The position numbers were made by a program, and so were the translations under genes. The notes under the pieces were generated by a model. The model did not search any database. It saw nothing but the letters and a program-made list of their open reading frames with translations, and was not told where the DNA came from. A stretch of DNA of 64,000 nucleotides. Source: Desulfobulbaceae bacterium. Its GTDB lineage: Bacteria; Desulfobacterota; Desulfobulbia; Desulfobulbales; Desulfobulbaceae. Shown here piece by piece: positions 1-64,000 of the stretch. The stretch is taken from the NCBI GenBank assembly GCA_012744275.1, contig JAAYIE010000084.1, positions 24,344 through 88,343 of the forward strand, written 5' to 3'. Position 1 is the first letter of the stretch. Each line of letters begins with the position of its first letter.

Positions 1-85
1 CTTTGAGGATACGCTGGCCGGAAAAGGACTTGCTGAGATTTTCAGCCTGTAAAATGGGGACAGTTGGGGCAGCAGCGTTATTCAT
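1..85 (-). CDS. Polar amino-acid ABC transporter ATPase, N-terminal fragment
   Basis: Reading the minus strand from base 85 gives MNNAAAPTVPILQAENLSKS..., the usual opening of an ABC ATPase (the strand before Walker A). The gene runs off the left edge. Its ATG overlaps the permease stop as ATGA, so the two are translationally coupled. With the binding protein and permease it completes a PAAT-type importer, where this subunit would hydrolyse ATP at the cytoplasmic face. Only about 28 residues are visible, so the call rests on the context and the N-terminal pattern. Confidence 0.75.
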   Translation of the reverse strand, partial: MNNAAAPTVPILQAENLSKSFSGQRILK

Positions 86-762
86 GACTTTTCTTCTTCA
101 GTGTAACCAGGAATGCGCACTTTGTGCTCCAGTTTACGCAGGGCCGTGACTCCGGCCCAGGTAAGGAAAAAGTAGAGCAGACCAGCGGCCAGGTAGAGGG
201 GCAGGTGCTGATAGGTGCGCGAAGCAACGAATTGGGCCCTGGCCATGATTTCCGGTGCGCCGATGACAAAAGCCAGGGCAGAATCCTTGAGGATGATGGA
301 GTATTCGTTGGACCAGGCTGGGATGGAGATGCGCAGTGCCTGCGGCAAGATGATGGAGCGAATGGCCGCTGCCTCGCTCATACCCAAGGCGCTGGCTGCC
401 CGAAATTGCCCTTGTGGCAGCGACATGATCGCCCCACGGAAGATGTTAGCCTGATAGGCGCCGGTGGTCAGTCCCAGTACCGCCGCAACCGCGGCCAGGG
501 CAGGTATCTGGATGTTCAAATGCGGAAAGAGGCCGAAGTAAAAGAGAAAAAGCAGGGCCAGGATGGGAACACCCCTGAAAAACCACAGGTAGGCCGTCAG
601 TGCCCATTTGAGCCATCTGGGGCCGTACACCAGCCCTACAGCAGCCAATACCCCGATAAAGAGGCCGATAAACATGGCCGCGATGACAATAAGCCCCGTG
701 TTTATTGCTCCAAACAGCAGATAGGGAAAGGCATCGAGGACGGCGTTGAGTTGGGCCTGCAT
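82..762 (-). CDS. Polar amino-acid ABC transporter permease (HisM/GlnP type)
   Basis: 226 residues, the normal length for a PAAT-family inner-membrane permease. Hydrophobic segments begin near residues 15-45 and continue through the protein. The EAA-type cytoplasmic loop is seen as ASALGMSEAAAIRSIILPQA, which docks the ATPase. It lies between the binding-protein gene upstream and the ATPase gene, with which it overlaps by four bases, so it is the middle gene of one minus-strand operon. The substrate (polar, basic or acidic amino acid) cannot be read from the permease. The family assignment is secure. Confidence 0.92.
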   Translation of the reverse strand: MQAQLNAVLDAFPYLLFGAINTGLIVIAAMFIGLFIGVLAAVGLVYGPRWLKWALTAYLWFFRGVPILALLFLFYFGLFPHLNIQIPALAAVAAVLGLTTGAYQANIFRGAIMSLPQGQFRAASALGMSEAAAIRSIILPQALRISIPAWSNEYSIILKDSALAFVIGAPEIMARAQFVASRTYQHLPLYLAAGLLYFFLTWAGVTALRKLEHKVRIPGYTEEEKS

Positions 763-892
763 GGAGATAGTTTTGGGTGCGCTTAATTAAGCTTAAGTGT
801 GCGTGGATTAGCGTGCAATCAGAACGATCAGGCTGAGCCGGGGGCGAGCCGGCTGTATCTTTGGGATATGCATTAAGATATCGCATCACAAC

Positions 893-926
893 GTGTAGCA
901 CAGGCACACAGGTGCCTGTGCTACAC
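893..926 (-). terminator. Stem-loop between binding-protein and permease genes
   Basis: A perfect 15-bp inverted repeat (GTGTAGCACAGGCAC, 4-nt loop) lies 12 bp past the binding-protein stop and before the permease. No U-run follows on the minus strand, so it is more likely an RNA-stabilising or partial-termination hairpin. Such hairpins commonly raise binding-protein expression over that of the permease. The structure is seen directly; the role is inferred. Confidence 0.6.
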
Positions 927-937
927 GCAGGAAGAAA

Positions 938-1681
938 TTATTTGTCCAGATCGTATTTCTGGATCAGCTCTTCCCAGTACGGGGTAGCCATCAATTTTTT
1001 CAGGCTGGCATTAACCTTGTCCAATAGTTCCGTGTCTTCCTTGCGTATCGCATAGCCAAAATCCTCTTCCTGCATACCAAAGGTGCCCAGAATTTTTACA
1101 TCCTTTTTGGATACAGCGTCATTGGCCGGGGCATCGTCCATGGCAGCGGCATCAATGCGGCCGTTGAGCAGATCTTCCACGGCGAGTGGCGCTGAGCTGT
1201 AGTAGCGCAGGGTAACATTATAGCCCTTGGCCGCGATCTCATCCTTGAGCCATTTGGCCTCGGTGGTGCCCTGTTGCACGCCTAGGATTTTCTTGGTGGT
1301 ATACACGTCTTCAACAGTCAAAGCTGAATCTTTTTTTACCACAAAAACCTGCTTGATGATCCAGTAGGGGATGGTGAAATTAACCTGTTTGGCGCGTTCC
1401 GGGTTGATGCTCATACCAGAGGCGATGATATCGATTTTTTTGGTGACCAAGCTGGTGACGATTCCGTCCCATTCGATGGGTACATGGCTTATTTCCATGC
1501 CCAGATCCTTGGCGATCCAATCCATGGCATCTACGTCAAAGCCACTGGGTTTACCGGTTTTGTCAATGAAGGCAAAAGGCGGAAAATTGGCGTCGATGCC
1601 ATTAACAAGCTTGCCAGAGGCCAAAGCCTGGCCTGAGAACAGAAACAGGGCACAGAGGGAGAACAGGAGCAGTTTTCGCAT
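938..1681 (-). CDS. Amino-acid ABC transporter substrate-binding protein
   Basis: 247 residues. The first 22 form a signal peptide (MRKLLLFSLCALFLFSGQALA, cleaved before SGK), followed by a type II periplasmic binding fold (SBP_bac_3). Typical family segments are present: GFDVDAMDWIAKDLG, the IIASGMSINPERAKQVNFT strand and DGxAxDDxPAND-like residues near 180. It captures the amino acid in the periplasm and delivers it to the permease encoded just downstream. A good ribosome site (AAGGAA) supports the ATG at 1681. The ligand is not determined. Confidence 0.93.
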   Translation of the reverse strand: MRKLLLFSLCALFLFSGQALASGKLVNGIDANFPPFAFIDKTGKPSGFDVDAMDWIAKDLGMEISHVPIEWDGIVTSLVTKKIDIIASGMSINPERAKQVNFTIPYWIIKQVFVVKKDSALTVEDVYTTKKILGVQQGTTEAKWLKDEIAAKGYNVTLRYYSSAPLAVEDLLNGRIDAAAMDDAPANDAVSKKDVKILGTFGMQEEDFGYAIRKEDTELLDKVNASLKKLMATPYWEELIQKYDLDK

Positions 1682-1950
1682 GGTCGGTTCCTTGGTTTGT
1701 GCTTGGCGTTGACACCGGCCTGGCTTGCCTGGGCCGGTATAAATGAAAGGTAATGCCTACTAATTGCCATAGGCTAGGATGGTTGATATAGTTAAAAAGT
1801 ACCGTGGTGTCAATGATTCATCCTTGTACGCCATCGGTTTCAATTAGCGCAATTTTAGCACAGCACGAGTGTTCACAGATCAAGTCGTGGCTGCATAATA
1901 ATTGCTGAAAAGTATGCAGAGCGCACGTTAGCAATAGGGAGGACAAAATC

Positions 1951-2886
1951 ATGCGACGACGAGACATCTTGAGGGCCATAGCCTTAGGCGGTGCTGCTGT
2001 TGTGATCCGTCCCTTTGGTAACTTTGATGTGCTGGCGCAAACCGGCAGTGGCGCTGCCTCCGGTAGTGCCGATCTGGTGGCTGCCCTGGGTGGCGATCCT
2101 GCCGAAATGCTGCGCCAAGCCCTGCTTGAACTGGGTGGTATCGAGCGTTTTGTGCACAAGGGAAACCGGGTAGTCATCAAGCCCAATATCGGCTGGGACA
2201 ACACCCCGGAGGAGGCTGGCAATTCCAATCCGGAACTGGTGGCGGCCCTGGTGCGCCACTGCCTGGGGGCCGGAGCTGCCAAGGTGAGTGTACTTGATCA
2301 CACCTGTGATCAGTGGAAGGCATGCTACATGAACAGCGGCATTGAACAGGCGGTGAAAGCGGCCGGCGGGGAAATGCTGTCTGCCGACAACCGGAGCAGT
2401 TATCAGCAAGTAGATCTGCCCAGGGGCAAGATCTTGAAAAATGCCCAGATCCACAAGGCCATTCTGGAGAGCGATGCCTGGTTTAACGTGCCTGTTTTGA
2501 AATCCCACGGTGGTACCGGGATGACTGTATCCATGAAAAATCTGATGGGCATTGTTTGGGACCGAGGCTTTTTTCACTGGAACGATCTGCACCAGTGCAT
2601 TGCCGACATCTGCACCCTGCCCAAGCCACCGGTTCTGAATATTGTTGATGCCTACCGCATTCTGGTCAAAGGCGGCCCGCGTGGTGGCCGTGGCAAGGAG
2701 GTGGTGGTGGCCAAGGGTTTGTTTGCCTCGACCGACATGGTGGCGGTGGATACAGCTGCTATCCGCTTCTTTAACCAGCTGCGTGCCATGCCCCTGGAAA
2801 GTATCGGCTATCTGAGTAAGGGGGAAGAACTGTCGGTGGGCACAACACATTTGGACAGCCTGGCTGTTAAGCGGCTTAAAATTTGA
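1951..2886 (+). CDS. DUF362 family Fe-S-associated protein with Tat-like signal
   Basis: 311 residues preceded by GGGAGG. The N-terminus RRRDILRAIALGG with an AxA site near residue 30 looks like a twin-arginine signal, suggesting folded export with a cofactor. The body matches DUF362, recognised by VVIKPNIGWDN, VLDHTCDQW, the NVPVLKSHGGTGMTVSMKN region and a C-terminal DMVAVDTAA block. DUF362 proteins often occur with ferredoxin domains, but their reaction is not established. The next gene is a membrane polyferredoxin, which suggests a shared electron-transfer role in the membrane or periplasm. A repeat copy separates the two genes. Confidence 0.85.
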   Translation: MRRRDILRAIALGGAAVVIRPFGNFDVLAQTGSGAASGSADLVAALGGDPAEMLRQALLELGGIERFVHKGNRVVIKPNIGWDNTPEEAGNSNPELVAALVRHCLGAGAAKVSVLDHTCDQWKACYMNSGIEQAVKAAGGEMLSADNRSSYQQVDLPRGKILKNAQIHKAILESDAWFNVPVLKSHGGTGMTVSMKNLMGIVWDRGFFHWNDLHQCIADICTLPKPPVLNIVDAYRILVKGGPRGGRGKEVVVAKGLFASTDMVAVDTAAIRFFNQLRAMPLESIGYLSKGEELSVGTTHLDSLAVKRLKI

Positions 2887-2902
2887 AAGCAATGCTCCAT
2901 AG

Positions 2903-3040
2903 TAATTCCCAGTTTCAGTTTAAAGATGTTCTCAAGGGGGCAAGACAAATACGATGCAGGCGTACATAGAGAGATGTTCTGCAGTATTTTTCGATGCCAA
3001 CACTTAAGGGCGCTTGAAAAGAGAAATGTGGAAATGGAAT
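2903..3040 (+). repeat. Dispersed inverted-end repeat, long copy 1
   Basis: Starts 16 bp after the DUF362 stop with TTCCCAGTTTCAGTTTAAAG, carries the core ATACGATGCAGGCGTACAT and ends with TGGAAATGGAAT inside the first codons of the polyferredoxin gene. It aligns with the copies at 4652, 7984, 10086 and 13709. The ends are an imperfect inverted repeat. No ORF of its own is seen. Confidence 0.7.
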
Positions 3041-4642
3041 AGCAGGTTGTTTCTGTTCGTTCGCAGGTTCTGCGCCGCTGCTGTCTTTCTGCTCCTGAGC
3101 CTGCTCTTTATAAGCACCAGCAGCGTTTTCTTGCAAGCAGCGCAATGCGTGGCAGCCCTTCAGATTATACCAGCGCTGATGACCGCCTCCTGGCTGGGCC
3201 TGATTTTGCTGGCACTGGCCACGCTGCTGTTCGGCAGGGCCTACTGCTCCTTTTTCTGCCCCTTGGGTATCCTGCAGGACCTGCTGGCTCGTCTCTTTGC
3301 CAGGAGAAAAAGAAAGCACCGTCACTTCCGCCCGCCTGCAAAGCTTATGCGGCCGGTCATTGCTGTCTTCTTTGCGGCCGCCCTTGCCTTTGGCAACACC
3401 GTTCTGGTGACTCTGCTGGACCCCTACAGCCTGTACGGCATTATGGCCGTGAATCTTTTCAAACAAGGCTGGACAGCGCTGAATAACGCTTTGGTACAAT
3501 ACAGCTGGTTTGCCTCGCTTTTTGTCTTGTATCCTTTACCCTACTCCAACCTGACAATTGTCTCCTTCCTGACGGCGCTGGCACTGCTGGCTTTTTTTAT
3601 GGTTTTCGTGCTGCTGCGTGGGCGTGAATACTGCAGCAGTATCTGTCCGGTGGGTACAGTGCTGGGCTGGCTGGGACGTTACGCTCTTTTTCGTGTTCGT
3701 TTTGAAGCAAACCAATGCACACACTGCCGCCGTTGTGAACAGGTATGCAAAACCTCGTGCATTGATAGTGGTGCTCTGCAAATTGATTACAGCCGCTGTG
3801 TGCTCTGCTTTAATTGCCTGCCGGTCTGCAGCCATAATGCGGTCCACTACGGTTTGTCAAAGCTCGCAAGCAAGGCAGGCCATGATTCCACGTGCTATCC
3901 TGTTGGCAAAGAGAAGACAGAACAGGTGGAAGATGATAAAGTTGTGCTGGTGGGTATAAACGCAGACCGGCGGCGCTTTGTGGGGCTGCACCTGGCAGTA
4001 CTGGCGGCGATATCAGGCGTGGGCGTTCCTCTGTTCGCGCAGGCCAGAAAGGTGCATGCCCGCGCTACAGAAAAAGAGGCGCAGGTAGCCCTTACTCCAC
4101 CCGGCTCCCGTTCACGCGCTCATTTTATCCGTCACTGCACCGCCTGTCAGCTCTGCGTAGCCCGTTGCCCCACCCGGGTGCTCCGACCTTCCCTGGGCGA
4201 GTATGGGCTATTACAGATTTTGCAACCTCGGATGGATTTTGGGCTGGGGTACTGCAACTATGACTGTGTGATCTGTTCTGAGCTCTGTCCCAGCGGCGCG
4301 ATTTTACCGCTGAGCATTCAGGAAAAACACGAAACCCAAACGGGAAACGTGCATTTTATTCAGCATCTCTGTGTGGTGGAAAGTAAACTGCAGAGTTGCG
4401 GCGCCTGTGCCGAGCACTGCCCAAGCCTGGCTGTAAAAATGGTAACCTACAATAAAGCGCCCCATCTCACCATTCCGGAAATCACGCCGGACCTCTGCGT
4501 GGGCTGTGGCGCCTGCGAACACGCCTGTCCGGTGCTGCCAGACAAGGCCATTTATGTGCAGGGTTTACTCAGACACCAAAAGGCCCGCATACTGCCCAGG
4601 GGGCAGCAAATTCACCGGCAGATGGATAGCTTTGGGTTTTAG
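3026..4642 (+). CDS. NapH-NapG-like membrane polyferredoxin fusion
   Basis: About 538 residues from ATG 3026 (a TTG at 3014 is the alternative; the start lies inside a repeat copy). The N-terminal half is NapH/MauN-like: four to five membrane spans, CSFFCPLG and CSSICPVG motifs that mark quinol-linked ferredoxin proteins, then two [4Fe-4S] motifs (CTHCRRCEQVC, CVLCFNCLPVC). Near residue 315, RRRFVG followed by a hydrophobic stretch resembles the NapG/MauM export anchor. The remainder is NapG-like with four more cysteine clusters, ending CVGCGACEHACP. It probably passes electrons from quinol to periplasmic acceptors, with the upstream DUF362 protein as a possible partner. Family features are clear; the physiological acceptor is unknown. 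Confidence 0.85.
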   Translation: MWKWNSRLFLFVRRFCAAAVFLLLSLLFISTSSVFLQAAQCVAALQIIPALMTASWLGLILLALATLLFGRAYCSFFCPLGILQDLLARLFARRKRKHRHFRPPAKLMRPVIAVFFAAALAFGNTVLVTLLDPYSLYGIMAVNLFKQGWTALNNALVQYSWFASLFVLYPLPYSNLTIVSFLTALALLAFFMVFVLLRGREYCSSICPVGTVLGWLGRYALFRVRFEANQCTHCRRCEQVCKTSCIDSGALQIDYSRCVLCFNCLPVCSHNAVHYGLSKLASKAGHDSTCYPVGKEKTEQVEDDKVVLVGINADRRRFVGLHLAVLAAISGVGVPLFAQARKVHARATEKEAQVALTPPGSRSRAHFIRHCTACQLCVARCPTRVLRPSLGEYGLLQILQPRMDFGLGYCNYDCVICSELCPSGAILPLSIQEKHETQTGNVHFIQHLCVVESKLQSCGACAEHCPSLAVKMVTYNKAPHLTIPEITPDLCVGCGACEHACPVLPDKAIYVQGLLRHQKARILPRGQQIHRQMDSFGF

Positions 4643-4651
4643 GGAGGACAG

Positions 4652-4780
4652 CCCCAGTTCCAGATAATGACGCCTAGCAAGGAGACAAGAAAAATACGAC
4701 GCAGGCGTGCATTGTGGCGCGTTTTGCAGAGGAAATCCGTTGCCGGCATATTGCGCGCTTTGATCTTGAGCTGGAATTAT
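4652..4780 (+). repeat. Dispersed inverted-end repeat, long copy 2
   Basis: Lies between the convergent polyferredoxin and ABC-F genes. It shows AGTTCCAGATAATGACGC at the left, the core AATACGACGCAGGCGTGCAT in the middle and CTTTGATCTTGAGCTGGAATTAT at the right. Its last bases supply the TAA stop of the ABC-F gene. It may also serve as the shared 3' end for both transcripts. Confidence 0.7.
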
Positions 4781-6645
4781 CCGTTTTTTCGTTCTTCTAG
4801 CGTACTCCAGCGCTGGTACAGGCCTTCCACTTTGGCGCTGAGTTCCTCTTGCCGCTGCCAGCATTCTGCCAAACTTGCTGCATCGGCCATAATTGCAGGA
4901 TCGGCCATCCGTGTCTGCACCTCTGTGAGTTCAGCCTCGGCAGCAAGGATGCGCTCCTCCATCTGATCGTATTCCCGCTGCTCCATGTAGGAGAGTTTGC
5001 CGGGCTTTGGCCTGGTTGCTGTCTGCACTGTGCGATCAGGAGCGTTTTCTTTAGCCGCCTGCTCCTGCCTGGCCTGCTTTGTCTGTTCTGCATCCAGCCA
5101 TTCCAGCCATTGATCGCAGTCGGCAAAGTAGGCGGTCTGGCCCAGCCCGTCGAAACCAAGAATATGGGTGCAGAGCCGGTCGAGCAGGTAACGATCATGG
5201 GTGACCAGCACCACGGCCCCGGGAAATTCGTTCAGGCTTTCCTCCAGCACATCCAGGGCGGGAATATCCAGATCGTTGGTGGGTTCATCCAATAGTAGTA
5301 TATCTGCGGGACGTTGCATGAGCCGGGCTAGAAGAATGCGGGCCTGCTCGCCGCCGGAGAGGCGGGAAACCGGGGTTTCCAGTTGATCAGGCCGGAAGAG
5401 GAAGCGTTTTGCCCAGCCGGCCACATGCACGCTGCGGTTCTGGTAAAGCACACTGTCACCATCCGGAGCCAGGGCCCGGCGCAGACTCTGGTCAGTGTCA
5501 AGCTGTTCTCGCCTTTGATCAAAGCTGACCAGGCGAATATCGTCGGCCAGGCGAATGGTGCCGTGGTCAGGCCTGATTTCCGGCTCATCCTCCACGCTGG
5601 CTGCCAAAATGCGCATCAGGGTGGATTTACCGCAGCCGTTGTTACCAACCAGACCCAGGCACAGGCCCGGAGCAAGGAGAATATCCACCCCGGAGAAGAG
5701 GTGTCGTTCTCCAAAGGATTTGGCCAGGCCTTGGGCTTCAAGCAGTTTTTTCGTTTTGCGTTCTGTACCGTCAAAGCGGATGCCCGCCTGGCCCAAGGCG
5801 CGGTTTCGACTTTGTAGCTCGCCTAGTTCGTCCTGCAAATGGCCAGCAGCATCAATGCGATATTTGGCTTTGGTAGTACGGGCCTTGGGGCCCCGACGTA
5901 GCCATTCGGTTTCGCGGCGCATTTTGTTGGCCAGCCGCTCTTCCAGTTGCTGCCGCTGGAGCAGATACTCGGCCCTTTTTTCTACAAAGTCGGCATAAGT
6001 ACCCTGTACCTGCAATGAACCCTGCGGATACACCGCAGAGAGTTCCACCACCCGGTTGACTGTACTTTCGAGAAAGCGGCGGTCATGGCTGACCAGAAGA
6101 CAGGCAGCCGGGCTGTCCGGCCAGTTGGCTGTGAGGAGTTTCTCCAGCCAGAGGATACCGGCAATATCAAGGTGGTTGGTGGGTTCGTCCAGGATCAGCA
6201 AATCCGGCGCATTCAAGAGGGCCCGACACAGGGCCAGTCGCTTGCGCCAACCGCCGGAAAGACGCACCACCTTTTGCTGAGGATCATCAAATTCAGCACG
6301 GCTGAGCAGGGTGTGCACCCGGGTATAGAGTTCTGTTTCCGTAATCCTGCCGCTGTTGGCTTCGTCTTGCCCGGCCTGAACCAGGTTAGCATACAGACTC
6401 TTGCCCTCATCAAAAGTGTCTTCCTGAGCCAGATAACCGATGCGTGCTCCCCTTTGCAAGGTGAAGCTGCCACTGTCCGGTTGCTCCAGGTTGCAGAGAA
6501 TTTTCAGCAGGGTGGATTTGCCCGAACCGTTGGGGCCAATCAGGCCGATCCGTTCCCCTGGTTCAACATTGAACTGCACATTGCTAAATAACTGCTGCGC
6601 GCCAAAGGCCTTGCTCAGACCTTGAACCTGCAGGAGTGCACACAT
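4777..6645 (-). CDS. ABC-F family ATPase (Uup-like)
   Basis: 622 residues with two ABC ATPase domains and no membrane spans. Walker A motifs are GPNGSGKST and GNNGCGKST, signatures LSGGWRKRLALCRAL and LSGGEQARILLARL, and Walker B LLILDEPTNHLDI and ILLLDEPTNDLDI. Between them is the ABC-F linker rich in charged helix (residues ~230-290). After the second domain comes a Uup-type coiled-coil tail (~540-622). These proteins act on ribosomes or, for Uup, on stalled complexes and DNA stability. The stop codon is contributed by the adjacent repeat copy. Confidence 0.92.
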   Translation of the reverse strand: MCALLQVQGLSKAFGAQQLFSNVQFNVEPGERIGLIGPNGSGKSTLLKILCNLEQPDSGSFTLQRGARIGYLAQEDTFDEGKSLYANLVQAGQDEANSGRITETELYTRVHTLLSRAEFDDPQQKVVRLSGGWRKRLALCRALLNAPDLLILDEPTNHLDIAGILWLEKLLTANWPDSPAACLLVSHDRRFLESTVNRVVELSAVYPQGSLQVQGTYADFVEKRAEYLLQRQQLEERLANKMRRETEWLRRGPKARTTKAKYRIDAAGHLQDELGELQSRNRALGQAGIRFDGTERKTKKLLEAQGLAKSFGERHLFSGVDILLAPGLCLGLVGNNGCGKSTLMRILAASVEDEPEIRPDHGTIRLADDIRLVSFDQRREQLDTDQSLRRALAPDGDSVLYQNRSVHVAGWAKRFLFRPDQLETPVSRLSGGEQARILLARLMQRPADILLLDEPTNDLDIPALDVLEESLNEFPGAVVLVTHDRYLLDRLCTHILGFDGLGQTAYFADCDQWLEWLDAEQTKQARQEQAAKENAPDRTVQTATRPKPGKLSYMEQREYDQMEERILAAEAELTEVQTRMADPAIMADAASLAECWQRQEELSAKVEGLYQRWSTLEERKNG

Positions 6646-6693
6646 ACGGATAGTCCCTTCTTTTTTGATAACGCTTTTGGGCTGAACAGATCA

Positions 6694-7788
6694 TTAGCTG
6701 CTCAGGGTAACGGCATCAGCCCTGGGATAGGAGCCCAAGAGCTCGAAGTAGGCGCAGATCTGCCGCAGAATATTGCAGGCCTCGTAAATGGCCGGATCAT
6801 CAATGTGGCCGATCATATCGAGAAAAAACATGTACTTCCAGACTTTATCCTTGGTGGGGCGTGATTCCAGTTTGGCCAGGTCGATATTCTTGGCCGAAAG
6901 GATGGTGAGGATTTCGTTGAGCGCACCTGGCCGGTTTATCAGACCAATGAGGACGGAGGTTTTGTCGCTGCCGCTTTTGGAAGGAGATTTTTTTCCGAGT
7001 ACCAAAAAACGGGTGGTATTGCCTTGAAAGTCTTCAATGCCTTTAACCACCACCTGTAACTGATAGGTGGTAATGGCAAGCGAGCCGGCGATGGCACCGA
7101 TGCTTGGGTCTTCAGCCGCCATTTTGGCCGCGGCTGCGGTAGAAAAGACCGGCAGGGTAGGGGTGTCCGGCAGGTGCTTGCGCAGCCATTGTCGGCACTG
7201 CGCCAGAGATTGGGCGTGGGAAGCCACGGTTGTAATGTCTTCGATATTACCCGAGCGATTGACCAGATTGTGACTGATGGGCAGTTCTATTTCGCCGCAA
7301 ATTTGCACTTTGTAGATAAGAAAGGAATCAAGCGAATAGGTGACCGCACCCTCAACGGAGTTTTCCACCGGAATGATGCCATACTGCACCCGTTCACGCT
7401 CCACCTCCTGAAAGACCTCGGCAATGGATTCCATGGGCATATAATCGGCGCTCTGGCCAAAATACTTGACTCCGGCCAAGTGGGTATAGGTGGCTTCCGG
7501 ACCCAGGTAGGCTACAATCGCTTTACGTTGCGACAGGCGGCAGGAGGTGATTATTTCGTGGAAGATGGAGTAGAGTGCCTTAGGTGGAAAAACATCCTTG
7601 TTATTCCGCCTGAGCCGTTCGTAAATTTCCAGCTCACGCTGCGGATCCCACTTGGCGCGCTTGGTCTCGCTTTTCAGTTTGCCGATGGTCTTGGCGCATT
7701 CCAATCGTTCTTTCAGCAGTTCCAGCATGGTGTCATCAATTTCGTCGATACGCTGGCGCACTTCGGCAATACTGTGCTTTTTTTCCAT
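6694..7788 (-). CDS. pheA: Bifunctional chorismate mutase / prephenate dehydratase
   Basis: 364 residues from the ATG at 7788; the longer track ORF adds an implausible 25-residue leader. Order: AroQ-type chorismate mutase (1-90, with AEVRQRIDEIDDTMLELLKE), prephenate dehydratase (~95-275, with YLGPEATYTHLA, the GIIPVENSVEGAVTYSLD loop and the TTRFLVLGKK catalytic segment) and an ACT regulatory domain (~280-360, LINRPGALNEIL and LESRP). It converts chorismate to phenylpyruvate in phenylalanine synthesis, with feedback control by Phe through ACT. No leader-peptide attenuator was seen upstream and no clear ribosome site. Confidence 0.95.
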   Translation of the reverse strand: MEKKHSIAEVRQRIDEIDDTMLELLKERLECAKTIGKLKSETKRAKWDPQRELEIYERLRRNNKDVFPPKALYSIFHEIITSCRLSQRKAIVAYLGPEATYTHLAGVKYFGQSADYMPMESIAEVFQEVERERVQYGIIPVENSVEGAVTYSLDSFLIYKVQICGEIELPISHNLVNRSGNIEDITTVASHAQSLAQCRQWLRKHLPDTPTLPVFSTAAAAKMAAEDPSIGAIAGSLAITTYQLQVVVKGIEDFQGNTTRFLVLGKKSPSKSGSDKTSVLIGLINRPGALNEILTILSAKNIDLAKLESRPTKDKVWKYMFFLDMIGHIDDPAIYEACNILRQICAYFELLGSYPRADAVTLSS

Positions 7789-7983
7789 AATTTTAATAAA
7801 AAGAGATAGGTAGGGGTGAAGATTCTTTATTAAATTTTGATTATACCAGCCCAAATAATGCAAGGGAAGGGGAAGAAAAGGTATACTCCTGCGTTAAACC
7901 AGGTAAGGGGCCAGAATTTGATTTTTAGATTGCGTTGTTTCCGTTCAAACAAAAGGCCTGTTTTCCCCTGCAGCTGTGAGATT

Positions 7984-8121
7984 GTTCCAATCCCATGTTA
8001 AAGGGCTCTTAAGGGCCTGGCCTTGGGATGGCCTTGGGAAATATTCCTCAACGTGCTGGTATGCACGCCTGCGTCTTATTTCCCTTATCCCTTTGGGGTA
8101 TCTTTGATCTAGGATTGGAAC
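7984..8121 (-). repeat. Dispersed inverted-end repeat, long copy 3
   Basis: Lies in the 376-bp gap between divergent pheA and the exported repeat protein; nothing else recognisable is in that gap. Ends are GTTCCAATCC and GGATTGGAAC, an almost perfect inverted pair. The core reads AAGACGCAGGCGTGCAT on the minus strand. It includes a local direct duplication (CCTTGGGA twice). Its position upstream of both genes means it may sit within a promoter region. Confidence 0.72.
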
Positions 8122-8164
8122 TATATGGCTGAAATCAAATAAAAATCGAGGAAAAGGAGTCGTC

Positions 8165-8857
8165 ATGAAGTTGCAACATCTTGGCAGTGCAGTTCTGGTT
8201 GGTATCATCCTGTTGGCCGTATCTGTAGTCTATGCCGATGATCGTCCTTTATCAGGGGCTGTCGGAGCGATCACCATTGACGACAATGTGATCATTCCCA
8301 GCGGCACCACGGCTGTTCTCAACGGCACAAGCATCAGAGGTAATGTGCGCGTTATGGACAACGCCCAACTCACCATGGTAGGCGCACGTGTTGATGGCGA
8401 TGTGCAGGCCTACTCTGCCCGGTCGGTGGATTTGAGGCAAGGAACCCAAGTGCAGGGAAATGTACAGGGAGAAAACACCATTTCCGTGCTGGTTCGCGAA
8501 AACACCTCGGTAGGTGGCAATGTCCAGATCAAGGAGGCAAGGGCAGCTGCCTCACAAAATGGTCTTCTGGTAAGTGGATCCCAGGTAAAAGGTGATGTGC
8601 AGGCCGAAAAAAGCTCGGGTAAACTGACGACAACCGGCAATGCTATCGGAGGTAATCTGCAGTTCGTAGAAAATAAAACCGGTTCTTACACAATCAGCAA
8701 CAACACCATTAACGGAGACCTGCAGTTTTTCAAAAACAGAGGCTCTGGCACAATCACCGGCAATCACATCAAGGGCAATCTGCAGAGCAAGGAAAACAGC
8801 ACTGCCCCTGCCGTACAAAACAATCAGGTACAAGGGGATACTGAAATAGAAGGGTGA
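8165..8857 (+). CDS. Exported repeat protein, predicted beta-helix
   Basis: 230 residues with a signal peptide (about 1-24, cleaved after VYA). From residue 45 on it is built of about 20-25 residue repeats with a hallmark G-[ND]-[VL]-Q/R (RGNVRV, DGDVQA, QGNVQG, GGNVQI, KGDVQA, GGNLQF, NGDLQF, KGNLQS, QGDTEI). Such spacing suggests a right-handed beta-helix or bactofilin-like solenoid in the periplasm or at the surface. No enzyme motif is present. It has a strong GGAG site and its own terminator, so it is a single-gene transcript. The function is unknown. Confidence 0.8.
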   Translation: MKLQHLGSAVLVGIILLAVSVVYADDRPLSGAVGAITIDDNVIIPSGTTAVLNGTSIRGNVRVMDNAQLTMVGARVDGDVQAYSARSVDLRQGTQVQGNVQGENTISVLVRENTSVGGNVQIKEARAAASQNGLLVSGSQVKGDVQAEKSSGKLTTTGNAIGGNLQFVENKTGSYTISNNTINGDLQFFKNRGSGTITGNHIKGNLQSKENSTAPAVQNNQVQGDTEIEG

Positions 8858-8894
8858 TAGTTCCGGCTTACCCGTAATTTTTTACAGTAATCCA

Positions 8895-8927
8895 GCCACA
8901 CAGCCATAATGACTGTGTGGCTTTTTT
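8895..8927 (+). terminator. Rho-independent terminator of the repeat-protein gene
   Basis: A 9-bp stem GCCACACAG/CTGTGTGGC with a 9-nt loop is followed by six T residues, 38 bp after the stop codon at 8857. Classic intrinsic terminator form. Confidence 0.88.
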
Positions 8928-9064
8928 GGTGGGAACAAGCTGCAAGGGAAGCGACTGCTTAAACGGCCCTGCGCACGCGCTTTATGAGCTGGTGCACGTG
9001 ATACTTCCGTGATACCTTTCAAGAAGGCCTTAAAAGACAAGTGACTGGTAATGTTGGGAAATGC

Positions 9065-9142
<78 letters not shown>

Positions 9143-9322
9143 AAACGTGGCTCCGGCCCTAACACACAGGCCGGATACAAAAAAATTCTTGTTACCATTG
9201 TAGCTGTCCCGTATATACCGTTCTCTTTTGTTCGTCAACATATTCCGGCAAACTCGGCTTGGGCTCTGCTCCGGTGAAGCATGGGCAGCAGGCGGTTTTT
9301 GTCGTGCATTCAAGGAAGTAGC

Positions 9323-10075
9323 ATGCGGCGTTTCTATCTTTCCCCCGAATTTCTTCCCGTACCCGGGCAGAGCACGATTGATCTTGTGGGCGAACAGGCC
9401 CGTCACTTGGCCCAAGTGCTGCGTCTGGGTAAAGGAGAAGAGGTCGAGTTTTTTGACGGCCTTGGCCAGATTTTAACTGTCCGCCTTCTGGCAGTGGAGC
9501 CGGGTCGCATTAGCACGCGTGTTGTGTCGCGCCGCCGGGAGGCAGTTGCTGCCCATCCTCAGCTGGTCCTTGTCCAGGCTTTACTCAAGGGCAATAAGAT
9601 GGATTTGTTAGTGCAGAAGGCTAACGAACTTGGAGTGCAGGCGCTGCTGCCGCTGGTGAGCAGGTTCTGCGAAAAACGGAGCAGCAGCGAGGCTGCGGCT
9701 GCCCGTTGGCAGCGCATTGTTATCGAATCTTGCAAGCAGTGTCAACGGGCTGTACCCATGCAGATTGGGTCAGTACAGCCGCCACTACTCCTGGGTGAAA
9801 CGGACTTTTCCTGGGCAGGCTTGCGCCTGGTGGCCTGGGAGGACGAAAGGAAAGCAGATTTGCCCTTGAATGCACTCAAAGAGAACACCGGGCCGATCTG
9901 CCTGCTCATTGGACCAGAGGGTGGGCTGCATACAGATGAGCTGTCCTGGCTGCAGCAGCAGGATTTTCATGCCTTTTCCCTGGGGCCGCGTATTCTCAGG
10001 GCTGAGACCGCCGCCATTGCCGCCGTAGCCATTGTTCAGTACCTTTCAGGTGCGCTGCGGCCACAAATATGCTAG
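9323..10075 (+). CDS. rsmE: 16S rRNA m3U1498 methyltransferase
   Basis: 250 residues from ATG 9323, chosen because AAGGAAG lies just upstream and RsmE proteins open MRRFY. The N-terminal PUA-like domain covers residues 1-70. The SPOUT domain follows, with ALLKGNKMDLLVQKANELGV, a CKQCQRA segment and the knot motif LLIGPEGGLHTDEL plus LGPRILRAETAAIAA at the C-terminus. It methylates U1498 in 16S rRNA using SAM. It stands alone, between the tRNA and dtd, separated from dtd by a repeat copy. Confidence 0.95.
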   Translation: MRRFYLSPEFLPVPGQSTIDLVGEQARHLAQVLRLGKGEEVEFFDGLGQILTVRLLAVEPGRISTRVVSRRREAVAAHPQLVLVQALLKGNKMDLLVQKANELGVQALLPLVSRFCEKRSSSEAAAARWQRIVIESCKQCQRAVPMQIGSVQPPLLLGETDFSWAGLRLVAWEDERKADLPLNALKENTGPICLLIGPEGGLHTDELSWLQQQDFHAFSLGPRILRAETAAIAAVAIVQYLSGALRPQIC

Positions 10076-10085
10076 AGCCTTACAT

Positions 10086-10206
10086 CCAATTCCATATTGA
10101 AGCGCTCCCTGCGTGGCATCGGGCTAATGCTCCGCGATGCATGTGATTATGCGTCTACATCGCATGTACCTTGCCTCCTAAGCACCTTTGATCTGGAATC
10201 GAAATT
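10086..10206 (-). repeat. Dispersed inverted-end repeat, long copy 4
   Basis: Minus-strand copy between rsmE and dtd. Ends are GATTCCAGATCAAAGGTGCTT and GAGCGCTTCAATATGGAATTGG, the clearest inverted pair of the family. The core is more diverged (GATGTAGACGCATAATCACATG) and contains its own small dyads. Confidence 0.72.
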
Positions 10207-10305
10207 GCTGAGTGGGTGAGTTTATCTTCTGTGCTCGGCTGATATTTCCCGAACATGGTCGCCATATAATTTCCCATAATTATTTAATTTTCAAAAAATA
10301 GAACA

Positions 10306-10755
10306 ATGCGGGCAGTGGTACAGCGGGTGAGTCAGGCGCAAGTGATGGTGGATGCCCTTCCCACTGGCAGCATTGCGCACGGTCTGGTGGTACTTCTGGG
10401 CGTGCATGCACGGGATACAGAGGCAGATGTCACCTGGATGGTGGACAAAGTTTTGCATCTGCGTATTTTCTCTGATGATCAGGGTCTGATGAACCGCTCG
10501 CTTCTGGATACGGGTGGTGCGCTTTTAGTGGTTTCACAGTTCACCCTTTTGGGTGATTGTCGCAAGGGGCGCCGGCCATCCTGGCACGATGCCGCACCAC
10601 CGGATAAGGCCAAGGCCCTGTACGGTATTTTTTTAGAGCAATGCCGCCAACGGCAGGTTCCGCTGGCCAGCGGTGTCTTCCAGGCCATGATGCAGCTGAG
10701 CTTGTGCAACGACGGCCCGGTGACCATACTGCTCGATTCCCACAAAACCTTTTAA
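10306..10755 (+). CDS. dtd: D-aminoacyl-tRNA deacylase
   Basis: 149 residues, the family length. It starts MRAVVQRVSQAQV, has the catalytic SQFTL(L)GDCRKGRRPS region (Thr/Ser motif near residue 80) and ends with the NDGPVTILLDS motif (GP dipeptide near 140) that enforces chiral selection. DTD removes D-amino acids and glycine wrongly attached to tRNA in the cytoplasm. The next gene starts 15 bp after its stop, so the two are probably co-transcribed. The ribosome site is weak. Confidence 0.95.
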   Translation: MRAVVQRVSQAQVMVDALPTGSIAHGLVVLLGVHARDTEADVTWMVDKVLHLRIFSDDQGLMNRSLLDTGGALLVVSQFTLLGDCRKGRRPSWHDAAPPDKAKALYGIFLEQCRQRQVPLASGVFQAMMQLSLCNDGPVTILLDSHKTF

Positions 10756-10770
10756 CTTCCTCTGCTCTTT

Positions 10771-13707
10771 ATGAACGATTTGCCCCTTGGCTCGATCTGC
10801 CACGGTTTTCGCCTGGATGAGCGCGCCCATCTTACCGAAATACAATCCACCGTATTTTTGCTGACCCACACGGTTCTTGGCTGCAAAGCCCTGGCGATTA
10901 AAAATACTGACAGCAACAAAACCTTTTGCCTCTCCTTCCGGACTATTCCCCAGGATTCCACCGGTGTGGCACATATTTTAGAACATGCCGTCCTCATGGG
11001 TTCGAAAAAATATCCGGTACGGGATGTGTTTGGCGAAATTCACAAGGGCAGTTTGCTGACTTTTTTAAACGCCATGACCGGGCCGGACAGCACGTATTAC
11101 CCCTTTGCCACCCGCAACCTGCGTGAATATTTTAACATCATGGATGTGTACTGCGATGTCTGCTTTCAACCGTTGCTTTTGCCCAGTACCTTTGCCCAGG
11201 AAGGGTGGCATTTGCACTTGGAGGACGAGAGCGCGGGTGTGCAGTTCATGGGTGTGGTCTTCAACGAGATGAAGGGCGCCTATGCCGACCCCTTGCGCAG
11301 TCTGGTGCACAATGTGTACAAGGGGCTCATGCCGGGATCCACCTACGCGCACGAATCCGGCGGTGACCCGCGTGTCATACCTGACCTCAGCTTTGAGCAG
11401 TTCTGCGCCTTCCATCGCGCCCATTACCATCCCTCCAACAGTACGCTGTTTTTTTATGGTGATGCACCACTGGAAGAGGAACTGGCCTATGTGCAGGACC
11501 ATTTTCTTTCCCGCTACGATCACCCCGCAGCACCGGCCAAGGTTGTGGAAGGTGAGCTGCCATCCATACCCCATACCCTGCACGACCACTATCCGGTACA
11601 GGCGGACAGCGATACCAGCGGTAAAACCTTTATTGCTGCGGCCTCTGCAGTGGGCACGGTGCAGGAGCGGGAGAACAGCCTTGCCTTTGAAATTATTGCC
11701 AATATCCTCTTCAATTCCGATGCATCACCGTTGAAAGCAGCCATCGTCAGCGCTGGACTGGGCAAGGATTTCGGGGGGCTGTGCATGGCAGGCTCAAGCT
11801 TTCGCATTGTGATGCTCACCTACCTGATTGGTTCCGATCCGGACAAGGCTGAGGCCTTTTTTGCCCTGTACCGGCAAACTCTGGCCAACATTGCCGCTCA
11901 GGGGCTTGAGCATGAACTGGTACTGTCTGAGCTGAACACCTTTGAGTTCAAGGTGCGGGAAGAAATGAATAAGCCGCAGCGGGGTCTGCAGCTTATCATG
12001 CGCGTGCAGACGGCCATGAAGCACGGTATCTCGCCCTTTGAGGCTTTGTGTGTGGATGAGCTGCTGGCGCAGGTGCGGCACAAGGCTTTGAACGAACGTT
12101 GGTTTGAAAGCTTGATCCATACGCATCTTTTGGATAACCCGGCTAGCGTGCAGGTGATTCTTGAGCCGGATCCAAGCGGGATGGAGGCCAGTCAAAAAGA
12201 AGAGCAGCACCGGCTTGACAGCCTTGAGCAAGCGCTGAGCACAGAGGGGCGCAAACAGTTGGTGCAGAAAACTCTGCAGCTGATGGAGTTGCAGGCCACC
12301 CCACCAACTGATGCGGAACTGGCCTGCCTGCCACGCCTGTCCCTGGGCGAAATGGAGGCCAGACCGAGGCTGCACAGCGTTCGCGTGGCGGAACTTGCAG
12401 GCAGACCCTTTCTTGTGAACGAACTGGCTGCCAGCGGGGTCGTGTATGTTGACATTGGTTTGGACTGCTCGGCCCTTACCAGTGAGGATTTGCTGTATCT
12501 TGATTTGTTCGGCACCATTATTACTGAAATCGGTACTAGTACAAAGAACTATATGCAGTTCGCTAAGGAAGCGAGCCTGTACACCGGCGACTTCACCCAT
12601 TCTTTCCATGTTTATACTAAGGCTGATTCGCCAGACGCGGGTAGTGGCGTGGTACAGCCCGTGTTGTGGCTGCATGTGAAAGCTCTTGCCGCCTACCTGC
12701 CGCAGGCCATGGATTTGGTGGCAGAATTGCTTGCTGATGTGGATTTTTCAGACCGCCGCCGCATTGAGGAAATTGTCCGGCGGGAGTTTGCCTGGGCCGA
12801 ACATAACGCCCAAAGCGAAGGATACGGCCTGGCCAGCCTGCGTGCCTTTTCGCTTTTGAGTCTACCCGGTCAATATCGCGAATCTGTGCAGGGTATAAGC
12901 GCCTACCAGCAGTTGAAACAGCTGGCGGAAAATTATAGTATCCTGGAAGAGGAGTTTCTAACGGCCCTGCTCCGCATCCGTTCGGCGCTGTTCCGCCGGC
13001 CGGGGCTGACCTGTGCCATTACCGCGGATGCTGCAGAAATCGAGCGCTTTTCCGCATTAGGCATAGAGGTGTTTCAGAGCCTGCATCCGGAAGCGGCTCC
13101 GGCACAAAAGCCGCAATTCACTACTTTCCCGGCCACTCATGCCTTCACTACCGCCGCTGAAGTCGTCTACAATGTGCAGACCTGTAGGCTCTTCACTGAT
13201 ACCGCAAAGTATAGCGGTGATTTTGAGGTGTTGAAAACCTGGCTTTCCCGCGATTATCTCTGGAACACGGTGCGGCAGATGGGCGGTGCCTATGGCTGCT
13301 TCACCCAGTTTAATCATATTACCGGCGATTTCGGCCTTGTGAGCTACCGTGACCCTCAGGTGGCAAAAACCTACAGCGCCTATGCGGATTTGCCGCAGGT
13401 GGTTGCCAAACTGGATTTGTCCCCGACCGTACTTGAACAGGTGATCATCGGCGCCTACAGCAGCGTCAATCCGCATCAGGGCCCGGCGGCTAAGGGGGCG
13501 TTGGCTCGGGATCAGTATCTGTCCGGTGTTACGGTTGATTTTCTACAGAAGCGGGTAGAATCCATCTTGAATGCAAACATGGCGGGCTTGCGTCGCTACG
13601 CCGAGTTGTTTGCTCCACTTGCAAAGGACCCAGTGCGGGTGAGTGTGGGGAATGGGGATAAAATCAGCAGGGATGCGTCCTTGTTTGCCCGCATTGATGC
13701 CCTATGA
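10771..13707 (+). CDS. M16C metallopeptidase (presequence-protease family)
   Basis: 978 residues, matching PreP/falcilysin-type M16C enzymes that fold as one closed chamber. The inverted zinc motif HILEHAVLMGS (HxxEH) is near residue 67, with a downstream glutamate in the FNEMKGAYADP segment near 170. The C-terminal half carries the partner domain, including the R/Y-type motif WNTVRQMGGAYG near 830. It degrades short unstructured peptides. It is translated close behind dtd. There is no signal peptide, so it should act in the cytoplasm. Confidence 0.93.
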   Translation: MNDLPLGSICHGFRLDERAHLTEIQSTVFLLTHTVLGCKALAIKNTDSNKTFCLSFRTIPQDSTGVAHILEHAVLMGSKKYPVRDVFGEIHKGSLLTFLNAMTGPDSTYYPFATRNLREYFNIMDVYCDVCFQPLLLPSTFAQEGWHLHLEDESAGVQFMGVVFNEMKGAYADPLRSLVHNVYKGLMPGSTYAHESGGDPRVIPDLSFEQFCAFHRAHYHPSNSTLFFYGDAPLEEELAYVQDHFLSRYDHPAAPAKVVEGELPSIPHTLHDHYPVQADSDTSGKTFIAAASAVGTVQERENSLAFEIIANILFNSDASPLKAAIVSAGLGKDFGGLCMAGSSFRIVMLTYLIGSDPDKAEAFFALYRQTLANIAAQGLEHELVLSELNTFEFKVREEMNKPQRGLQLIMRVQTAMKHGISPFEALCVDELLAQVRHKALNERWFESLIHTHLLDNPASVQVILEPDPSGMEASQKEEQHRLDSLEQALSTEGRKQLVQKTLQLMELQATPPTDAELACLPRLSLGEMEARPRLHSVRVAELAGRPFLVNELAASGVVYVDIGLDCSALTSEDLLYLDLFGTIITEIGTSTKNYMQFAKEASLYTGDFTHSFHVYTKADSPDAGSGVVQPVLWLHVKALAAYLPQAMDLVAELLADVDFSDRRRIEEIVRREFAWAEHNAQSEGYGLASLRAFSLLSLPGQYRESVQGISAYQQLKQLAENYSILEEEFLTALLRIRSALFRRPGLTCAITADAAEIERFSALGIEVFQSLHPEAAPAQKPQFTTFPATHAFTTAAEVVYNVQTCRLFTDTAKYSGDFEVLKTWLSRDYLWNTVRQMGGAYGCFTQFNHITGDFGLVSYRDPQVAKTYSAYADLPQVVAKLDLSPTVLEQVIIGAYSSVNPHQGPAAKGALARDQYLSGVTVDFLQKRVESILNANMAGLRRYAELFAPLAKDPVRVSVGNGDKISRDASLFARIDAL

Positions 13708-13708
13708 T

Positions 13709-13834
13709 TACCGGCTCCAGATTCAAGATGTTCTCAAGGGGGCGAGGGCAATGCAACGCAAACGTACATGCAGGTACTTCGAGGATCTTTTCCCGAACCC
13801 GGCACCGGAGAGCGCTTTAATATGGAATTAGAAT
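13709..13834 (+). repeat. Dispersed inverted-end repeat, long copy 5
   Basis: Fills the gap between the peptidase stop (13707) and the convergent DUF1992 stop (13839). Left end GGCTCCAGATTCAAGATG, core ATGCAACGCAAACGTACATG, right end GAGAGCGCTTTAATATGGAA. It shares GTTCTCAAGGGGGC with copy 1. Confidence 0.75.
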
Positions 13835-13838
13835 GGGC

Positions 13839-14225
13839 TTACCTTGCCGACTTACTGAGCTGCTCTACAACCCTGGTAAAGTAGGGGCTCTCATCACTCA
13901 GGTGTATATTGCGGCCGAGGCAAGCTTCCATTTTGGTGCGCAACAGACTGATGCGACGGAGGTGGCGCAGTTTTTCTTGTTCATCGGCCGCATGCGCAAG
14001 CAGGTCTCGAGTGTGTAGAATTTCCTTGTGCAGGACCAGTTCTTCCGGGATATAGCCTGCATTTTTTAGTACTCTGTAGGCCATGCGCAAATCCGGCGCT
14101 ACCCTGGCAAGGTTATCGTCTTGGGGCAGGGGCTTGTCTTTCCAGTGACTCAGATCGGGCAGGGCGCCTTCTTCAATGGCCTGCTGTATCTTTCTCTCAG
14201 CAATGGTTTGGATGATGCCGATCAC
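13839..14225 (-). CDS. DUF1992 protein (DnaJ-C28 conserved-domain family)
   Basis: 128 residues from a GTG at 14225 preceded by AGGAG; the 298-aa track ORF is an upstream over-extension. It is a close match to the DnaJ subfamily C member 28 conserved domain: IAERKIQQAIEEGALPDL near residue 10, then the DLRMAYRVLKNAGYIPEEL block, followed by a coiled region of charged helix. In bacteria this domain stands alone without a J domain. Its role is not established. It is divergent from the exported protein gene at 14334, sharing a ~110-bp promoter region. Confidence 0.88.
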   Translation of the reverse strand: MIGIIQTIAERKIQQAIEEGALPDLSHWKDKPLPQDDNLARVAPDLRMAYRVLKNAGYIPEELVLHKEILHTRDLLAHAADEQEKLRHLRRISLLRTKMEACLGRNIHLSDESPYFTRVVEQLSKSAR

Positions 14226-14333
14226 CGGTTCTCCTGTACAGATGGAGGTGAAACTTGTTTTGCGCCAAAAGTATGCATACTGTATACCTGATGTTTGGGC
14301 AACTCTGTTTTTTCTATGGGGTGGAGTAGTGCC

Positions 14334-15170
14334 ATGCAGGTTGGATTGATTGTACCGGTTCTGGTTGTTTCCCTGGCCATGGGAAGTATCAGTTCTGTTG
14401 TTCGTGCCGATGAGGGCCTGCCCTGGGAGCATCGCACCCCCTTTCGTGAGGGTGCGATCCATTATGAAATGAGCGGCACCCAGCAAGGCACGGAAATTTT
14501 GTATATCAAGGATTTTGGCCGTTTTCGTGTCAAACAGAGCCAGTCCACCATGAATGTGCTTGGTCGAACGATAAACGCCAGAACTCGCGAAGTGACCACC
14601 CCCGAATGGGTCTTTCGCTATGATCTCAATGAGCGTTGGGGTGAAAAAAATTCCAATCCTGCACGGCTGTACCAGCAGGAATACGAACAACTCAGCCAGG
14701 GTGAGCAAAAGGTTTTTGCCGCCAATGCCGCCCAAATCGGGCCATCACTTTTTGAAAATGCGGGTTCTATCGTACGGAGCCGAAGCGGCAACATGCTGGG
14801 GTTTATCTGTGATCAGGTTTCTTTTGGCGGTTTTTCCTCGTCCTGCCTGCTGCACGACACCGATATCCCGCTTAAAGTAGAAGCCAGGGTCATGGGGGCA
14901 ATCAACCAGCTTAAGGCGGTGCGTATCGATCTGGTAAGTCCTGTGCCGGAGGAACTTTTTGTTCCGCTTACCGACATCCACACGGCAGTGAACGAGGAGG
15001 CCGAGGCCATGCTGCGCCAGGCCATCCACCAGGCCGTACAGGTCTTAAAACAGCCGGATGGTATCAGTACCCTGCAGAAGCAGGCCAGGCAGTTCCTGCC
15101 CCGGGAAGATGAGGAGGCAGTACCTGAACAGAGAGTACCCACGAGGCTGCTGCGGAGGACTGTCCGGTAA
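14334..15170 (+). CDS. Exported protein of unknown function
   Basis: 278 residues from ATG 14334, which has GGAG at the right distance; the track start at 14295 is TTG without a site. A signal peptide covers about 1-26 (cleaved after VVRA). The mature part starts with a region reminiscent of outer-membrane carrier-like beta folds (EGAIHYEMSGTQQGTEILYI). It continues with a cysteine pair region (FICDQVSF, SSSCLLHD) and ends in a helical segment (residues ~205-260). I do not recognise the family. It stands between DUF1992 and the KamA-type gene. Confidence 0.7.
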   Translation: MQVGLIVPVLVVSLAMGSISSVVRADEGLPWEHRTPFREGAIHYEMSGTQQGTEILYIKDFGRFRVKQSQSTMNVLGRTINARTREVTTPEWVFRYDLNERWGEKNSNPARLYQQEYEQLSQGEQKVFAANAAQIGPSLFENAGSIVRSRSGNMLGFICDQVSFGGFSSSCLLHDTDIPLKVEARVMGAINQLKAVRIDLVSPVPEELFVPLTDIHTAVNEEAEAMLRQAIHQAVQVLKQPDGISTLQKQARQFLPREDEEAVPEQRVPTRLLRRTVR

Positions 15171-15505
15171 AGAGTATAAGTCGGAGCCTGTCAACTTGCA
15201 CTGGCCCGGAACAGCGTCTCTCCTCCTGCTGCACTGCCTCCTACCCTGCCGATTTGTAGCCCGACCTGCTTCCGTAATCTGAGCCTAAACGTTCAGGCGG
15301 GAATAACCTGATATTCCCCACGCAAAACGAATTAAGTCCTGCAGTTCTCCGAGTTGTCCATCTGCCCTGGAAGAAACCGAATATCAGCGGCAGACAGACC
15401 GTAGCAGTCTTATCTTATTTCTATGGCAACGCATATAACTTGCCGATATATCGATATAATTAATGCGGACGATTGCCTTGTCCCTTCTGTGAGAGGAATT
15501 GATTT
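15171..15505. other. 335-bp intergenic region upstream of the KamA-type gene
   Basis: No gene, repeat copy or strong hairpin seen. The last 90 bases are AT-rich and include TATAAT at 15455, a possible -10 box, but no convincing -35 at proper spacing. It presumably holds the promoter of the radical SAM gene. Confidence 0.4.
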
Positions 15506-17302
15506 ATGCATACAGGTACAGAATTTACAGCACAAGCCCTGAAGAGAAAAGTTCCGGAGATATTCACTATTGCCGGACAGGCGGCCACCCAGGAAGGTTT
15601 TATGGAAGGCCTGTCTAGATATATTCACCGACAAGCTTATGAAACCTGCGATACCTATGGCCAGCATTCCGAACAGCAAATAGTCAGGGTGCGGGATTGC
15701 GCAAGCGTGCTCACACGGATGCTGAACCGCAGGGCCGAAGACAGGGCCGGCTTTTCCCTGACGCAGGCACTCTGGGATCTGGCCTGCGGCAAGGAGCGAC
15801 CAGACCTGACACCCGCTTTTTATGCGGAAATCATCTATTTGTTTCTAGGGGTGGCGGGGAGAGAAACAGTGCGTTCTGGATTGACTGATAGCAGCATTCC
15901 TGCTTCCCTGGAGGGGCGTGCCGCCGCAGTGGAGCGTTCAAAACAGCTCGATCTGTTAGCCGAGGCAGCAAAAAGCAGCATGTCAAAGTATGAAACCGGT
16001 CTGGCCGATGCGGCAATACAGCGCCGTGCCCTGAGGCGGGAGAAAATTCTTTCGTACTTCAAGGCATCACCCCACGACTGGGATAACTGGCAATGGCATA
16101 TAGCGCACATCATACGGGACAGGAGTGTGCTGGAGCAAATTTTGCCCCTGTCGCAGGATGAAAAAAAGTCCATTGACCATGCAAAATCCCAAAGATTGCC
16201 CTTTGGGATTACGCCCTACTATCTGTCCCTGATGGATGAAGAGCCGGATACGGGTCGAGACCGCGCTATCCGTTCGCAGGTGATACCGCCGCTCAGCTAT
16301 ACCAAACTCATGGATAGGGCCTTGCATAGTGAAGATACCTGCCTCGACTTTATGCGCGAAAGCGATACTTCGCCGGTAGACTTGGTGACCCGGCGCTATC
16401 CGGGGATATGCATTCTGAAACCCTTGAATACCTGTCCGCAGATCTGTGTGTATTGCCAGCGTAATTGGGAGATTGAAGATGCTATGGCCCCGGGTTCCAT
16501 TGCTTCGAAGGACAAGCTCGAAGCCGCCCTTGCTTGGATCGCCGAGCATCCATCCATTCATGAAGTGCTGGTCACCGGTGGTGACCCGCTTGCCATTCCC
16601 GATGTGCCGCTCAAAAGAATTCTCGATGGGGTGGCAGCCATTCCAAGTATAGAACGCATCCGTATAGGCTCCAGAACCCTGCTCACTGTACCCATGCGTT
16701 TCAGCGATGATCTTGTAAACATGCTCGCCTCCTACCGGGTTCCCGGAAAACGCCAGGTAGCCTTGGTTACTCATGTGCAGCATGCCTACGAATTGACGCC
16801 CGAAACTCTCAATGCCGTTGAAAAATTGCGCAGGAAAGGTATCTCTGTTTTTAACCAGCACGTCTATACCTTTTTCAGTTCCCGCAGGTTTGAAGCAGCT
16901 TTTCTGCGCCGCCAACTGGCCCTGGTCGGCATTGATCCGTATTACACCTTCAACACCAAGGGTAAGGAAGAAACGCTGGAATACCGCGTGCCCATAGCCA
17001 GACTATTGCAGGAGCAGAAGGAGGAGGCTAGGCTTTTACCCGGCATTTCCCGGACAGATGAGGGGGTTTATAATGTGCCGGGAATGGGGAAGAACTATCT
17101 CAGGGCGCTGCAGCACAGGGACCTGATCGCCATTTTACCGGATGGTGCGCGTCTGTATGAGTTTCACTCTTGGGAAAAGTATATTTCCAGCGAGATCAGC
17201 ACCCATTTGAGTGCTGATGTACCCATTCTCGATTACCTGGAGCGATTACAGACCATCGGCGAAGATATATCCAACTACGAGAGCATCTGGTACTATTTTT
17301 AG
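15506..17302 (+). CDS. KamA-family radical SAM protein (lysine 2,3-aminomutase-like)
   Basis: 598 residues with a GAGAGGAA ribosome site. The radical SAM cysteine motif CPQICVYC is near residue 311, followed by GGDPLAIPD (SAM binding), the IGSRTLLTVPMR strand and a QHVYTFF segment. These match the lysine/glutamate 2,3-aminomutase group, which uses SAM, a [4Fe-4S] cluster and PLP to move an amino group. The N-terminal extension of some 230 residues makes it much longer than classical LAM (~416). It contains no motif I recognise. The substrate is not predictable. Not in an operon. Confidence 0.88.
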   Translation: MHTGTEFTAQALKRKVPEIFTIAGQAATQEGFMEGLSRYIHRQAYETCDTYGQHSEQQIVRVRDCASVLTRMLNRRAEDRAGFSLTQALWDLACGKERPDLTPAFYAEIIYLFLGVAGRETVRSGLTDSSIPASLEGRAAAVERSKQLDLLAEAAKSSMSKYETGLADAAIQRRALRREKILSYFKASPHDWDNWQWHIAHIIRDRSVLEQILPLSQDEKKSIDHAKSQRLPFGITPYYLSLMDEEPDTGRDRAIRSQVIPPLSYTKLMDRALHSEDTCLDFMRESDTSPVDLVTRRYPGICILKPLNTCPQICVYCQRNWEIEDAMAPGSIASKDKLEAALAWIAEHPSIHEVLVTGGDPLAIPDVPLKRILDGVAAIPSIERIRIGSRTLLTVPMRFSDDLVNMLASYRVPGKRQVALVTHVQHAYELTPETLNAVEKLRRKGISVFNQHVYTFFSSRRFEAAFLRRQLALVGIDPYYTFNTKGKEETLEYRVPIARLLQEQKEEARLLPGISRTDEGVYNVPGMGKNYLRALQHRDLIAILPDGARLYEFHSWEKYISSEISTHLSADVPILDYLERLQTIGEDISNYESIWYYF

Positions 17303-17380
17303 GCTGTCTTAGGTAGGCTGTCCTGGATCCGTTTTTTTGCGTGATGACATCGGGCTCTGTCCAGAACTCGAAAAACAGGA

Positions 17381-17866
17381 TTATTTGGCAGATTGCGACT
17401 CTATCTGTTTCTTGATCTGCTGCATGAAGTCTGACTGCTCCAGGTCGGATACGCTTTTGGCAAATTCCAGCACTTTCCACACAAAAAAAGAATCAACACC
17501 TGTAATGGTTTCACCGCCCTGCAGGGTTTCTTGTTCTACCCCGCTCAACTCACCCAGGCTGCGCACGAGAATAGCGGGTCGTGTTTTGTTGCCCGGGTCG
17601 GTATCAATGTAGCAGGCCAGCGGCGGCTTTACGCCCGGCCATTTGTCGGCATCGATGTGTATACGAATAGCTACTTTGCCTTCCGTAAGGCTAATGCTGC
17701 TGACCCTGCCAATGGCAATACCGGACTGATACACCTTGTCGGCCTGGGCGATACCCTTGCCGTCGCCAAAGAGGACGATAAGTTCCTTGCCGGGTGGCTG
17801 GCAAGCTGCAAGTAAACCGCACAGCACCAGGATCAGGGCCAAAATTAGATTGTGTCGCGTTTTCAT
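17381..17866 (-). CDS. MCE/MlaD-domain lipoprotein
   Basis: 161 residues. The N-terminus has a lipoprotein signal with lipobox LLAAC (cysteine at ~22). The MCE-type core follows: VYQSGIAIGRVSSISLTEGKVAIRIHI, matching the MlaD motif V...G...G.V..I....G.V.V.i.i. A short helical tail ends the protein. MCE proteins bind lipids between membranes. This one is shorter than most and has no ABC partners next to it, so it may be a stand-alone periplasmic lipoprotein. Family call by motif pattern. Confidence 0.75.
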   Translation of the reverse strand: MKTRHNLILALILVLCGLLAACQPPGKELIVLFGDGKGIAQADKVYQSGIAIGRVSSISLTEGKVAIRIHIDADKWPGVKPPLACYIDTDPGNKTRPAILVRSLGELSGVEQETLQGGETITGVDSFFVWKVLEFAKSVSDLEQSDFMQQIKKQIESQSAK

Positions 17867-18139
17867 AGTTCGGTGCAGTGAAAAAATTATTTGTGTTGCA
17901 TCATCTCTGCAGTTCTAGATCCTTCTATAGCAAAATTGGTGATACTATCCAACAGGCAATACCGTGTGGCGTATCGGCATAGAAGCGCGTGGCTAATCCC
18001 AAGGTAAAAGAGCTGTCCATTGCCAGCTCTGCCAACAAAAGCCAAAGATTCAAGATGTTGGGGTTGTGAAGCTCCAAAGATCTTTGCTCAGCCTTTCGCT
18101 CGAAAAGGCTTGCGGGCGTGGGTTAGTATGCAGTTACAG

Positions 18140-19600
18140 TTATTGTTGAGGTAAGAGCTGCTGCAGTTTTTTAATGGCCTCATTACTGGCATCAAAGTGC
18201 CTTTTTGCCTGCTCCATTTTTTCCTGATCGCCATCGCGGATACTGTTTGCAGTCAGACGAAAAGCATCCCTGCGGTTGGTTACTGATTCCAGTACCAGGA
18301 CCTGATGGGCGCGGAGACGTGAATTTTCGTCAAGCGGAGTCGCGCTCAGGCGTTCGTAAATTGCCTCCCACGGGGCAACAATATCCCGTTCCAACGCTTT
18401 GAGTAGGCCCTCTGGCGAACTCGATCCGGAGGCCGCAAGCTGTTGCCAATTTTCAAGTTCTGCCGAAAGCATTTTCTCCTGTTCGGCAAACCAGCTCATA
18501 TCTGCATGATATTGTTCTTCTTTGCGATAGGCCTCGCCGGTGTTTTTAATTGGCAGGGTGAGAAGAATCAGGGCCAGGGTTGCTGCGAGGAGAGAGAGCA
18601 GCGGTCGAAGCAGGCCTGTTTGCGCACGTAAATCAGCGCTCAATGGGCGTGCCAGCAACCAGCCCATAACAAATCCGCCCGCAAGACCACCGAGATGGGC
18701 CGCGTTGTCAATGCCTTCCTGCCGCATGCCGTAGATGAGCGAATAGAAGATAAAGCCAATAACGATTGTGCTCTGGCTCTTCATAATAGCTACCGGCACC
18801 TGATTACGCCGGTCGAGCATGAAGGCGAGCAGAGCGCCATATACCCCAAAGATCGCGCCGGAAGCACCCGCACTGTTGATCATCGGGTTCCAGTGCAGGC
18901 TGGCAATGCTGCCCGCAAGCCCGGCAAGGACGTACAGAAGGGCATAGTGCGCACTGCCATACAGGCGTTCCACCAGTTTGCCGGTATAGTAGAGCACCCA
19001 CATGTTCAGCGTCAGGTGGATAAGACCGACGTGCAGGAACATGGAACTCAACAGCCGCCACCACTGACCTCCGCTGGTGTAAGGACCGAAATTGGAACCC
19101 CAGGAAATCAGCATGCGGCCATCGGGTCGCAGCAGGTCTACACCAGAGATAACCATCGCTGCAAAGATGATCACATTTACTGCGACAATGGTGGGGGTGA
19201 CAAAGGCATGCGGAGTCGCCTGCATGAGGCGTTCTGTGAAGTCATCGATATCGTGCTGATCCTGCTTAAGGATTGCACTTTGTGTGGTGGGAAGTAGCTT
19301 GGCAAGCCTTTGTGCGCTTGCCTCGTTTTCGAGTAGTATGGTCATGTGCCCGGCTTTTGGGGCGCTTGTGCCGGCCAACATCTCAAAACGAACAGATCTG
19401 CCTTCGCGCTGCACGTTCACGATCTGGGCCGGGTCGAAGCTGAGCTCGACGCTGGCAGGAGATCCGAGTGGTTTGTTCCTTTTTGCTCGGATCACTACTG
19501 AACTGCCGAGATCAAGCTCTCCTGTACCGGAAAGATTGAAGCTGTTGGTAGCCTGGCCGGTGAAGAAATTTCGCCGAAACTTGACTATAAAACGTTCCAT
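18140..19600 (-). CDS. Rhomboid family intramembrane serine protease
   Basis: 486 residues from ATG 19600. A soluble N-terminal region of ~135 residues (beta-rich, possibly PH-like) precedes the rhomboid core at ~150-350. There the motifs are HVGLIHLTLNMW (first-loop His/Asn), the serine motif GASGAIFGVYGALLAF and HLGGLAGGFVMGW with the catalytic histidine. The C-terminal ~130 residues are helical and charged and probably cytoplasmic. It cleaves substrates within the inner membrane; the natural substrate is unknown. A short repeat copy sits directly upstream of its ribosome site. Confidence 0.92.
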   Translation of the reverse strand: MERFIVKFRRNFFTGQATNSFNLSGTGELDLGSSVVIRAKRNKPLGSPASVELSFDPAQIVNVQREGRSVRFEMLAGTSAPKAGHMTILLENEASAQRLAKLLPTTQSAILKQDQHDIDDFTERLMQATPHAFVTPTIVAVNVIIFAAMVISGVDLLRPDGRMLISWGSNFGPYTSGGQWWRLLSSMFLHVGLIHLTLNMWVLYYTGKLVERLYGSAHYALLYVLAGLAGSIASLHWNPMINSAGASGAIFGVYGALLAFMLDRRNQVPVAIMKSQSTIVIGFIFYSLIYGMRQEGIDNAAHLGGLAGGFVMGWLLARPLSADLRAQTGLLRPLLSLLAATLALILLTLPIKNTGEAYRKEEQYHADMSWFAEQEKMLSAELENWQQLAASGSSSPEGLLKALERDIVAPWEAIYERLSATPLDENSRLRAHQVLVLESVTNRRDAFRLTANSIRDGDQEKMEQAKRHFDASNEAIKKLQQLLPQQ

Positions 19601-19612
19601 ATTGTTTTTGCC

Positions 19613-19683
19613 TTTATTCCAACCCCACCTCAAAGCACTCTCTATGCCGGCATCAGCACCTTCAATCTGGAATTGGAATTAAT
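19613..19683 (-). repeat. Dispersed inverted-end repeat, short form
   Basis: About 70 bp between the rhomboid start and the oxidoreductase stop. Minus-strand left end TTCCAATTCCAGATTGAAGG and right end GTGCTTTGAGGTGGGGTTGGAA form a long imperfect hairpin. The core found in the longer copies is missing, so this looks like an internally deleted version. Confidence 0.65.
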
Positions 19684-19692
19684 CTGGCACCA

Positions 19693-22600
19693 TTAAAAGG
19701 CAATCACTTCGCCGCCTTGGAGCAAATCCTTTGCCTCATGTTGCCATTCCCCTCCCCCGATCCGTTCCGCTAGATACACGGTCAAGTGCTGTGGTTTCGG
19801 ACCTTTGGTGCTATGCCGCCCCAAACCAGTGAGGCAGGAGGGGCAGTTGGTGATCACTGTATCTTGAGGTGTACAGGTATCGCATTGGGCAATGGCTGTG
19901 GCTTTGCGGCTCAGCATGGCACCGGTGATGTCTGGCCTCGACAGGGACAAGGTACCGGCCTCGGAGCAGCAATAAGGTTGAGGGCCCACTTCCTGCACCA
20001 GACGCCTGAGCAGGGCAGGGCCTTCCCCTTGCAGGGAATCGTGGCAGGGCGTGTGATACGATAACCTTCCGGGTAGCCGTTTTGTGGGTATGGCGGTGTC
20101 TTCCAGCACAAACCAGGAGGCGTCAAGCAACTCGCAGGAGAAGATGTCCTCTACCCCCAACTCATGTAGAGCTTCCCGGCAAGTACCGCAGCTCACCACT
20201 ACGGCATCAAAGTGCACATGGCCGAGCATATCCCGAATCTGACTTAAAATAATGGTGTCGCGCAGGGTAATGTCGCCGTGCATCTTCACCTTGGCATTGG
20301 CCTTGGCAGGAAAGCCACAGCACAGGTTGGCCGGCGGTAGCACCACCCGCACCCCATTTTTTATCAGGATATACAGGCTTGCCACGGCCACTTCGCTGTA
20401 CAATCGTTCCGAGCCGCAGCCTGGAAAATAAAATACGGTTTTTTCCGATGCCTCTTTTGCCTTGATCGGATTGAACAGCAAGGCTTCGTTTAGCGTTGTC
20501 TGGGGCAGATAATGCCGTAAAACATGGACAGCAGGTTGTGGCATGGGCGCGGCTAGCATGGCCAGGGGCACCCATTTTTTCTCGCGTAGCCCGACAGGTA
20601 GTTTCGGCAGCAGCTCTGCGCCCAAGCGCTGGCCCCAGGCCCCACCCCGCACGACCACCGTATGGAAGAGGCGGTTAAAGGCGCGGTTGCGTGATTTCAG
20701 ATAGGCCAGCGACAAACGGGTGGGCAGGGGAGAACGCTTGTAGCCCCGCTCGTTTAAAATGCGGCGCTCCAGAACAGAGATGGAGGCCGTGTCAATGTTG
20801 ACCGGGCAGGGTGGCAGGCATTTGCCACATAAGGTGCAGTGATCAGCCACTTCTTCCAGGTATTTCAATTGGTTAAACCGAGGAGAATGGGAACGCTGCA
20901 TGTCATACAGCAGGGCCTCGATGAGCGAGCCGATGGCTAGATTCTTGTTGCGCGGGTGAAAAAAAAGGTCATTTGCCGGCGCAAACACACAGCAATCTGG
21001 CTTGCATTTACCACAGCGGATACACTGAGCAATACTGCCAGCCAGGGTTTCCAGCGAGTTGTGCTGGAGAATGCGTGCCTCGAGCTCCAATAGATTGAAA
21101 GAAGGCGTGAATACTCGTTCCATAATATCGGCAGCATCCAGCTTGCCTGGATTCATCAGACCTTTTGGGTCAACCTGATTGCGGTAACGGCGCAGATCCT
21201 CCACCCGTTCCTTATCAAGAAATTTGATCTTGGTGATGCCGATACCGTGCTCGCCGCTGACCACACCGTCCAGTTCTATGGCTTTGCGCATGACTGCTTC
21301 AGCGGTCTGCTCTGCCCGCTGCATCATGGCCCGGTCGTTTGAGAATACCGGAATATTGACATGCACATTGCCGTCACCGGCATGCATGTGGGTGGCGATA
21401 ATGATGCGGCGCTTACGAGTTTCGTCATAAATACGACGTATAGTTGCCAGGATGCGTGGGTAGCCACGAAACAGTTCGTTCAGTTTGGCCAGAAGCGTCT
21501 TGACGGACAGTTCTTGCTGCAACGGAGTCCGTCCTCCAGCGGCCAGACTGTCCAGGGCCTTGGTGCAGAGTTCCTCGGCCTTGGGCATCTTGGCTTCCAG
21601 CCAGTCCGGGTCTTCCAGAGGTTCTGCAATGGTGAGATAATCCATAATTTCATGGATCACACATTTCTGGCTGAACTGATCTTCGCTCAGGTTGTACTGG
21701 TCTACGTAGCGGGCAAAATCGGCCAGGGCTGGCAGAGGGAGAACGATATCTTCATTGAGTTTGAAGGCATTGGTCCGCGCTGCAATGGCGCCCAGGCGTT
21801 TGCGATCCCGCCAGAAACGACTGGCTTCATCGGCATCCGCGGCCACAAAAATTTCTGTATTGGGATACTTTTTAAGCAAGTTCAGCAGGTTTCCTTTACC
21901 GCGCAGGATCTGTTCGCTGGTGTGGGCAACCATGTCAACGAGGAGTACGGCCTTGGGCGGCACGCTGCGGGCAGCCTTGAATTTGTAGTCAATAGCGCGG
22001 ATGTACTCTTCGTCAAAGTGCTCCAATGCCATCAGAGCCTCTTCACCCCGGTTGACAAAGAAATCCGAGAGTTCGACAATTACCCGGCTGGCCTCGTCCA
22101 TGCTGTCGCCAAAAAATTCCAGGCAAAAGGTCATTTTTTTAGGATAATTTTTGTAGAGGACAAACTCGGCTGAGGTGATAACCCCATCCGTGCCCTCTTT
22201 CTGCACGCCAGGAAGCCCACCCAGAGCCTTATTGGTAATATCTTTCCACAGACCTTTTTTACGGATCTCATCTCCACGCAGGTTGATACTGCGCAGCAGG
22301 GTGTTGGCTTGGTCGCGCACTTCAAAGATAAGCTGATCTTCCGGCAGAATTTTTCGCAGCGGGTGGCCTTGGCGGCGTACGGTCAAGAGGCCTGCACCAG
22401 GCATGGCAATGGTGTAGGCAGCAATATTGTCGATGGCCGTGCCCCAGAGTACCGCGGTTTTGCCGCCGGCATTTTCCGCGATATTGCCGCCAATGGTCGA
22501 GGCCCAGGCACTGGTTGGATCGGTGGCAAAAACGTAGCCGCGTTCCTCGGCATACTGCATGGCCTGCTGGGTGATCACCCCGGCCTCCAGCCGTAGTACA

Positions 22601-23334
22601 GTACAGGCTGCACCTTGGTTTTCCTGGGCGGGTATTTCGCGAATACCCTTGATACGATTAAGTTTTTCCGTGTTGATGATTACGCAATCCGCAGCCACTG
22701 GTACTGCACCGCCGGTCAGGCCGGTGCCGCCCCCCCTTGGTATGATGTGCAGGTTGAGATCAGCAATGGCAGCAAACAGGGGAGGCAGCTGTTCTTCTGC
22801 GTTGGGGCGCAATACGGCAACGGGCAGAAACAAACGCCAGTCGGTGGCATCGGTGGCGTGGCTGATAAGGACGAAAGGATCCATGCAGACATTGTCTGGC
22901 CCAATGATTGCGCCGAGTTGCTTGCGGAACAGTGCCTGCCGCGTTTTGGCTTGGTCAAGGCCAGAACGCAGCTTGTTGGCCTCCTGCCGGCACCTGTCCA
23001 CCAGGCGTAACACCTTGTCCATGCGTACCCTGTCTTGACTGTTTTTTTTGGCGGTTTCTTCGATAATGCCCAAGTCTTTGAGCATGGCCTCAAAAAGAAA
23101 GCGGCGGCGTTTGGGAAAATCCACCAATTCCTGCCGGAGGAAAGGGTTGCGGTGCAGAATAAAGAGATCGCCCATAAAGCGCATCAGCAAGCGGGCGGAG
23201 CGCCCGGTAACCCGCTGACTACGCAGCTCCTCCACATCCTCCCAGACAGCTTCGCCGAAAAGCTGGCGAATGATGAGCCGATCGTCGGCAGAGGTAAAGT
23301 TGTAAGGGATTTCGCGATAAGTACTGGTTCTCAT
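19693..23334 (-). CDS. FAD-linked / Fe-S / CCG-domain oxidoreductase (D-lactate dehydrogenase-like)
   Basis: 1213 residues joining three modules. FAD-binding PCMH domain (~140-400; PRGGGTGLTGGAVP and IAENAGGK), then the GlcD-type C-terminal domain (HMHAGDGNVHVNIPVFS and DGVVSGEHGIG). Two [4Fe-4S] motifs near 790-880 (CIRCGKCKPDCC and CTLCGKCLPPCP). Two GlpC-like CCG blocks near the end (CCGFPAKAN, SCGTCREAL, CNSCLTG-like). This matches the long Dld-II/GlcD-GlpC fusions that oxidise D-2-hydroxy acids such as D-lactate and feed electrons to the quinone pool or another carrier. Peripheral membrane location is inferred. No operon partner. Confidence 0.9.
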   Translation of the reverse strand: MRTSTYREIPYNFTSADDRLIIRQLFGEAVWEDVEELRSQRVTGRSARLLMRFMGDLFILHRNPFLRQELVDFPKRRRFLFEAMLKDLGIIEETAKKNSQDRVRMDKVLRLVDRCRQEANKLRSGLDQAKTRQALFRKQLGAIIGPDNVCMDPFVLISHATDATDWRLFLPVAVLRPNAEEQLPPLFAAIADLNLHIIPRGGGTGLTGGAVPVAADCVIINTEKLNRIKGIREIPAQENQGAACTVLRLEAGVITQQAMQYAEERGYVFATDPTSAWASTIGGNIAENAGGKTAVLWGTAIDNIAAYTIAMPGAGLLTVRRQGHPLRKILPEDQLIFEVRDQANTLLRSINLRGDEIRKKGLWKDITNKALGGLPGVQKEGTDGVITSAEFVLYKNYPKKMTFCLEFFGDSMDEASRVIVELSDFFVNRGEEALMALEHFDEEYIRAIDYKFKAARSVPPKAVLLVDMVAHTSEQILRGKGNLLNLLKKYPNTEIFVAADADEASRFWRDRKRLGAIAARTNAFKLNEDIVLPLPALADFARYVDQYNLSEDQFSQKCVIHEIMDYLTIAEPLEDPDWLEAKMPKAEELCTKALDSLAAGGRTPLQQELSVKTLLAKLNELFRGYPRILATIRRIYDETRKRRIIIATHMHAGDGNVHVNIPVFSNDRAMMQRAEQTAEAVMRKAIELDGVVSGEHGIGITKIKFLDKERVEDLRRYRNQVDPKGLMNPGKLDAADIMERVFTPSFNLLELEARILQHNSLETLAGSIAQCIRCGKCKPDCCVFAPANDLFFHPRNKNLAIGSLIEALLYDMQRSHSPRFNQLKYLEEVADHCTLCGKCLPPCPVNIDTASISVLERRILNERGYKRSPLPTRLSLAYLKSRNRAFNRLFHTVVVRGGAWGQRLGAELLPKLPVGLREKKWVPLAMLAAPMPQPAVHVLRHYLPQTTLNEALLFNPIKAKEASEKTVFYFPGCGSERLYSEVAVASLYILIKNGVRVVLPPANLCCGFPAKANAKVKMHGDITLRDTIILSQIRDMLGHVHFDAVVVSCGTCREALHELGVEDIFSCELLDASWFVLEDTAIPTKRLPGRLSYHTPCHDSLQGEGPALLRRLVQEVGPQPYCCSEAGTLSLSRPDITGAMLSRKATAIAQCDTCTPQDTVITNCPSCLTGLGRHSTKGPKPQHLTVYLAERIGGGEWQHEAKDLLQGGEVIAF

Positions 23335-23904
23335 GACTTGGCCTGATGGGATAAACGATTGTGGAGAAGTATTACTGCTTTGAAAATGATTGCGGGCAGG
23401 AATGGCAGCGCCTGAAAGTAAAACATTATATCATTGCGCAATAAAGTGTAGTCGGCGCCAGTCCCAGCGCATGCTCGCAGGGTAACCTGCATCATTTCTG
23501 ATCTGAACTGGCATTGTTTATACGGTCGGACGTTTTTGTATCCTTTGTGAAAACGATACCGCTTGCACCAAAAAGAATCCTTTTGTGCCATTTTCCATTC
23601 CCTATACCCCACTATACAGAGCCCATAATTATCTCTTGAACGCTACCAGCACAGTGTGTGTTTTGTAGCGATTTAAACCAGGAGAATGCTGCATCGCGAA
23701 ATACACTTGTTCATCGTTGTCAACACTGGAGCGCTGTGATGCCGAGATGAAAAGGCAAAGTGTGCAAAACAAGAGGTAATCGGAGTTTGGCTGTACCATT
23801 ACGAGCGCTGGGCAGGCAATAGAATGGGCAGGCGTGAAAATATGAAACAAAAAAACCACGGAGGTTGTGGCCTCCGTGGTCAGGAACAGCAAAAAGGGCA
23901 GTGT
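23335..23904. other. 570-bp region between the oxidoreductase gene and rpsT
   Basis: Holds the rpsT terminator (23851-23880) and otherwise no convincing gene. Two minus-strand ORFs of 93 and 87 codons lack ribosome sites and domain character, and one overlaps the terminator. The region is lower in GC than its surroundings. It presumably contains the promoter of the oxidoreductase gene near 23335-23450. Confidence 0.45.
23851..23880 (-). terminator. Rho-independent terminator of rpsT
   Basis: The minus strand reads a 10-bp stem ACCACGGAGG/CCTCCGTGGT with a six-base loop followed by a run of T (plus-strand AAAAAAA at 23849-23855). It starts 25 bp past the rpsT stop. Confidence 0.9.
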
Positions 23905-24177
23905 TCAACCCAATGCTTGCATCTTGTTAACCCGTTTTGTGAGACGAGAAATCTTACGGGAAGCGGTTTTCTTATGAATGGTGCCCTTGGCGGCGGTTTT
24001 GTCAATTACCGGGATGGCACGCTGCAGAGCGCTTTTAGCCTCTTCTTCTGAACCGGCAACCAGAGCTTCTTCAATTTTACGGATAGCGCTCTTCATGGCC
24101 GATTTGTTCATGCGATTTCGCAGACGGCGAGCTTTGGACTGACGATCTCTTTTTTCAGCAGATTTATGGGTGGCCAT
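23905..24177 (-). CDS. rpsT: 30S ribosomal protein S20
   Basis: 90 residues, typical of S20. Sequence features are the basic N-terminus HKSAEKRDRQSKARRLRNR, the conserved MNKSAMKSAIRK helix and the C-terminal KTAAKGTIHKKTASRKISRL. It binds 16S rRNA in the small subunit. A GAGGAAG ribosome site precedes the ATG and a strong terminator follows, so it is a single-gene transcript. Confidence 0.97.
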   Translation of the reverse strand: MATHKSAEKRDRQSKARRLRNRMNKSAMKSAIRKIEEALVAGSEEEAKSALQRAIPVIDKTAAKGTIHKKTASRKISRLTKRVNKMQALG

Positions 24178-24306
24178 GGAGTCTTCCTCACAAATGGTAA
24201 ATGTAGTCTATATATAATTTAGTGCCAACTTGTAACTTAAATGAACTTTGTTGTATAGCAAGTGTGCGTTGCACTGTCAATGAAAAAGTGACCGGATTCT
24301 GCCGCC

Positions 24307-25671
24307 TTACTGCCTTTCACCAGGCTGGGCCGGGATGGTGCCAGTGGCACCGTCCAGATTGGCGGAATCAAGTAGCGCACCGCCAAGGCGGGCGTCGGTT
24401 AGGTCTGCGCCGCTCAAGTCTGCACGGTAGAGGTCAGCCTTACGCAAATCAGCACCCAGTAGGGTTGCGCCACGCAGATTCGCACCCTTGAGGTTTGCCC
24501 TGCGTAAATCCGTCCTGCTCAAATTACTGCCTTGAAAGTTGGCCCGTTCCAAATCAAACTTTTCAAAATCCCGCCCTGAAAAGTCAAGGCCCGAAAGGTT
24601 GCAGTCAATGCACTGTTTCTGCTTAAACATTTGCTTAACCAGCTGATCCCGGTCGGCGTCCGCAGCTCTGTTGTCTGATGGCGCTGTTGTGGCGATGTCA
24701 CTTTCAACTTCAGCAGGTACGATTTCCGCCGGTTGCCGGTTGGGCTCCGATACTACTGCCTCAGCTTGCGGTGCAGAAGCAGCTGCTGTTCCGTCTCCCT
24801 GTCCGGCGGCTACAGTTTCTCCTGCTTCTTCGGTGGCTGAGGCAGAAGCAACTACTGCTCCGTCATCAGGCCGGGCTGATGCTGTTACCGATGATACAGT
24901 CTCGACATCTGTTCCGGGGGCAACGGGGAGTGGCTTGGCCGCCGATACACCGGCAGTGACAGGATCCGGTGCGGCCGCAGGGGTATCTGTGGGAGATTTT
25001 TGCGCGTCTTCTGTCAGGGCGGCTTGTGTGGTTTCTTGGCTTGAGGTAACCGCAACTGGTCTATCTTCAGGCGGTAAAGTGGCAGGCGCTATTGGCAAAG
25101 GCTTGCTTGCCACCATGCCCGCTTCTTCGGTAACATTTATCCCCGGTGCCGGAGCAGTCGGCATTGTGGCCATAGTATTAGCTGGCTCTGTACTCTCCGG
25201 TTCCTGAATATCAGCAGTTTCGGAACCTGATGGGGGGCCGCTCTCTGGTATTTGCACTTTTTGTTCTGGTACGTACCCTGAGGCTGACTGGATCTGTGTC
25301 TGGCTGATAAAGGCGCCTTCCAGGACAGCTCCACTAAGGTCTGCCCCGCTCAAATCGGCTCTGGCCAGGTCGGCGCCGCCCAAATTAGCTCCACTGAGGT
25401 TGGTACCACGCAGATTAGCTCCAACCAAATCTGTCAAAAGCAGGCGGGCCCCAGCCAGGTTTGCGCCTTCCAGATTGACTCCGGTCAGTTTCAAGCGGGT
25501 AAGTTCCGCCCCAGCCAGGTTGCAGGAGGGGCATGCCCGGGATGTCAGCAGGGTATCCAGATTTTTTTGGATTTCAGCAGATGGTGGTGGCGCTTCAGCG
25601 CTCAAGCCAAGGCCGGTACAGCAAATCCAGGCAAAGCAACAGCTTGCCGCAAGCTGAACGTAATTTTTCAT
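24307..25671 (-). CDS. Exported pentapeptide-repeat protein with two repeat blocks
   Basis: 454 residues. A signal-like N-terminus (1-25) is followed by CPSCNLAGAELTRLKL, which opens a pentapeptide block (A-[DN]-L-x-x repeats, ~50-125). A 200-residue linker of low complexity rich in A, P, T, S, V and E (~130-340) follows. A second unit then opens with CIDCNLSGLDFSGRD and runs to the end (~355-450). Both blocks open with C-x2-CNL(A/S)G, so the domain has probably been duplicated. Pentapeptide proteins form a quadrilateral beta-helix; the function here is unknown. Periplasmic location is inferred from the signal. Confidence 0.85.
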   Translation of the reverse strand: MKNYVQLAASCCFAWICCTGLGLSAEAPPPSAEIQKNLDTLLTSRACPSCNLAGAELTRLKLTGVNLEGANLAGARLLLTDLVGANLRGTNLSGANLGGADLARADLSGADLSGAVLEGAFISQTQIQSASGYVPEQKVQIPESGPPSGSETADIQEPESTEPANTMATMPTAPAPGINVTEEAGMVASKPLPIAPATLPPEDRPVAVTSSQETTQAALTEDAQKSPTDTPAAAPDPVTAGVSAAKPLPVAPGTDVETVSSVTASARPDDGAVVASASATEEAGETVAAGQGDGTAAASAPQAEAVVSEPNRQPAEIVPAEVESDIATTAPSDNRAADADRDQLVKQMFKQKQCIDCNLSGLDFSGRDFEKFDLERANFQGSNLSRTDLRRANLKGANLRGATLLGADLRKADLYRADLSGADLTDARLGGALLDSANLDGATGTIPAQPGERQ

Positions 25672-25830
25672 GGTGGATGCAGGGGCTTTGTAATTAATGC
25701 AGCAAAGGTAACCGGATACAACAGCTGTGTTGTATACCCGATAACCCTGCGGGCTTCAATCTACTTTCAGATTACCCCGGCTGGGAAAACAGTGGGAGGA
25801 AGACAAAGGCCACCAAGAAAAACTGGCGTG

Positions 25831-25858
25831 CACCAGGTCCTTTTAACACTTCCTGGTG
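25831..25858 (-). terminator. Candidate terminator after the MerR gene
   Basis: Inverted repeat CACCAGG/CCTGGTG with a 14-base loop, just past the MerR stop at 25867. On the minus strand a run of five T follows after a short spacer (CACGCCAGTTTTT). Plausible but imperfect. Confidence 0.4.
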
Positions 25859-25866
25859 GTGCTGTA

Positions 25867-26289
25867 TCACGCCTTACCTTGGGCGCGCGGTGTAGGCTGT
25901 GTTGTTTTCGCTCTCTTTGTTGTACGGGGAGTGGTGTCTTGTTCTTGTTCAACCTTTTCTTTGTCTGCCACAAGTTTTTTAGGGACAAGATTGTTGGAAA
26001 AAATAGCGGTGCACAGTTTGCGTCTGTCCCTTGAACAGTTGGCAATATTCCAGCACGGTGTATAGATGAGCAGTTTTTTTAGGGCATTGATGGATATGCC
26101 GTGTACATGGATCATTTCGCGGATGCATTCAATCCATTTGATATCATCAGCAGAGTAATACCGCCATTTCCCCCGTCGGGCAGGTTTGATTAGCCCTTCC
26201 TTTTCATAGCTGCGTAAAGTGCGCGGATGCAAACCCAGTATTTCCGCAGCCATGCCAATGGTGAAAAGCGCTCTACTATCATCAACCAT
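25867..26289 (-). CDS. MerR-family transcriptional regulator
   Basis: 140 residues from the ATG at 26289 with AGGAAAT upstream; the 204-aa track ORF runs back into the NrfD gene. The N-terminal winged helix is clear: FTIGMAAEILGLHPRTLRSYEKEG, then GLIKPARRGKWRYYSADDI, closest to the HspR-like branch. The helix ISINALKKLLIY leads to PCWNIANCSRDRRKLC, a three-cysteine cluster that could bind a metal or sense redox. The tail is basic and low complexity. It lies downstream of the NrfD unit and may control it; that is inference from position. Confidence 0.85.
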   Translation of the reverse strand: MVDDSRALFTIGMAAEILGLHPRTLRSYEKEGLIKPARRGKWRYYSADDIKWIECIREMIHVHGISINALKKLLIYTPCWNIANCSRDRRKLCTAIFSNNLVPKKLVADKEKVEQEQDTTPRTTKRAKTTQPTPRAQGKA

Positions 26290-26332
26290 ATTTCCTCGCT
26301 TCAGCACAAATATGCTGGTGTAAGGAAGAGTT

Positions 26333-26362
26333 CGGGGCTGGGCTCGAAGGCGCCGAGCCCCG
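26333..26362 (-). terminator. GC-rich hairpin between NrfD gene and MerR gene
   Basis: Contains GGGCTCG/CGAGCCC plus a longer CGGGGCT/AGCCCCG pairing. No T-run follows on the minus strand. It may reduce read-through into the MerR gene or stabilise the upstream mRNA. Confidence 0.45.
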
Positions 26363-26381
26363 TCTTCATTGAATAAAACTG

Positions 26382-27572
26382 TCAGTGCGAACTTGTTTCC
26401 ATAAAACGTGCACCGAAATACCGTTCTCCCTGGACAAAGGCTAACGCAGTCAGGGCTACAGCAGCGGCAATGATTAGCCATTCCCAGACAGAGGGGGTGT
26501 AGGGTGCGTAAATAGCCGCTTCTTCCAAGCCAAAAGTTGGATACACAATCTGGCCAGCCATAACCTGGTTCAAGCGGGCAAAAAACATGCCGACAAGCAC
26601 CATCAGCGACGAAAGCGTTAGGATGAGTGGGCTTTTCAGGCGGGTAAGTAACAGCAGTGCGATGGGTATAACCAGGCCGATCGATACCTCGAATATCCAG
26701 AACTGATTCGCCAGAGGGCCGGAGATGAGGGCGTCTGCCGCTGTCTTGCCGGCCATGGTGCCACCGACGTAGTAGGAAGCCATTTTCCAGAAAAGAGAGA
26801 CGCTGATCAGGACCAGCATGAGCAGTAGGACTTTCCCCGCCGCCTGTACGCTTGTAAACACGTGTTCGGGCATTTTTTTACCCCGCAAGACATAAGCAAA
26901 ATGGGTAAAGCAGACCGTTGCCGCGGCACCAGAGAGGAAGGCGCAGCCAAGAAAATAAATCGGTAGCTGTGCGCCGTACCAATAGGGACGGGCTGCCAAG
27001 GTGGAGAAAACACCGCCCAGACAGGTGTTGGCGGCCACTTCGGCCAACGCGCCCAAAACGCCCAGAAAAATGGCCGTTTTAAAATGTTTGGTGAGGATGA
27101 GCCAGAATTCAAGCAGGAGGAAGCCCACGGCCAGTCCGTATAGCGTACCCATCCACCAGATGTTGGAGGTAAGGTTTGGCGAGGTGATGTTGTAGATCGC
27201 CATTCGCCACGGACTCGCTATCTCCATGCCGATAGTAAAAAAGGCGCTGAAGATTGTGATAATGGAGAGCCAGACCATGCGATTGGCCAACGGAGCAATA
27301 CTGTTGCCGCCAAAAAGGTGACTGATGGCTGCGAGCAGGCACAGGCCAGTGGAGGTGATGGCAAAAAACGCGTAGGTGGAGATTGGCAAACCCCAAGGTA
27401 TTTCGCGCGTGGTGTTGTAGATGTGGTGATGGCCGATGACGAAGCCCGCCAGTCCGACCAGTGCCCCAACCACAAGCCAGAAACCAAAGAACATAGACAG
27501 GCGTTTTACTCTGGACCAGCCAACAACATCTGTTTCGACAACGGCAACTGCAGCTCCTGTGGTGGACATCAT
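26382..27572 (-). CDS. NrfD/PsrC-type membrane subunit (paralogue 1)
   Basis: 396 residues with about ten membrane spans, starting behind AAGGAG. It matches the NrfD/PsrC family of quinone-interacting anchors. Diagnostic regions are the REIPWGL segment, ITSTGLCLLAAISHLFGG and the very conserved SPWRMAIYNITSPNLTSNIW that it shares with paralogue 2. Such proteins carry electrons between the quinone pool and a peripheral Fe-S/molybdenum enzyme. The neighbour upstream is a small membrane ORF, 43 bp away, and a sigma54-type promoter precedes both. Its catalytic partner is not next to it; the molybdoenzyme at 32902 is the nearest candidate. Confidence 0.88.
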   Translation of the reverse strand: MMSTTGAAVAVVETDVVGWSRVKRLSMFFGFWLVVGALVGLAGFVIGHHHIYNTTREIPWGLPISTYAFFAITSTGLCLLAAISHLFGGNSIAPLANRMVWLSIITIFSAFFTIGMEIASPWRMAIYNITSPNLTSNIWWMGTLYGLAVGFLLLEFWLILTKHFKTAIFLGVLGALAEVAANTCLGGVFSTLAARPYWYGAQLPIYFLGCAFLSGAAATVCFTHFAYVLRGKKMPEHVFTSVQAAGKVLLLMLVLISVSLFWKMASYYVGGTMAGKTAADALISGPLANQFWIFEVSIGLVIPIALLLLTRLKSPLILTLSSLMVLVGMFFARLNQVMAGQIVYPTFGLEEAAIYAPYTPSVWEWLIIAAAVALTALAFVQGERYFGARFMETSSH

Positions 27573-27615
27573 GTAACTCCTTGTTCAAATGGATGAATTA
27601 CAGTTTTTTTACTGA

Positions 27616-27843
27616 TTAAAGGCTCATCGGTTCCCTGCAACCACTCTGCTGCGCCTCATAGGCAAGGCGCGCCATTGCCAACAGGACTACAGGGGTGCAG
27701 AAGGGGCCGGATAGCAGAAAGAGGAGGAAGGCACAGCTTCCCCAGAAATATTCGCTTACATCGCCACGGTTGACTTGCCACCAGGCAAGTAGTGACCGGG
27801 TTTTATTCTTATTAGGATTTCTGAAAATGTTTCGTTGGTTCAT
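27616..27843 (-). CDS. Small membrane protein upstream of NrfD paralogue 1
   Basis: 75 residues from the ATG at 27843, with GAGG at proper distance. Polar N-terminus (MNQRNIFRNPNKNKTRS), then a hydrophobic stretch of 25-30 residues (GSCAFLLFLLSGPFCTPVVLL) and a short polar tail. It lies between the sigma54-type promoter and the NrfD gene on the same strand, so it is probably translated as a partner or assembly factor. I do not recognise the family. Confidence 0.65.
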   Translation of the reverse strand: MNQRNIFRNPNKNKTRSLLAWWQVNRGDVSEYFWGSCAFLLFLLSGPFCTPVVLLAMARLAYEAQQSGCREPMSL

Positions 27844-28633
27844 GGCTTGCCTCGCAGTAGCAGGGGACAGGGGAGGATTGTCTTGCTTTATATATAGCAA
27901 GATAGATGCCAGATACGGACTGACCCCGTGCGGCGAGTTGGACTGAAAGGCAACACCTTAATATTATAATATAAATTATATATGCCTGTATTTGAGTGCA
28001 GGAAAGATGCGTAAAAGTGGGCAAGGGAAATGAATATTTGGCTTGTTTTGCGCCATTACTGCCAGTTTTTGCCTTAAATTAAGTCATTTCTGGTGATGTT
28101 GGGTAGGTGAAGGCAGCACAGCTTTTTTGAGTGCATTTTATATTCTATTGAAATTATTGTATAATTTTTAAAAATTCATGCCATGCGCATCTTTGGTTGT
28201 GCAGACCCTTTATGCTGGTCGTTAGGTGTTGCGACAGGGATGTTGGCCGTTTTTTTTGGTGAGAATGCTTGGCCTTGCAGGTAGGTCTTGGAGAGGAAAG
28301 GTTGGAATAGATGCATTTGTTTTTTTATAACATATTGTTTTTAAGCAATAAATTCTGTAACAGGTAGGTTATTTATCCTTTTGTTGGGTATAGTTAAATA
28401 TACGCATACAATGTAAACTCCTCTTGACATTGGGTGAGGGAAATAGGTAAGAAATTATGGCAGGCTGTGGGACAGGCTCAATGTGCGCGTTACGGTCCTT
28501 TGCGTAACCCGCGCTTTCCTGGGGCAGAGACTGCCTGTCGCGTCTGCCTTTCTGCAGACCGCCTTTCGGCCGTGCAATGCGGAAAGCCCGTACCCAGCCC
28601 TCATTCACATCGTGTGGGCAAGGAGCATGAGTC
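27844..28633. other. 790-bp divergent control region between the two NrfD units
   Basis: Holds the sigma54-type site at 27897-27911, then an AT-rich stretch (27955-28420) with several TATAAT-like and TTATATAT tracts. From about 28450 it turns GC-rich with no good gene. A 74-codon plus-strand ORF at 28434 lacks a ribosome site. This is where both NrfD units should be controlled. Confidence 0.5.
27897..27911 (-). promoter_or_regulatory. Sigma54-type promoter for the small ORF-NrfD unit
   Basis: The minus strand reads TGGCATCTATCTTGC, against the consensus TGGCACG-N4-TTGC. The GG and GC elements have the exact spacing and only the two bases after TGGCA differ. It lies 54 bp upstream of the small ORF start, leaving a leader of about 40 bases. 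A sigma54 activator gene is encoded 2.2 kb away, at 30101-32557. Confidence 0.7.
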
Positions 28634-28750
28634 ATGGAAACTGTGGCGTTTGTGGTAATTTGGCTGGGGTGCGCAGGCCTGCACACTCTCTTTGATCTGA
28701 AGATTAAGCCGGTTCTGGACGCCTTGCTCGAAGAGAGCGATTTGCACTGA
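28634..28750 (+). CDS. Very small membrane protein upstream of NrfD paralogue 2
   Basis: 38 codons, not in the ORF track. ATG 28634 follows AAGGAG with an 8-base gap. The product METVAFVVIWLGCAGLHTLF... has one membrane span (residues 4-20) and an acidic C-terminus (ALLEESDLH). Its stop is 56 bp before the NrfD start. The arrangement mirrors the other NrfD unit, where a small membrane ORF also leads. That parallel is the main support for it being real. Confidence 0.5.
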   Translation: METVAFVVIWLGCAGLHTLFDLKIKPVLDALLEESDLH

Positions 28751-28806
28751 CCAGGCCCTTGGCAAATCATCGGGATACGTACTAATTAATAAAAGGAGGT
28801 TTGAGT

Positions 28807-29997
28807 ATGAGTGTGCAAACAGATGTGATCTCCCACGGCGGAGGACTGGTTATAACGCCATCGACGGCCTATAAACGGACGCTCTGGATTCTGACCTTCA
28901 TTACGTCTTTGGGTATTCTCTTTGGCCTGCATTCCATGATTGCCGGTCACGAGCATACCTTTGGTGTGTCGCGGGAAGTGCCGTGGGGAATGGTGCTGGC
29001 AGCTTATGTGTTCTTCGTGGTCACCTCGACTGGCCTCTGCCTGGTGTCATCGATCGGCCATGTTTTTGGCTACGAGGCCTTCAAGCCCATTGCCAAGCGC
29101 TCGGTCTACTTGGCCATAGCCACTATTGTGTCGGGTTTTCTGGTCATTTTTTTTGAAATCGAGAACCCGTGGCGCATGGCGGTATACAATGTCATCTCGC
29201 CAAACCTTACCTCGAATATCTGGTGGATGGGCACCCTGTACGGCGCATATCTGTTTTTTATGCTGATTGAATTTGCCTTGCTGCAGGTTGGTAAGCACCG
29301 GGCCGCTGGCATGAGCGGATTGCTTGGCGTGGTTTCAGGTGTGGCCGCCCACTCCAACCTGGGGGCGGTATTTGGCCTGCTCAATGGTCGTGAATACTGG
29401 CACGGGCCGTATCTGCCTATCTACTTTATTGTGTCGGCAATGATGTCGGGTTGCGCTACTATCATCTTCTTTCACTGGCTTGGCTACCGCATCAACGGCT
29501 GGAAAATGAGTGAAAAACTGCAGGAATCCCTGCGGGCGGTAGGTAAGTTGGGGGCATTGCTCTACATTGCCATCATCTTCTTCACCAGTTGGAAGATGAT
29601 CTCTGGTATCGCTGGCAAGGTCCCTGGCAAGTACGAGGCCATGATGGCGGTTACCAGCGGGCCCTATGCCGGTCTTTTTTGGTTCGGTGAGATCTTCCTG
29701 GGCCTGGCCGCGCCTTTGATCATTATTCTGGCGGTACGGGCGCGGAACATCGGGGCAATGGCCTTTGGTTCCATCCTGAGCATCATCGGCATCTTTGTCA
29801 TGCGCTATGATCTTTTGATAATCGGTCAAATCATACCTGGTTTTCACACCATGCACCTGGAAGGGGTGCCGGGCATCCTGCCCTATACACCTTCACTCCA
29901 CGAATGGATGATCACCATTGCCGGCTTTACCTTCTGCGGCATCTTGTTCATGCTGGGCGAGCGGTTTTTCCGCGGCCATCTTTCCGAAGACCATTGA
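28807..29997 (+). CDS. NrfD/PsrC-type membrane subunit (paralogue 2)
   Basis: 396 residues from ATG 28807 with AAGGAGG seven bases upstream (the track start is a TTG two codons earlier). About ten membrane spans. It shares long stretches with paralogue 1, notably TSTGLCLVSSIGHVFG, NPWRMAVYNVISPNLTSNIW and WMGTLYG. The likely role is quinol/quinone exchange for an Fe-S or molybdenum partner. The molybdoenzyme and four-cluster ferredoxin genes lie 2.9 kb further on the same strand, beyond the convergent regulator, which makes this the more likely membrane anchor. Ends at a strong hairpin. Confidence 0.88.
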   Translation: MSVQTDVISHGGGLVITPSTAYKRTLWILTFITSLGILFGLHSMIAGHEHTFGVSREVPWGMVLAAYVFFVVTSTGLCLVSSIGHVFGYEAFKPIAKRSVYLAIATIVSGFLVIFFEIENPWRMAVYNVISPNLTSNIWWMGTLYGAYLFFMLIEFALLQVGKHRAAGMSGLLGVVSGVAAHSNLGAVFGLLNGREYWHGPYLPIYFIVSAMMSGCATIIFFHWLGYRINGWKMSEKLQESLRAVGKLGALLYIAIIFFTSWKMISGIAGKVPGKYEAMMAVTSGPYAGLFWFGEIFLGLAAPLIIILAVRARNIGAMAFGSILSIIGIFVMRYDLLIIGQIIPGFHTMHLEGVPGILPYTPSLHEWMITIAGFTFCGILFMLGERFFRGHLSEDH

Positions 29998-30004
29998 TCT
30001 CAAT

Positions 30005-30039
30005 AAGCAGGGAAGGACGCAATACGTCCTTCCCTGCTT
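30005..30039 (+). terminator. Strong hairpin between NrfD 2 and the sigma54 regulator
   Basis: A perfect 15-bp stem AAGCAGGGAAGGACG with a 5-base loop lies 8 bp past the NrfD stop. The converging regulator gene ends at 30101, so it may act for both strands. No long T-run. Confidence 0.7.
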
Positions 30040-30100
30040 ACCACGACAGCCTGGCTGTCAACTCCCGGCCAGTTCTAGCCAGCTTCTCCTCCTGCTCCCG

Positions 30101-32557
30101 TTATTTTTTTTGCTTTCCTCTTTCTTTTGGCGCACCCTGTTGCGACGCCTTTTTGCCTCCTCCGCTGCTGCTGCTTTCATAGGCAGCAATTTTCCTGCGG
30201 AGAGTATCCCTGGAGATTCCCAGCTCTTGGCAGGTCGCATTTCTGTGGCCATGGTTGCGGGCCAGGCTCATGAGGATGGCCTGCTTTTCTATTTCGGCAA
30301 GGGTATGCCCATGGCCTGAGGCCGTAGACTTGGTGCCATCCTGCTGGTCCTGGTCGGAAGAAAACGGTTCCGGCAGATGTTGGGGTTGAATGTAACCGCC
30401 ACTGCAGAGGATGAAGGCAAATTCAATGATGTTTTCCAACTCCCGGATATTACCAGGATACGAGTAGCGCATGAGCAGGGTCAGGGCTTCATTGTCGATA
30501 CCCGCGATGTCTTTGCCCTGTTCTGCATTGAATTTATTGATAAAGTGATCGATCAGCAGGGCAATATCCTCCCTGCGTTCCCGTAGGGGCGGCAAGGTGA
30601 TGTTGACCACATTTAAGCGGTAGAAGAGGTCATCCCGAAAAGCGCCCGTCTGCACCAGTGAGGGCAAATCGCGATTCGTGGCGGAAATAATGCGCACATC
30701 GGCATGAATCGAGGTGTTGGAACCAAGCGGTTCGTAGACTTTTTCTTGCAGTACACGCAGTAGCTTGGCCTGAACAGTGCCAGGCAGTTCCCCAATTTCA
30801 TCCAGCATAATGGTGCCGCCTTCGGCGGCAGCAAACCGCCCTTGCCGGTCCTTCTTGGCATCGGTGAAGGCGCCGGCCTTGTAGCCGAAGAGTTCCGATT
30901 CCAAGAGGGTCTCGGGTAGTGCTGCGCAGTTGACCACGATAAAAGGTTTGTCGCTGCGTTCGCTGGTGGTATGGAGCGCCCGCGCTACCAGCTCCTTACC
31001 GGTGCCGCTTTCCCCTGAAATAAGCACTGTGCTCGTGCTGCGGGCAATGTCCGGCAAGATGGCAAAAAGTCGCTGCATGGCGGCTGACTTGGAAACGATC
31101 GAGTCAAAGGTATAGCGCTGGTGCAACTGTGCGCGTAATTCGTTGATGGCACTGAGGTCGCGGAAGGTTTCCACCCCGCCGATGATAGCGCCATCATGGT
31201 CGACGAGCGGCGAGGCACTTATGCTGATGGGTACCTTTTTGCCGGTGTGATTCCGAATGGTGATGGCGCGGTTGGCCACCGGTTCGCCCGTGTACAGCGA
31301 TTCCGCAATGGCACAGTTGTTGCCGCATATGGAGGAGTGAAAAATATCGGCACAGGATTTGCCAATGGCCTCTTCCTGTCGCCAACCAGTGATCAATTCC
31401 GCTGCCCGGTTGAAGGAGGTGATTTTCCAATTTTTATCTACCGTGAATACGCCATCGGCAATGGAATCAAGGATCAACCTGCTCCGCAGGGACACAGTTC
31501 TGTCCCGCAGGATTTCTATGTTGCCGATAACATTGCCCAGGCCATCATAAAGAGGGGTAGAGCTGGCAAAAACCGGCACAGAAATTTTGCTTTTGTGCTT
31601 GATGAAGAGTGGCTGTTCGACCGGCAGGCCGCCCAGGTGTGAGGAACGTTCTGCCAGACAGTTGTTCGAGCAAAAGCTGGAACGCATGATGTCGTAGCAT
31701 CTCTGGCCGATTACCTCTGCAGCCTTCCAACCGGTGAGCCTCTCCGCTGCCCGGTTGAAGGAGGTGATGGTTTTTTCAGTATCAATGGAGAAAACGGCAT
31801 CCGCAACTGAGGCCATCACCTGCTTGATGTAAAAGGAATCAGCACAATCCTGGAAGCAGAGCACCGTTCCCTGCATCCGTCCTGACTTATCCTGAAGCGA
31901 TGAGGACCGCAGAGACAGGGTGGTATAACCTCCATCTTTTTTTGGAAAAAGGATCAGCCGAGCTGTCCGACAAATGCCGCAACCGCCTGGAGAACCAGGC
32001 AGGTGTGTGCTATCGTTGAACAGTGCCGGGAGCAGTTTGGCGGCATCTTTACCGAGAATTTCATGGCGATTCCAGCCCGTCAGCTTTTCGGCTGCGCAGT
32101 TCATCGCAACAGCCCGCATGGCCTCATCCAGTATGAGTATCCCTTCAAAAAGAATGTCGGCCACCTGTTTGTCAAGACGACAGGCTGCGTCTGGCCACAG
32201 AATAAGCACATACCGATGCACTGTGTCCGCGTCCTTCACTTCATGCCCCGAGGCGGGGAGCGTTTGCAGGATATAGATAGAACAGGGCATGGCCGCCCGG
32301 CCCGGGGAGTGCAGGTTCAGGGTAAGGTAGGGCTGCAGGGTGGTGGTGCTGCACAGTTCCAGCAGGCGGTGGCGCAGTTCGCTGTCTTCGAGGCCGCTGT
32401 CAAAGAGCTCTTCCACCGGCTTTCCTTTCAGCAGTATCCCGGGTTGACCCAGGAGTATCTCTGCCTCGCGGTTAACTTCGGTTATGCGCAAGTTCTGGTC
32501 AAGAAAGAACAGGGCCGGAAGGGGAATAAAATGTTCTGGTGTTGGCTGCGTGGTCAT
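30101..32557 (-). CDS. Sigma54-dependent activator with multiple PAS domains
   Basis: 818 residues from ATG 32557. There are four PAS-like domains (~1-100, 120-230, 240-350, 355-475), then an AAA+ sigma54 activation domain (~500-725) with Walker A GESGTGKE, the sigma54-contact loop as GAFTDA rather than GAFTGA and Walker B GGTIMLDEIGEL. A Fis-type HTH ends the protein (ILMSLARNHGHRNATCQELG). PAS 3 and 4 each hold C-x8-C-x3-C (CYDIMRSSFCSNNC, CADIFHSSICGNNC), which suggests an Fe-S or thiol redox sensor. No receiver domain is present, so it probably senses directly. Divergent from the molybdoenzyme-nuo operon; likely targets are the NrfD units or that operon. Confidence 0.92.
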   Translation of the reverse strand: MTTQPTPEHFIPLPALFFLDQNLRITEVNREAEILLGQPGILLKGKPVEELFDSGLEDSELRHRLLELCSTTTLQPYLTLNLHSPGRAAMPCSIYILQTLPASGHEVKDADTVHRYVLILWPDAACRLDKQVADILFEGILILDEAMRAVAMNCAAEKLTGWNRHEILGKDAAKLLPALFNDSTHLPGSPGGCGICRTARLILFPKKDGGYTTLSLRSSSLQDKSGRMQGTVLCFQDCADSFYIKQVMASVADAVFSIDTEKTITSFNRAAERLTGWKAAEVIGQRCYDIMRSSFCSNNCLAERSSHLGGLPVEQPLFIKHKSKISVPVFASSTPLYDGLGNVIGNIEILRDRTVSLRSRLILDSIADGVFTVDKNWKITSFNRAAELITGWRQEEAIGKSCADIFHSSICGNNCAIAESLYTGEPVANRAITIRNHTGKKVPISISASPLVDHDGAIIGGVETFRDLSAINELRAQLHQRYTFDSIVSKSAAMQRLFAILPDIARSTSTVLISGESGTGKELVARALHTTSERSDKPFIVVNCAALPETLLESELFGYKAGAFTDAKKDRQGRFAAAEGGTIMLDEIGELPGTVQAKLLRVLQEKVYEPLGSNTSIHADVRIISATNRDLPSLVQTGAFRDDLFYRLNVVNITLPPLRERREDIALLIDHFINKFNAEQGKDIAGIDNEALTLLMRYSYPGNIRELENIIEFAFILCSGGYIQPQHLPEPFSSDQDQQDGTKSTASGHGHTLAEIEKQAILMSLARNHGHRNATCQELGISRDTLRRKIAAYESSSSGGGKKASQQGAPKERGKQKK

Positions 32558-32901
32558 AATGAAAATTGAAAGCGCAAAAAAAACGGCTATCTCGTCGTGT
32601 TTGTCAAGCTTATACCTGCACACTGAGGTGTTGAGCGGAGGGTCTCTCTACGTGTCTGTACGCTGTCAGCTTTGATGTAAGAAAAAAAGATCGAAATATT
32701 AATGAGATATTTATTTAGTATCGAAAAGTCTGTGCAGGATAAAATATGAAAGAAAAATTAACCAATACCATGATACTCGGACTTCTTTGTAAGCGCTGCA
32801 GTTTTCCCTTGAAGAATTTTATCAATATGATTTATTGAACCGAATTGCGAGGTCGATTAACCGAGCGAAAATTTATCCAGGGAGGCGTCAGGATATTTTT
32901 T
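32558..32901. other. 344-bp divergent promoter region, regulator and mop-nuo operon
   Basis: AT-rich toward the middle (32680-32760). I searched by eye for TGGCAC-N5-TTGC and saw none, so the operon may use sigma70 or an unseen variant. The translation signal for the molybdoenzyme is GGGAGG at 32880 and AGGAT at 32889. Confidence 0.45.
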
Positions 32902-35004
32902 ATGGCTGAAATGAAACACACAATTTGCGGTATGTGCGCTGTCCGTTGCCCCATTACAGTGCATGTGGAAAACGGCAGACCTGTATGGCTTGAAGGTAAT
33001 GCCAACGATGCAGCCATGGGCAAAAGCCTGTGCGCCAAGGGCGGCGCAACCTTTGCCCAGCGCGATGACAAACAACGTCCCCTAGGGCCGCTGCTGCGCA
33101 TGGGCAAGCGTGGCGAAGGCCAGTGGCGGGAAGTTTCCTGGGATGAGGCTTTCTCCTTTATTACCAGCAAGCTCGAAGGCATTATTGCCGAACATGGCGG
33201 GCGCGCGGTTATGATGTCCGACCGGGGCGGTCCCTTTGCTGATCTGCGTCAAGCCTTTATGAAGGCCATCGGTTCGCCCAACTATATGAACCATGACTGT
33301 ACCTGCGGCCGCAACACCCACCATGCTTCCCGTTCCGTGTACGGTATGGGCCGCAAAGACTTTGCCTATGATTATGAAAATGCTCGCCATATAGTCCTGT
33401 TTGGGCGTAACATCACTGAATCCCTGCGGGTGAAGGAAGTGAAAAGCGTGCTCAAGGGACTAAAAAACGGTGCGCATCTCACCTATATTGATCCGCGGTT
33501 TTCGGTGACCGCCGGTAAGGCTACCAGGTACTGGCAAATCAAGCCAGGTACCGACTATGCTCTGTTGTTGGCCATTGCCCATGTTGTAGTCGACAAGGGG
33601 TACTATGATGCTGAGTTCGTTGAGCGCTATGTCACCGGCCTTGATGAATTCAGGACTTTTCTCGGGCCCTACACTCCTGAATGGGCGGAAAAGGAAACCG
33701 GCATCAAGGCGAAAGATATTGAGGCTTTTTGTTTCCAGATCAATGAAGACCGGCCTAAGGTAATTTTTCATCCTGGTTGGATGTATACTCGTTATCGGGA
33801 CTCGTTTTATGCCTCCCGCATGTTGCATATTTTGAACGCCCTTATGGGATCAATTGAACAGAAGGGCGGCCTGTTCTATGTTAAAGGTGCCAAAGATGCG
33901 GGCAAAAAAGGTTTGAAGAGCATTGCTGGTTCCATTCCAGCGGTCAAGGAAGAACGCGCCGATGGGTGTGGTTCCCGCTATCCCTACTTCGACACCAGCG
34001 GAGGCATGCTCCACCTGGCCTTTGATGCGTTGGACAAGGCTGATCCTTACCCGATCAAGGCGTATTTTATTCACAGGCACAATCCGCTCATCGCCCTGCC
34101 CGATCCAGTCGAGCAGCGGCGCATTCTCGACAAGCTGGATCTAATCGTATCGGTTGATGTCAACTACAGTGAATCGGCTTGGTATGCGGATGTCATCTTA
34201 CCGGAAAACACCTATCTCGAGCGTGGCGATATTCTGCGCATGGAGAAAGGATTGAAGCCGGGTTTCGGACGGCGGCAGCAGTGTGTTGTGCCACTCAATA
34301 ACACCAAGGCGGGTTGGGAAATCTACTTGGAACTGGCGCGGCGACTGGGCAAGGAAGAATATCTGCCCTTCAAGACCTTGGAAGACATTTGGGCCTTCCA
34401 GTTACAGGATACTGATGTCTCCATCGAGGATTTCGATGCTAAGGGTTTTGTCAAGCTGAGCCAGGACGCCATCTGGTACGACCGTGACAAGCTTAGTTTT
34501 GGCACGGAGTCTGGCAAGATCGAGCTGTTCAACCAAAAGCTCGAGTCGCAGGGGGTTCCCTCCTTTATCCCGTACACTGCTCCGGAGGAGGCTCCAGCAG
34601 GAAGCTTCAGGCTGCTCTATGGTCGCTGCGGCTACCAGGCCCACGGGCAGCATCAGAACAATCCGATTTTGTCACAGCTGCTGGATGAAAATCACCTGTG
34701 GATTCACCCCGAGCCTGCAGCTGAACTCGGTATTAAGGAAGGTGACCTGGTTGAAGTTAGCAGTGGCGATGTCACTGGACATATCCGCGCCAGAGTAACC
34801 AACATGATCCATCCTGAGGCGGTTTTTATGTTGCATGGTTTCGGTACGCAGGTGCCGTTGCAGAAGCGGGCCCTGAACAAAGGGCTTGCAGACCAAATTT
34901 TTATGCAGGGAAAACTGACCGACTGGGACAAGGCCGGAGGTGGAGTCAATATTTGTCAGAGTTTCGTCACCATTAAGCCGGCGGTCAGCCAGGAGCTGAA
35001 ATAA
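32902..35004 (+). CDS. Molybdopterin oxidoreductase, PsrA/PhsA-like catalytic subunit
   Basis: 700 residues from ATG 32902. N-terminal [4Fe-4S] ligands C9-x2-C12-x3-C16-x27-C44 (CGMCAVRC, SLCAKG). The molybdenum region GSPNYMNHDCTC aligns with the H-x3-C pattern of polysulfide/thiosulfate reductases, so Cys135 is the probable metal ligand. The C-terminal molydopterin-binding domain begins near 590. No twin-arginine or other export signal is visible, unlike periplasmic PsrA/PhsA, so it should be cytoplasmic. Its TAA overlaps the ATG of the ferredoxin gene, and nuoA-N follow in the same operon. The substrate cannot be read from sequence; polysulfide, thiosulfate or a role as complex I partner are options. 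Confidence 0.9.
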   Translation: MAEMKHTICGMCAVRCPITVHVENGRPVWLEGNANDAAMGKSLCAKGGATFAQRDDKQRPLGPLLRMGKRGEGQWREVSWDEAFSFITSKLEGIIAEHGGRAVMMSDRGGPFADLRQAFMKAIGSPNYMNHDCTCGRNTHHASRSVYGMGRKDFAYDYENARHIVLFGRNITESLRVKEVKSVLKGLKNGAHLTYIDPRFSVTAGKATRYWQIKPGTDYALLLAIAHVVVDKGYYDAEFVERYVTGLDEFRTFLGPYTPEWAEKETGIKAKDIEAFCFQINEDRPKVIFHPGWMYTRYRDSFYASRMLHILNALMGSIEQKGGLFYVKGAKDAGKKGLKSIAGSIPAVKEERADGCGSRYPYFDTSGGMLHLAFDALDKADPYPIKAYFIHRHNPLIALPDPVEQRRILDKLDLIVSVDVNYSESAWYADVILPENTYLERGDILRMEKGLKPGFGRRQQCVVPLNNTKAGWEIYLELARRLGKEEYLPFKTLEDIWAFQLQDTDVSIEDFDAKGFVKLSQDAIWYDRDKLSFGTESGKIELFNQKLESQGVPSFIPYTAPEEAPAGSFRLLYGRCGYQAHGQHQNNPILSQLLDENHLWIHPEPAAELGIKEGDLVEVSSGDVTGHIRARVTNMIHPEAVFMLHGFGTQVPLQKRALNKGLADQIFMQGKLTDWDKAGGGVNICQSFVTIKPAVSQELK

Positions 35005-35507
35005 TGAGTAAGTATCACGTTCTTCAGGATGTCAAGGACTGCATCGGCTGCCGCGCCTGCGAGGTACACTGCAAGGAAAAGAACAGCAGCGGCCCCGGGG
35101 TGTACAACTGTAAAATGGTCGAAGTTGTCGCACCTGCAGGTAAGAAGATGCGGGTGGATTATGTCTATCTTTCCTGCTTCCACTGCAAGAAGCCGTGGTG
35201 CGTGGATGCCTGTCCCACTGGAGCGATGCGTCAGCGCGATGAAGACGGCATTGTCTATGTGGAAGGAGCCTCCTGTGTTGGCTGCAAAGCCTGCATCACC
35301 GCTTGTCCCTGGACAGTACCGCAGTGGAATCCGGAAACCGGTAAGGTGGAAAAATGCGATCTGTGCAAGGACAGGATCGATGCTGGCCTAGAGCCGGCCT
35401 GTGTCACTAAGTGCACCACCGGCTGCCTTACCTTCACCACGCCTGCAAAGGCATCGCAGGCGAGCCGTCAGGCCTTTGCCGAACGGATCATGAAGCACAG
35501 ACGCTGA
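35004..35507 (+). CDS. Four-cluster ferredoxin subunit (PsrB/DmsB/NrfC type)
   Basis: 167 residues. Four [4Fe-4S] motifs in the order typical of electron-transfer subunits of molybdoenzymes: CIGCRACEVHC, CFHCKKPWCVDACP, CVGCKACITACP and CDLCKDRIDAGLEPACVTKC. It overlaps the catalytic-subunit stop (TAATG) and ends 10 bp before nuoA. It should relay electrons between the molybdenum centre and a membrane or complex I partner. No signal peptide, which fits a cytoplasmic complex. Confidence 0.93.
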   Translation: MSKYHVLQDVKDCIGCRACEVHCKEKNSSGPGVYNCKMVEVVAPAGKKMRVDYVYLSCFHCKKPWCVDACPTGAMRQRDEDGIVYVEGASCVGCKACITACPWTVPQWNPETGKVEKCDLCKDRIDAGLEPACVTKCTTGCLTFTTPAKASQASRQAFAERIMKHRR

Positions 35508-35517
35508 GGCGGCGAAC

Positions 35518-35886
35518 ATGGACTTCATTCCCCGCGAATACCTGGGTATTCTGCTACTCCTGCTGTTTGGCTCGCTCTTTGGCGTGCTGACCTTGTTTAT
35601 TGGTCGTTTTTTCCGTCTGAGCAGGCCCTACCGCGAAAAGCTGATTGCATACGAATCGGGCAATGAACCGACGGAAGAGCCGCGTATGCGTTTTTCCGTC
35701 AAGTTTTATCTCATCGCCATCCTCTTTGTTCTGTTTGATGTGGAAGCAATCTATCTCTACCCCTGGGCTGTCACCTACGATTTTTTAGGTCTTTTTGCCT
35801 TGATTGAGATGCTGCTCTTCATCTTTCTGCTCCTGGTCGGCTATGTGTATGCCTGGAAAAAAGGTGCTCTGGAGTGGACAAAATGA
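35518..35886 (+). CDS. nuoA: NADH-quinone oxidoreductase subunit A
   Basis: 122 residues, three membrane spans, with the conserved loop [15 protein letters not shown] and [25 protein letters not shown] that mark NuoA. It begins 10 bp after the ferredoxin gene and overlaps nuoB by ATGA. It is part of the membrane arm at the junction to the quinone site. Confidence 0.96.
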
Positions 35887-36395
35887 GCCAGGACAAGATA
35901 GTTCAGCTGCCCGATGGTTTGCGACTTTTTCCTGGCGCAGGCGCCATTCTTGGGCCCCTCGATAAGCTGGTAAACTGGGGTCGGGCTGGTTCCATCTGGC
36001 CGGTAACCTTTGGCCTTGCCTGCTGCGCCATTGAAATGATGGATGCCGGCGCTTCCACGAATGACCAGGATCGTTTCGGTATTCTGTTCCGCGCCAGCCC
36101 AAGGCAGGCCGATTGTATGGTGGTAGCTGGCACCCTCTCCAAAAAAATGGCACCGGCACTGCGCCGTGTCTACGATCAGATGCCAGAGCCGCGTTATGTG
36201 ATGGCCATGGGAAGTTGCGCCTGCAGCGGTGGCGTATTTGATACCTATGCGGTGACACAGGGAGTTGACCAGATCGTGCCGGTGGATGTGTATGTACCGG
36301 GTTGCCCGCCGCGCCCGGAGGCCCTGTTGGAAGGTTTTCTCAAACTGAAGGAAAAAATACTGGCTGAAGAGTTCCGATGGAGCAACGTGCGATAG
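35883..36395 (+). CDS. nuoB: NADH-quinone oxidoreductase subunit B
   Basis: 170 residues from ATG 35883 (the track begins at a GTG nine bases earlier). It carries the N2-cluster cysteines: [14 protein letters not shown] (two adjacent Cys), GSCACSGG and [14 protein letters not shown]. It donates electrons to quinone together with NuoD. Overlaps nuoA by ATGA and nuoC by 19 bases, so translation is coupled. Confidence 0.97.
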
Positions 36396-37057
36396 CCGAT
36401 ACCCTCAAGGTGCAGTTCCCTGAAGAGGTGCTTGATATTATCGAACACCATGATCAGGTCGGGGTTCTGCTCCGGCCTGACCGGATTGTGCCGATCCTGC
36501 GCTGGTTGCGGGATACGGACTATCTCTGCATGGACCATTTGCGTGCCCTGTGCGGTGTAGATAACAAAAGACGGCAAACATCATATTCCGAGCGTTTTGA
36601 GGTAGTATACCAGCTCTATTCCACTTCCCTGCGCCACGGGATCCGCCTGCGGGTACTGCTGCCCGAAGAGGACGCCCACGTGGAGTCGGCGGTTTCCCTG
36701 TGGCCGGGAGCCAATTGGCTGGAGCGTGAAGTCTTTGACATGTTCGGCATCCGTTTTGACAACCATCCCAACATGAGACGGGTACTGTTGCCCGACGATT
36801 GGGTAGGGCATCCCCTGCTCAAGGAATATCCACTTAAGGGCAAAAAAGAATGGCAGGGTTTGGTGGATCTCAAAAAATTGGCACGAGAGTTGGATCAGCA
36901 CGGATTTTATCCACCACCGCTGGCAGACGAAAAGAAGACCGTTCCGGTCAAGACTGTTGCCAAGGCCGTCAAGGCTGCAGTAGCAGTTGAACCCACAGAC
37001 GGTACGGCTCCTGCTGAAAAAATGGCAAAAACACTGCGTGAGAGGGATCAGGCATGA
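36377..37057 (+). CDS. nuoC: NADH-quinone oxidoreductase subunit C, with extra tail
   Basis: 226 residues. The 30-kDa subunit domain is clear ([10 protein letters not shown]..., [37 protein letters not shown]). After the normal end at about residue 180 comes an additional ~40-residue tail rich in Lys, Ala, Val and Pro ([15 protein letters not shown]) of unknown role. It is separate from nuoD, as in Thermus and unlike the NuoCD fusion of E. coli. Its stop overlaps nuoD by ATGA. Confidence 0.95.
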
Positions 37058-38283
37058 GTGATACCGCCAGGCAGACGGTGGAAGTGCCGGTCGCCACGGG
37101 TGACGAAGATCGTTACCGGTTGCGCATGGGGCCGCAGCATCCCGCTACCCACGGGGTTCTGCGGGTTGATTTGGAACTGGACGGCGAAACTATCGTCGCT
37201 TGCGACCCCCAGGTCGGCTATCTGCACCGTGGTATCGAAAAACTGGCCGAAAACCGCACCTATGCTCAAGCCCTCATCCTGACCGACCGGCTGGATTACA
37301 TCGCGGCCATGTCGAACAACTGCGGCTTCTGTGTGGCAGTGGAAAAGCTCCTCGCCATCTCGCCGCCTTTGCGCGCCCGGTATATCCGCACCATCGTGAA
37401 CGAGATGTCGCGACTGTCCTCGCATCTGCTGTGGCTGGCCACGCATGCGCTGGATATCGGTGCCATGACAGTCTTTTTGTACTGCTTTCGCGAGCGAGAG
37501 ATGCTGCTGGAACTCTTTGAGGAGTTGTGCGGCGCGCGTCTTACCTTCTCTTATCCTCGCATCGGTGGGGTGCGTCAGGATGTGAGCGCATCATTTATTA
37601 GCGGTTTACAGCATTTTATTGATATCTTCCCGGAAAAGATCCTGGAATATGAAACCCTTATCGACACCAACCGGATTTGGCTGAAGCGGACGGTCGGTAT
37701 CGGCAAGGTCTCGGCAGAAGAGGCGCTTGGGCTTGGCCTGACCGGAGCTTGCCTGAGGGCATCGGGTGTAGACTACGACATTCGTAAGCACCAGCCCTAT
37801 GACGCTTACGACCTGGTTGACTTTGAAGTACCCATAGCCATGGAGGGCGACAGCTACGCCCGTTACCGCTGCCGCATGGAAGAAATGCGACAGTCGGTGC
37901 GTATCCTGCAACAGTGTGTCGACCAGTTGCCACCCGGCCCTATCGTGAGCGAGGATGCGCCGGATCTGCACATGTCGCAGCGGATTATACCGTTTCGCGA
38001 GGCACGGGTCAGCAGTTACGGCACCGCCCTGATTGCTCTTTCCCACAAAACCAAGCCCACCTATCCCTCCGGTGACATCTATGTGGCCACCGAAGTTCCC
38101 AAGGGTGAATTGGGCTTCTATATTATTTCCGACGGCTCACCGCGGGCTTACCGCATGCATATCCGTTCCCCATCCTTCATCCACATCAGTGCGTTGCCTG
38201 CACTATCTGAAGGGGGGCTGGTGGCTGATCTCATTACCAATATCGGCAGTATTGATGTGGTGCTGGGCGAGTCTGACCGGTGA
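37054..38283 (+). CDS. nuoD: NADH-quinone oxidoreductase subunit D
   Basis: 409 residues. 49-kDa subunit motifs: MGPQHPATHGVLR at the N-terminus, YLHRGIEKLAENRTY, the NNCGFCVAVEKLL and RGSGVDYDIRKHQPYDAYD-like segment, and a C-terminal DVVLGESDR. It forms the quinone pocket with NuoB and is related to NiFe hydrogenase large subunits but lacks their metal cysteines. Central in the operon. Confidence 0.97.
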   Translation: MSDTARQTVEVPVATGDEDRYRLRMGPQHPATHGVLRVDLELDGETIVACDPQVGYLHRGIEKLAENRTYAQALILTDRLDYIAAMSNNCGFCVAVEKLLAISPPLRARYIRTIVNEMSRLSSHLLWLATHALDIGAMTVFLYCFREREMLLELFEELCGARLTFSYPRIGGVRQDVSASFISGLQHFIDIFPEKILEYETLIDTNRIWLKRTVGIGKVSAEEALGLGLTGACLRASGVDYDIRKHQPYDAYDLVDFEVPIAMEGDSYARYRCRMEEMRQSVRILQQCVDQLPPGPIVSEDAPDLHMSQRIIPFREARVSSYGTALIALSHKTKPTYPSGDIYVATEVPKGELGFYIISDGSPRAYRMHIRSPSFIHISALPALSEGGLVADLITNIGSIDVVLGESDR

Positions 38284-38298
38284 GTTGAGGAGAACTGT

Positions 38299-39264
38299 AT
38301 GCACATTCTCATCCTGCTTTTCTATATAGTGATTCTCTTCGCAGTGGTCATGCTGCACGTTGCTTACGCCACGTATTTCGAGCGCAAGATCATCGGCCAT
38401 ATGCAGGTGCGCATGGGGCCGATGGAAGTTGGTTGGCACGGCTTGCTTCAGCCCATTGCCGATGGCGTCAAATGCTTTTTTAAGGAAGATGTCATCCCTG
38501 AAAACGTGGATGCCTTCGGCTTCCGCATGGCACCAGTGGTCAGCCTTGCCGCCATGGTCGGAGCACTGGCGGTACTGCCCTTTGCCCCGGGCTGGGTCAT
38601 CGCGGATATCGATATCGGCCTGCTCTATATCTTCGCCATGAGTGGACTTGCCAGCTATGGTGTTATCCTGGCCGGATGGTCATCCAATTCGAAGTTCAGT
38701 TTCCTGGGCGGACTTCGATCCATGGCCCAGGTGATCAGTTATGAAATCGCCATGGGGCTCAGCCTGGTTGGGGTCATGCTGCTCTCGGGCTCCCTGAACC
38801 TGACCACCATTGTCGAAGCGCAGAGCGGCACTTTTGGCGGCATGTACATTTTTCCGCAAATTATCGCCTTCGGCATTTTTTTTGTGGCGATGCTCGCCGA
38901 GACAAACCGGGTACCCTTCGATTTACCCGAAGCCGAAGCAGAGCTGGTTTCCGGCTATTCCACAGAATACAGCGGCATGCGCTACGCCATCTTTTTCATG
39001 GCAGAGTATGTGGGCATGCTGGTTATGTCCGCTTTGGGTACGATTTGCTTTTTCGGTGGCTGGAGCGGCCCCTTTGCGGTTCCGTTCTTCCCGGCGCTGT
39101 GGTTCGTACTCAAGGTGTATGCCTTCATGTTTGTATTTATCTGGATACGGGCCACCATGCCGCGCTACCGTTACGACCAGCTCATGGAACTGGGCTGGAA
39201 ATGGCTCATCCCGCTTGCCCTGGCCAACATCGTGGTCACGGCAGTGTGCAAGGTTTTGTTCTGA
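38299..39264 (+). CDS. nuoH: NADH-quinone oxidoreductase subunit H
   Basis: 321 residues with eight or nine membrane spans. Conserved blocks are YFERKIIGHMQVRMGP, PIADGVKCFFKED, the NRVPFDLPEAEAELVSGY loop and RATMPRYRYDQLMELGWK. It links the quinone pocket to the proton channels. Preceded by GAGGAG. Confidence 0.97.
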   Translation: MHILILLFYIVILFAVVMLHVAYATYFERKIIGHMQVRMGPMEVGWHGLLQPIADGVKCFFKEDVIPENVDAFGFRMAPVVSLAAMVGALAVLPFAPGWVIADIDIGLLYIFAMSGLASYGVILAGWSSNSKFSFLGGLRSMAQVISYEIAMGLSLVGVMLLSGSLNLTTIVEAQSGTFGGMYIFPQIIAFGIFFVAMLAETNRVPFDLPEAEAELVSGYSTEYSGMRYAIFFMAEYVGMLVMSALGTICFFGGWSGPFAVPFFPALWFVLKVYAFMFVFIWIRATMPRYRYDQLMELGWKWLIPLALANIVVTAVCKVLF

Positions 39265-39279
39265 GGCCGGGGCGGTTTT

Positions 39280-39918
39280 ATGCAGATTCAATACAAAAAA
39301 AAGCGTAACCTGCTGCAAAACTTGCTGCTGGTAGAGTTGGTGCAGGGCATGTGGCTCACTTTGCGCCGTTTGTTCACCAAACCCATCACCCTGCAGTATC
39401 CCCACGAACAGCCCAATGTGCGGCGTGGGTTTCGTGGGCAGCACGCCTTGGTGCGCGATCCGCACAGCGGCACCACCAGGTGTATCGGGTGCATGAAATG
39501 CGCAATGGTGTGTCCATCTCGCTGCATTCGTATCCGCATCCATAAGGAGCCCGAGCACGGCAACCGCCGCTTTATTGACGAGTATAATATTGATGTACTG
39601 CGCTGCGTGTACTGCGGTTACTGTGCCGAAGTGTGCCCGGTGAATGCGATTATCCTCACCGAGGTTTTTGCATATTCCGCCTTTGATCGTAAAACTCTTG
39701 CCTACGACATGCCCAAGCTGCTCGACAATTGGGATGACTACCTCAGTGAACAGGGTGAGCATTTGGAGAGTTATGCCAATCCTACCTGGAGGCCGCGTGG
39801 CTTACCCGAAGGCACTTTGCCAGTGGGCAAACGTCTGCCCGTATCCGATGAATGGAAAGGGGAAGGGCAGGTGGTGGGCAGGTTATGGCGTCAATCCGTT
39901 CAAGGTCAGAACAGGTAG
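39280..39918 (+). CDS. nuoI: NADH-quinone oxidoreductase subunit I (ferredoxin)
   Basis: 212 residues. Two [4Fe-4S] motifs: CIGCMKCAMVCP and CVYCGYCAEVCP. It has the usual N-terminal amphipathic helix region (LLLVELVQGMWLTLRRLF) for membrane contact. It carries electrons to NuoB. In complexes without NuoEFG this subunit is one place where a reduced ferredoxin-type partner could donate. Confidence 0.96.
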   Translation: MQIQYKKKRNLLQNLLLVELVQGMWLTLRRLFTKPITLQYPHEQPNVRRGFRGQHALVRDPHSGTTRCIGCMKCAMVCPSRCIRIRIHKEPEHGNRRFIDEYNIDVLRCVYCGYCAEVCPVNAIILTEVFAYSAFDRKTLAYDMPKLLDNWDDYLSEQGEHLESYANPTWRPRGLPEGTLPVGKRLPVSDEWKGEGQVVGRLWRQSVQGQNR

Positions 39919-39922
39919 AGGC

Positions 39923-40504
39923 ATGTTTATCCCCATATATTTTTGGTACAGTGCGTTTGTGATCGTGCTTTGCGGCCTTTTGGCCATAAGCCTGCGCAAT
40001 CCGGTGCACAGCGTGCTGGCGGTTCTGGTGCTTTTTTTCCACATGGCAGGACTGTATCTGCTGCTCCAGGCTGAGTTCCTGGCCGCGGTACAGATCATTG
40101 TCTATGCCGGTGCTATCCTGGTGCTCTATCTCTTTGTCCTCTTTCTGGTGAACCTTAAAGAGGAACTCAAAGTGAGCGCCTTTGTTCCTGGGGTGTGGCT
40201 GGGGCGGGGCATAGCAGCAGGCCTTTTTGTGCTTTTATTGTGGGCGTTGCCCTCCTTCACTGCCGGGATGAAGGGAAGTTGGCCCAGTGCCGCTGTGACG
40301 CAGGCCGGTCATACTAAGGCCTTGGGTGCCGAACTTTTCACCCAGTATCTTCTGCCCTTTGAAATTGCGGGCACCATTTTGCTGGTGGCGCTGATTGGCG
40401 GGCTGGTGCTGGCGGCCAGGGTCGGGCAGGCGGATCGTACCGAAAAAACCGCACGGAGTGCGGGACAAGAAACAACACCGCAACCCAGGGAGGAGCAGTC
40501 ATGA
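39923..40504 (+). CDS. nuoJ: NADH-quinone oxidoreductase subunit J
   Basis: 193 residues from ATG 39923 with AGGTAGAGG in front; the track ORF runs back through nuoI. Five membrane spans; VQIIVYAGAILVLYLFVLFLV is the NuoJ signature (pi-bulge helix). It overlaps nuoK by ATGA. Confidence 0.95.
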   Translation: MFIPIYFWYSAFVIVLCGLLAISLRNPVHSVLAVLVLFFHMAGLYLLLQAEFLAAVQIIVYAGAILVLYLFVLFLVNLKEELKVSAFVPGVWLGRGIAAGLFVLLLWALPSFTAGMKGSWPSAAVTQAGHTKALGAELFTQYLLPFEIAGTILLVALIGGLVLAARVGQADRTEKTARSAGQETTPQPREEQS

Positions 40505-40803
40505 TTCCATTGCACTGGTACATCGGCCTTGCCTCTGCGCTTTTTTGCATAGGGGTGTGCGGTTTTCTCACCCGCCGCAATGTCATCATGATGCTCTTGT
40601 CTGCGGAACTTATGCTTAATGCGGTGAATCTGAATCTGGTGGCCATGAGCCATTACCTGGAATCTCTGCGCGGGCATGCCTTCACCTTCTTTGTTATCAC
40701 CGTGGCAGCGGCCGAAGCGGCCATCGGCTTGGGTATCGCCATTGCTCTGTACCAGCATCGCCGCAGCGTGCATACGGATTCCTTCACCGACCTGAAAGGT
40801 TAG
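40501..40803 (+). CDS. nuoK: NADH-quinone oxidoreductase subunit K
   Basis: 100 residues, three spans. Conserved acidic residues sit in the ELMLNAVNLNLVAM segment and AAAEAAIGLGIAIAL near the end. MrpC-like antiporter relative. Confidence 0.97.
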   Translation: MIPLHWYIGLASALFCIGVCGFLTRRNVIMMLLSAELMLNAVNLNLVAMSHYLESLRGHAFTFFVITVAAAEAAIGLGIAIALYQHRRSVHTDSFTDLKG

Positions 40804-40805
40804 TC

Positions 40806-42728
40806 ATGCCGATATCGCTACTCGCTATTCCTTTTTTGCCTCTGGCAGCCTTTGTGCTGACCCTGCTGCTCGGCAAACAGATGGGAACCAGGGCGCACTG
40901 GCTGCCCATTATCGCGGTACTGATCTCCTTTTGCTGCGCAGTTGCAGCATTTTTCCGGGTACAATCGGACGAGATCATCAACCAAGATATCTACACTTGG
41001 ATCAGCTCTGGTGAGTTCAAGGTTTCCGTTGGTTTCCTCGTAGATCAGCTCACAGCGGTCATGCTCCTGGTGGTCACCAGTGTCAGTTCGCTGGTGCATA
41101 TTTATTCAGTGGGCTATATGCGGGGCGAGGCTGGGTATTATCGTTTTTTCGCCTACTTGAGCCTGTTCACTTTTTCCATGCTTATGCTGGTGATGGGTAA
41201 CAACTTCCTGCAGCTTTTTTTCGGCTGGGAAGCGGTGGGTCTGTCTTCCTACCTGCTCATCGGTTTTTATTTTGAAAAAAATTCGGCTGCTGATGCAGGT
41301 AAAAAAGCCTTTATCGTCAATCGCTTTGGTGATTTTGGTTTTCTACTAGGCCTTTTGCTCATCTTCACCCAGTTCGGCAGCCTCCACTATGCCGAGGTTT
41401 TTGGGCTTGTACCGAACATTGATGGTAAATCCATTCATCTGCTGGGTATGGAGATACTCCTGCCCACTTTAATTGCCCTGTTGCTGTTTTGCGGCGCTAT
41501 TGGCAAGTCAGCCCAAATTCCACTCCATGTCTGGTTGCCGGATGCCATGGAGGGTCCCACTCCGGTGAGCGCGCTCATCCATGCCGCCACCATGGTAACC
41601 GCCGGTGTTTTTCTGGTTGCTCGTTGCAACCCGCTCTTTGCCCTCTCCCCCTTTGCCCTGGACTTCATCACCGTGCTCGGGGCCATTACCGCACTCTTCG
41701 CGGCAACCATCGCACTCGTGCAAACGGATATCAAACGGGTTGTGGCCTATTCCACAGTGAGCCAACTGGCGTATATGTTCATCGCCTGCGGCGTGGGCGC
41801 TTATGCAGCCGGCATTTTTCACCTGTTCACCCACGCTTTTTTTAAGGCCTTGCTCTTTCTTGGTTGCGGTTCGGTCATCTTGGGTATGCACCATGAGCAG
41901 GATCTACGCTCCATGGGTGGCTTGAAGAAATACATGCCTATCACCTACTGGACCTTTCTCCTGGCATCGCTTTCGATCTCTGGTGTGCCACCCTTTGCCG
42001 GCTTTTTCAGTAAGGATGAAATTTTATTGATGGCCTTCAACTCGGGCTCTCCGGCTGGCCAGTTTGCCTTCTGGATCGGACTTTTCGTCGCCTTTCTCAC
42101 CGCTTTCTACTCATTCCGCCTGCTCTTTTTAGTCTTTCATGGCGAATTTCGCGGTACAACCGAACAGAAAAAGCATGTGCACGAATCACCCTTGGTGGTC
42201 ACCGCGCCGCTCATGATTCTGGCGCTGGGGGCGATCGCCTCCGGTTGGTTCGGTATCCCGGCGGGATTGGGTGGGTCCAACCATTGGGCCCAGTTCCTCG
42301 AACCAGTGTTGGGACACCCGCATGTGCAACTTTCCCATGGTGCTGAGCTTGGTCTGATGTTGATTTCGGTGGCCGCTGGTGCTGGCGGTATCGTCCTCGC
42401 CTTTTTCATGTACCGTAAGCGGCCCGAACTGCCCTCGCATCTGGCCAACCGTTTTGCAGGCGCATATCGGGTACTGCTCAACAAGTACTATGTGGATGAA
42501 CTGTACCAATTTGCCATTGTCAAGCCCTCCCTGTGGTTCAGCCAGCACGTTCTCTTGCGGGTGTTTGATATACGCGGCATAGAGGGGGTGGTTAATGGCC
42601 TGCCGCGGTTGATTGGTGCCTTTGCCAATAAATTGCGTCTGTTGCAGGATGGAGCAGTTTCGCACTATCTGGCGTGGATGGGCGGTGGGGCACTGGTGCT
42701 GCTTGCCCTGCTGCTGACCAGATACTAA
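40806..42728 (+). CDS. nuoL: NADH-quinone oxidoreductase subunit L
   Basis: 640 residues, the full family length with the long lateral-helix C-terminus. Antiporter-like core with the conserved LFFGWEAVGLSSYLLIGFY (proton-channel Glu), the PLHVWLPDAMEGPTPVSALI region (Lys/His site) and HAFFKALLFLGCGSVI. Distal proton pump of the membrane arm. Confidence 0.97.
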   Translation: MPISLLAIPFLPLAAFVLTLLLGKQMGTRAHWLPIIAVLISFCCAVAAFFRVQSDEIINQDIYTWISSGEFKVSVGFLVDQLTAVMLLVVTSVSSLVHIYSVGYMRGEAGYYRFFAYLSLFTFSMLMLVMGNNFLQLFFGWEAVGLSSYLLIGFYFEKNSAADAGKKAFIVNRFGDFGFLLGLLLIFTQFGSLHYAEVFGLVPNIDGKSIHLLGMEILLPTLIALLLFCGAIGKSAQIPLHVWLPDAMEGPTPVSALIHAATMVTAGVFLVARCNPLFALSPFALDFITVLGAITALFAATIALVQTDIKRVVAYSTVSQLAYMFIACGVGAYAAGIFHLFTHAFFKALLFLGCGSVILGMHHEQDLRSMGGLKKYMPITYWTFLLASLSISGVPPFAGFFSKDEILLMAFNSGSPAGQFAFWIGLFVAFLTAFYSFRLLFLVFHGEFRGTTEQKKHVHESPLVVTAPLMILALGAIASGWFGIPAGLGGSNHWAQFLEPVLGHPHVQLSHGAELGLMLISVAAGAGGIVLAFFMYRKRPELPSHLANRFAGAYRVLLNKYYVDELYQFAIVKPSLWFSQHVLLRVFDIRGIEGVVNGLPRLIGAFANKLRLLQDGAVSHYLAWMGGGALVLLALLLTRY

Positions 42729-42758
42729 GCAATAGTCACTTAAGGTTAACAGGTACCC

Positions 42759-44261
42759 ATGCCTCTGCTCAGTGTTCTCATCTTTTTTCCAATACTCGGT
42801 GGCCTCTCCCTTCTGTTTGTAGAGCGGAAAACCGAGACCGTGCGACTGGTTGCCCTTGTGGTCAGCCTATTCGAGCTGGTCTTCACACTGCCAGTTTTTT
42901 TCCTGTTCGATAAAACTACGCACCTGATGCAGTTCAGGGAGCAGCACGATTGGATCAGCGCCCTCAACATCAACTACGCCCTTGGTATAGACGGCATCAG
43001 TGTGCTTTTTGTGCTTTTGACTGCGCTGATCACCGTCTTATGTGTGCTGGTGTCCTGGGAGAGTATTCAGGAAAAGGTCAAGGAATTTTATATCGCCCTG
43101 CTCGTATTGGAAGGGGCAATGATGGGCGTCTTTTGCGCCTTGGATTTCTTTCTTTTCTACGTGTTCTGGGAGGCTATGCTCATCCCCATGTTTCTCATCA
43201 TCGGGGTCTGGGGCGGGCCAAACCGGCTCTATGCCACAATCAAGTTCTTCCTCTACACTCTGGTGGGCAGTCTGCTCATGCTGGTGGGTATTATTCTCCT
43301 GTACCTTGGGGCTGGTCGGACCTTTGATGTTATTGCCCTGGCTGGTCAGGCCTATCCATTCAAACTGCAGCTTCTGGTCTTCTGGCTCTTTTTTGCAGCC
43401 TTTGCCGTCAAGGTGCCGATGTGGCCGGTGCATACTTGGTTGCCCGATGCCCATACTGAAGCACCAACTGCAGGTTCAGTCATCCTTGCCGGTGTACTGA
43501 TTAAGATGGGGGCATACGGTTTCCTCCGTTTTTCACTGCCGATGCTGCCGCAGGCCACCATAGCCATGCTCACCCCCATGCTGGTGCTCTCCGTGATTGC
43601 CATTGTTTATGGGGCAATGGTCTGCCTTGCACAAACCGATCTGAAACGCCTGGTAGCTTACAGTTCGGTAAGCCACATGGGCTTTGTTACCTTGGGCCTC
43701 TTTGCCCTCAATCAGCAAGGTCTTGAAGGCAGTATCCTGCAGATGATCAACCACGGGCTGGTTACCGGGGCACTCTTTCTTGCCATCGGCATCGTGTATG
43801 AGCGGACCCACACTCGCGAGATTGCAGCCTACGGTGGCTTGGCCACCACCATGCCCGTTTTTGCCGGTTTTTTTATGGTCTTTACCTTGGCGGCCGTGGG
43901 CTTGCCCGGCACCAACGGTTTTATTGGCGAATGGCTTATTCTGCTCGGCGCTTTTAGGGCCCAGCCGGTATATGCGGTGATCGCAGCCACAGGTCTTATT
44001 CTCGGTGCCTGGTACATGCTTTGGCTGTATCAGCGCATTTTTTTCGGTGGGGTGGGCGAGCAGGTTCGCAGCCTCATCCCGCTCAATGTGCGTGAAATTG
44101 TGACACTGGTGCCGTTGGTGCTGCTTATTTTCTGGATCGGTATTTATCCTGATGCACTGCTGGATTTCCTCCGGGTTTCCGTGGGCCACCTGGTGGAACA
44201 GGTGCATGGCGCCACCGGACTGGCTGAAGCCGGGCAAACAGCCCTGATGCCCATCCCCTGA
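42759..44261 (+). CDS. nuoM: NADH-quinone oxidoreductase subunit M
   Basis: 500 residues, about 14 spans. Diagnostic FYVFWEAMLIPMFLIIGVWG, the MWPVHTWLPDAHTEAPTAGS loop and INHGLVTGALFLAIG. Middle antiporter-like subunit. Confidence 0.97.
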   Translation: MPLLSVLIFFPILGGLSLLFVERKTETVRLVALVVSLFELVFTLPVFFLFDKTTHLMQFREQHDWISALNINYALGIDGISVLFVLLTALITVLCVLVSWESIQEKVKEFYIALLVLEGAMMGVFCALDFFLFYVFWEAMLIPMFLIIGVWGGPNRLYATIKFFLYTLVGSLLMLVGIILLYLGAGRTFDVIALAGQAYPFKLQLLVFWLFFAAFAVKVPMWPVHTWLPDAHTEAPTAGSVILAGVLIKMGAYGFLRFSLPMLPQATIAMLTPMLVLSVIAIVYGAMVCLAQTDLKRLVAYSSVSHMGFVTLGLFALNQQGLEGSILQMINHGLVTGALFLAIGIVYERTHTREIAAYGGLATTMPVFAGFFMVFTLAAVGLPGTNGFIGEWLILLGAFRAQPVYAVIAATGLILGAWYMLWLYQRIFFGGVGEQVRSLIPLNVREIVTLVPLVLLIFWIGIYPDALLDFLRVSVGHLVEQVHGATGLAEAGQTALMPIP

Positions 44262-44286
44262 ATGTCAGATAGGATCCACAACTGTG

Positions 44287-45750
44287 ATGACTGATCGGCT
44301 ACTTGTTCTGAATCCCGCCGCCTTTAACTGGGGCATGATCACCCCGGTGCTGCCGGAATTGATCCTGCTGGCTGTTGGCGTTGTCCTGGTGGCGCTTGAT
44401 CTTTTTGCTCCCCGTCAACGCCAATTGCTGCCTTGGATGACTGTGCTTGGCGTGTCCGCGGTATTGCTGATGAATCTCGGCATGTCTGTGCCGCCTGAAG
44501 CGGGAATCATGCTCCTGAATGACGGCTATACAGCCTTTTTCTGTACGCTTTGCTTGGGCAGTGTCATCCTGACAGCGTTGATGCGCGAAATGTACAGCGA
44601 GCAGATGCAGGCACATCATGGAGAATTTTACAGCCTGATGGTCTTTTCTGCAGTGGGTATGATGGTGATGATCGCGTCTGTCGATCTGATGACCATTTTT
44701 CTCGGCCTCGAGTTGATGGCTCTACCGCTCTATGTCCTTATTGGTATGCATAAAAAGGAGTTTCGTACCAGTGAGGCAGCAGCGAAATATTTTCTTATGG
44801 GAGTTTTTGCCTCGGCCTTGTTGCTTTTTGGTATGTCTCTGCTTTTCGGTCTCAGCGGCAGTACCAACCTGGCTGAAATTGGTACCTACATCAAGAGTCA
44901 CAGCCTTGCCTCCAACCCGGCTCTGGTGACAGCGCTTGCCTTGCTTGTGGCAGGGCTTTGTTTCAAGGTGGCGGTTGTTCCCTTCCACATGTGGACACCA
45001 GATGTGTATGAAGGTGCGCCCACAGTGCTGACCGCTTTTATGAGTGCAGGGCCAAAAGCGGCCGGCTTTGCTGTATTTGGTCGCATCATGCTGACTGTTT
45101 TTCCGGAACTGGAACCAAACTGGGGCCCGGTACTGGTTATGCTCGCGGTATTGACCATGGCGGTCGGTAACATCGTGGCCCTGGTACAGAACAGCTTAAA
45201 ACGCATGCTCGCCTATTCCGCCATTGCCCATGCCGGCTACGCCTTACTGGGAATTGCAGCGGGTACTGCCAGTGGTATGGCCGCAGCCATGAGCTATCTC
45301 TTTATCTATCTGTTTATGAACATGGGGGCCTTTGCCATCCTCATTATTTTTTCCCGCGGTCAGGAAGAGCATGAATCCATACATTGCTGCCAGGGGATGG
45401 CAGCTAAACATCCGGTACTGGCTCTGTGCATGCTGATTTTCATGTTTTCCCTTACCGGTATTCCACCAACCGGTGGTTTCACCGGCAAGTTTTACCTGTT
45501 TCAATCGGCACTGGCCGCTGGTTATACTGTGCCAGTGATAATGGCGGTGCTGCTCAGCGCGGTGTCTGCCTTTTTCTACCTGCGCATTATTCGCCTGATG
45601 TATATGGGTGCGCCTGAAGGCCAGGTCACCATTAATTCCCCTACTGTTGGGATTTTGGTGGTCCTGGGAGTGGCCGTGGCCGGTACCATTTTGCTGGGCG
45701 TTGCACCAGGAGCACTCTTTGACTGGGCGCAGCGTGCGATGCTGCCGTAA
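44287..45750 (+). CDS. nuoN: NADH-quinone oxidoreductase subunit N
   Basis: About 487 residues from ATG 44287 (a GTG directly before is the alternative). Core motifs: FLGLELMALPLYVLIG, VPFHMWTPDVYEGAPTVLTA and NSLKRMLAYSAIAHAGYALLG. Last gene of the nuo series. The operon contains no nuoE, nuoF or nuoG. Confidence 0.97.
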   Translation: MTDRLLVLNPAAFNWGMITPVLPELILLAVGVVLVALDLFAPRQRQLLPWMTVLGVSAVLLMNLGMSVPPEAGIMLLNDGYTAFFCTLCLGSVILTALMREMYSEQMQAHHGEFYSLMVFSAVGMMVMIASVDLMTIFLGLELMALPLYVLIGMHKKEFRTSEAAAKYFLMGVFASALLLFGMSLLFGLSGSTNLAEIGTYIKSHSLASNPALVTALALLVAGLCFKVAVVPFHMWTPDVYEGAPTVLTAFMSAGPKAAGFAVFGRIMLTVFPELEPNWGPVLVMLAVLTMAVGNIVALVQNSLKRMLAYSAIAHAGYALLGIAAGTASGMAAAMSYLFIYLFMNMGAFAILIIFSRGQEEHESIHCCQGMAAKHPVLALCMLIFMFSLTGIPPTGGFTGKFYLFQSALAAGYTVPVIMAVLLSAVSAFFYLRIIRLMYMGAPEGQVTINSPTVGILVVLGVAVAGTILLGVAPGALFDWAQRAMLP

Positions 45751-45774
45751 CCACCAGGCGCAGAAGATACCATC

Positions 45775-45972
45775 ATGCCCTATGTGAACATTAAAATTAC
45801 CGATGAAGGGGTGACAGCCGAGCAGAAGGCCGCCTTAATCGCCGGAGTGACCGAATTGCTGCAGCGGGTGCTGCACAAGGATGCCACCACTACTGTGGTC
45901 GTCATTGATGAGGTTGGTACTGATAACTGGGGCATTAACGGCCAGCCTGTAACCGTATTAAGAAAAAAATAG
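45775..45972 (+). CDS. 4-oxalocrotonate tautomerase family protein
   Basis: 65 residues, typical of the 4-OT superfamily. The initiator Met is followed by the catalytic proline (MPYVNIKIT), and the ending carries the conserved WGINGQ segment. The 4-OT enzymes interconvert keto-enol isomers as hexamers; the true substrate is unknown. It begins 24 bp after nuoN and may be co-transcribed with it. Confidence 0.92.
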   Translation: MPYVNIKITDEGVTAEQKAALIAGVTELLQRVLHKDATTTVVVIDEVGTDNWGINGQPVTVLRKK

Positions 45973-46115
45973 TCTGTCGTGGCCGTACCTGGCGGTAAGT
46001 AAACAGCCGCTGGGTGTTTGACACTTTATTTGCCGGGATATTACTCTCTGCCAGCCGGATCACGGCATTTTCCCGGCTGAACCGGCAGTTACCCCGCCCG
46101 CTGTGGAGATCCTGA

Positions 46116-47081
46116 ATGCGGCACGGTTCTTCGCTCATCCTCGTTACTGATCCTGCGTACAGCCGGCATGATACCGGCGGCGGAGAGCATCCGGAAATAC
46201 CTGAACGTCTGCAGGTAATCCGGGATGCCTTTGATCACAGCCCCTTTGCCCAGTCTATCCATATTTTGTTGCCCAGGCCGGCGAGCCGCGCTGAACTGCT
46301 GAGCTTCCATGACGAGGCCTGGCTCTTCCGCTTTGAAGAGGCGGTACTCTCCGGCCGCACCTATGTAGACCATCCGGATAATCAGGTTTGCTACGAATCT
46401 TATTCTATCGCCACCCTGTCGGCAGGCGCCGGTCTGAGCGGCATTGACCGGATAGAGCAGGACGCTGGCCAGGATATCATCTTCTGTCTAACCAGGCCGC
46501 CTGGCCACCATGCCGAGGCAAATCATCCTCTGGGATTTTGCTTTTTTAACAACTGCGTAATTGCTGCCCGCTACTGGCAAAACCGGTACGGCCGCAACAG
46601 AGTAGCCGTGCTGGATTTTGATGCTCATCACGGCAATGGCATCCAAAGCGCCCTGGAATCCGAGCCGGACACCTGCTACATTTCCATCCACGAGCATCCC
46701 AGCTTCAGTTATCCCGGCACGGGTTGGGAAGAGGAGCGTGGTCTTGGCGCAGGCAAAGGCACCGTACTCAACCTGCCACTTCCCCCTGGCGCAGGCGAGG
46801 AGCAGGTACGTCGCCTGCTCCCGAAAATTCGCAGTTTTTTCGAAGAGATGCAACCCGAAGCCCTGATCATTGGCGCAGGATTTGACGCCCATGTTGAAGA
46901 TGAGATGTCGGGCCTGGCCTTCTCCACGCCACTGTATACAGAGCTTGGCCGTTTTATCTTCGAGTTGGGAAGGGATTTCTGCAGTAACCGGGTGCTCTCC
47001 ATCCTGGAAGGCGGCTATCACCTGCCCCGGCTGGGAGAAAGTGCGGCTGCCTACATCGCTGGACTTTTAAAAGACGATTGA
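46116..47081 (+). CDS. Histone deacetylase family protein (AcuC-like)
   Basis: 321 residues with GGAG upstream. The zinc-hydrolase motifs are intact: RPPGHHAEANHPLGFCFFNN (paired His), VLDFDAHHGNGIQ (zinc Asp and His) and GFDAHVEDEMSGL (second zinc Asp). AcuC of Bacillus removes acetyl groups from acetyl-CoA synthetase and reactivates it. The next three genes are an AcuB-like protein, an acetyl-CoA synthetase and a CoA-transferase fused to an acetyltransferase, so the same regulatory role is likely. Confidence 0.92.
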   Translation: MRHGSSLILVTDPAYSRHDTGGGEHPEIPERLQVIRDAFDHSPFAQSIHILLPRPASRAELLSFHDEAWLFRFEEAVLSGRTYVDHPDNQVCYESYSIATLSAGAGLSGIDRIEQDAGQDIIFCLTRPPGHHAEANHPLGFCFFNNCVIAARYWQNRYGRNRVAVLDFDAHHGNGIQSALESEPDTCYISIHEHPSFSYPGTGWEEERGLGAGKGTVLNLPLPPGAGEEQVRRLLPKIRSFFEEMQPEALIIGAGFDAHVEDEMSGLAFSTPLYTELGRFIFELGRDFCSNRVLSILEGGYHLPRLGESAAAYIAGLLKDD

Positions 47082-47124
47082 GCGTACGCCACAGGCATAC
47101 TGACAAGAGCGAATCGGAGGTGAC

Positions 47125-47781
47125 ATGTTCATCCACTATCATATGACCCCCACGCCCACCACCATGCACCCAGAGCAAACCGTGGCTGAAGCTATTGAAC
47201 TGCTGGCTTGTTTTCCCTTTCGCCACATTCCCCTGGTGGATGACGAAGGCGTTTTACAGGGTATAGTTTCCGACCGGGATCTGCGTTCTGCCAAGCCGTC
47301 CAGCGTGGCCCAGAGCAGCCAGCGTGCCATGGTGGAGAGCAAGGTGATGCAAACAAGACTATCGCAGATTATGAGCACCAACTGCCGCACCCTGTCGGCC
47401 ATGGCCACTGTGGACGATGCGCTTTTCCTTTTCGAAGCAAATGCCATTGGCGCTCTGCCGATTCTGGATGATGAACGGCGACTGATCGGTATTTTTACCA
47501 TTGGTGACCTACTCAAGGCATATAAAACCATGTTTGGGGTGGGCGAGCGGGGTGCAGCCATGATCTCCATTGTGGATGACGGTGATCCGCGCATTATGAG
47601 CAAGCTCATTGGGATTATGGAAGAAAAGAATGTGCACTGTACCAGGCTGTTACGTAAGTCTGCGACCCGGCGTACCAAGGCGATGATTTACCTGCGCGTC
47701 AACACCTACAACACTCGTGCTGTGCAGAAGGCGATCGAGGCGGCAGGGTATGAAATCCATGTACCGTATAGCGCCGTTTGA
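47125..47781 (+). CDS. CBS-domain protein (AcuB-like)
   Basis: 218 residues with GGAGG upstream. Two CBS domains (~1-60, PTPTTMHPEQTVAEAIELL and PLVDDEGVLQGIVSDRDL; ~80-135, CRTLSAMATVDDALFLFEAN and LIGIFTIGDLL), then an ACT-like domain (~140-218). CBS pairs bind adenine nucleotides. This layout matches AcuB of the acu operon, whose biochemical role is still unclear. Directly between the deacetylase and the acetyl-CoA synthetase gene. Confidence 0.88.
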   Translation: MFIHYHMTPTPTTMHPEQTVAEAIELLACFPFRHIPLVDDEGVLQGIVSDRDLRSAKPSSVAQSSQRAMVESKVMQTRLSQIMSTNCRTLSAMATVDDALFLFEANAIGALPILDDERRLIGIFTIGDLLKAYKTMFGVGERGAAMISIVDDGDPRIMSKLIGIMEEKNVHCTRLLRKSATRRTKAMIYLRVNTYNTRAVQKAIEAAGYEIHVPYSAV

Positions 47782-47821
47782 ACCGCTACTGAGGCGTATT
47801 ACCCGATTATAAGAGGTTCGT

Positions 47822-49921
47822 ATGCTGAAGAGACTTTTTACTCCCCAGTCGGTTGCGGTTATTGGCGCTTCAAAAAGACCGGGTAAGGTGGGTTATACCA
47901 CTGTACACAACCTAGTGCAGGCAGGATTTGCCGGACCACTGGTGCCAGTCCATCCGGATGGCGGTGAACTGCTGGGGCTTAAAGCGTATCCGCGCCTGGC
48001 CGACTACCCCCATAGCATCGACCTGGCTCTGATTACTGTGCCGGCGGAAAAAACCCTGGATGCGGTGCGGGACGCGATTGCCAAGAAGGTGGGTGCGGTG
48101 GCGGTGGTGGCTTCCGGCTTTAAGGAGAGTGGGCCTGAGGGAGCGAAACGTGAGGAGGAACTTGTGGCCCTGTGTGCCAAGGGTGGAATACGGCTTTTAG
48201 GCCCAAACTGTCTTGGTCTTATTAATACGCAGCTGCAGTTGAACGCCTCCTTCTCCAGGCGTATGCCGCAGATGGGCAAGCTGGCGGTTTTTTCCCAATC
48301 CGGTGCACTGTGCACCGCCATGATGGACGCGGCCGATTCCCGCAGGCTGGGGGTGAGCATTTCGGTCTCCATCGGTAATAAGGCAGATATCACCGAGGTG
48401 GATATCCTCTCATACCTGGCCGGTGATGCCGCCACCAAGGTTATCACTGGCTACCTGGAAGATATCAGTGATGGTGATCAGTTCGTCAAGGCGGCGGAGG
48501 AGGCGAGCAAGCATAAGCCGGTGGTGATTCTCAAGGCAGGGATCACCGCTGCTGGTGCCCGGGCGGCATCGCACCATACTGGTGTGGCGTCCGGTCAGGA
48601 CACAGCCTACGGCGCGGCCTTCAAACGGGCCGGTATCTGCCGGGCCGATTCCTTCGAAGCCTTGTTCGATTATGCCACCGCCCTTTCCCTGCAGCCGCCG
48701 CCCAAGGGAGACAGAGTTTTTATTCTGTCCAACTCGGGTGGAACCGGAACACTGGCCGCCGATGCGGTAGAAAAGGCGGATATGGTAGTTGCCCCACTCC
48801 CCGATGATCTGCATGCAGAACTCGCCCGTATTTTACCTGTAACTGGTTATATCAACAATCCGACCGATGTCTCTGCCGCAGCCACACCACAGCAGTACGT
48901 GGATGCACTGCGGGCCGCGCTGAAGCACCCGGATATCGATGCAATACTGGTTGTGCTGGCACCGCAGTACATCAACGAACCAGCCGACACTGTGCGCGCC
49001 ATTGCCGCCAATCTGGATGGCGAAACTCCGGTGCTGGCCTCTTTTTTAGGCAGTCGCGAAGGCATACCTGCCCGGGCCGAACTGGCCGAAGCCGGGCTGC
49101 CCTTTTATCCCACGCCCGAGCGTGCCGTGGGTGCACTCAAAGCCATGTATGAATATGGGGTATGGCGACGGCGGCCGGCCCGGCATGTGGTACGCTTTCC
49201 AGTGAACCGTCGCCGGGTGGAGCGGGTGATTACCCACCGGCAACGCAGCGGTTATTCCAGGTTGGACGAGGTCCGATCAAAGAATATCCTCAAATCCTAC
49301 GGCTTCCGCATCATGCCCGGCCGGCTTACCGGCAGTCCTGAGGAGGCAATAGAAATTGCCCAGTTCATCGGTTATCCGGTGGCCATGAAGATCGTCTCAC
49401 CCAACATTGTGCACAAAACCGACCTCGGTGGGGTACGCCTCAATATTGGTTCCAGTGAAGAAGTGGCCGACGCCTTTGACCTGATGATGCTGAGGTTGCG
49501 GAAACTCGCCCCTGATGCACTTATTGAAGGCGTGTATGTGGAGAAAATGGCGGAAAAAGGCCTGGAGGTCATCATCGGTATGACCCGCGACCCGCAATTC
49601 GGACCCATGCTCATGTTTGGCTTGGGCGGCATCTTCGTTGAGGTCATGAAGGATGTCACCTTCCACCTTGCCCCGATTACTGAAGCAGAGGCGGTGCAAA
49701 TGCTCAAATCTACCCGTTCCTACGAGCTTTTGGAGGGCAAGCGCGGCACCAAACAGGTGGACATTGCAGCCATTGCCGGGGCCCTGCAGCGCATCAGCCA
49801 GCTGACCACAGATTTCCCGCAGATCGTTGAGCTGGATATCAACCCGCTGATTGTTGGTGAGCAGGGACTTGAGCCAGTGGTGGTAGATGCGGGCATGACC
49901 TTTGCCCCGCCTGCCCGATAG
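47822..49921 (+). CDS. ADP-forming acetyl-CoA synthetase (alpha-beta fusion)
   Basis: 699 residues. Order: CoA-binding domain (1-~130, SVAVIGASKRPGKVGYT), succinyl-CoA-ligase-like flavodoxin domains (~150-450, including the catalytic-His segment ASHHTGVASG) and ATP-grasp domain (~475-695, VAMKIVSPNIVHKTDLGGV and GLGGIFVEVMKDV). It interconverts acetyl-CoA + ADP + Pi with acetate + ATP by a phospho-histidine. It could make ATP during acetate production or activate acetate. Regulation by acetylation is suggested by its neighbours. Confidence 0.92.
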   Translation: MLKRLFTPQSVAVIGASKRPGKVGYTTVHNLVQAGFAGPLVPVHPDGGELLGLKAYPRLADYPHSIDLALITVPAEKTLDAVRDAIAKKVGAVAVVASGFKESGPEGAKREEELVALCAKGGIRLLGPNCLGLINTQLQLNASFSRRMPQMGKLAVFSQSGALCTAMMDAADSRRLGVSISVSIGNKADITEVDILSYLAGDAATKVITGYLEDISDGDQFVKAAEEASKHKPVVILKAGITAAGARAASHHTGVASGQDTAYGAAFKRAGICRADSFEALFDYATALSLQPPPKGDRVFILSNSGGTGTLAADAVEKADMVVAPLPDDLHAELARILPVTGYINNPTDVSAAATPQQYVDALRAALKHPDIDAILVVLAPQYINEPADTVRAIAANLDGETPVLASFLGSREGIPARAELAEAGLPFYPTPERAVGALKAMYEYGVWRRRPARHVVRFPVNRRRVERVITHRQRSGYSRLDEVRSKNILKSYGFRIMPGRLTGSPEEAIEIAQFIGYPVAMKIVSPNIVHKTDLGGVRLNIGSSEEVADAFDLMMLRLRKLAPDALIEGVYVEKMAEKGLEVIIGMTRDPQFGPMLMFGLGGIFVEVMKDVTFHLAPITEAEAVQMLKSTRSYELLEGKRGTKQVDIAAIAGALQRISQLTTDFPQIVELDINPLIVGEQGLEPVVVDAGMTFAPPAR

Positions 49922-49969
49922 AATGACAGGGACAGCCAAGGCTTTTCCCCTTTATTGACGAGGGCCTAA

Positions 49970-51850
49970 ATGCGCTACGATCAGAATTGGCAGACACGAT
50001 ATGAGGAGATGGTGGCCACAGCTCAGGAAGCGCTGGCGCATATGAAATCAGGCCAGCGGCTCTTTATCGGCACTGGCTGCGGCGCACCCCAGGAACTGAT
50101 TGCCGCCATGACTGCCCGTGCTCGCTCAGTGACCAATGTGGAGATCATTCAGCTGGTTACCAAGGGCGATGCGCCCTACGCGAATAAAAGACTCTCGGAC
50201 AGTTTTTCCCTCAACGCCTTTTTCATCAGCTCCAACATTCGTGAGGTGATTCAGGAGGGTTTTGGCGACTACACGCCTATACTGCTTTCGGATGTGCCCA
50301 GACTGCTGGACTCCGGCGCCATGCCCATTGACATTGCTCTTATTCAGGTAACACCCCCTGACGAACGTGGCCGGGTGAGTTTGGGTATCTCCGTTGATAT
50401 TGTCAAAAGCGCCATTGGTAACGCTTCACTCGTTATTGCCGAGGTGAACCCGAACATGCCCTGGACCCACGGCGACACCTTGGTGGATGTGTTCGACCTG
50501 GATATACTGGTGCCGGTGGACAGGCCCATACTGGAGCGAGAACTTGATCCGCCCAATGAAATTGCTGCCAAAATTGCCAAGTCGGCGGCAGCCCTTATCC
50601 CCAATGGCTCCACCATTGAGCTGGGCATCGGTAGGGTACCGGGTTATGGGCGCATCCCCCAGGTGGTGATGCGCTTTCTTGCAGAGCGTAAAGATCTTGG
50701 CTTTCACACCGAGATGATTTCGGATGCTATTATTCCGCTGGTAGAATCTGGGGCGGTTACCGGCGCGATGAAATCCATTGACCGGGGAAAGATTACCGCC
50801 AGCTTCTGTATGGGCACCAAGAAGCTGTATGACTATATTCACGACAACCCGCTCTTCAGTTTCCGGCCGACCGAGTATATCAATGATCCCGCCGTAATCG
50901 GTAAACACCGGCGCATGGTGTCGGTGAATATGGCCCTGGAAATCGATCTCACCGGGCAGGTTTGCTCGGATACGGTGGGTGGTCGTTTTCATTCCGGTGT
51001 TGGTGGCCAGGTCGATTTTAATCGTGGTGCGGCTAAGTCGGAGCGCGGACGGGCCATTATCGTGCTGCCCTCAGTAAGCCGCGACGGTACGCGCTCTCTG
51101 GTGGTGAGCGCTCTCCAGCCGGGCTCGGGCGTGGTCATTACCCGGGCCAGTGTGCACTATGTGGTGACCGAACACGGTGTAGCCTATCTGCACGGTAAAT
51201 CCATTCAGGAGCGGGCCATGGAATTGATCTCCATCGCCCATCCGGACTTTCGTGAACAGCTTTTTCGCGAGGCTGTTGCGGCCAAGTATTTGCGGCCCGA
51301 TTTGGCCCGTTTCAGCAACCGTTTCATTCTGCCGGGTGAAGAGGGTATGCGTGCTACCTTTTTGCTGAGCGATGGCACCCAGGTCGATTTCCGTTCCATC
51401 CGTCCGACTGATGAGCCGGATATGCGCGATCTTATCTATAATCTTTCACAGGAAACGATCTACTATCGTTTCATGAGCCATCAGCAGCGCTTTACGTCAC
51501 GTCAGATTCAGGATTTTGTTTATATCGATCACCGGCGCGATGTGGCGGTAGTCGCCACCCTGCCAGAAGTTCAGGGTGACCAGATTATTGCGGTGGGCAC
51601 CTATTATCTCAATGAAAGCACGAACAAGGCCGAGGTGGCCTTTGTGGTGCGCGATTCTTGGCAGGGTAAGGGGTTGGGCACCTTTATCTTCCAGCATCTG
51701 ATCAAAATTGCTAAAAGAAACGGCATTTCCGGTTTCACCGCCGAAGTATTGCGGGAAAATGAACGCATGCAAAGCGTGTTCAACAATTCGGGCCTGAAAG
51801 TGACGAGCCATCTGGAGGAGGGGGTGTATAGTTTTGATATGCTGTTTTAA
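49970..51850 (+). CDS. Acetyl-CoA hydrolase/transferase fused to GNAT acetyltransferase
   Basis: 626 residues. Residues 1-~440 are a class I CoA-transferase/hydrolase (4-hydroxybutyrate/acetate type): QRLFIGTGCGAPQELIAAM at the start and IELGIGRVPGYGRIP plus a C-terminal GVAYLHGKSIQERA. Residues ~460-626 are a GNAT acetyltransferase with the acetyl-CoA loop SWQGKGLGTFIFQHL. The fusion has the parts to hydrolyse or transfer CoA and to acetylate a protein (AcuA/Pat-like). Its deacetylase opposite number is the first gene of the cluster. The domain pair is clear; which protein is modified is inference. Confidence 0.9.
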   Translation: MRYDQNWQTRYEEMVATAQEALAHMKSGQRLFIGTGCGAPQELIAAMTARARSVTNVEIIQLVTKGDAPYANKRLSDSFSLNAFFISSNIREVIQEGFGDYTPILLSDVPRLLDSGAMPIDIALIQVTPPDERGRVSLGISVDIVKSAIGNASLVIAEVNPNMPWTHGDTLVDVFDLDILVPVDRPILERELDPPNEIAAKIAKSAAALIPNGSTIELGIGRVPGYGRIPQVVMRFLAERKDLGFHTEMISDAIIPLVESGAVTGAMKSIDRGKITASFCMGTKKLYDYIHDNPLFSFRPTEYINDPAVIGKHRRMVSVNMALEIDLTGQVCSDTVGGRFHSGVGGQVDFNRGAAKSERGRAIIVLPSVSRDGTRSLVVSALQPGSGVVITRASVHYVVTEHGVAYLHGKSIQERAMELISIAHPDFREQLFREAVAAKYLRPDLARFSNRFILPGEEGMRATFLLSDGTQVDFRSIRPTDEPDMRDLIYNLSQETIYYRFMSHQQRFTSRQIQDFVYIDHRRDVAVVATLPEVQGDQIIAVGTYYLNESTNKAEVAFVVRDSWQGKGLGTFIFQHLIKIAKRNGISGFTAEVLRENERMQSVFNNSGLKVTSHLEEGVYSFDMLF

Positions 51851-51935
51851 AATTGCTTTACTGTCAGACAAAGCGAACATGCTCCTGAGCATGGGCATTG
51901 TTGATCTGCTAGCAATAAATAGCTGACTGGCGAGC

Positions 51936-53123
51936 GTGTTAGATCCAGATACAGGCAAACAACCTGAGCGCCGGGCTAAAATAGCCGCCCGTTTCAAAGC
52001 CCAGGCCCGCTTCTGCAGGGCTGCATTTCCCCCATCTCTCTTATATCACCACATCCTTGAACATCTGGGTTGCCGTCTGCTCAAGGATGATGACTTTGCC
52101 GCTTGGCTCTTGGCCGCATCTTGCCAGAGGGCATCGTTTGACGTGCCCCTTCTGTTCCTTGCCGCCCTGCATGCACGCGTGCTGGGTCACCATCCGGCAA
52201 CGCGGGCCCTGGCTGCGTACTACCCCAGTGCTGGTGGTATGCAGGATGCAGGTGGGCCGGCCTTTGCCCGGGCACTCGCACAAGCGGTGGATTTGCTGCG
52301 GGATGAGCTGGCAACCTTTATTGCTTCCTACCCAGTGCAAACCAATGAGGGTGCGCGGGGTCTGTGCTGGCTGCTGCCATTGGCCTATACTGGGTGGAAG
52401 GCAGTGCATCTGGTTGAGTTGGGGGCAAGTGCCGGTTTGAATCTGGTGGCTGAGCAGCGCTGTTATGTACTGGTCAATATTGGTGACACCAGCAGCTGTG
52501 GCCGCTATCTTTTTGGCCAGGGTCAGGATGAGGCATTCAGGATACAGGGTGAAGGCTGTTTTGTGGCGCCGGGCATGGGCTCTGCAGTACAGGTGCTCTC
52601 CCGCCATGGCTGTGATCTGTCGCCTGTTCTGCTATAAACAGAAGCAGAGATGCGGCATCTTGCCGCCTTTGTCTGGGCAGACCAGCCCGCCCGCATGCGG
52701 ATGCTGCTACAGGGGATCAAGGCGGTTTGGCGCAACAGCCAGACATCTGCCCCAGTACATCTGCAGACCTGCAGGCTACCGGAGGGGTTGCCGTTTTTTT
52801 TACAAGGTTTGAAAAAAACATTGGCTCCCACGGTGCTCTATAATACGTATCTGGGCGCGTATTTGCCTGACAGGGGCCGATCTCTGCAGGCGCACTTGGC
52901 TCAGTGGGCACAACAGCAGCCGGGATCCGTGCTTTGGCTCCAGTGGGAACATCTGCCCGGCAAGAGGCCGCCTGAATTCGGCTGGCTCGGCTGGAGAGCA
53001 GATCTGTGGCAGAATGGGGAATACCGAAGTTGGCTTTTGGCCTGGGTGCATCCGCACGGCAGCCAAGTTTTTTGGCTTCCTGGTCTTAAGGGCTGGAGAG
53101 ATTTCTGGAGGACAGAACGATGA
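51936..53123 (+). pseudogene. DUF2332 protein gene with one in-frame stop
   Basis: One reading frame covers 394 residues, interrupted by TAA at 52635-52637. The first part (233 aa) ends DLSPVLL and the second continues TEAEMRHLAAFVWADQPARM, which is exactly the DUF2332 join (D-L-x-P-V-D, then R-L-A-A-L-V-W-P). No frameshift is needed. Both halves read as intact family sequence, so the stop is a single recent nonsense change, a sequencing error, or a readthrough site. GTG start with a weak ribosome site. The function of DUF2332 is not established. Confidence 0.8.
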
Positions 53124-53244
53124 AGCGTGTATGGAAATGACTCCACTGCTTTATTGCAACTGCAACCAGGACGCTCTTGTGCCGGTTGGGTTAAATACAG
53201 TTTGGAGCTTTTGATGCAGGCTAGCCCTGTATCTGCCTCGCCTC

Positions 53245-53278
53245 TTTGTTTTCACCTTTGAGCTGTAATTGGAATAAG
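53245..53278 (-). repeat. Partial repeat arm
   Basis: Minus strand reads TTATTCCAATTACAGCTCAAAGGTG, the left arm of the dispersed repeat, without core or right end. It lies in the gap before the LysR gene. Confidence 0.5.
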
Positions 53279-53376
53279 GCACAACTCTTCGTCACCATGT
53301 ACAACGACCTGGCTTTAGTAACCAGAGATCGACTGCGGGCCAAGGCACAGGCTACAATTTCATCTGGGGAGAGGTA

Positions 53377-54279
53377 ATGCAGATCAATCTGAACCAGCTG
53401 CGCTGCTTTTACACGGTGGCTCGCCACGGCAGTATGCAGGCGGCGGCGGAAAAGCTCTTTGTTTCGCCCTCTGCAGTCACCATGCAATTGAAGAAGCTTG
53501 AGGAAGCTTTGGAAATGAGGCTTTTAATCCGCCAGCGTGGCAGGATCGGTCTGAGTCAGCAGGGTCAGGAACTCTATACCCATGCTGCCAAGATTTTTGA
53601 GCTGGTAGAAAACCTGGAAAGTATCCTGACAAAGCAGGCTGACAGTAAAGCTGATATCCGCGTCGGCATCCACCATGTTCCAGCCCAGTATGTAATGCCG
53701 GCCCTCCTTGCCCATTGGCGGCGCACCTGCCCCACACTGCGGATTCGGCTGATTTTAGGTACCCAGGCCGAATCCCTGCGGCGCTTGCGACAGGGAGAAA
53801 CAGATTTGGCCTTTGTTGCTGAGGCAGGCGCGGTGCCAGAATGCCGCATTGTTCCTTTCTTCAGGGAAGAATTGAGCTTGGTGGCTGCGCCATCCAGCAT
53901 GCATATTCGTGGGAGCTGTATTAGTGTAAAGCAACTCAACGGCATTCCTTTTTTTCTGCAGCAACAGGGCACTGGCCTTCTTTCTGCTATTACAGCTTAT
54001 TTTGATCGATACGGAATACGTCCTCAGGTACTGATGCAGGATATCAGTGGTGATATCATTAAACAATTTGTAGCCCGGGACGAGGGCTTGGCCTTTCTTG
54101 CCGGTTATACTATACAAAGAGAAGTGGCAGATGGCGTGCTCAGGGTAGTGGATATTGCAGAAGGAGGGCCAGGCATGCAGCTCAATATGTTGGCACTCGC
54201 TGGGGTACAAAATCCCCAGATTGAGCTTGCGCTCTCATCCCTGGCCTCTTTTTCTTTGCCACCCGTCAGCCTCGGTTGA
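53377..54279 (+). CDS. LysR-family transcriptional regulator
   Basis: 300 residues with GGAGAGG upstream. The N-terminal winged HTH is standard (LNQLRCFYTVARHGSMQAAA, then KLFVSPSAVTMQLKKLEEA). A co-inducer domain of two alpha/beta lobes covers ~90-290. It activates or represses a gene set in response to a small metabolite. No divergent gene is next to it, so its target is not predicted. Right-hand repeat sequence begins 32 bp after its stop. Confidence 0.93.
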   Translation: MQINLNQLRCFYTVARHGSMQAAAEKLFVSPSAVTMQLKKLEEALEMRLLIRQRGRIGLSQQGQELYTHAAKIFELVENLESILTKQADSKADIRVGIHHVPAQYVMPALLAHWRRTCPTLRIRLILGTQAESLRRLRQGETDLAFVAEAGAVPECRIVPFFREELSLVAAPSSMHIRGSCISVKQLNGIPFFLQQQGTGLLSAITAYFDRYGIRPQVLMQDISGDIIKQFVARDEGLAFLAGYTIQREVADGVLRVVDIAEGGPGMQLNMLALAGVQNPQIELALSSLASFSLPPVSLG

Positions 54280-54310
54280 ATCAAGAACAGTAACACTGGC
54301 GCTTCTGCTC

Positions 54311-54364
54311 TTGGGAATATTTTCCGAAGCCAGCATGGAGAGCGCTTTAATGCGGGATGGGAAT
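54311..54364 (+). repeat. Partial repeat, right half
   Basis: Reads GGAATATTTTCCGAAGCCAG and then GGAGAGCGCTTTAATG up to GGGATGGGAAT, matching the right half of long copy 5. The left half is missing. Confidence 0.6.
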
Positions 54365-54477
54365 AATTTTTCTTGTCAAGAAGGCACTTCAACCTAACTG
54401 TATGGTTGCTGTACAATTTTTTTACAGACCGATAGCATTCTGTTGCTTCGGTAAATTCCTTAAAAAAGGAGAACACC

Positions 54478-54876
54478 ATGAAATTGTTTAGTAAAATTTT
54501 GGAAAAACTTGGCTTCAACAAAAGCGCTCAGGCAGCTGAAACCTCGACTCTGCCGCAGGGCCCTGCAACTCAGGCACCACCTGCTGCGCCTGCCGCTGCT
54601 GGCCAGGCCATACCCAAGGTGGACGTAGTTGCACAGTTGGAGGCGCAAGCTGCAGCCAATCCGCAAAAACTCAACTGGAAGGTATCCATTGTTGATCTGT
54701 TGAAGCTTTTGGGCCTGGATTCCAGCTTGGATGCGCGTAAGGAACTGGCGGTGGAGTTGGGTTGCCCCCCAGAAAAAATGAATGATTCTGCCCAGATGAA
54801 TATGTGGCTCCATAAAACCGTTCTGCAGAAACTGGCAGACAATGGTGGTAATATCCCTCCTGAGCTGCTGAACTAG
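54478..54876 (+). CDS. DUF3597 domain protein
   Basis: 132 residues behind AAAAGGAG. N-terminus MKLFSKILEKLGF, then a proline/alanine-rich linker (~20-50) and the DUF3597 core (VDVVAQLEAQAAANPQKLNW, SIVDLLKLLGLDSSLDARKE, MNMWLHKTVLQKLADNGG). The core resembles a small helical domain also found in lysM-linked proteins. Function unknown, probably stress or envelope related. Own terminator downstream. Confidence 0.9.
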   Translation: MKLFSKILEKLGFNKSAQAAETSTLPQGPATQAPPAAPAAAGQAIPKVDVVAQLEAQAAANPQKLNWKVSIVDLLKLLGLDSSLDARKELAVELGCPPEKMNDSAQMNMWLHKTVLQKLADNGGNIPPELLN

Positions 54877-54891
54877 AATTGTATTTACGAT

Positions 54892-54939
54892 AAGGCGCTT
54901 TCGGTTTCACCCGCAAGGGTGGAACTGGAGGCGCTTTTT
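54892..54939 (+). terminator. Terminator of the DUF3597 gene
   Basis: Long hairpin (inner arms CGGTTTCACCC and GGGTGGAACTG, loop GCAA, outer GCGC pairing) followed by TTTTT. It starts 15 bp after the stop. Confidence 0.7.
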
Positions 54940-54970
54940 AAAAATGGATGGCAAGTCCTCGACCTGCCCT

Positions 54971-55035
54971 GATCCCAATTCCACATTAAAAGTACTTTAA
55001 GTGTCTGGCATCTTTGTTCTGGAACTGGAATGGGA
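54971..55035 (-). repeat. Dispersed inverted-end repeat, short form
   Basis: 65 bp: GATCCCAATTCCACATTAAA at the left and TTTGTTCTGGAACTGGAATGGGA at the right. The two arms pair over most of their length. No core. The gap it sits in (54877-55227) holds no gene; the overlapping 92-codon ORF at 55001 is an artefact of repeat plus antisense sequence. Confidence 0.65.
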
Positions 55036-55227
55036 TGTCTCGTTCTATTCGTTCTATGGGAAGGTTTTAGCGGCAAACCTTGAAACGAACGAGTTGAAAT
55101 CCGTTCAGGCCCAATACAGCAGGCTAACGCCCATGGTTGAAGCTTTTGCTGACCTGTTTGCCAAAAGCGGTGCCTTGCCGCAGGTTTTCTTTGCAGCCGC
55201 CCAAAGGTACGGCAAACAGCAAGTGCT

Positions 55228-55629
55228 TTACCCCTGCCGAGCCTTGATGCAGGCTTCGTCAATGCGATCGCGGATATAGGCCAGCCGTTTTTCGCTGGCC
55301 GTTTCCATATCAAAACAGATGGCGTCTTCACCCAGTAAACCGCCGGGCACAAAATCGCCTTGCTCGTCCGGGTCGCTCACCAGGTCCTGATAGAAACAGA
55401 CCGACAGCCAGCGTGGCTCGTCTTCAATTACATCCACCATCACAAAAAGCTCACGTTGCTGCTGGGCCGGGTGTTTGGCCCTGAGGGAATAGGTGATGCC
55501 CGGCCGGGAAATGAACTGCAGTTGCACGCCCTCCATCTGGTCCAGGTGCTGCTGCAGACTGATGAATGCCTCTTTATTGCCCTCAGTCGTGGCTTGCCAC
55601 GAGGCAAGGAAATCGTTCAACTCGTGCAT
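55228..55629 (-). CDS. Conserved hypothetical cytoplasmic protein
   Basis: 133 residues from the ATG at 55629, with GGAGGA in front; the track start adds 18 codons. No signal or membrane segment. Mixed alpha/beta composition, with LQFISRPGITYSLRAKHPA and MVDVIEDEPRWLSVCFY in the centre. I do not recognise the family. It is downstream of the C_GCAxxG_C_C gene with a hairpin between them. Confidence 0.65.
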   Translation of the reverse strand: MHELNDFLASWQATTEGNKEAFISLQQHLDQMEGVQLQFISRPGITYSLRAKHPAQQQRELFVMVDVIEDEPRWLSVCFYQDLVSDPDEQGDFVPGGLLGEDAICFDMETASEKRLAYIRDRIDEACIKARQG

Positions 55630-55650
55630 GGTCTTCCTCCATAAAGCAGT

Positions 55651-55673
55651 ACGGGCCGGAAGATCCGGCCCGT
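55651..55673 (-). terminator. Hairpin between the two small genes
   Basis: Perfect 10-bp stem ACGGGCCGGA/TCCGGCCCGT with a 3-base loop, 26 bp after the upstream gene's stop. No T-run, so read-through to the next gene is possible. Confidence 0.55.
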
Positions 55674-55698
55674 TGGATACCAATAGGGTGTGCGCTTT

Positions 55699-56184
55699 TT
55701 ATTTAGCTGCTTCGCGCGCTTTTTCCTGCTCCAGTAATTCGCCCAGAATTTTTGTAGTTTCACCCACTACCCTGATACAATGCTGCCTGCGGCTTTCCGG
55801 GTTGGTGTAGAATTCCTTCACCTGATCCCGGTTGAGCCAGTCCACCTGGGCAATGTGCTCGCAGCTGATGCCTTCGTACTTGCCACTGCACAGTTCTTCA
55901 AAGGCCTCCACCATTTTGCGGGTGGCAGCCCACATTCTCGGGTTTTCTTTTTCATCCAGACTGCTGCGGCTGTACAATGCGCCAATGATGGCGGCAGCGC
56001 CCACCAAAGCGCCGCAGGTTTTGCCGCAGCCGCCAATACCGCCGCCAAAAGCGCCAAGCGCCTTGATGGTATCCGGCTCATTCAAACCAAGTTTTTCCAG
56101 CCCCACCATGGCAACTGCCTGGCTGCAGTGCATGCGGGCCTTGAACAGTTCCTGTGCCTTTTCGCGCATTTCTTCAGGTTTCAT
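55699..56184 (-). CDS. C_GCAxxG_C_C family protein
   Basis: 161 residues from ATG 56184; the 284-aa track ORF over-extends upstream. It carries the family pattern: an early CSQAV motif, FGGGIGGCGKTCGALVGA in the middle and later cysteines (ELCSGKYEGISC, RRQHC). These conserved cysteines suggest a metal or redox centre. The family is common in anaerobes and often lies next to redox genes. Function not established. Confidence 0.9.
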   Translation of the reverse strand: MKPEEMREKAQELFKARMHCSQAVAMVGLEKLGLNEPDTIKALGAFGGGIGGCGKTCGALVGAAAIIGALYSRSSLDEKENPRMWAATRKMVEAFEELCSGKYEGISCEHIAQVDWLNRDQVKEFYTNPESRRQHCIRVVGETTKILGELLEQEKAREAAK

Positions 56185-56286
56185 TGAATCCTCTGTGTTT
56201 GACGGAATATGCGGGGTATACTTCTGTGCGAAGGTACTGTATTTTAGATGGCCTTGCATCACATTTGCCTGTTTCTGCTGAATCCC

Positions 56287-56934
56287 ATGTCTGCACTGGT
56301 TGTATTTGATTTTGAAACCTCCGGCCTCAAGCCCAGCCAAGGCGCCCGGGTGATTGAGATCGGCGCGGTGCTGGTGGAGGATGGCGCAATCCGCGCCCGC
56401 TTCCAGCGCTTGGTGAATCCTGGGTTTGCGGTGAGTCCTTTTATCACCAGTTTTACCGGTATCAGTAATGCCATGCTGAGGGAAGCGGCAAATAGCGCCG
56501 AGGTGCTGCCCGAATTTTGCGAATTCTGCGGCAATTTGCCGCTGGTGGCGCACAACGCCCGGTTTGACCGCGCCTTTTTGCAGGCAGAACTGGCCCGGCT
56601 GGGCCGGAGCAGCGCCAATATCTGCGCTTGTTCCATGTTAGCTGCGCGTAGAATCCTGCCGGATGCGCCACGCTACCGCTTGCAGGTATTGGCGGAACAT
56701 TGTGGCTTATCCATGCGCGGCTCCTGGCACCGGGCCCTGGCCGATGCCGAGGTAACAGCCCTGTTGTGGCTGTATATGGAAGAGCGGCTGCGCCAGCAGT
56801 ATGGCCTCAAACAAATACCCTTTGCCCTGATGGAAGCACTGACCCGTTTGCAGCGGCGGCAGGTGGCATCCTGGCTCCGCCTGCAGGCTGCGCAGCAGCA
56901 AGCAGGCCTTTTTGGTCTAGGGGATGCCGCATGA
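56287..56934 (+). CDS. DnaQ-like 3'-5' exonuclease
   Basis: 215 residues from ATG 56287, chosen since the exonuclease fold begins right after (MSALVVFDFETSGL). ATG 56248 would add 13 residues. The DEDDh motifs are complete: Exo I FDFETSGL, Exo II VAHNARFDRAFL and Exo III HRALADAE. This is the epsilon-type family used in proofreading or repair and RNA/DNA trimming. The C-terminus has an extra helical region. Its stop overlaps the next gene (ATGA). Confidence 0.88.
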   Translation: MSALVVFDFETSGLKPSQGARVIEIGAVLVEDGAIRARFQRLVNPGFAVSPFITSFTGISNAMLREAANSAEVLPEFCEFCGNLPLVAHNARFDRAFLQAELARLGRSSANICACSMLAARRILPDAPRYRLQVLAEHCGLSMRGSWHRALADAEVTALLWLYMEERLRQQYGLKQIPFALMEALTRLQRRQVASWLRLQAAQQQAGLFGLGDAA

Positions 56935-57245
56935 TTGCAGATGATGATATGCAGGAATTGACCGTTCGAGGCCGCCTGCGGGTTCTGCTAAGTAATGGCT
57001 GGCATACGCTGCGCGAGCTTTCCCAGGCATTGCACCAGAGCGAAAAGGAGTTGATCAGCCATTTGGAGCACCTGCGCCGCAGTAAAGGTTCAGACAAGGC
57101 GGTTTTTGAAGTGGATGCGCCAATTTGCCTGCAATGCGGTTTTCATTTCAGCACCAGGGAGCGCCTGCAGCAACCTGGCCGCTGCCCGCAGTGTCGTGCA
57201 ACCCGTATCAGCAAGGCGCGTTACCGGCTGCGGCCCGGCGCTTAG
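56931..57245 (+). CDS. Small HTH and zinc-ribbon protein
   Basis: 104 residues. Residues 5-60 predict a winged helix (GRLRVLLSNGWHTLRELSQA). Residues 65-90 hold a zinc ribbon (CLQCGFHF, CPQCRATR, i.e. CxxC...CxxC). It matches the bacterial family of transcriptional-regulator-like proteins with ArsR-type HTH and C-terminal zinc ribbon. It is translationally coupled to the exonuclease; the pair may work on nucleic acids together, which is inference. Confidence 0.82.
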   Translation: MIADDDMQELTVRGRLRVLLSNGWHTLRELSQALHQSEKELISHLEHLRRSKGSDKAVFEVDAPICLQCGFHFSTRERLQQPGRCPQCRATRISKARYRLRPGA

Positions 57246-57317
57246 TTTCATTTCAACATACTTTCTGCATCGACTTCCCCTGTATTTTCCGCAACAGAAT
57301 CATTCTGCGCAACTGCC

Positions 57318-58226
57318 ATGCCATATCTACTCCTCACTCTGACCGCTCTGATCTGGTCTGGCAATTTTGTGCTGGGTCGGGGCGTGCAGGGTATTATTCC
57401 CCCGCTTTCCCTTGGTTTCTGGCGCTGGCTCATTGCCCTGATTGTCCTCGCACCCTTTGCCTGGCCGCATTTTTGGCGGCAGCGCGCGCTTATCCGTCAG
57501 CATGCCGCTCTGATCAGCCTGCAGGGGCTCTTGGCAGTCACGGGTTTCAATACCCTGCTCTATGTGGCAGTGCAGTACACCACGGCCATTAATGCGGTGC
57601 TGGTCAACTCCATTACCCCTATCCTGATTGCTTTATTTGCCTGGCTGCTGCACCGCGAAACCCTGCGGCCTCGTCAACTGCTCGGTATTGTCCTTTCCTT
57701 TGGGGGGGTGCTGCTTATTCTGGCACGGGGTGAGGTGTCCCAGTTGCTGGCCCTGTCCTTTAATCGGGGCGATATCCTGGTGTTGCTGGCAGCCAGCGGT
57801 TGGGCAATCTATGCCGTGACCCTGCGGCAGTTGCCTAAGGATCTGCACCCATTCGCCTTTCTCTTTGCCATCAATGCGATTGGGCTGGTTGGGCTTTTGC
57901 CACTGTATTTGCTGGAGTTACAGCAGGGCCTGCGCATCCCCATGGCAGGGCCGGTGCTGCTGGCCATTGCCTATGTGGCGTTATGCGCCTCGGTGTTGGC
58001 ATTTTTGTGCTGGAACTATGCGGTGCGGGTTGTGGGCGCTAACCGGGCCGGGCCTTTTGTCCACCTGATGCCGGTATTCAGCACCATTCTGGCGATCGTA
58101 TTTCTCCATGAAGAACCGGCCTGGCACCAGGCAAGGGGTGCAGCTCTCATCTTTACCGGAATTGTACTGGCAACGTATAAGATTGGGCGGTCAAAAGGGA
58201 AGCAATTTTCTGCGCATGAAAGGTAA
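57318..58226 (+). CDS. EamA/DMT-family transporter
   Basis: 302 residues, ten membrane spans in two EamA halves. First half opens LTALIWSGNFVLGRG; second opens GDILVLLAASGWAIYAVTLR. Drug/metabolite transporter superfamily; substrate unknown, usually export of small metabolites such as amino acids. Convergent with the next EamA gene, only 34 bp apart at the 3' ends. Confidence 0.9.
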   Translation: MPYLLLTLTALIWSGNFVLGRGVQGIIPPLSLGFWRWLIALIVLAPFAWPHFWRQRALIRQHAALISLQGLLAVTGFNTLLYVAVQYTTAINAVLVNSITPILIALFAWLLHRETLRPRQLLGIVLSFGGVLLILARGEVSQLLALSFNRGDILVLLAASGWAIYAVTLRQLPKDLHPFAFLFAINAIGLVGLLPLYLLELQQGLRIPMAGPVLLAIAYVALCASVLAFLCWNYAVRVVGANRAGPFVHLMPVFSTILAIVFLHEEPAWHQARGAALIFTGIVLATYKIGRSKGKQFSAHER

Positions 58227-58260
58227 GCACTCAAGCACAACAGGTGGATGACAGCTCTAT

Positions 58261-59154
58261 CTATTTTGTCTGTACAGCCAAATTCGAGCCTTGCTTCCTG
58301 CGAAACAGTTCCCCGAATGCTGCTCCTCCTAAAATGAGGACAGCCCCTGCTGCCTGCAGAGGGCTTAGGACTTCTCCCAAGAGCGTAACTGAATAGAATA
58401 GGGCAGACAGCGGCTCAAGATAGCCCAGAATCGCCACCGTTTGCACTGGCATGGCAGCAATGGAGGAAAAGTAAAAGTAGCAGCCAACACCGGTATTGAT
58501 AATACCCAGAAAAAGTATTGGCATAATGTCTTCTGGCGCGAGATTAAGTGAAACGCCCTGTTTTAGAACAATAAAAAGGCCGACAGTACACAGGCTAATG
58601 ACCAGTTGCCACATCGGGTTTTCCATTCCTGTGATGTTTGTGGCCTTTTTGTTGAAGATCACCATAAAAGCGTACATGAAGGCTGATGCTATGCCAATGA
58701 GTAAGCCCCAGGAGAGTGTTCCCTGCAGGAAGGCATGGGCATTAACGCAGAGCATGCCCAGAATAACAGCAAAAAATCCAAGCGTCTTGATGGCGGTTAT
58801 TTTTTCGTTGAAAACAAGCGGAGACAGCATCATAACCAGTACTGGCCCGCAGTAGTAGGCAAGGGTTGCAATGCTGACGCCTATCTGCGTATAGGCTTCA
58901 AAGAGCAGCATCCAGCTCGTACCCATGGCAATACCGGAAATCACCAGATAAAAAAAATGCAGCTTATTACGCCAAAAGCGCAGCTCCTGTTTGGAGAAGA
59001 TAAAAACAAGAACGAGAAATAGGCTGCCAATAACTGTTCTGGTAAAAACTATTTCGTAGCTGGTCAAAGAAATACGGTTGGCGACAACTCCATTGGATCC
59101 AAACAGGAGCAAGGCAACGATATATTTTGCAAGTGCCTGGTTCTGCAAAGTCAT
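58261..59154 (-). CDS. EamA/DMT-family transporter
   Basis: 297 residues, ten membrane spans in two halves; opening ALAKYIVALLLFGSNGVVAN, second half SWGLLIGIASAFMYAFMVIF. Distinct from its convergent neighbour in sequence, so it is not a recent duplicate. Closest in type to the DMT exporters found beside amino-acid metabolism genes, but the substrate is not predictable. Confidence 0.9.
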   Translation of the reverse strand: MTLQNQALAKYIVALLLFGSNGVVANRISLTSYEIVFTRTVIGSLFLVLVFIFSKQELRFWRNKLHFFYLVISGIAMGTSWMLLFEAYTQIGVSIATLAYYCGPVLVMMLSPLVFNEKITAIKTLGFFAVILGMLCVNAHAFLQGTLSWGLLIGIASAFMYAFMVIFNKKATNITGMENPMWQLVISLCTVGLFIVLKQGVSLNLAPEDIMPILFLGIINTGVGCYFYFSSIAAMPVQTVAILGYLEPLSALFYSVTLLGEVLSPLQAAGAVLILGGAAFGELFRRKQGSNLAVQTK

Positions 59155-59217
59155 AGCTCTTACCGGTCAGTTGGGAGATTTGTAAGCATCAGGTTACGCT
59201 TGATGCTCCCAATATGT

Positions 59218-59556
59218 TTACACCTCGTCCCAGTCAATCTCCTGCAAGGCTGCACCCACTTTTTCCTGCACTTGGCGCTGGAGCTGATCGGAAAGGTCCT
59301 TGTCCAAGGCGTCGCTTTCATCATAGGCAAAGACTTCAATTGGTTTGGCTGTGCCAAAACCGTCGTAGATGGCCACATCCGCATAGAGTTCAGCCTCGGG
59401 ATACTGCGTTTCCAGCCATTCTGAAGCTATTGTCCCTTTAAGTGCGGCCAGGAGTTCTGCCCGCTCATTGATATCCACCTTGGTGGCAGGACCAAGTTCC
59501 TTCTTGATGGCTCCGGTGTAGACGACGTCTGCGACAACGATTTTGACAATGCTCAT
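59218..59556 (-). CDS. Conserved hypothetical protein
   Basis: 112 residues, AGGAAA ribosome site. Small acidic cytoplasmic protein with a beta start (MSIVKIVVADVVYT), a central KVDINERAELLAALKGTIAS helix and a coiled C-terminus. No recognisable domain. It lies between thiD and the transporter on the same strand as thiD. Confidence 0.6.
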   Translation of the reverse strand: MSIVKIVVADVVYTGAIKKELGPATKVDINERAELLAALKGTIASEWLETQYPEAELYADVAIYDGFGTAKPIEVFAYDESDALDKDLSDQLQRQVQEKVGAALQEIDWDEV

Positions 59557-59611
59557 ATCTGTTTCCTGAAGAAAGGATTGGTCAATATTCTACTTAGTTA
59601 GCCAGTTTGAA

Positions 59612-60430
59612 TTAAAAGAAGGCGTGGAAATGATGCACTGGGCCGTGGCCTTGGCCGATGCGGTAGGCTGCGCCAGCGCGGATGGCCTCGGTAATATATT
59701 TTTTGCCTTCGGCCACTGCATCGGCAATATCCAAGCCCTTGGCGAGATTTGCGGTAATGGCCGAAGACAGGGTGCAGCCGGTGCCGTGGTTATTACGGGT
59801 AGAGATGCGTTTTCCAGGAAAGCGCACAATTCGCTTTTCAGCACCCAGATAGAGCAGGTCATCACTGTCTGAGTCTTCCAGGTGCCCGCCCTTGATGAGC
59901 ACATTGGCGCAGCCGAGCTTGTTCAGTTCCTGCGCTGCCTCTTCCATGGCTTCAAGGGTGGGAATCGGGCGGCCGAGCAGCACTTCCGCTTCGGGCAAAT
60001 TCGGGGTGATTAGCCGCGCCCGGGGTATGAGCTCTTCCTTCAGGGCGGTAACAGCCTCATCCTTAAGCAGTTTATCCCCGCTTTGCGCCACCATGACCGG
60101 ATCCAGCACCACCGGCGTATCTGCGGCCCATTTGCGCAGGCCATCCGCCACGGTGCGAATCAGGGTGGGGGAAAAGAGCATGCCAATTTTGATCGCATTT
60201 GCGCCGATGTCGGTCAACACCGCCTCCATCTGATCTGTCACCATTTCTATGGGCACAGCAAAGATGGAGCGTACAGTCACAGTATTTTGGGCAGTGAGGG
60301 CGGTAATCACGCTCATGCCATAACAGCCATTGGCGGCAAAGGTTTTTAGATCTGCCTGTATGCCTGCGCCGCCGCCGCTGTCAGATCCGGCTATGGTAAG
60401 CGCGCGCGCGTATTGCATTTCTTGAGCCAT
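59612..60430 (-). CDS. thiD: Hydroxymethylpyrimidine (phosphate) kinase
   Basis: 272 residues from ATG 60430 with AGGAGA four bases upstream. PfkB/ribokinase-like fold with LTIAGSDSGGGAGIQADLKTF at the start, the PVVLDPVMVAQSGDKL segment and GTGCTLSSAITANLA (anion hole and catalytic Asp region). It phosphorylates HMP and HMP-P for thiamine synthesis. No thi neighbours and no THI-box riboswitch seen upstream. Confidence 0.95.
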   Translation of the reverse strand: MAQEMQYARALTIAGSDSGGGAGIQADLKTFAANGCYGMSVITALTAQNTVTVRSIFAVPIEMVTDQMEAVLTDIGANAIKIGMLFSPTLIRTVADGLRKWAADTPVVLDPVMVAQSGDKLLKDEAVTALKEELIPRARLITPNLPEAEVLLGRPIPTLEAMEEAAQELNKLGCANVLIKGGHLEDSDSDDLLYLGAEKRIVRFPGKRISTRNNHGTGCTLSSAITANLAKGLDIADAVAEGKKYITEAIRAGAAYRIGQGHGPVHHFHAFF

Positions 60431-60526
60431 AGTCTCTCCTGCTGGATAATGAAATAAAATCAAGAGCAATAACAATGTTCAGCAACGTAATTGCCCTGAA
60501 ACAGGGTTGGTAAGCCCAGTATCAAT

Positions 60527-60609
60527 CTGAGACCCAGGCAAAGATGCCGACATGGAGAGCAGAGAGCGTTTTCACTTTCAGCTTTTACATTCGTATAGAA
60601 ATTGGAATA
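60527..60609 (-). repeat. Degenerate repeat copy
   Basis: Has AGCGTTTTCACTTTCAGC and ends with AATTGGAAT, plus CAAAGATGCC at the other side. It resembles the dispersed repeat but is badly decayed, so the call is weak. Confidence 0.3.
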
Positions 60610-60630
60610 AATGGCTGGTTTTACAGCCTT

Positions 60631-62127
60631 CTATAGAAGAGGTGAAAGCAGCAGGCAGATGTTTTCCTTGAACTGCGGCCACCAGCCGCGCCTGCTGAAA
60701 GCTACCAGGTCGAGTTCGCTTGCATGCTCCATGTATCGTTCCTGCTCTGTGGCCAAAAGTTTGGCAAAATCAGCGCAATATACAATGAGGGTGGCTTCGA
60801 AGTTAAGCCAGAAGCTGCGCATGTCCAGATTTACCGAGCCGATCAGGGCAACCTGTTTGTCTACGCAGATGGTTTTAGCATGGAGCAGACCGCCTGCAAA
60901 CAAACAAATACGTACCCCAGCCCTGGCAAGTTCTTCGAAACGGGCCCGACTGGCATGCTGAGCCAGACGGGAATCGCAGCGGACCGGTACAATCAGGCGC
61001 ACATCCACTCCCCGGTGGGCTGCGGCTTGCAGTGCTTCCACCACGCCGTCGTCGGGTATGAAGTAGGGCGTGGTCAAGGTCAGTTGGCTGCGGGCGCTGT
61101 AAATGGTGGTGAGCAGCAGGCTGTGAATGGCATTTGGTGTGTCGCCAGGGCCAGAGGGTGCAAGTTGCACCGGTGCGTGCTGCACCATGGGTTCAGGCTC
61201 AAACCTGGCAGCGTCTGCGTGGTCTGGCATACTGATTTCGCCCAGGGGAATAAACTCTGTGGTTTCCTGGAACCAGTCGTGGGCAAACACGGCCTTCAAT
61301 TCTCCCACCACAGGGCCGGTCAGCCGTACCATAAGATCAATCCATTCGCCTACTCCTGCTTCTGGCTTGAAAAAGGATGGGTCGGCCATGTTTTGGCTGC
61401 CACTGTAGGCAATGGTGTTGTCAATTACTACCAGTTTGCGGTGGTTGCGAATATCAAGCCGGGTAAAAAACATCCAGATAAGCGCTGCAGGGAGCGAATT
61501 TTCCACCCGCACTCCAGCCTGACGCATGATGCGTGCTGCCCGGCTGCGCAAAAAGGAGCGGCTGCCTATGTCATCCAAAAGCACCCGGCAGTCAACGCCT
61601 CTCTGTGCTGCGCGGATGAGTGCCTCGGCCACGGCATCCGCCTCACCGCCCGTGCACCAGATGTAAAACTGCAGGTAACAGCTTGTCTGCGCCTGGTCAA
61701 TATCAAGGATGAGGGCCTTAAAAAAATCTGTGGGTTTGGCGTAGAGCTGCAGGGCATTGTCGCGCAGGGCGGGCATGCCAAAGGTTTGCTGCGCCAGGCG
61801 GTGCAGTGACGAGTAGAGGAGATTACCGCCGTGCCAGTCGTCTTCAATAAAGGGGAGCAGGCTTTCTGGCGCGCGCAGGTAGAGCACCCGTGATTCGCGC
61901 ATGCGCCTGAGTCGCCGTTCGGGCAAGCGGTTTTCGCCAAAGAGCATGTAGAGCACATACCCAAGGAAAGGCAGGAAAACGATAATCAGCAGCCAGGCCA
62001 TGGTGATGCTGTAGGCGCGTTTCTGCATCACTACCCTGAGCGACAAGCCAATGCGGATGCACAGGTCTGCCAGCAGAATCAGGATTGGAATAAAGGTGGT
62101 GAAGAAAAAGGAGTCAGACGGGTTCAT
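60631..62127 (-). CDS. Cardiolipin synthase (two-HKD phospholipase D family)
   Basis: 498 residues. Two N-terminal membrane spans (PLDc_N, ~10-60), then two catalytic HKD motifs: HRKLVVIDNTIAYSGSQN near residue 235 and HAKTICVDKQVALIGSVN near 415. Joins two phosphatidylglycerols into cardiolipin, or uses PE, at the inner membrane. Its start overlaps the HAD gene stop (ATGA), so it is the second gene of a coupled pair. Confidence 0.92.
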   Translation of the reverse strand: MNPSDSFFFTTFIPILILLADLCIRIGLSLRVVMQKRAYSITMAWLLIIVFLPFLGYVLYMLFGENRLPERRLRRMRESRVLYLRAPESLLPFIEDDWHGGNLLYSSLHRLAQQTFGMPALRDNALQLYAKPTDFFKALILDIDQAQTSCYLQFYIWCTGGEADAVAEALIRAAQRGVDCRVLLDDIGSRSFLRSRAARIMRQAGVRVENSLPAALIWMFFTRLDIRNHRKLVVIDNTIAYSGSQNMADPSFFKPEAGVGEWIDLMVRLTGPVVGELKAVFAHDWFQETTEFIPLGEISMPDHADAARFEPEPMVQHAPVQLAPSGPGDTPNAIHSLLLTTIYSARSQLTLTTPYFIPDDGVVEALQAAAHRGVDVRLIVPVRCDSRLAQHASRARFEELARAGVRICLFAGGLLHAKTICVDKQVALIGSVNLDMRSFWLNFEATLIVYCADFAKLLATEQERYMEHASELDLVAFSRRGWWPQFKENICLLLSPLL

Positions 62128-62801
62128 GGCAGGGTGAATGTCTGCCCAAGCAGTTGCGGCCAGCGCTGATGGCCAGGGTCTGCAGCGGTAGCTACCTCCT
62201 GCGGGAAAATGGAGGCCTTGCCTGGGGGTACGATGCCCAGGAAGGCTAGGCCATTTGCCTGGGCAGCCTTGAGATCAGCCAGCGCATCGCCAATGAAGAG
62301 GCTGCAGGACGGAGTAAAGGCATGGTCGTGCAGCACCTTGCGCACAATATCGCTTTTATGCCGGGGTGAGCCAAAAACACCGCTAAAAAACGGGGCGAGC
62401 TGTTTGTGCTTGATGATGGCCTGCATCTCTTCCTCGGGCGTGCCAGATACGACAAAGGCAGGAACACGCGCCTGTTGCAGAGCTTGCAGGGTGGTCATGA
62501 CATTGGCCAGCAAAGGGGCAGCCACTACGGCCTCAAAGACCAGGTCTGCAAAACGTTCGACCAGTCTGGCGAGAGCCTTCTCATCAATTGATTGCCCGGC
62601 GATTTGTTCCATGCAATAGCGCAGCTTGCTGTGCCTGGGCATGCCGCCGTTGTCTACATGATAGCGTACCGCTGCTGCCTGCACCTCTTGGCCAAAGGGC
62701 GCAAACAGGGTGGTAAAGGCCTCTTTTTTGACCTCCAGGGAAGCGGCAATCACCCCGTCAAAATCAAAGAAAACAGCGTGCAGATTAGGGTTACAGGTCA
62801 T
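62124..62801 (-). CDS. HAD-superfamily phosphatase
   Basis: 225 residues, subfamily I with the cap after motif I. Motif I is FFDFDGVI (nucleophile Asp), motif II is VVSGTPEEEM and motif III/IV SCSLFIGDALADLKAAQAN. Similar to phosphoglycolate phosphatase and beta-phosphoglucomutase-type enzymes; the substrate is unknown. Translationally coupled to the cardiolipin synthase gene. Confidence 0.9.
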   Translation of the reverse strand: MTCNPNLHAVFFDFDGVIAASLEVKKEAFTTLFAPFGQEVQAAAVRYHVDNGGMPRHSKLRYCMEQIAGQSIDEKALARLVERFADLVFEAVVAAPLLANVMTTLQALQQARVPAFVVSGTPEEEMQAIIKHKQLAPFFSGVFGSPRHKSDIVRKVLHDHAFTPSCSLFIGDALADLKAAQANGLAFLGIVPPGKASIFPQEVATAADPGHQRWPQLLGQTFTLP

Positions 62802-62882
62802 GGGATATTGCCTGGCATAAGCGGGAATGGACCGACAGGGCGACCATCTGCTTCATGCCGTTGTAAGAGTTTTTCATACGAG

Positions 62883-63394
62883 TCAAAAAATCCTGTCTTT
62901 TCGAAATGAAATAATTCGAATGCCTCTATCAAACGGGTTTCTCGACAAATTGAGCATATTTCTAATTTGATCCACAACCGAATCCCAGTCCCAACAAGCA
63001 GGAGATGAATCGCGAATAACAAGAGCTACGTTGGAACCATAGTCTTTCTGCAGTTTTTGTAATATCCGGCTTATAATCATGTCAGTAACCTTGCCCTGTG
63101 TAAACAACTCGTTCTCTCCAATGGGTTTGCCTTTCCCGCTCTTACGTCATCGAGATGCTGTCGCAGGGCTTCAATATTTCTATGGTTAGACCGGCCAAGA
63201 GCAGCTTGGATATCTTTTAGACGATCTTCAGTCAGCGTGACCTCGAAATTGAATGCATTCCCATTTGTGTCCTTGCACCGGATGTCTGGAGCATCAGAAT
63301 ATTTAACTATGGAAACTGATGTTTTCATCTCATGGTTGTATAAACCGAGGAAAGCATCAGCTGTTGCCTTCCCAATAGCTCCTTTTTCGTTCAA
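62883..63394 (-). pseudogene. Frameshifted small gene in a cassette-like position
   Basis: A TTG start at 63394 with GAGG upstream opens MNEKGAIGKATADAF and runs to DDVRAGKANP. The sequence then continues better in another frame (GKGKPIGENELFTQGKVTD) to the stop at 62883, with one base lost or gained near GCGGGAAAGG at about 63130. The joined product is about 170 residues, with no membrane segment and no recognised domain. The start lies about 22 bp downstream, on the minus strand, of an attC-like site. The frameshift could also be a sequencing error. Confidence 0.55.
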
Positions 63395-63415
63395 ATCAGC
63401 CTCTATTATATTTAG

Positions 63416-63503
63416 GCCCTAACCGCCCCACATCACCGGCAGCAAAAAGCAGAGCGAGGAACGAGCGGCACTTTTTGCTGTCCAACGGCATGTAATTGTT
63501 AGC
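63416..63503 (-). other. attC-like integron recombination site
   Basis: Minus strand: GCTAACAATTACATGCCG at the 5' end, then the inner arms CAGCAAAAAG and CTTTTTGCTG flanking a 21-base spacer, ending GGTGATGTGGGGCGGTTAGGGC. This gives the outer TAAC...GTTA pair, inner pairing and the 88-bp length expected for an attC site. The gene upstream stops 30 bp before it and a new gene begins within 30 bp after it. No integrase gene is in the window. Confidence 0.65.
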
Positions 63504-63532
63504 AATGATTATTTTCTGGTGATATCGGCCAA

Positions 63533-63876
63533 TTATATATCATGATTGCTTTCCGTGATTTTCCTGTAAAAATTATGCCTTTTACCCAGCTCTGCTGATC
63601 CAGCATGAGATAAATGCCCTTTATCTCTGAAGATCCAGGTTGTATCAAAATGCGTCTTGCAATGGCCATTCTCACAAATAAAATCGTCAAGACGAATTAC
63701 TTTATATTTTTGATGTATAGCCTCTAAAAGACCAAAAGCTTTGGTTCTTTCTTTGGAGATTTGGCTAATGTTAAAGTCGCAATTTTCTAAACTCAATCCA
63801 TTCCATTCTGCTTTTGCTAAACATCTTCCCAAATCAATGCCGTTAGCTGGGGGCGGTGAAAAGATTACAGGGGTAA
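63533..63876 (-). pseudogene. 3' fragment of an SGNH-type acyltransferase
   Basis: About 114 residues remain, from VTPVIFSPPPANGIDLGRC to the stop. CENGHCKTHFDTTW and DKGHLSHAGSAELG are the ending of the SGNH/OafA-type surface-sugar O-acetyltransferases (Asp-x-x-His catalytic pair). The 5' part is missing because an insertion sequence begins at about 63876. It is broken and probably not functional. Confidence 0.7.
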
Positions 63877-64000
63877 CAGCCCGTTGAAAAAGTTTGCAAG
63901 TATGCCATAATGGCATTTTCCCTAAGGAGGACGCCATGAGTCTTGGCCGGAGCAAGGAGCAGCAGCGCAGTATGTGGCTGGCGTATGATCAGATACCGCA
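63877..64000 (+). mobile_element. Left end of an insertion sequence (IS1182-like)
   Basis: The boundary is placed at CAGCCCGTTGAAAAAGT, where acyltransferase homology stops. A small palindrome (ATGCCAT-A-ATGGCAT) and AAGGAGG precede the transposase start. The element leaves the window on the right, so its other end and target duplication cannot be seen. Confidence 0.65.
63936..64000 (+). CDS. Transposase, N-terminal fragment
   Basis: The visible 21 residues, MSLGRSKEQQRSMWLAYDQI..., have the pattern that opens IS1182-type (DUF772/DDE) transposases. AAGGAGG lies five bases upstream. It continues beyond the window. Confidence 0.6.
   Translation, partial: MSLGRSKEQQRSMWLAYDQIP

Follow-up and report, generated by a model that had tools for sequence, protein, structure and literature searches.

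The phsA-phsB-nuoABCDHIJKLMN operon described here probably encodes a complex I in which NuoEFG is replaced by PhsAB, a cytoplasmic molybdenum (or tungsten) oxidoreductase of sulfur compounds, coupled to menaquinone. This arrangement suggests that sulfur chemistry, and not NADH, is wired to this proton pump of a Desulfobulbus-type bacterium. Many anaerobes possess a complex I devoid of NuoEFG whose feeder is often unknown, and PhsAB is a concrete candidate head for one class of these complexes, tied to sulfur chemistry. From the conservation of the locus, the swaps of the head and the exclusivity of its partners, the link between PhsAB and nuo looks functional. The operon lies in a window of 64,000 nucleotides (the whole stretch of DNA that was analysed) from a Desulfobulbus-type sulfate reducer, as indicated by same-genus loci named Desulfobulbus and by the presence of dsrA in the genome. 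The draft assembly comprises 159 contigs and has a contamination of 3%; the phsA-nuo operon recurs in independent genomes.

The catalytic subunit is encoded by a phsA-like gene on the forward strand (32902..35004), whose product of 700 amino acids, MAEMKHTICGMCAVRC, is a Mo/W-bisPGD oxidoreductase with an N-terminal [4Fe-4S] cluster, Cys135 as Mo ligand and no export signal. The protein starts with MAEMKHTICGMC, the [4Fe-4S] motif begins at residue 9 and its four cysteines (C9, C12, C16 and C44) are invariant. The ATG at 32902 is preceded by a ribosome-binding site, AGGA, located 8 bases 5'. The earliest opening of the reading frame is a TTG at 32845, which limits any extension to at most 19 residues, MRGRLTERKFIQGGVRIFF, and neither an RRxF[LIV] motif nor a hydrophobic stretch was identified in them. 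No Tat or Sec signal was found in PhsA, upstream codons included. In the AlphaFold model (mean pLDDT 94.3, pTM 0.93) the first strand of the Fe-S domain begins with high confidence at residue 2, so no space is left for a signal. The sequence-only reading, which had placed the Fe-S motif at residue 9 of a protein devoid of a twin-arginine signal, is thus borne out by the open reading frame, the upstream codons and the model. A Tat signal supplied by an earlier start, named beforehand as an outcome that counts against a cytoplasmic enzyme, is ruled out by the 19 open codons without such a motif.

The context of the Mo ligand is H131-D-C-T-C135-G, with Gly136 following the cysteine. Cys135 is kept in 95 of the 96 signal-less homologues and in the 12 Tat-bearing ones, and aligns with Cys173 of the Thermus polysulfide reductase (Psr), presumably the Mo ligand of that enzyme. 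The proposal that the H-x3-C pattern denotes a cysteine ligand outside the formate dehydrogenase type is supported by this alignment and by the Gly, not His, that comes next. PhsA carries the Pfam domains of the Mo/W-bisPGD fold, and Thermus Psr was its best match both by sequence among PDB entries (8e-110) and by fold (2vpw, TM 0.91, the next being 0.88). The score against the NCBIfam PhsA model NF012032 was 554.8 bits, below the cut-off of 694, which is reached by none of the homologues scanned (548-558 bits in signal-less and 446-580 in Tat-bearing proteins). At aligned, probably active-site positions PhsA differs from Psr: R108 for His145, W293 for Arg332 and H637 for Arg689. R108, R169, R392 and H637 are fixed in the signal-less clade, and the exported relatives mostly differ there. 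Given the differences from Psr, the enzyme may act on a substrate other than those of Psr and Phs. PsrA, PhsA and SrrA are classed as periplasmic in a survey of the superfamily, and their family covers polysulfide, thiosulfate, selenite and sulfur (PMC10100899).

Homologues of PhsA at E <= 1e-100 were identified in 121 of 395 genomes of the phylum, and a tree was built from 108 representatives (96 signal-less and 12 Tat-bearing) plus PDB references. The 96 signal-less proteins form one clade (SH-aLRT 100), with the 12 Tat-bearing Psr/Phs proteins and Thermus Psr apart; clustering with exported enzymes, the other outcome named beforehand as refuting, is therefore absent. Formate dehydrogenase references fall outside the Psr/Phs clade. 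The Tat label requires a single change on this tree and linkage to nuo at least eight. The main nuo-linked clade comprises Desulfobulbus and its neighbours (12 rows, SH-aLRT 99) and includes the window protein. All 18 same-genus loci checked preserve the order phsA-phsB-nuoA, which is seen in other families too; the cultured species D. rhabdoformis (L057) is among the carriers of the operon. The sequence-only reading had asked for a distinct clade always beside nuo genes: the clade exists in Desulfobulbus and neighbours, and the "always" does not hold. In its strict form the rule fails for the signal-less clade as a whole, whose wider members also pair with NuoF-like flavoproteins or TauE/SafE genes, and one genome (G019) has nuo without phsAB.

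The electron-transfer subunit is encoded by phsB (35004..35507, forward strand), whose first base is also the last base of the phsA stop codon. Its product of 167 amino acids has no signal and contains 18 cysteines, 16 of them in four [4Fe-4S] motifs; it is PsrB/NrfC-like and matches the PsrB-like Fe-S subunit of Thermus (5.5e-29). Ten bases further begins nuoA (35518..35886), followed on the same strand by nuoB (35874..36395; NF005012, 241 bits against a cut-off of 116), nuoC (36377..37057; TIGR01961, above cut-off), nuoD (37054..38283; TIGR01962, 503.8 bits against 459), nuoH (38299..39264; assigned by translation and orthologous gene order) and nuoI (39280..39918; TIGR01971, above cut-off), the latter with a C-terminal extension. 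The mechanical reading frame of nuoJ is 39644..40504, its true start being probably just after nuoI. The set is completed by nuoK (40501..40803) and the antiporter-like pump subunits nuoL (40806..42728), nuoM (42759..44261) and nuoN (44284..45750). The genes overlap or nearly touch. The Q-module (B, C, D and I) and the membrane arm (A, H, J, K, L, M and N) are present in the operon, and nuoEFG, the NADH module, was not found in it.

A PAS-containing sigma-54-dependent regulator is encoded divergently (30101..32623, reverse strand) and is conserved only in the closest relatives. From its position it could be guessed to regulate the phsA-nuo operon. Matches to the sigma-54 promoter TGGCACN5TTGC are no more frequent in the window than in shuffles and none lies directly 5' of phsA, so the link between regulator and operon remains a guess. 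Between 25867 and 29997 the window encodes a MerR-like regulator and a pair of NrfD-like membrane proteins, one on each strand, kept only in the two closest relatives (loci L051 and L059). The same genome has a second nuo cluster (contig C125) which includes nuoE, F and G, a third (contig C64) which lacks NuoEFG and has nothing attached, and a Tat-bearing PsrA-like protein (L064) preceded by an open reading frame that, by its sequence, looks like a TorD-type chaperone. Outside the window operon, loci L065, L066 and L067 of this genome thereby hold the nuo cluster with nuoEFG, the bare NuoEFG-less one and, in addition, a group 4 hydrogenase-like cluster.

Changes of head were identified in two groups of loci. 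In L074 and L077, from the family of the window, a nuoB/D/A tree places nuo with Desulfobulbus (100/99), and the identities are 77-84% for nuoA, 84-85% for nuoB and 63-67% for PhsB. With an identity of just 51%, their PhsA belongs to another signal-less subclade, and a tree constrained to place it in the nuo-linked clade is worse by 133 log-likelihood units (AU p 2.6e-94). The placement of their PhsB with Desulfobulbus has weaker support (92). In L194, from a distant family, nuo falls inside the Desulfobulbus clade (98/93, nuoB 84% identical), and PhsA, 41% identical, groups with PhsA from its own family. On these sequences, at least twice a PhsA head has apparently been swapped for another signal-less PhsA on a kept chassis, or the chassis has moved to a new head. 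PhsB follows nuo while PhsA does not, which agrees with PhsB as the bridge between both.

When the search is started from nuo, phsA adjoins the gene in 13 of the 14 genomes with NuoD homologues of at least 62% identity, the case of G370 spanning a contig break. The remaining one, G019 (L245), is a complete genome of the same genus in which nuoA-N is intact, nuoD is 77-80% identical and phsAB was not found; such a Nuo can therefore use another donor. Among 73 signal-less phsA loci with adequate flanks, nuo adjoins 18, a NuoF-like flavoprotein 26 and both none (Fisher p 1.2e-4, a descriptive value, as the loci are related and phylogeny is uncorrected). One NuoF-like partner continues after its NuoF-like N-terminus into an NAD(P)-binding pyridine nucleotide-disulfide oxidoreductase and Fer4 domains. 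TauE/SafE transporter genes are near 38 of the 73 loci, three of them with nuo too.

Several other arrangements were observed. A TauE/SafE transporter is encoded together with phsAB and nuo in the three loci L143, L145 and L207; in L207 a second Fe-S gene of the four-cluster type lies between phsB and nuoA, and a pair consisting of a kinase and a sigma-54 regulator is present as well. In L140 and L198 phsAB is directly 3' of nuoL-nuoM-nuoN-like genes, with no Q-module visible nearby. In genomes of 1.6-2.1 Mb from family f40 (L246, L247, L249, L250 and L251) a PhsB-like Fe-S protein precedes nuoA-N, PhsA is absent, a pattern that counts against the proposed complex, and several genomes of this family carry a second nuo operon. 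In a large set of loci (L141, L154, L165, L169, L209, L211 and others) signal-less phsAB precedes the gene of a NuoF-like flavoprotein, which in some cases is joined to a disulfide-oxidoreductase domain that binds NAD(P). The enzymes of these loci are candidates for cytoplasmic thiosulfate reductases linked to NAD(P)H, and possibly the unassigned soluble enzyme of Desulfovibrio.

In the proposed mechanism PhsA would hold the Mo/W-bisPGD active site and PhsB would relay electrons through four [4Fe-4S] clusters to NuoI/NuoB, while the NuoABCDHIJKLMN core would exchange them with menaquinone, coupled to proton translocation. By analogy with HycB, whose position and cluster count it shares, PhsB may be the natural bridge to NuoI. 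The docking through PhsB, the sulfur substrate and the reversible operation are inferred, as is the direction of electron flow, which would be a menaquinol-driven reduction of thiosulfate powered by the proton gradient and reversible. Thiosulfate is the most likely substrate and polysulfide the next. During disproportionation, electrons released by the oxidation of sulfite would be passed uphill to thiosulfate by the complex. Menaquinone has an E0' of -74 mV. That of thiosulfate is -402 mV (PMC3949148). The computed cost of the transfer from menaquinol (MKH2) to thiosulfate is about 63 kJ/mol, and four protons at 160-180 mV give 62-70; the cost lies within the four-proton supply, which makes PhsAB-Nuo plausible as a reversible device. 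If the reverse operation is true, it accounts for the reduction of thiosulfate (-402 mV) in the cytoplasm from menaquinol. A bolder extension, put forward tentatively and rather unlikely, is that PhsAB-Nuo, with complex I running backwards, is the machine for reverse electron transport whose existence has long been postulated in thiosulfate reduction and disproportionation, and that it represents one version of a modular platform in which PhsAB alternates between complex I and NuoF-type flavoproteins as partners.

The complex might act on something other than thiosulfate (polysulfide, sulfite, a selenium or arsenic oxyanion, or a DsrC-type persulfide), a possibility of some substance though not the expected outcome: the clade-specific changes relative to Psr/Phs, the NCBIfam PhsA cut-off that no scanned homologue reaches and the wide range of the PsrA/PhsA/SrrA family (PMC10100899) are in its favour, whereas the TauE/SafE neighbours and the proteomics of thiosulfate disproportionation (PMC9751629) indicate sulfur oxyanions. 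It is unlikely that PhsAB is a separate soluble cytoplasmic enzyme fed by ferredoxin or NAD(P)H, with nuo only co-regulated and complex I fed by ferredoxin. This would suit the G019 genome, which retains nuo without phsAB, the 26 relatives paired with a NuoF-like flavoprotein, others with no obvious partner, and the second NuoEFG-less nuo set of the window's own genome, which has nothing attached. However, PhsA has been replaced repeatedly at the nuo locus while PhsB tracks nuo, the nuo and NuoF partners never occur together, and merely 10 bases separate phsB from nuoA.

Two further readings are very improbable. An inward-facing Psr-type complex anchored by the NrfD-like protein at 28801-29997 would draw on the presence of this NrfD/HmcC-like gene about 3 kb upstream, but the divergent regulator intervenes and the gene occurs only in the two closest relatives, being missing in other Desulfobulbus loci; no NrfD/PsrC-type anchor was found within the phsA-nuo operon, and synteny largely refutes this role. 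A formate dehydrogenase head, which would make a formate:quinone complex I resembling formate hydrogenlyase, could explain the HycB-like four-cluster subunit in an analogous position and the weaker matches of PhsA to formate dehydrogenase models (238.8 bits). This reading is nevertheless rejected on the ligand context, with Gly and not His after Cys135, and on the tree, sequence and fold, which all place PhsA with Psr. The genes automatically annotated as PhsA in sulfate reducers can be divided into an exported and a cytoplasmic class, which differ in their energetics.

Parts of this arrangement have been described before. NuoEFG-less Nuo with an unknown donor has been reported in sulfur disproportionators (PMC12142623, PMC4911364) and NuoEFG-less Nuo also in oral Desulfobulbus (PMC3608642), and Candidatus Desulfobulbus rimicarensis expresses phsAB, TauE/SafE and nuoABCDHIJKLM (PMC7117923). 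A search of open-access literature turned up no description of the signal-less clade, of the head swaps or of NuoF as the alternative partner. The evidence from head swaps and partner exclusivity is new to our knowledge; novelty is otherwise limited.

The closest precedent is Thermodesulfovibrio sp. N1, where PsrAB (THER_0567/0568) adjoins a nuo cluster without NuoEFG (THER_0569-0582) and a coupling of proton transfer to sulfur redox was suggested in 2016 (PMC5165239). Compared by description, it resembles the window in that genes for both Psr/Phs subunits, the catalytic one and the Fe-S one, adjoin a nuoABCDHIJKLMN set from which nuoEFG is missing, so that the PhsAB-nuo kind was already known at this level; it differs in belonging to the phylum Nitrospirota, and the passages of that report on these genes do not mention whether its catalytic subunit bears a signal and contain neither experiments nor an analysis of distribution, swaps or partners. 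In Desulfolithobacter dissulfuricans, of the same family as the window, the consecutive tags GF1_30490-30520 are PhsA-1, PhsB-1, Nuo and NuoB. Thiosulfate disproportionation was the sole condition in which Nuo (GF1_30510/30520) was seen; the level of PhsA-1 rose only slightly there and the protein was not abundant, which weighs against the proposed complex (PMC9751629). By description the order phsA-phsB-nuo-nuoB is equivalent, and the lack of subunit C is noted by the authors; that paper makes no remark on the linkage (PMC9751629). The Thermus thermophilus PsrABC (2vpw) has the equivalent Cys ligand, the best match in sequence and fold and a PsrB-like subunit, but it is membrane-anchored and on the exported side of the tree, whereas the window PhsA lacks a signal and PsrC and differs at Psr positions 145, 332 and 689. 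Finally, formate hydrogenlyase (FdhF-HycB on a complex I-like membrane hydrogenase) has an FDH-family Mo enzyme and a hydrogenase instead of the quinone site; as in the present proposal, its complex I-type core carries, where NuoEFG would sit, a Mo enzyme together with an Fe-S protein of four clusters.
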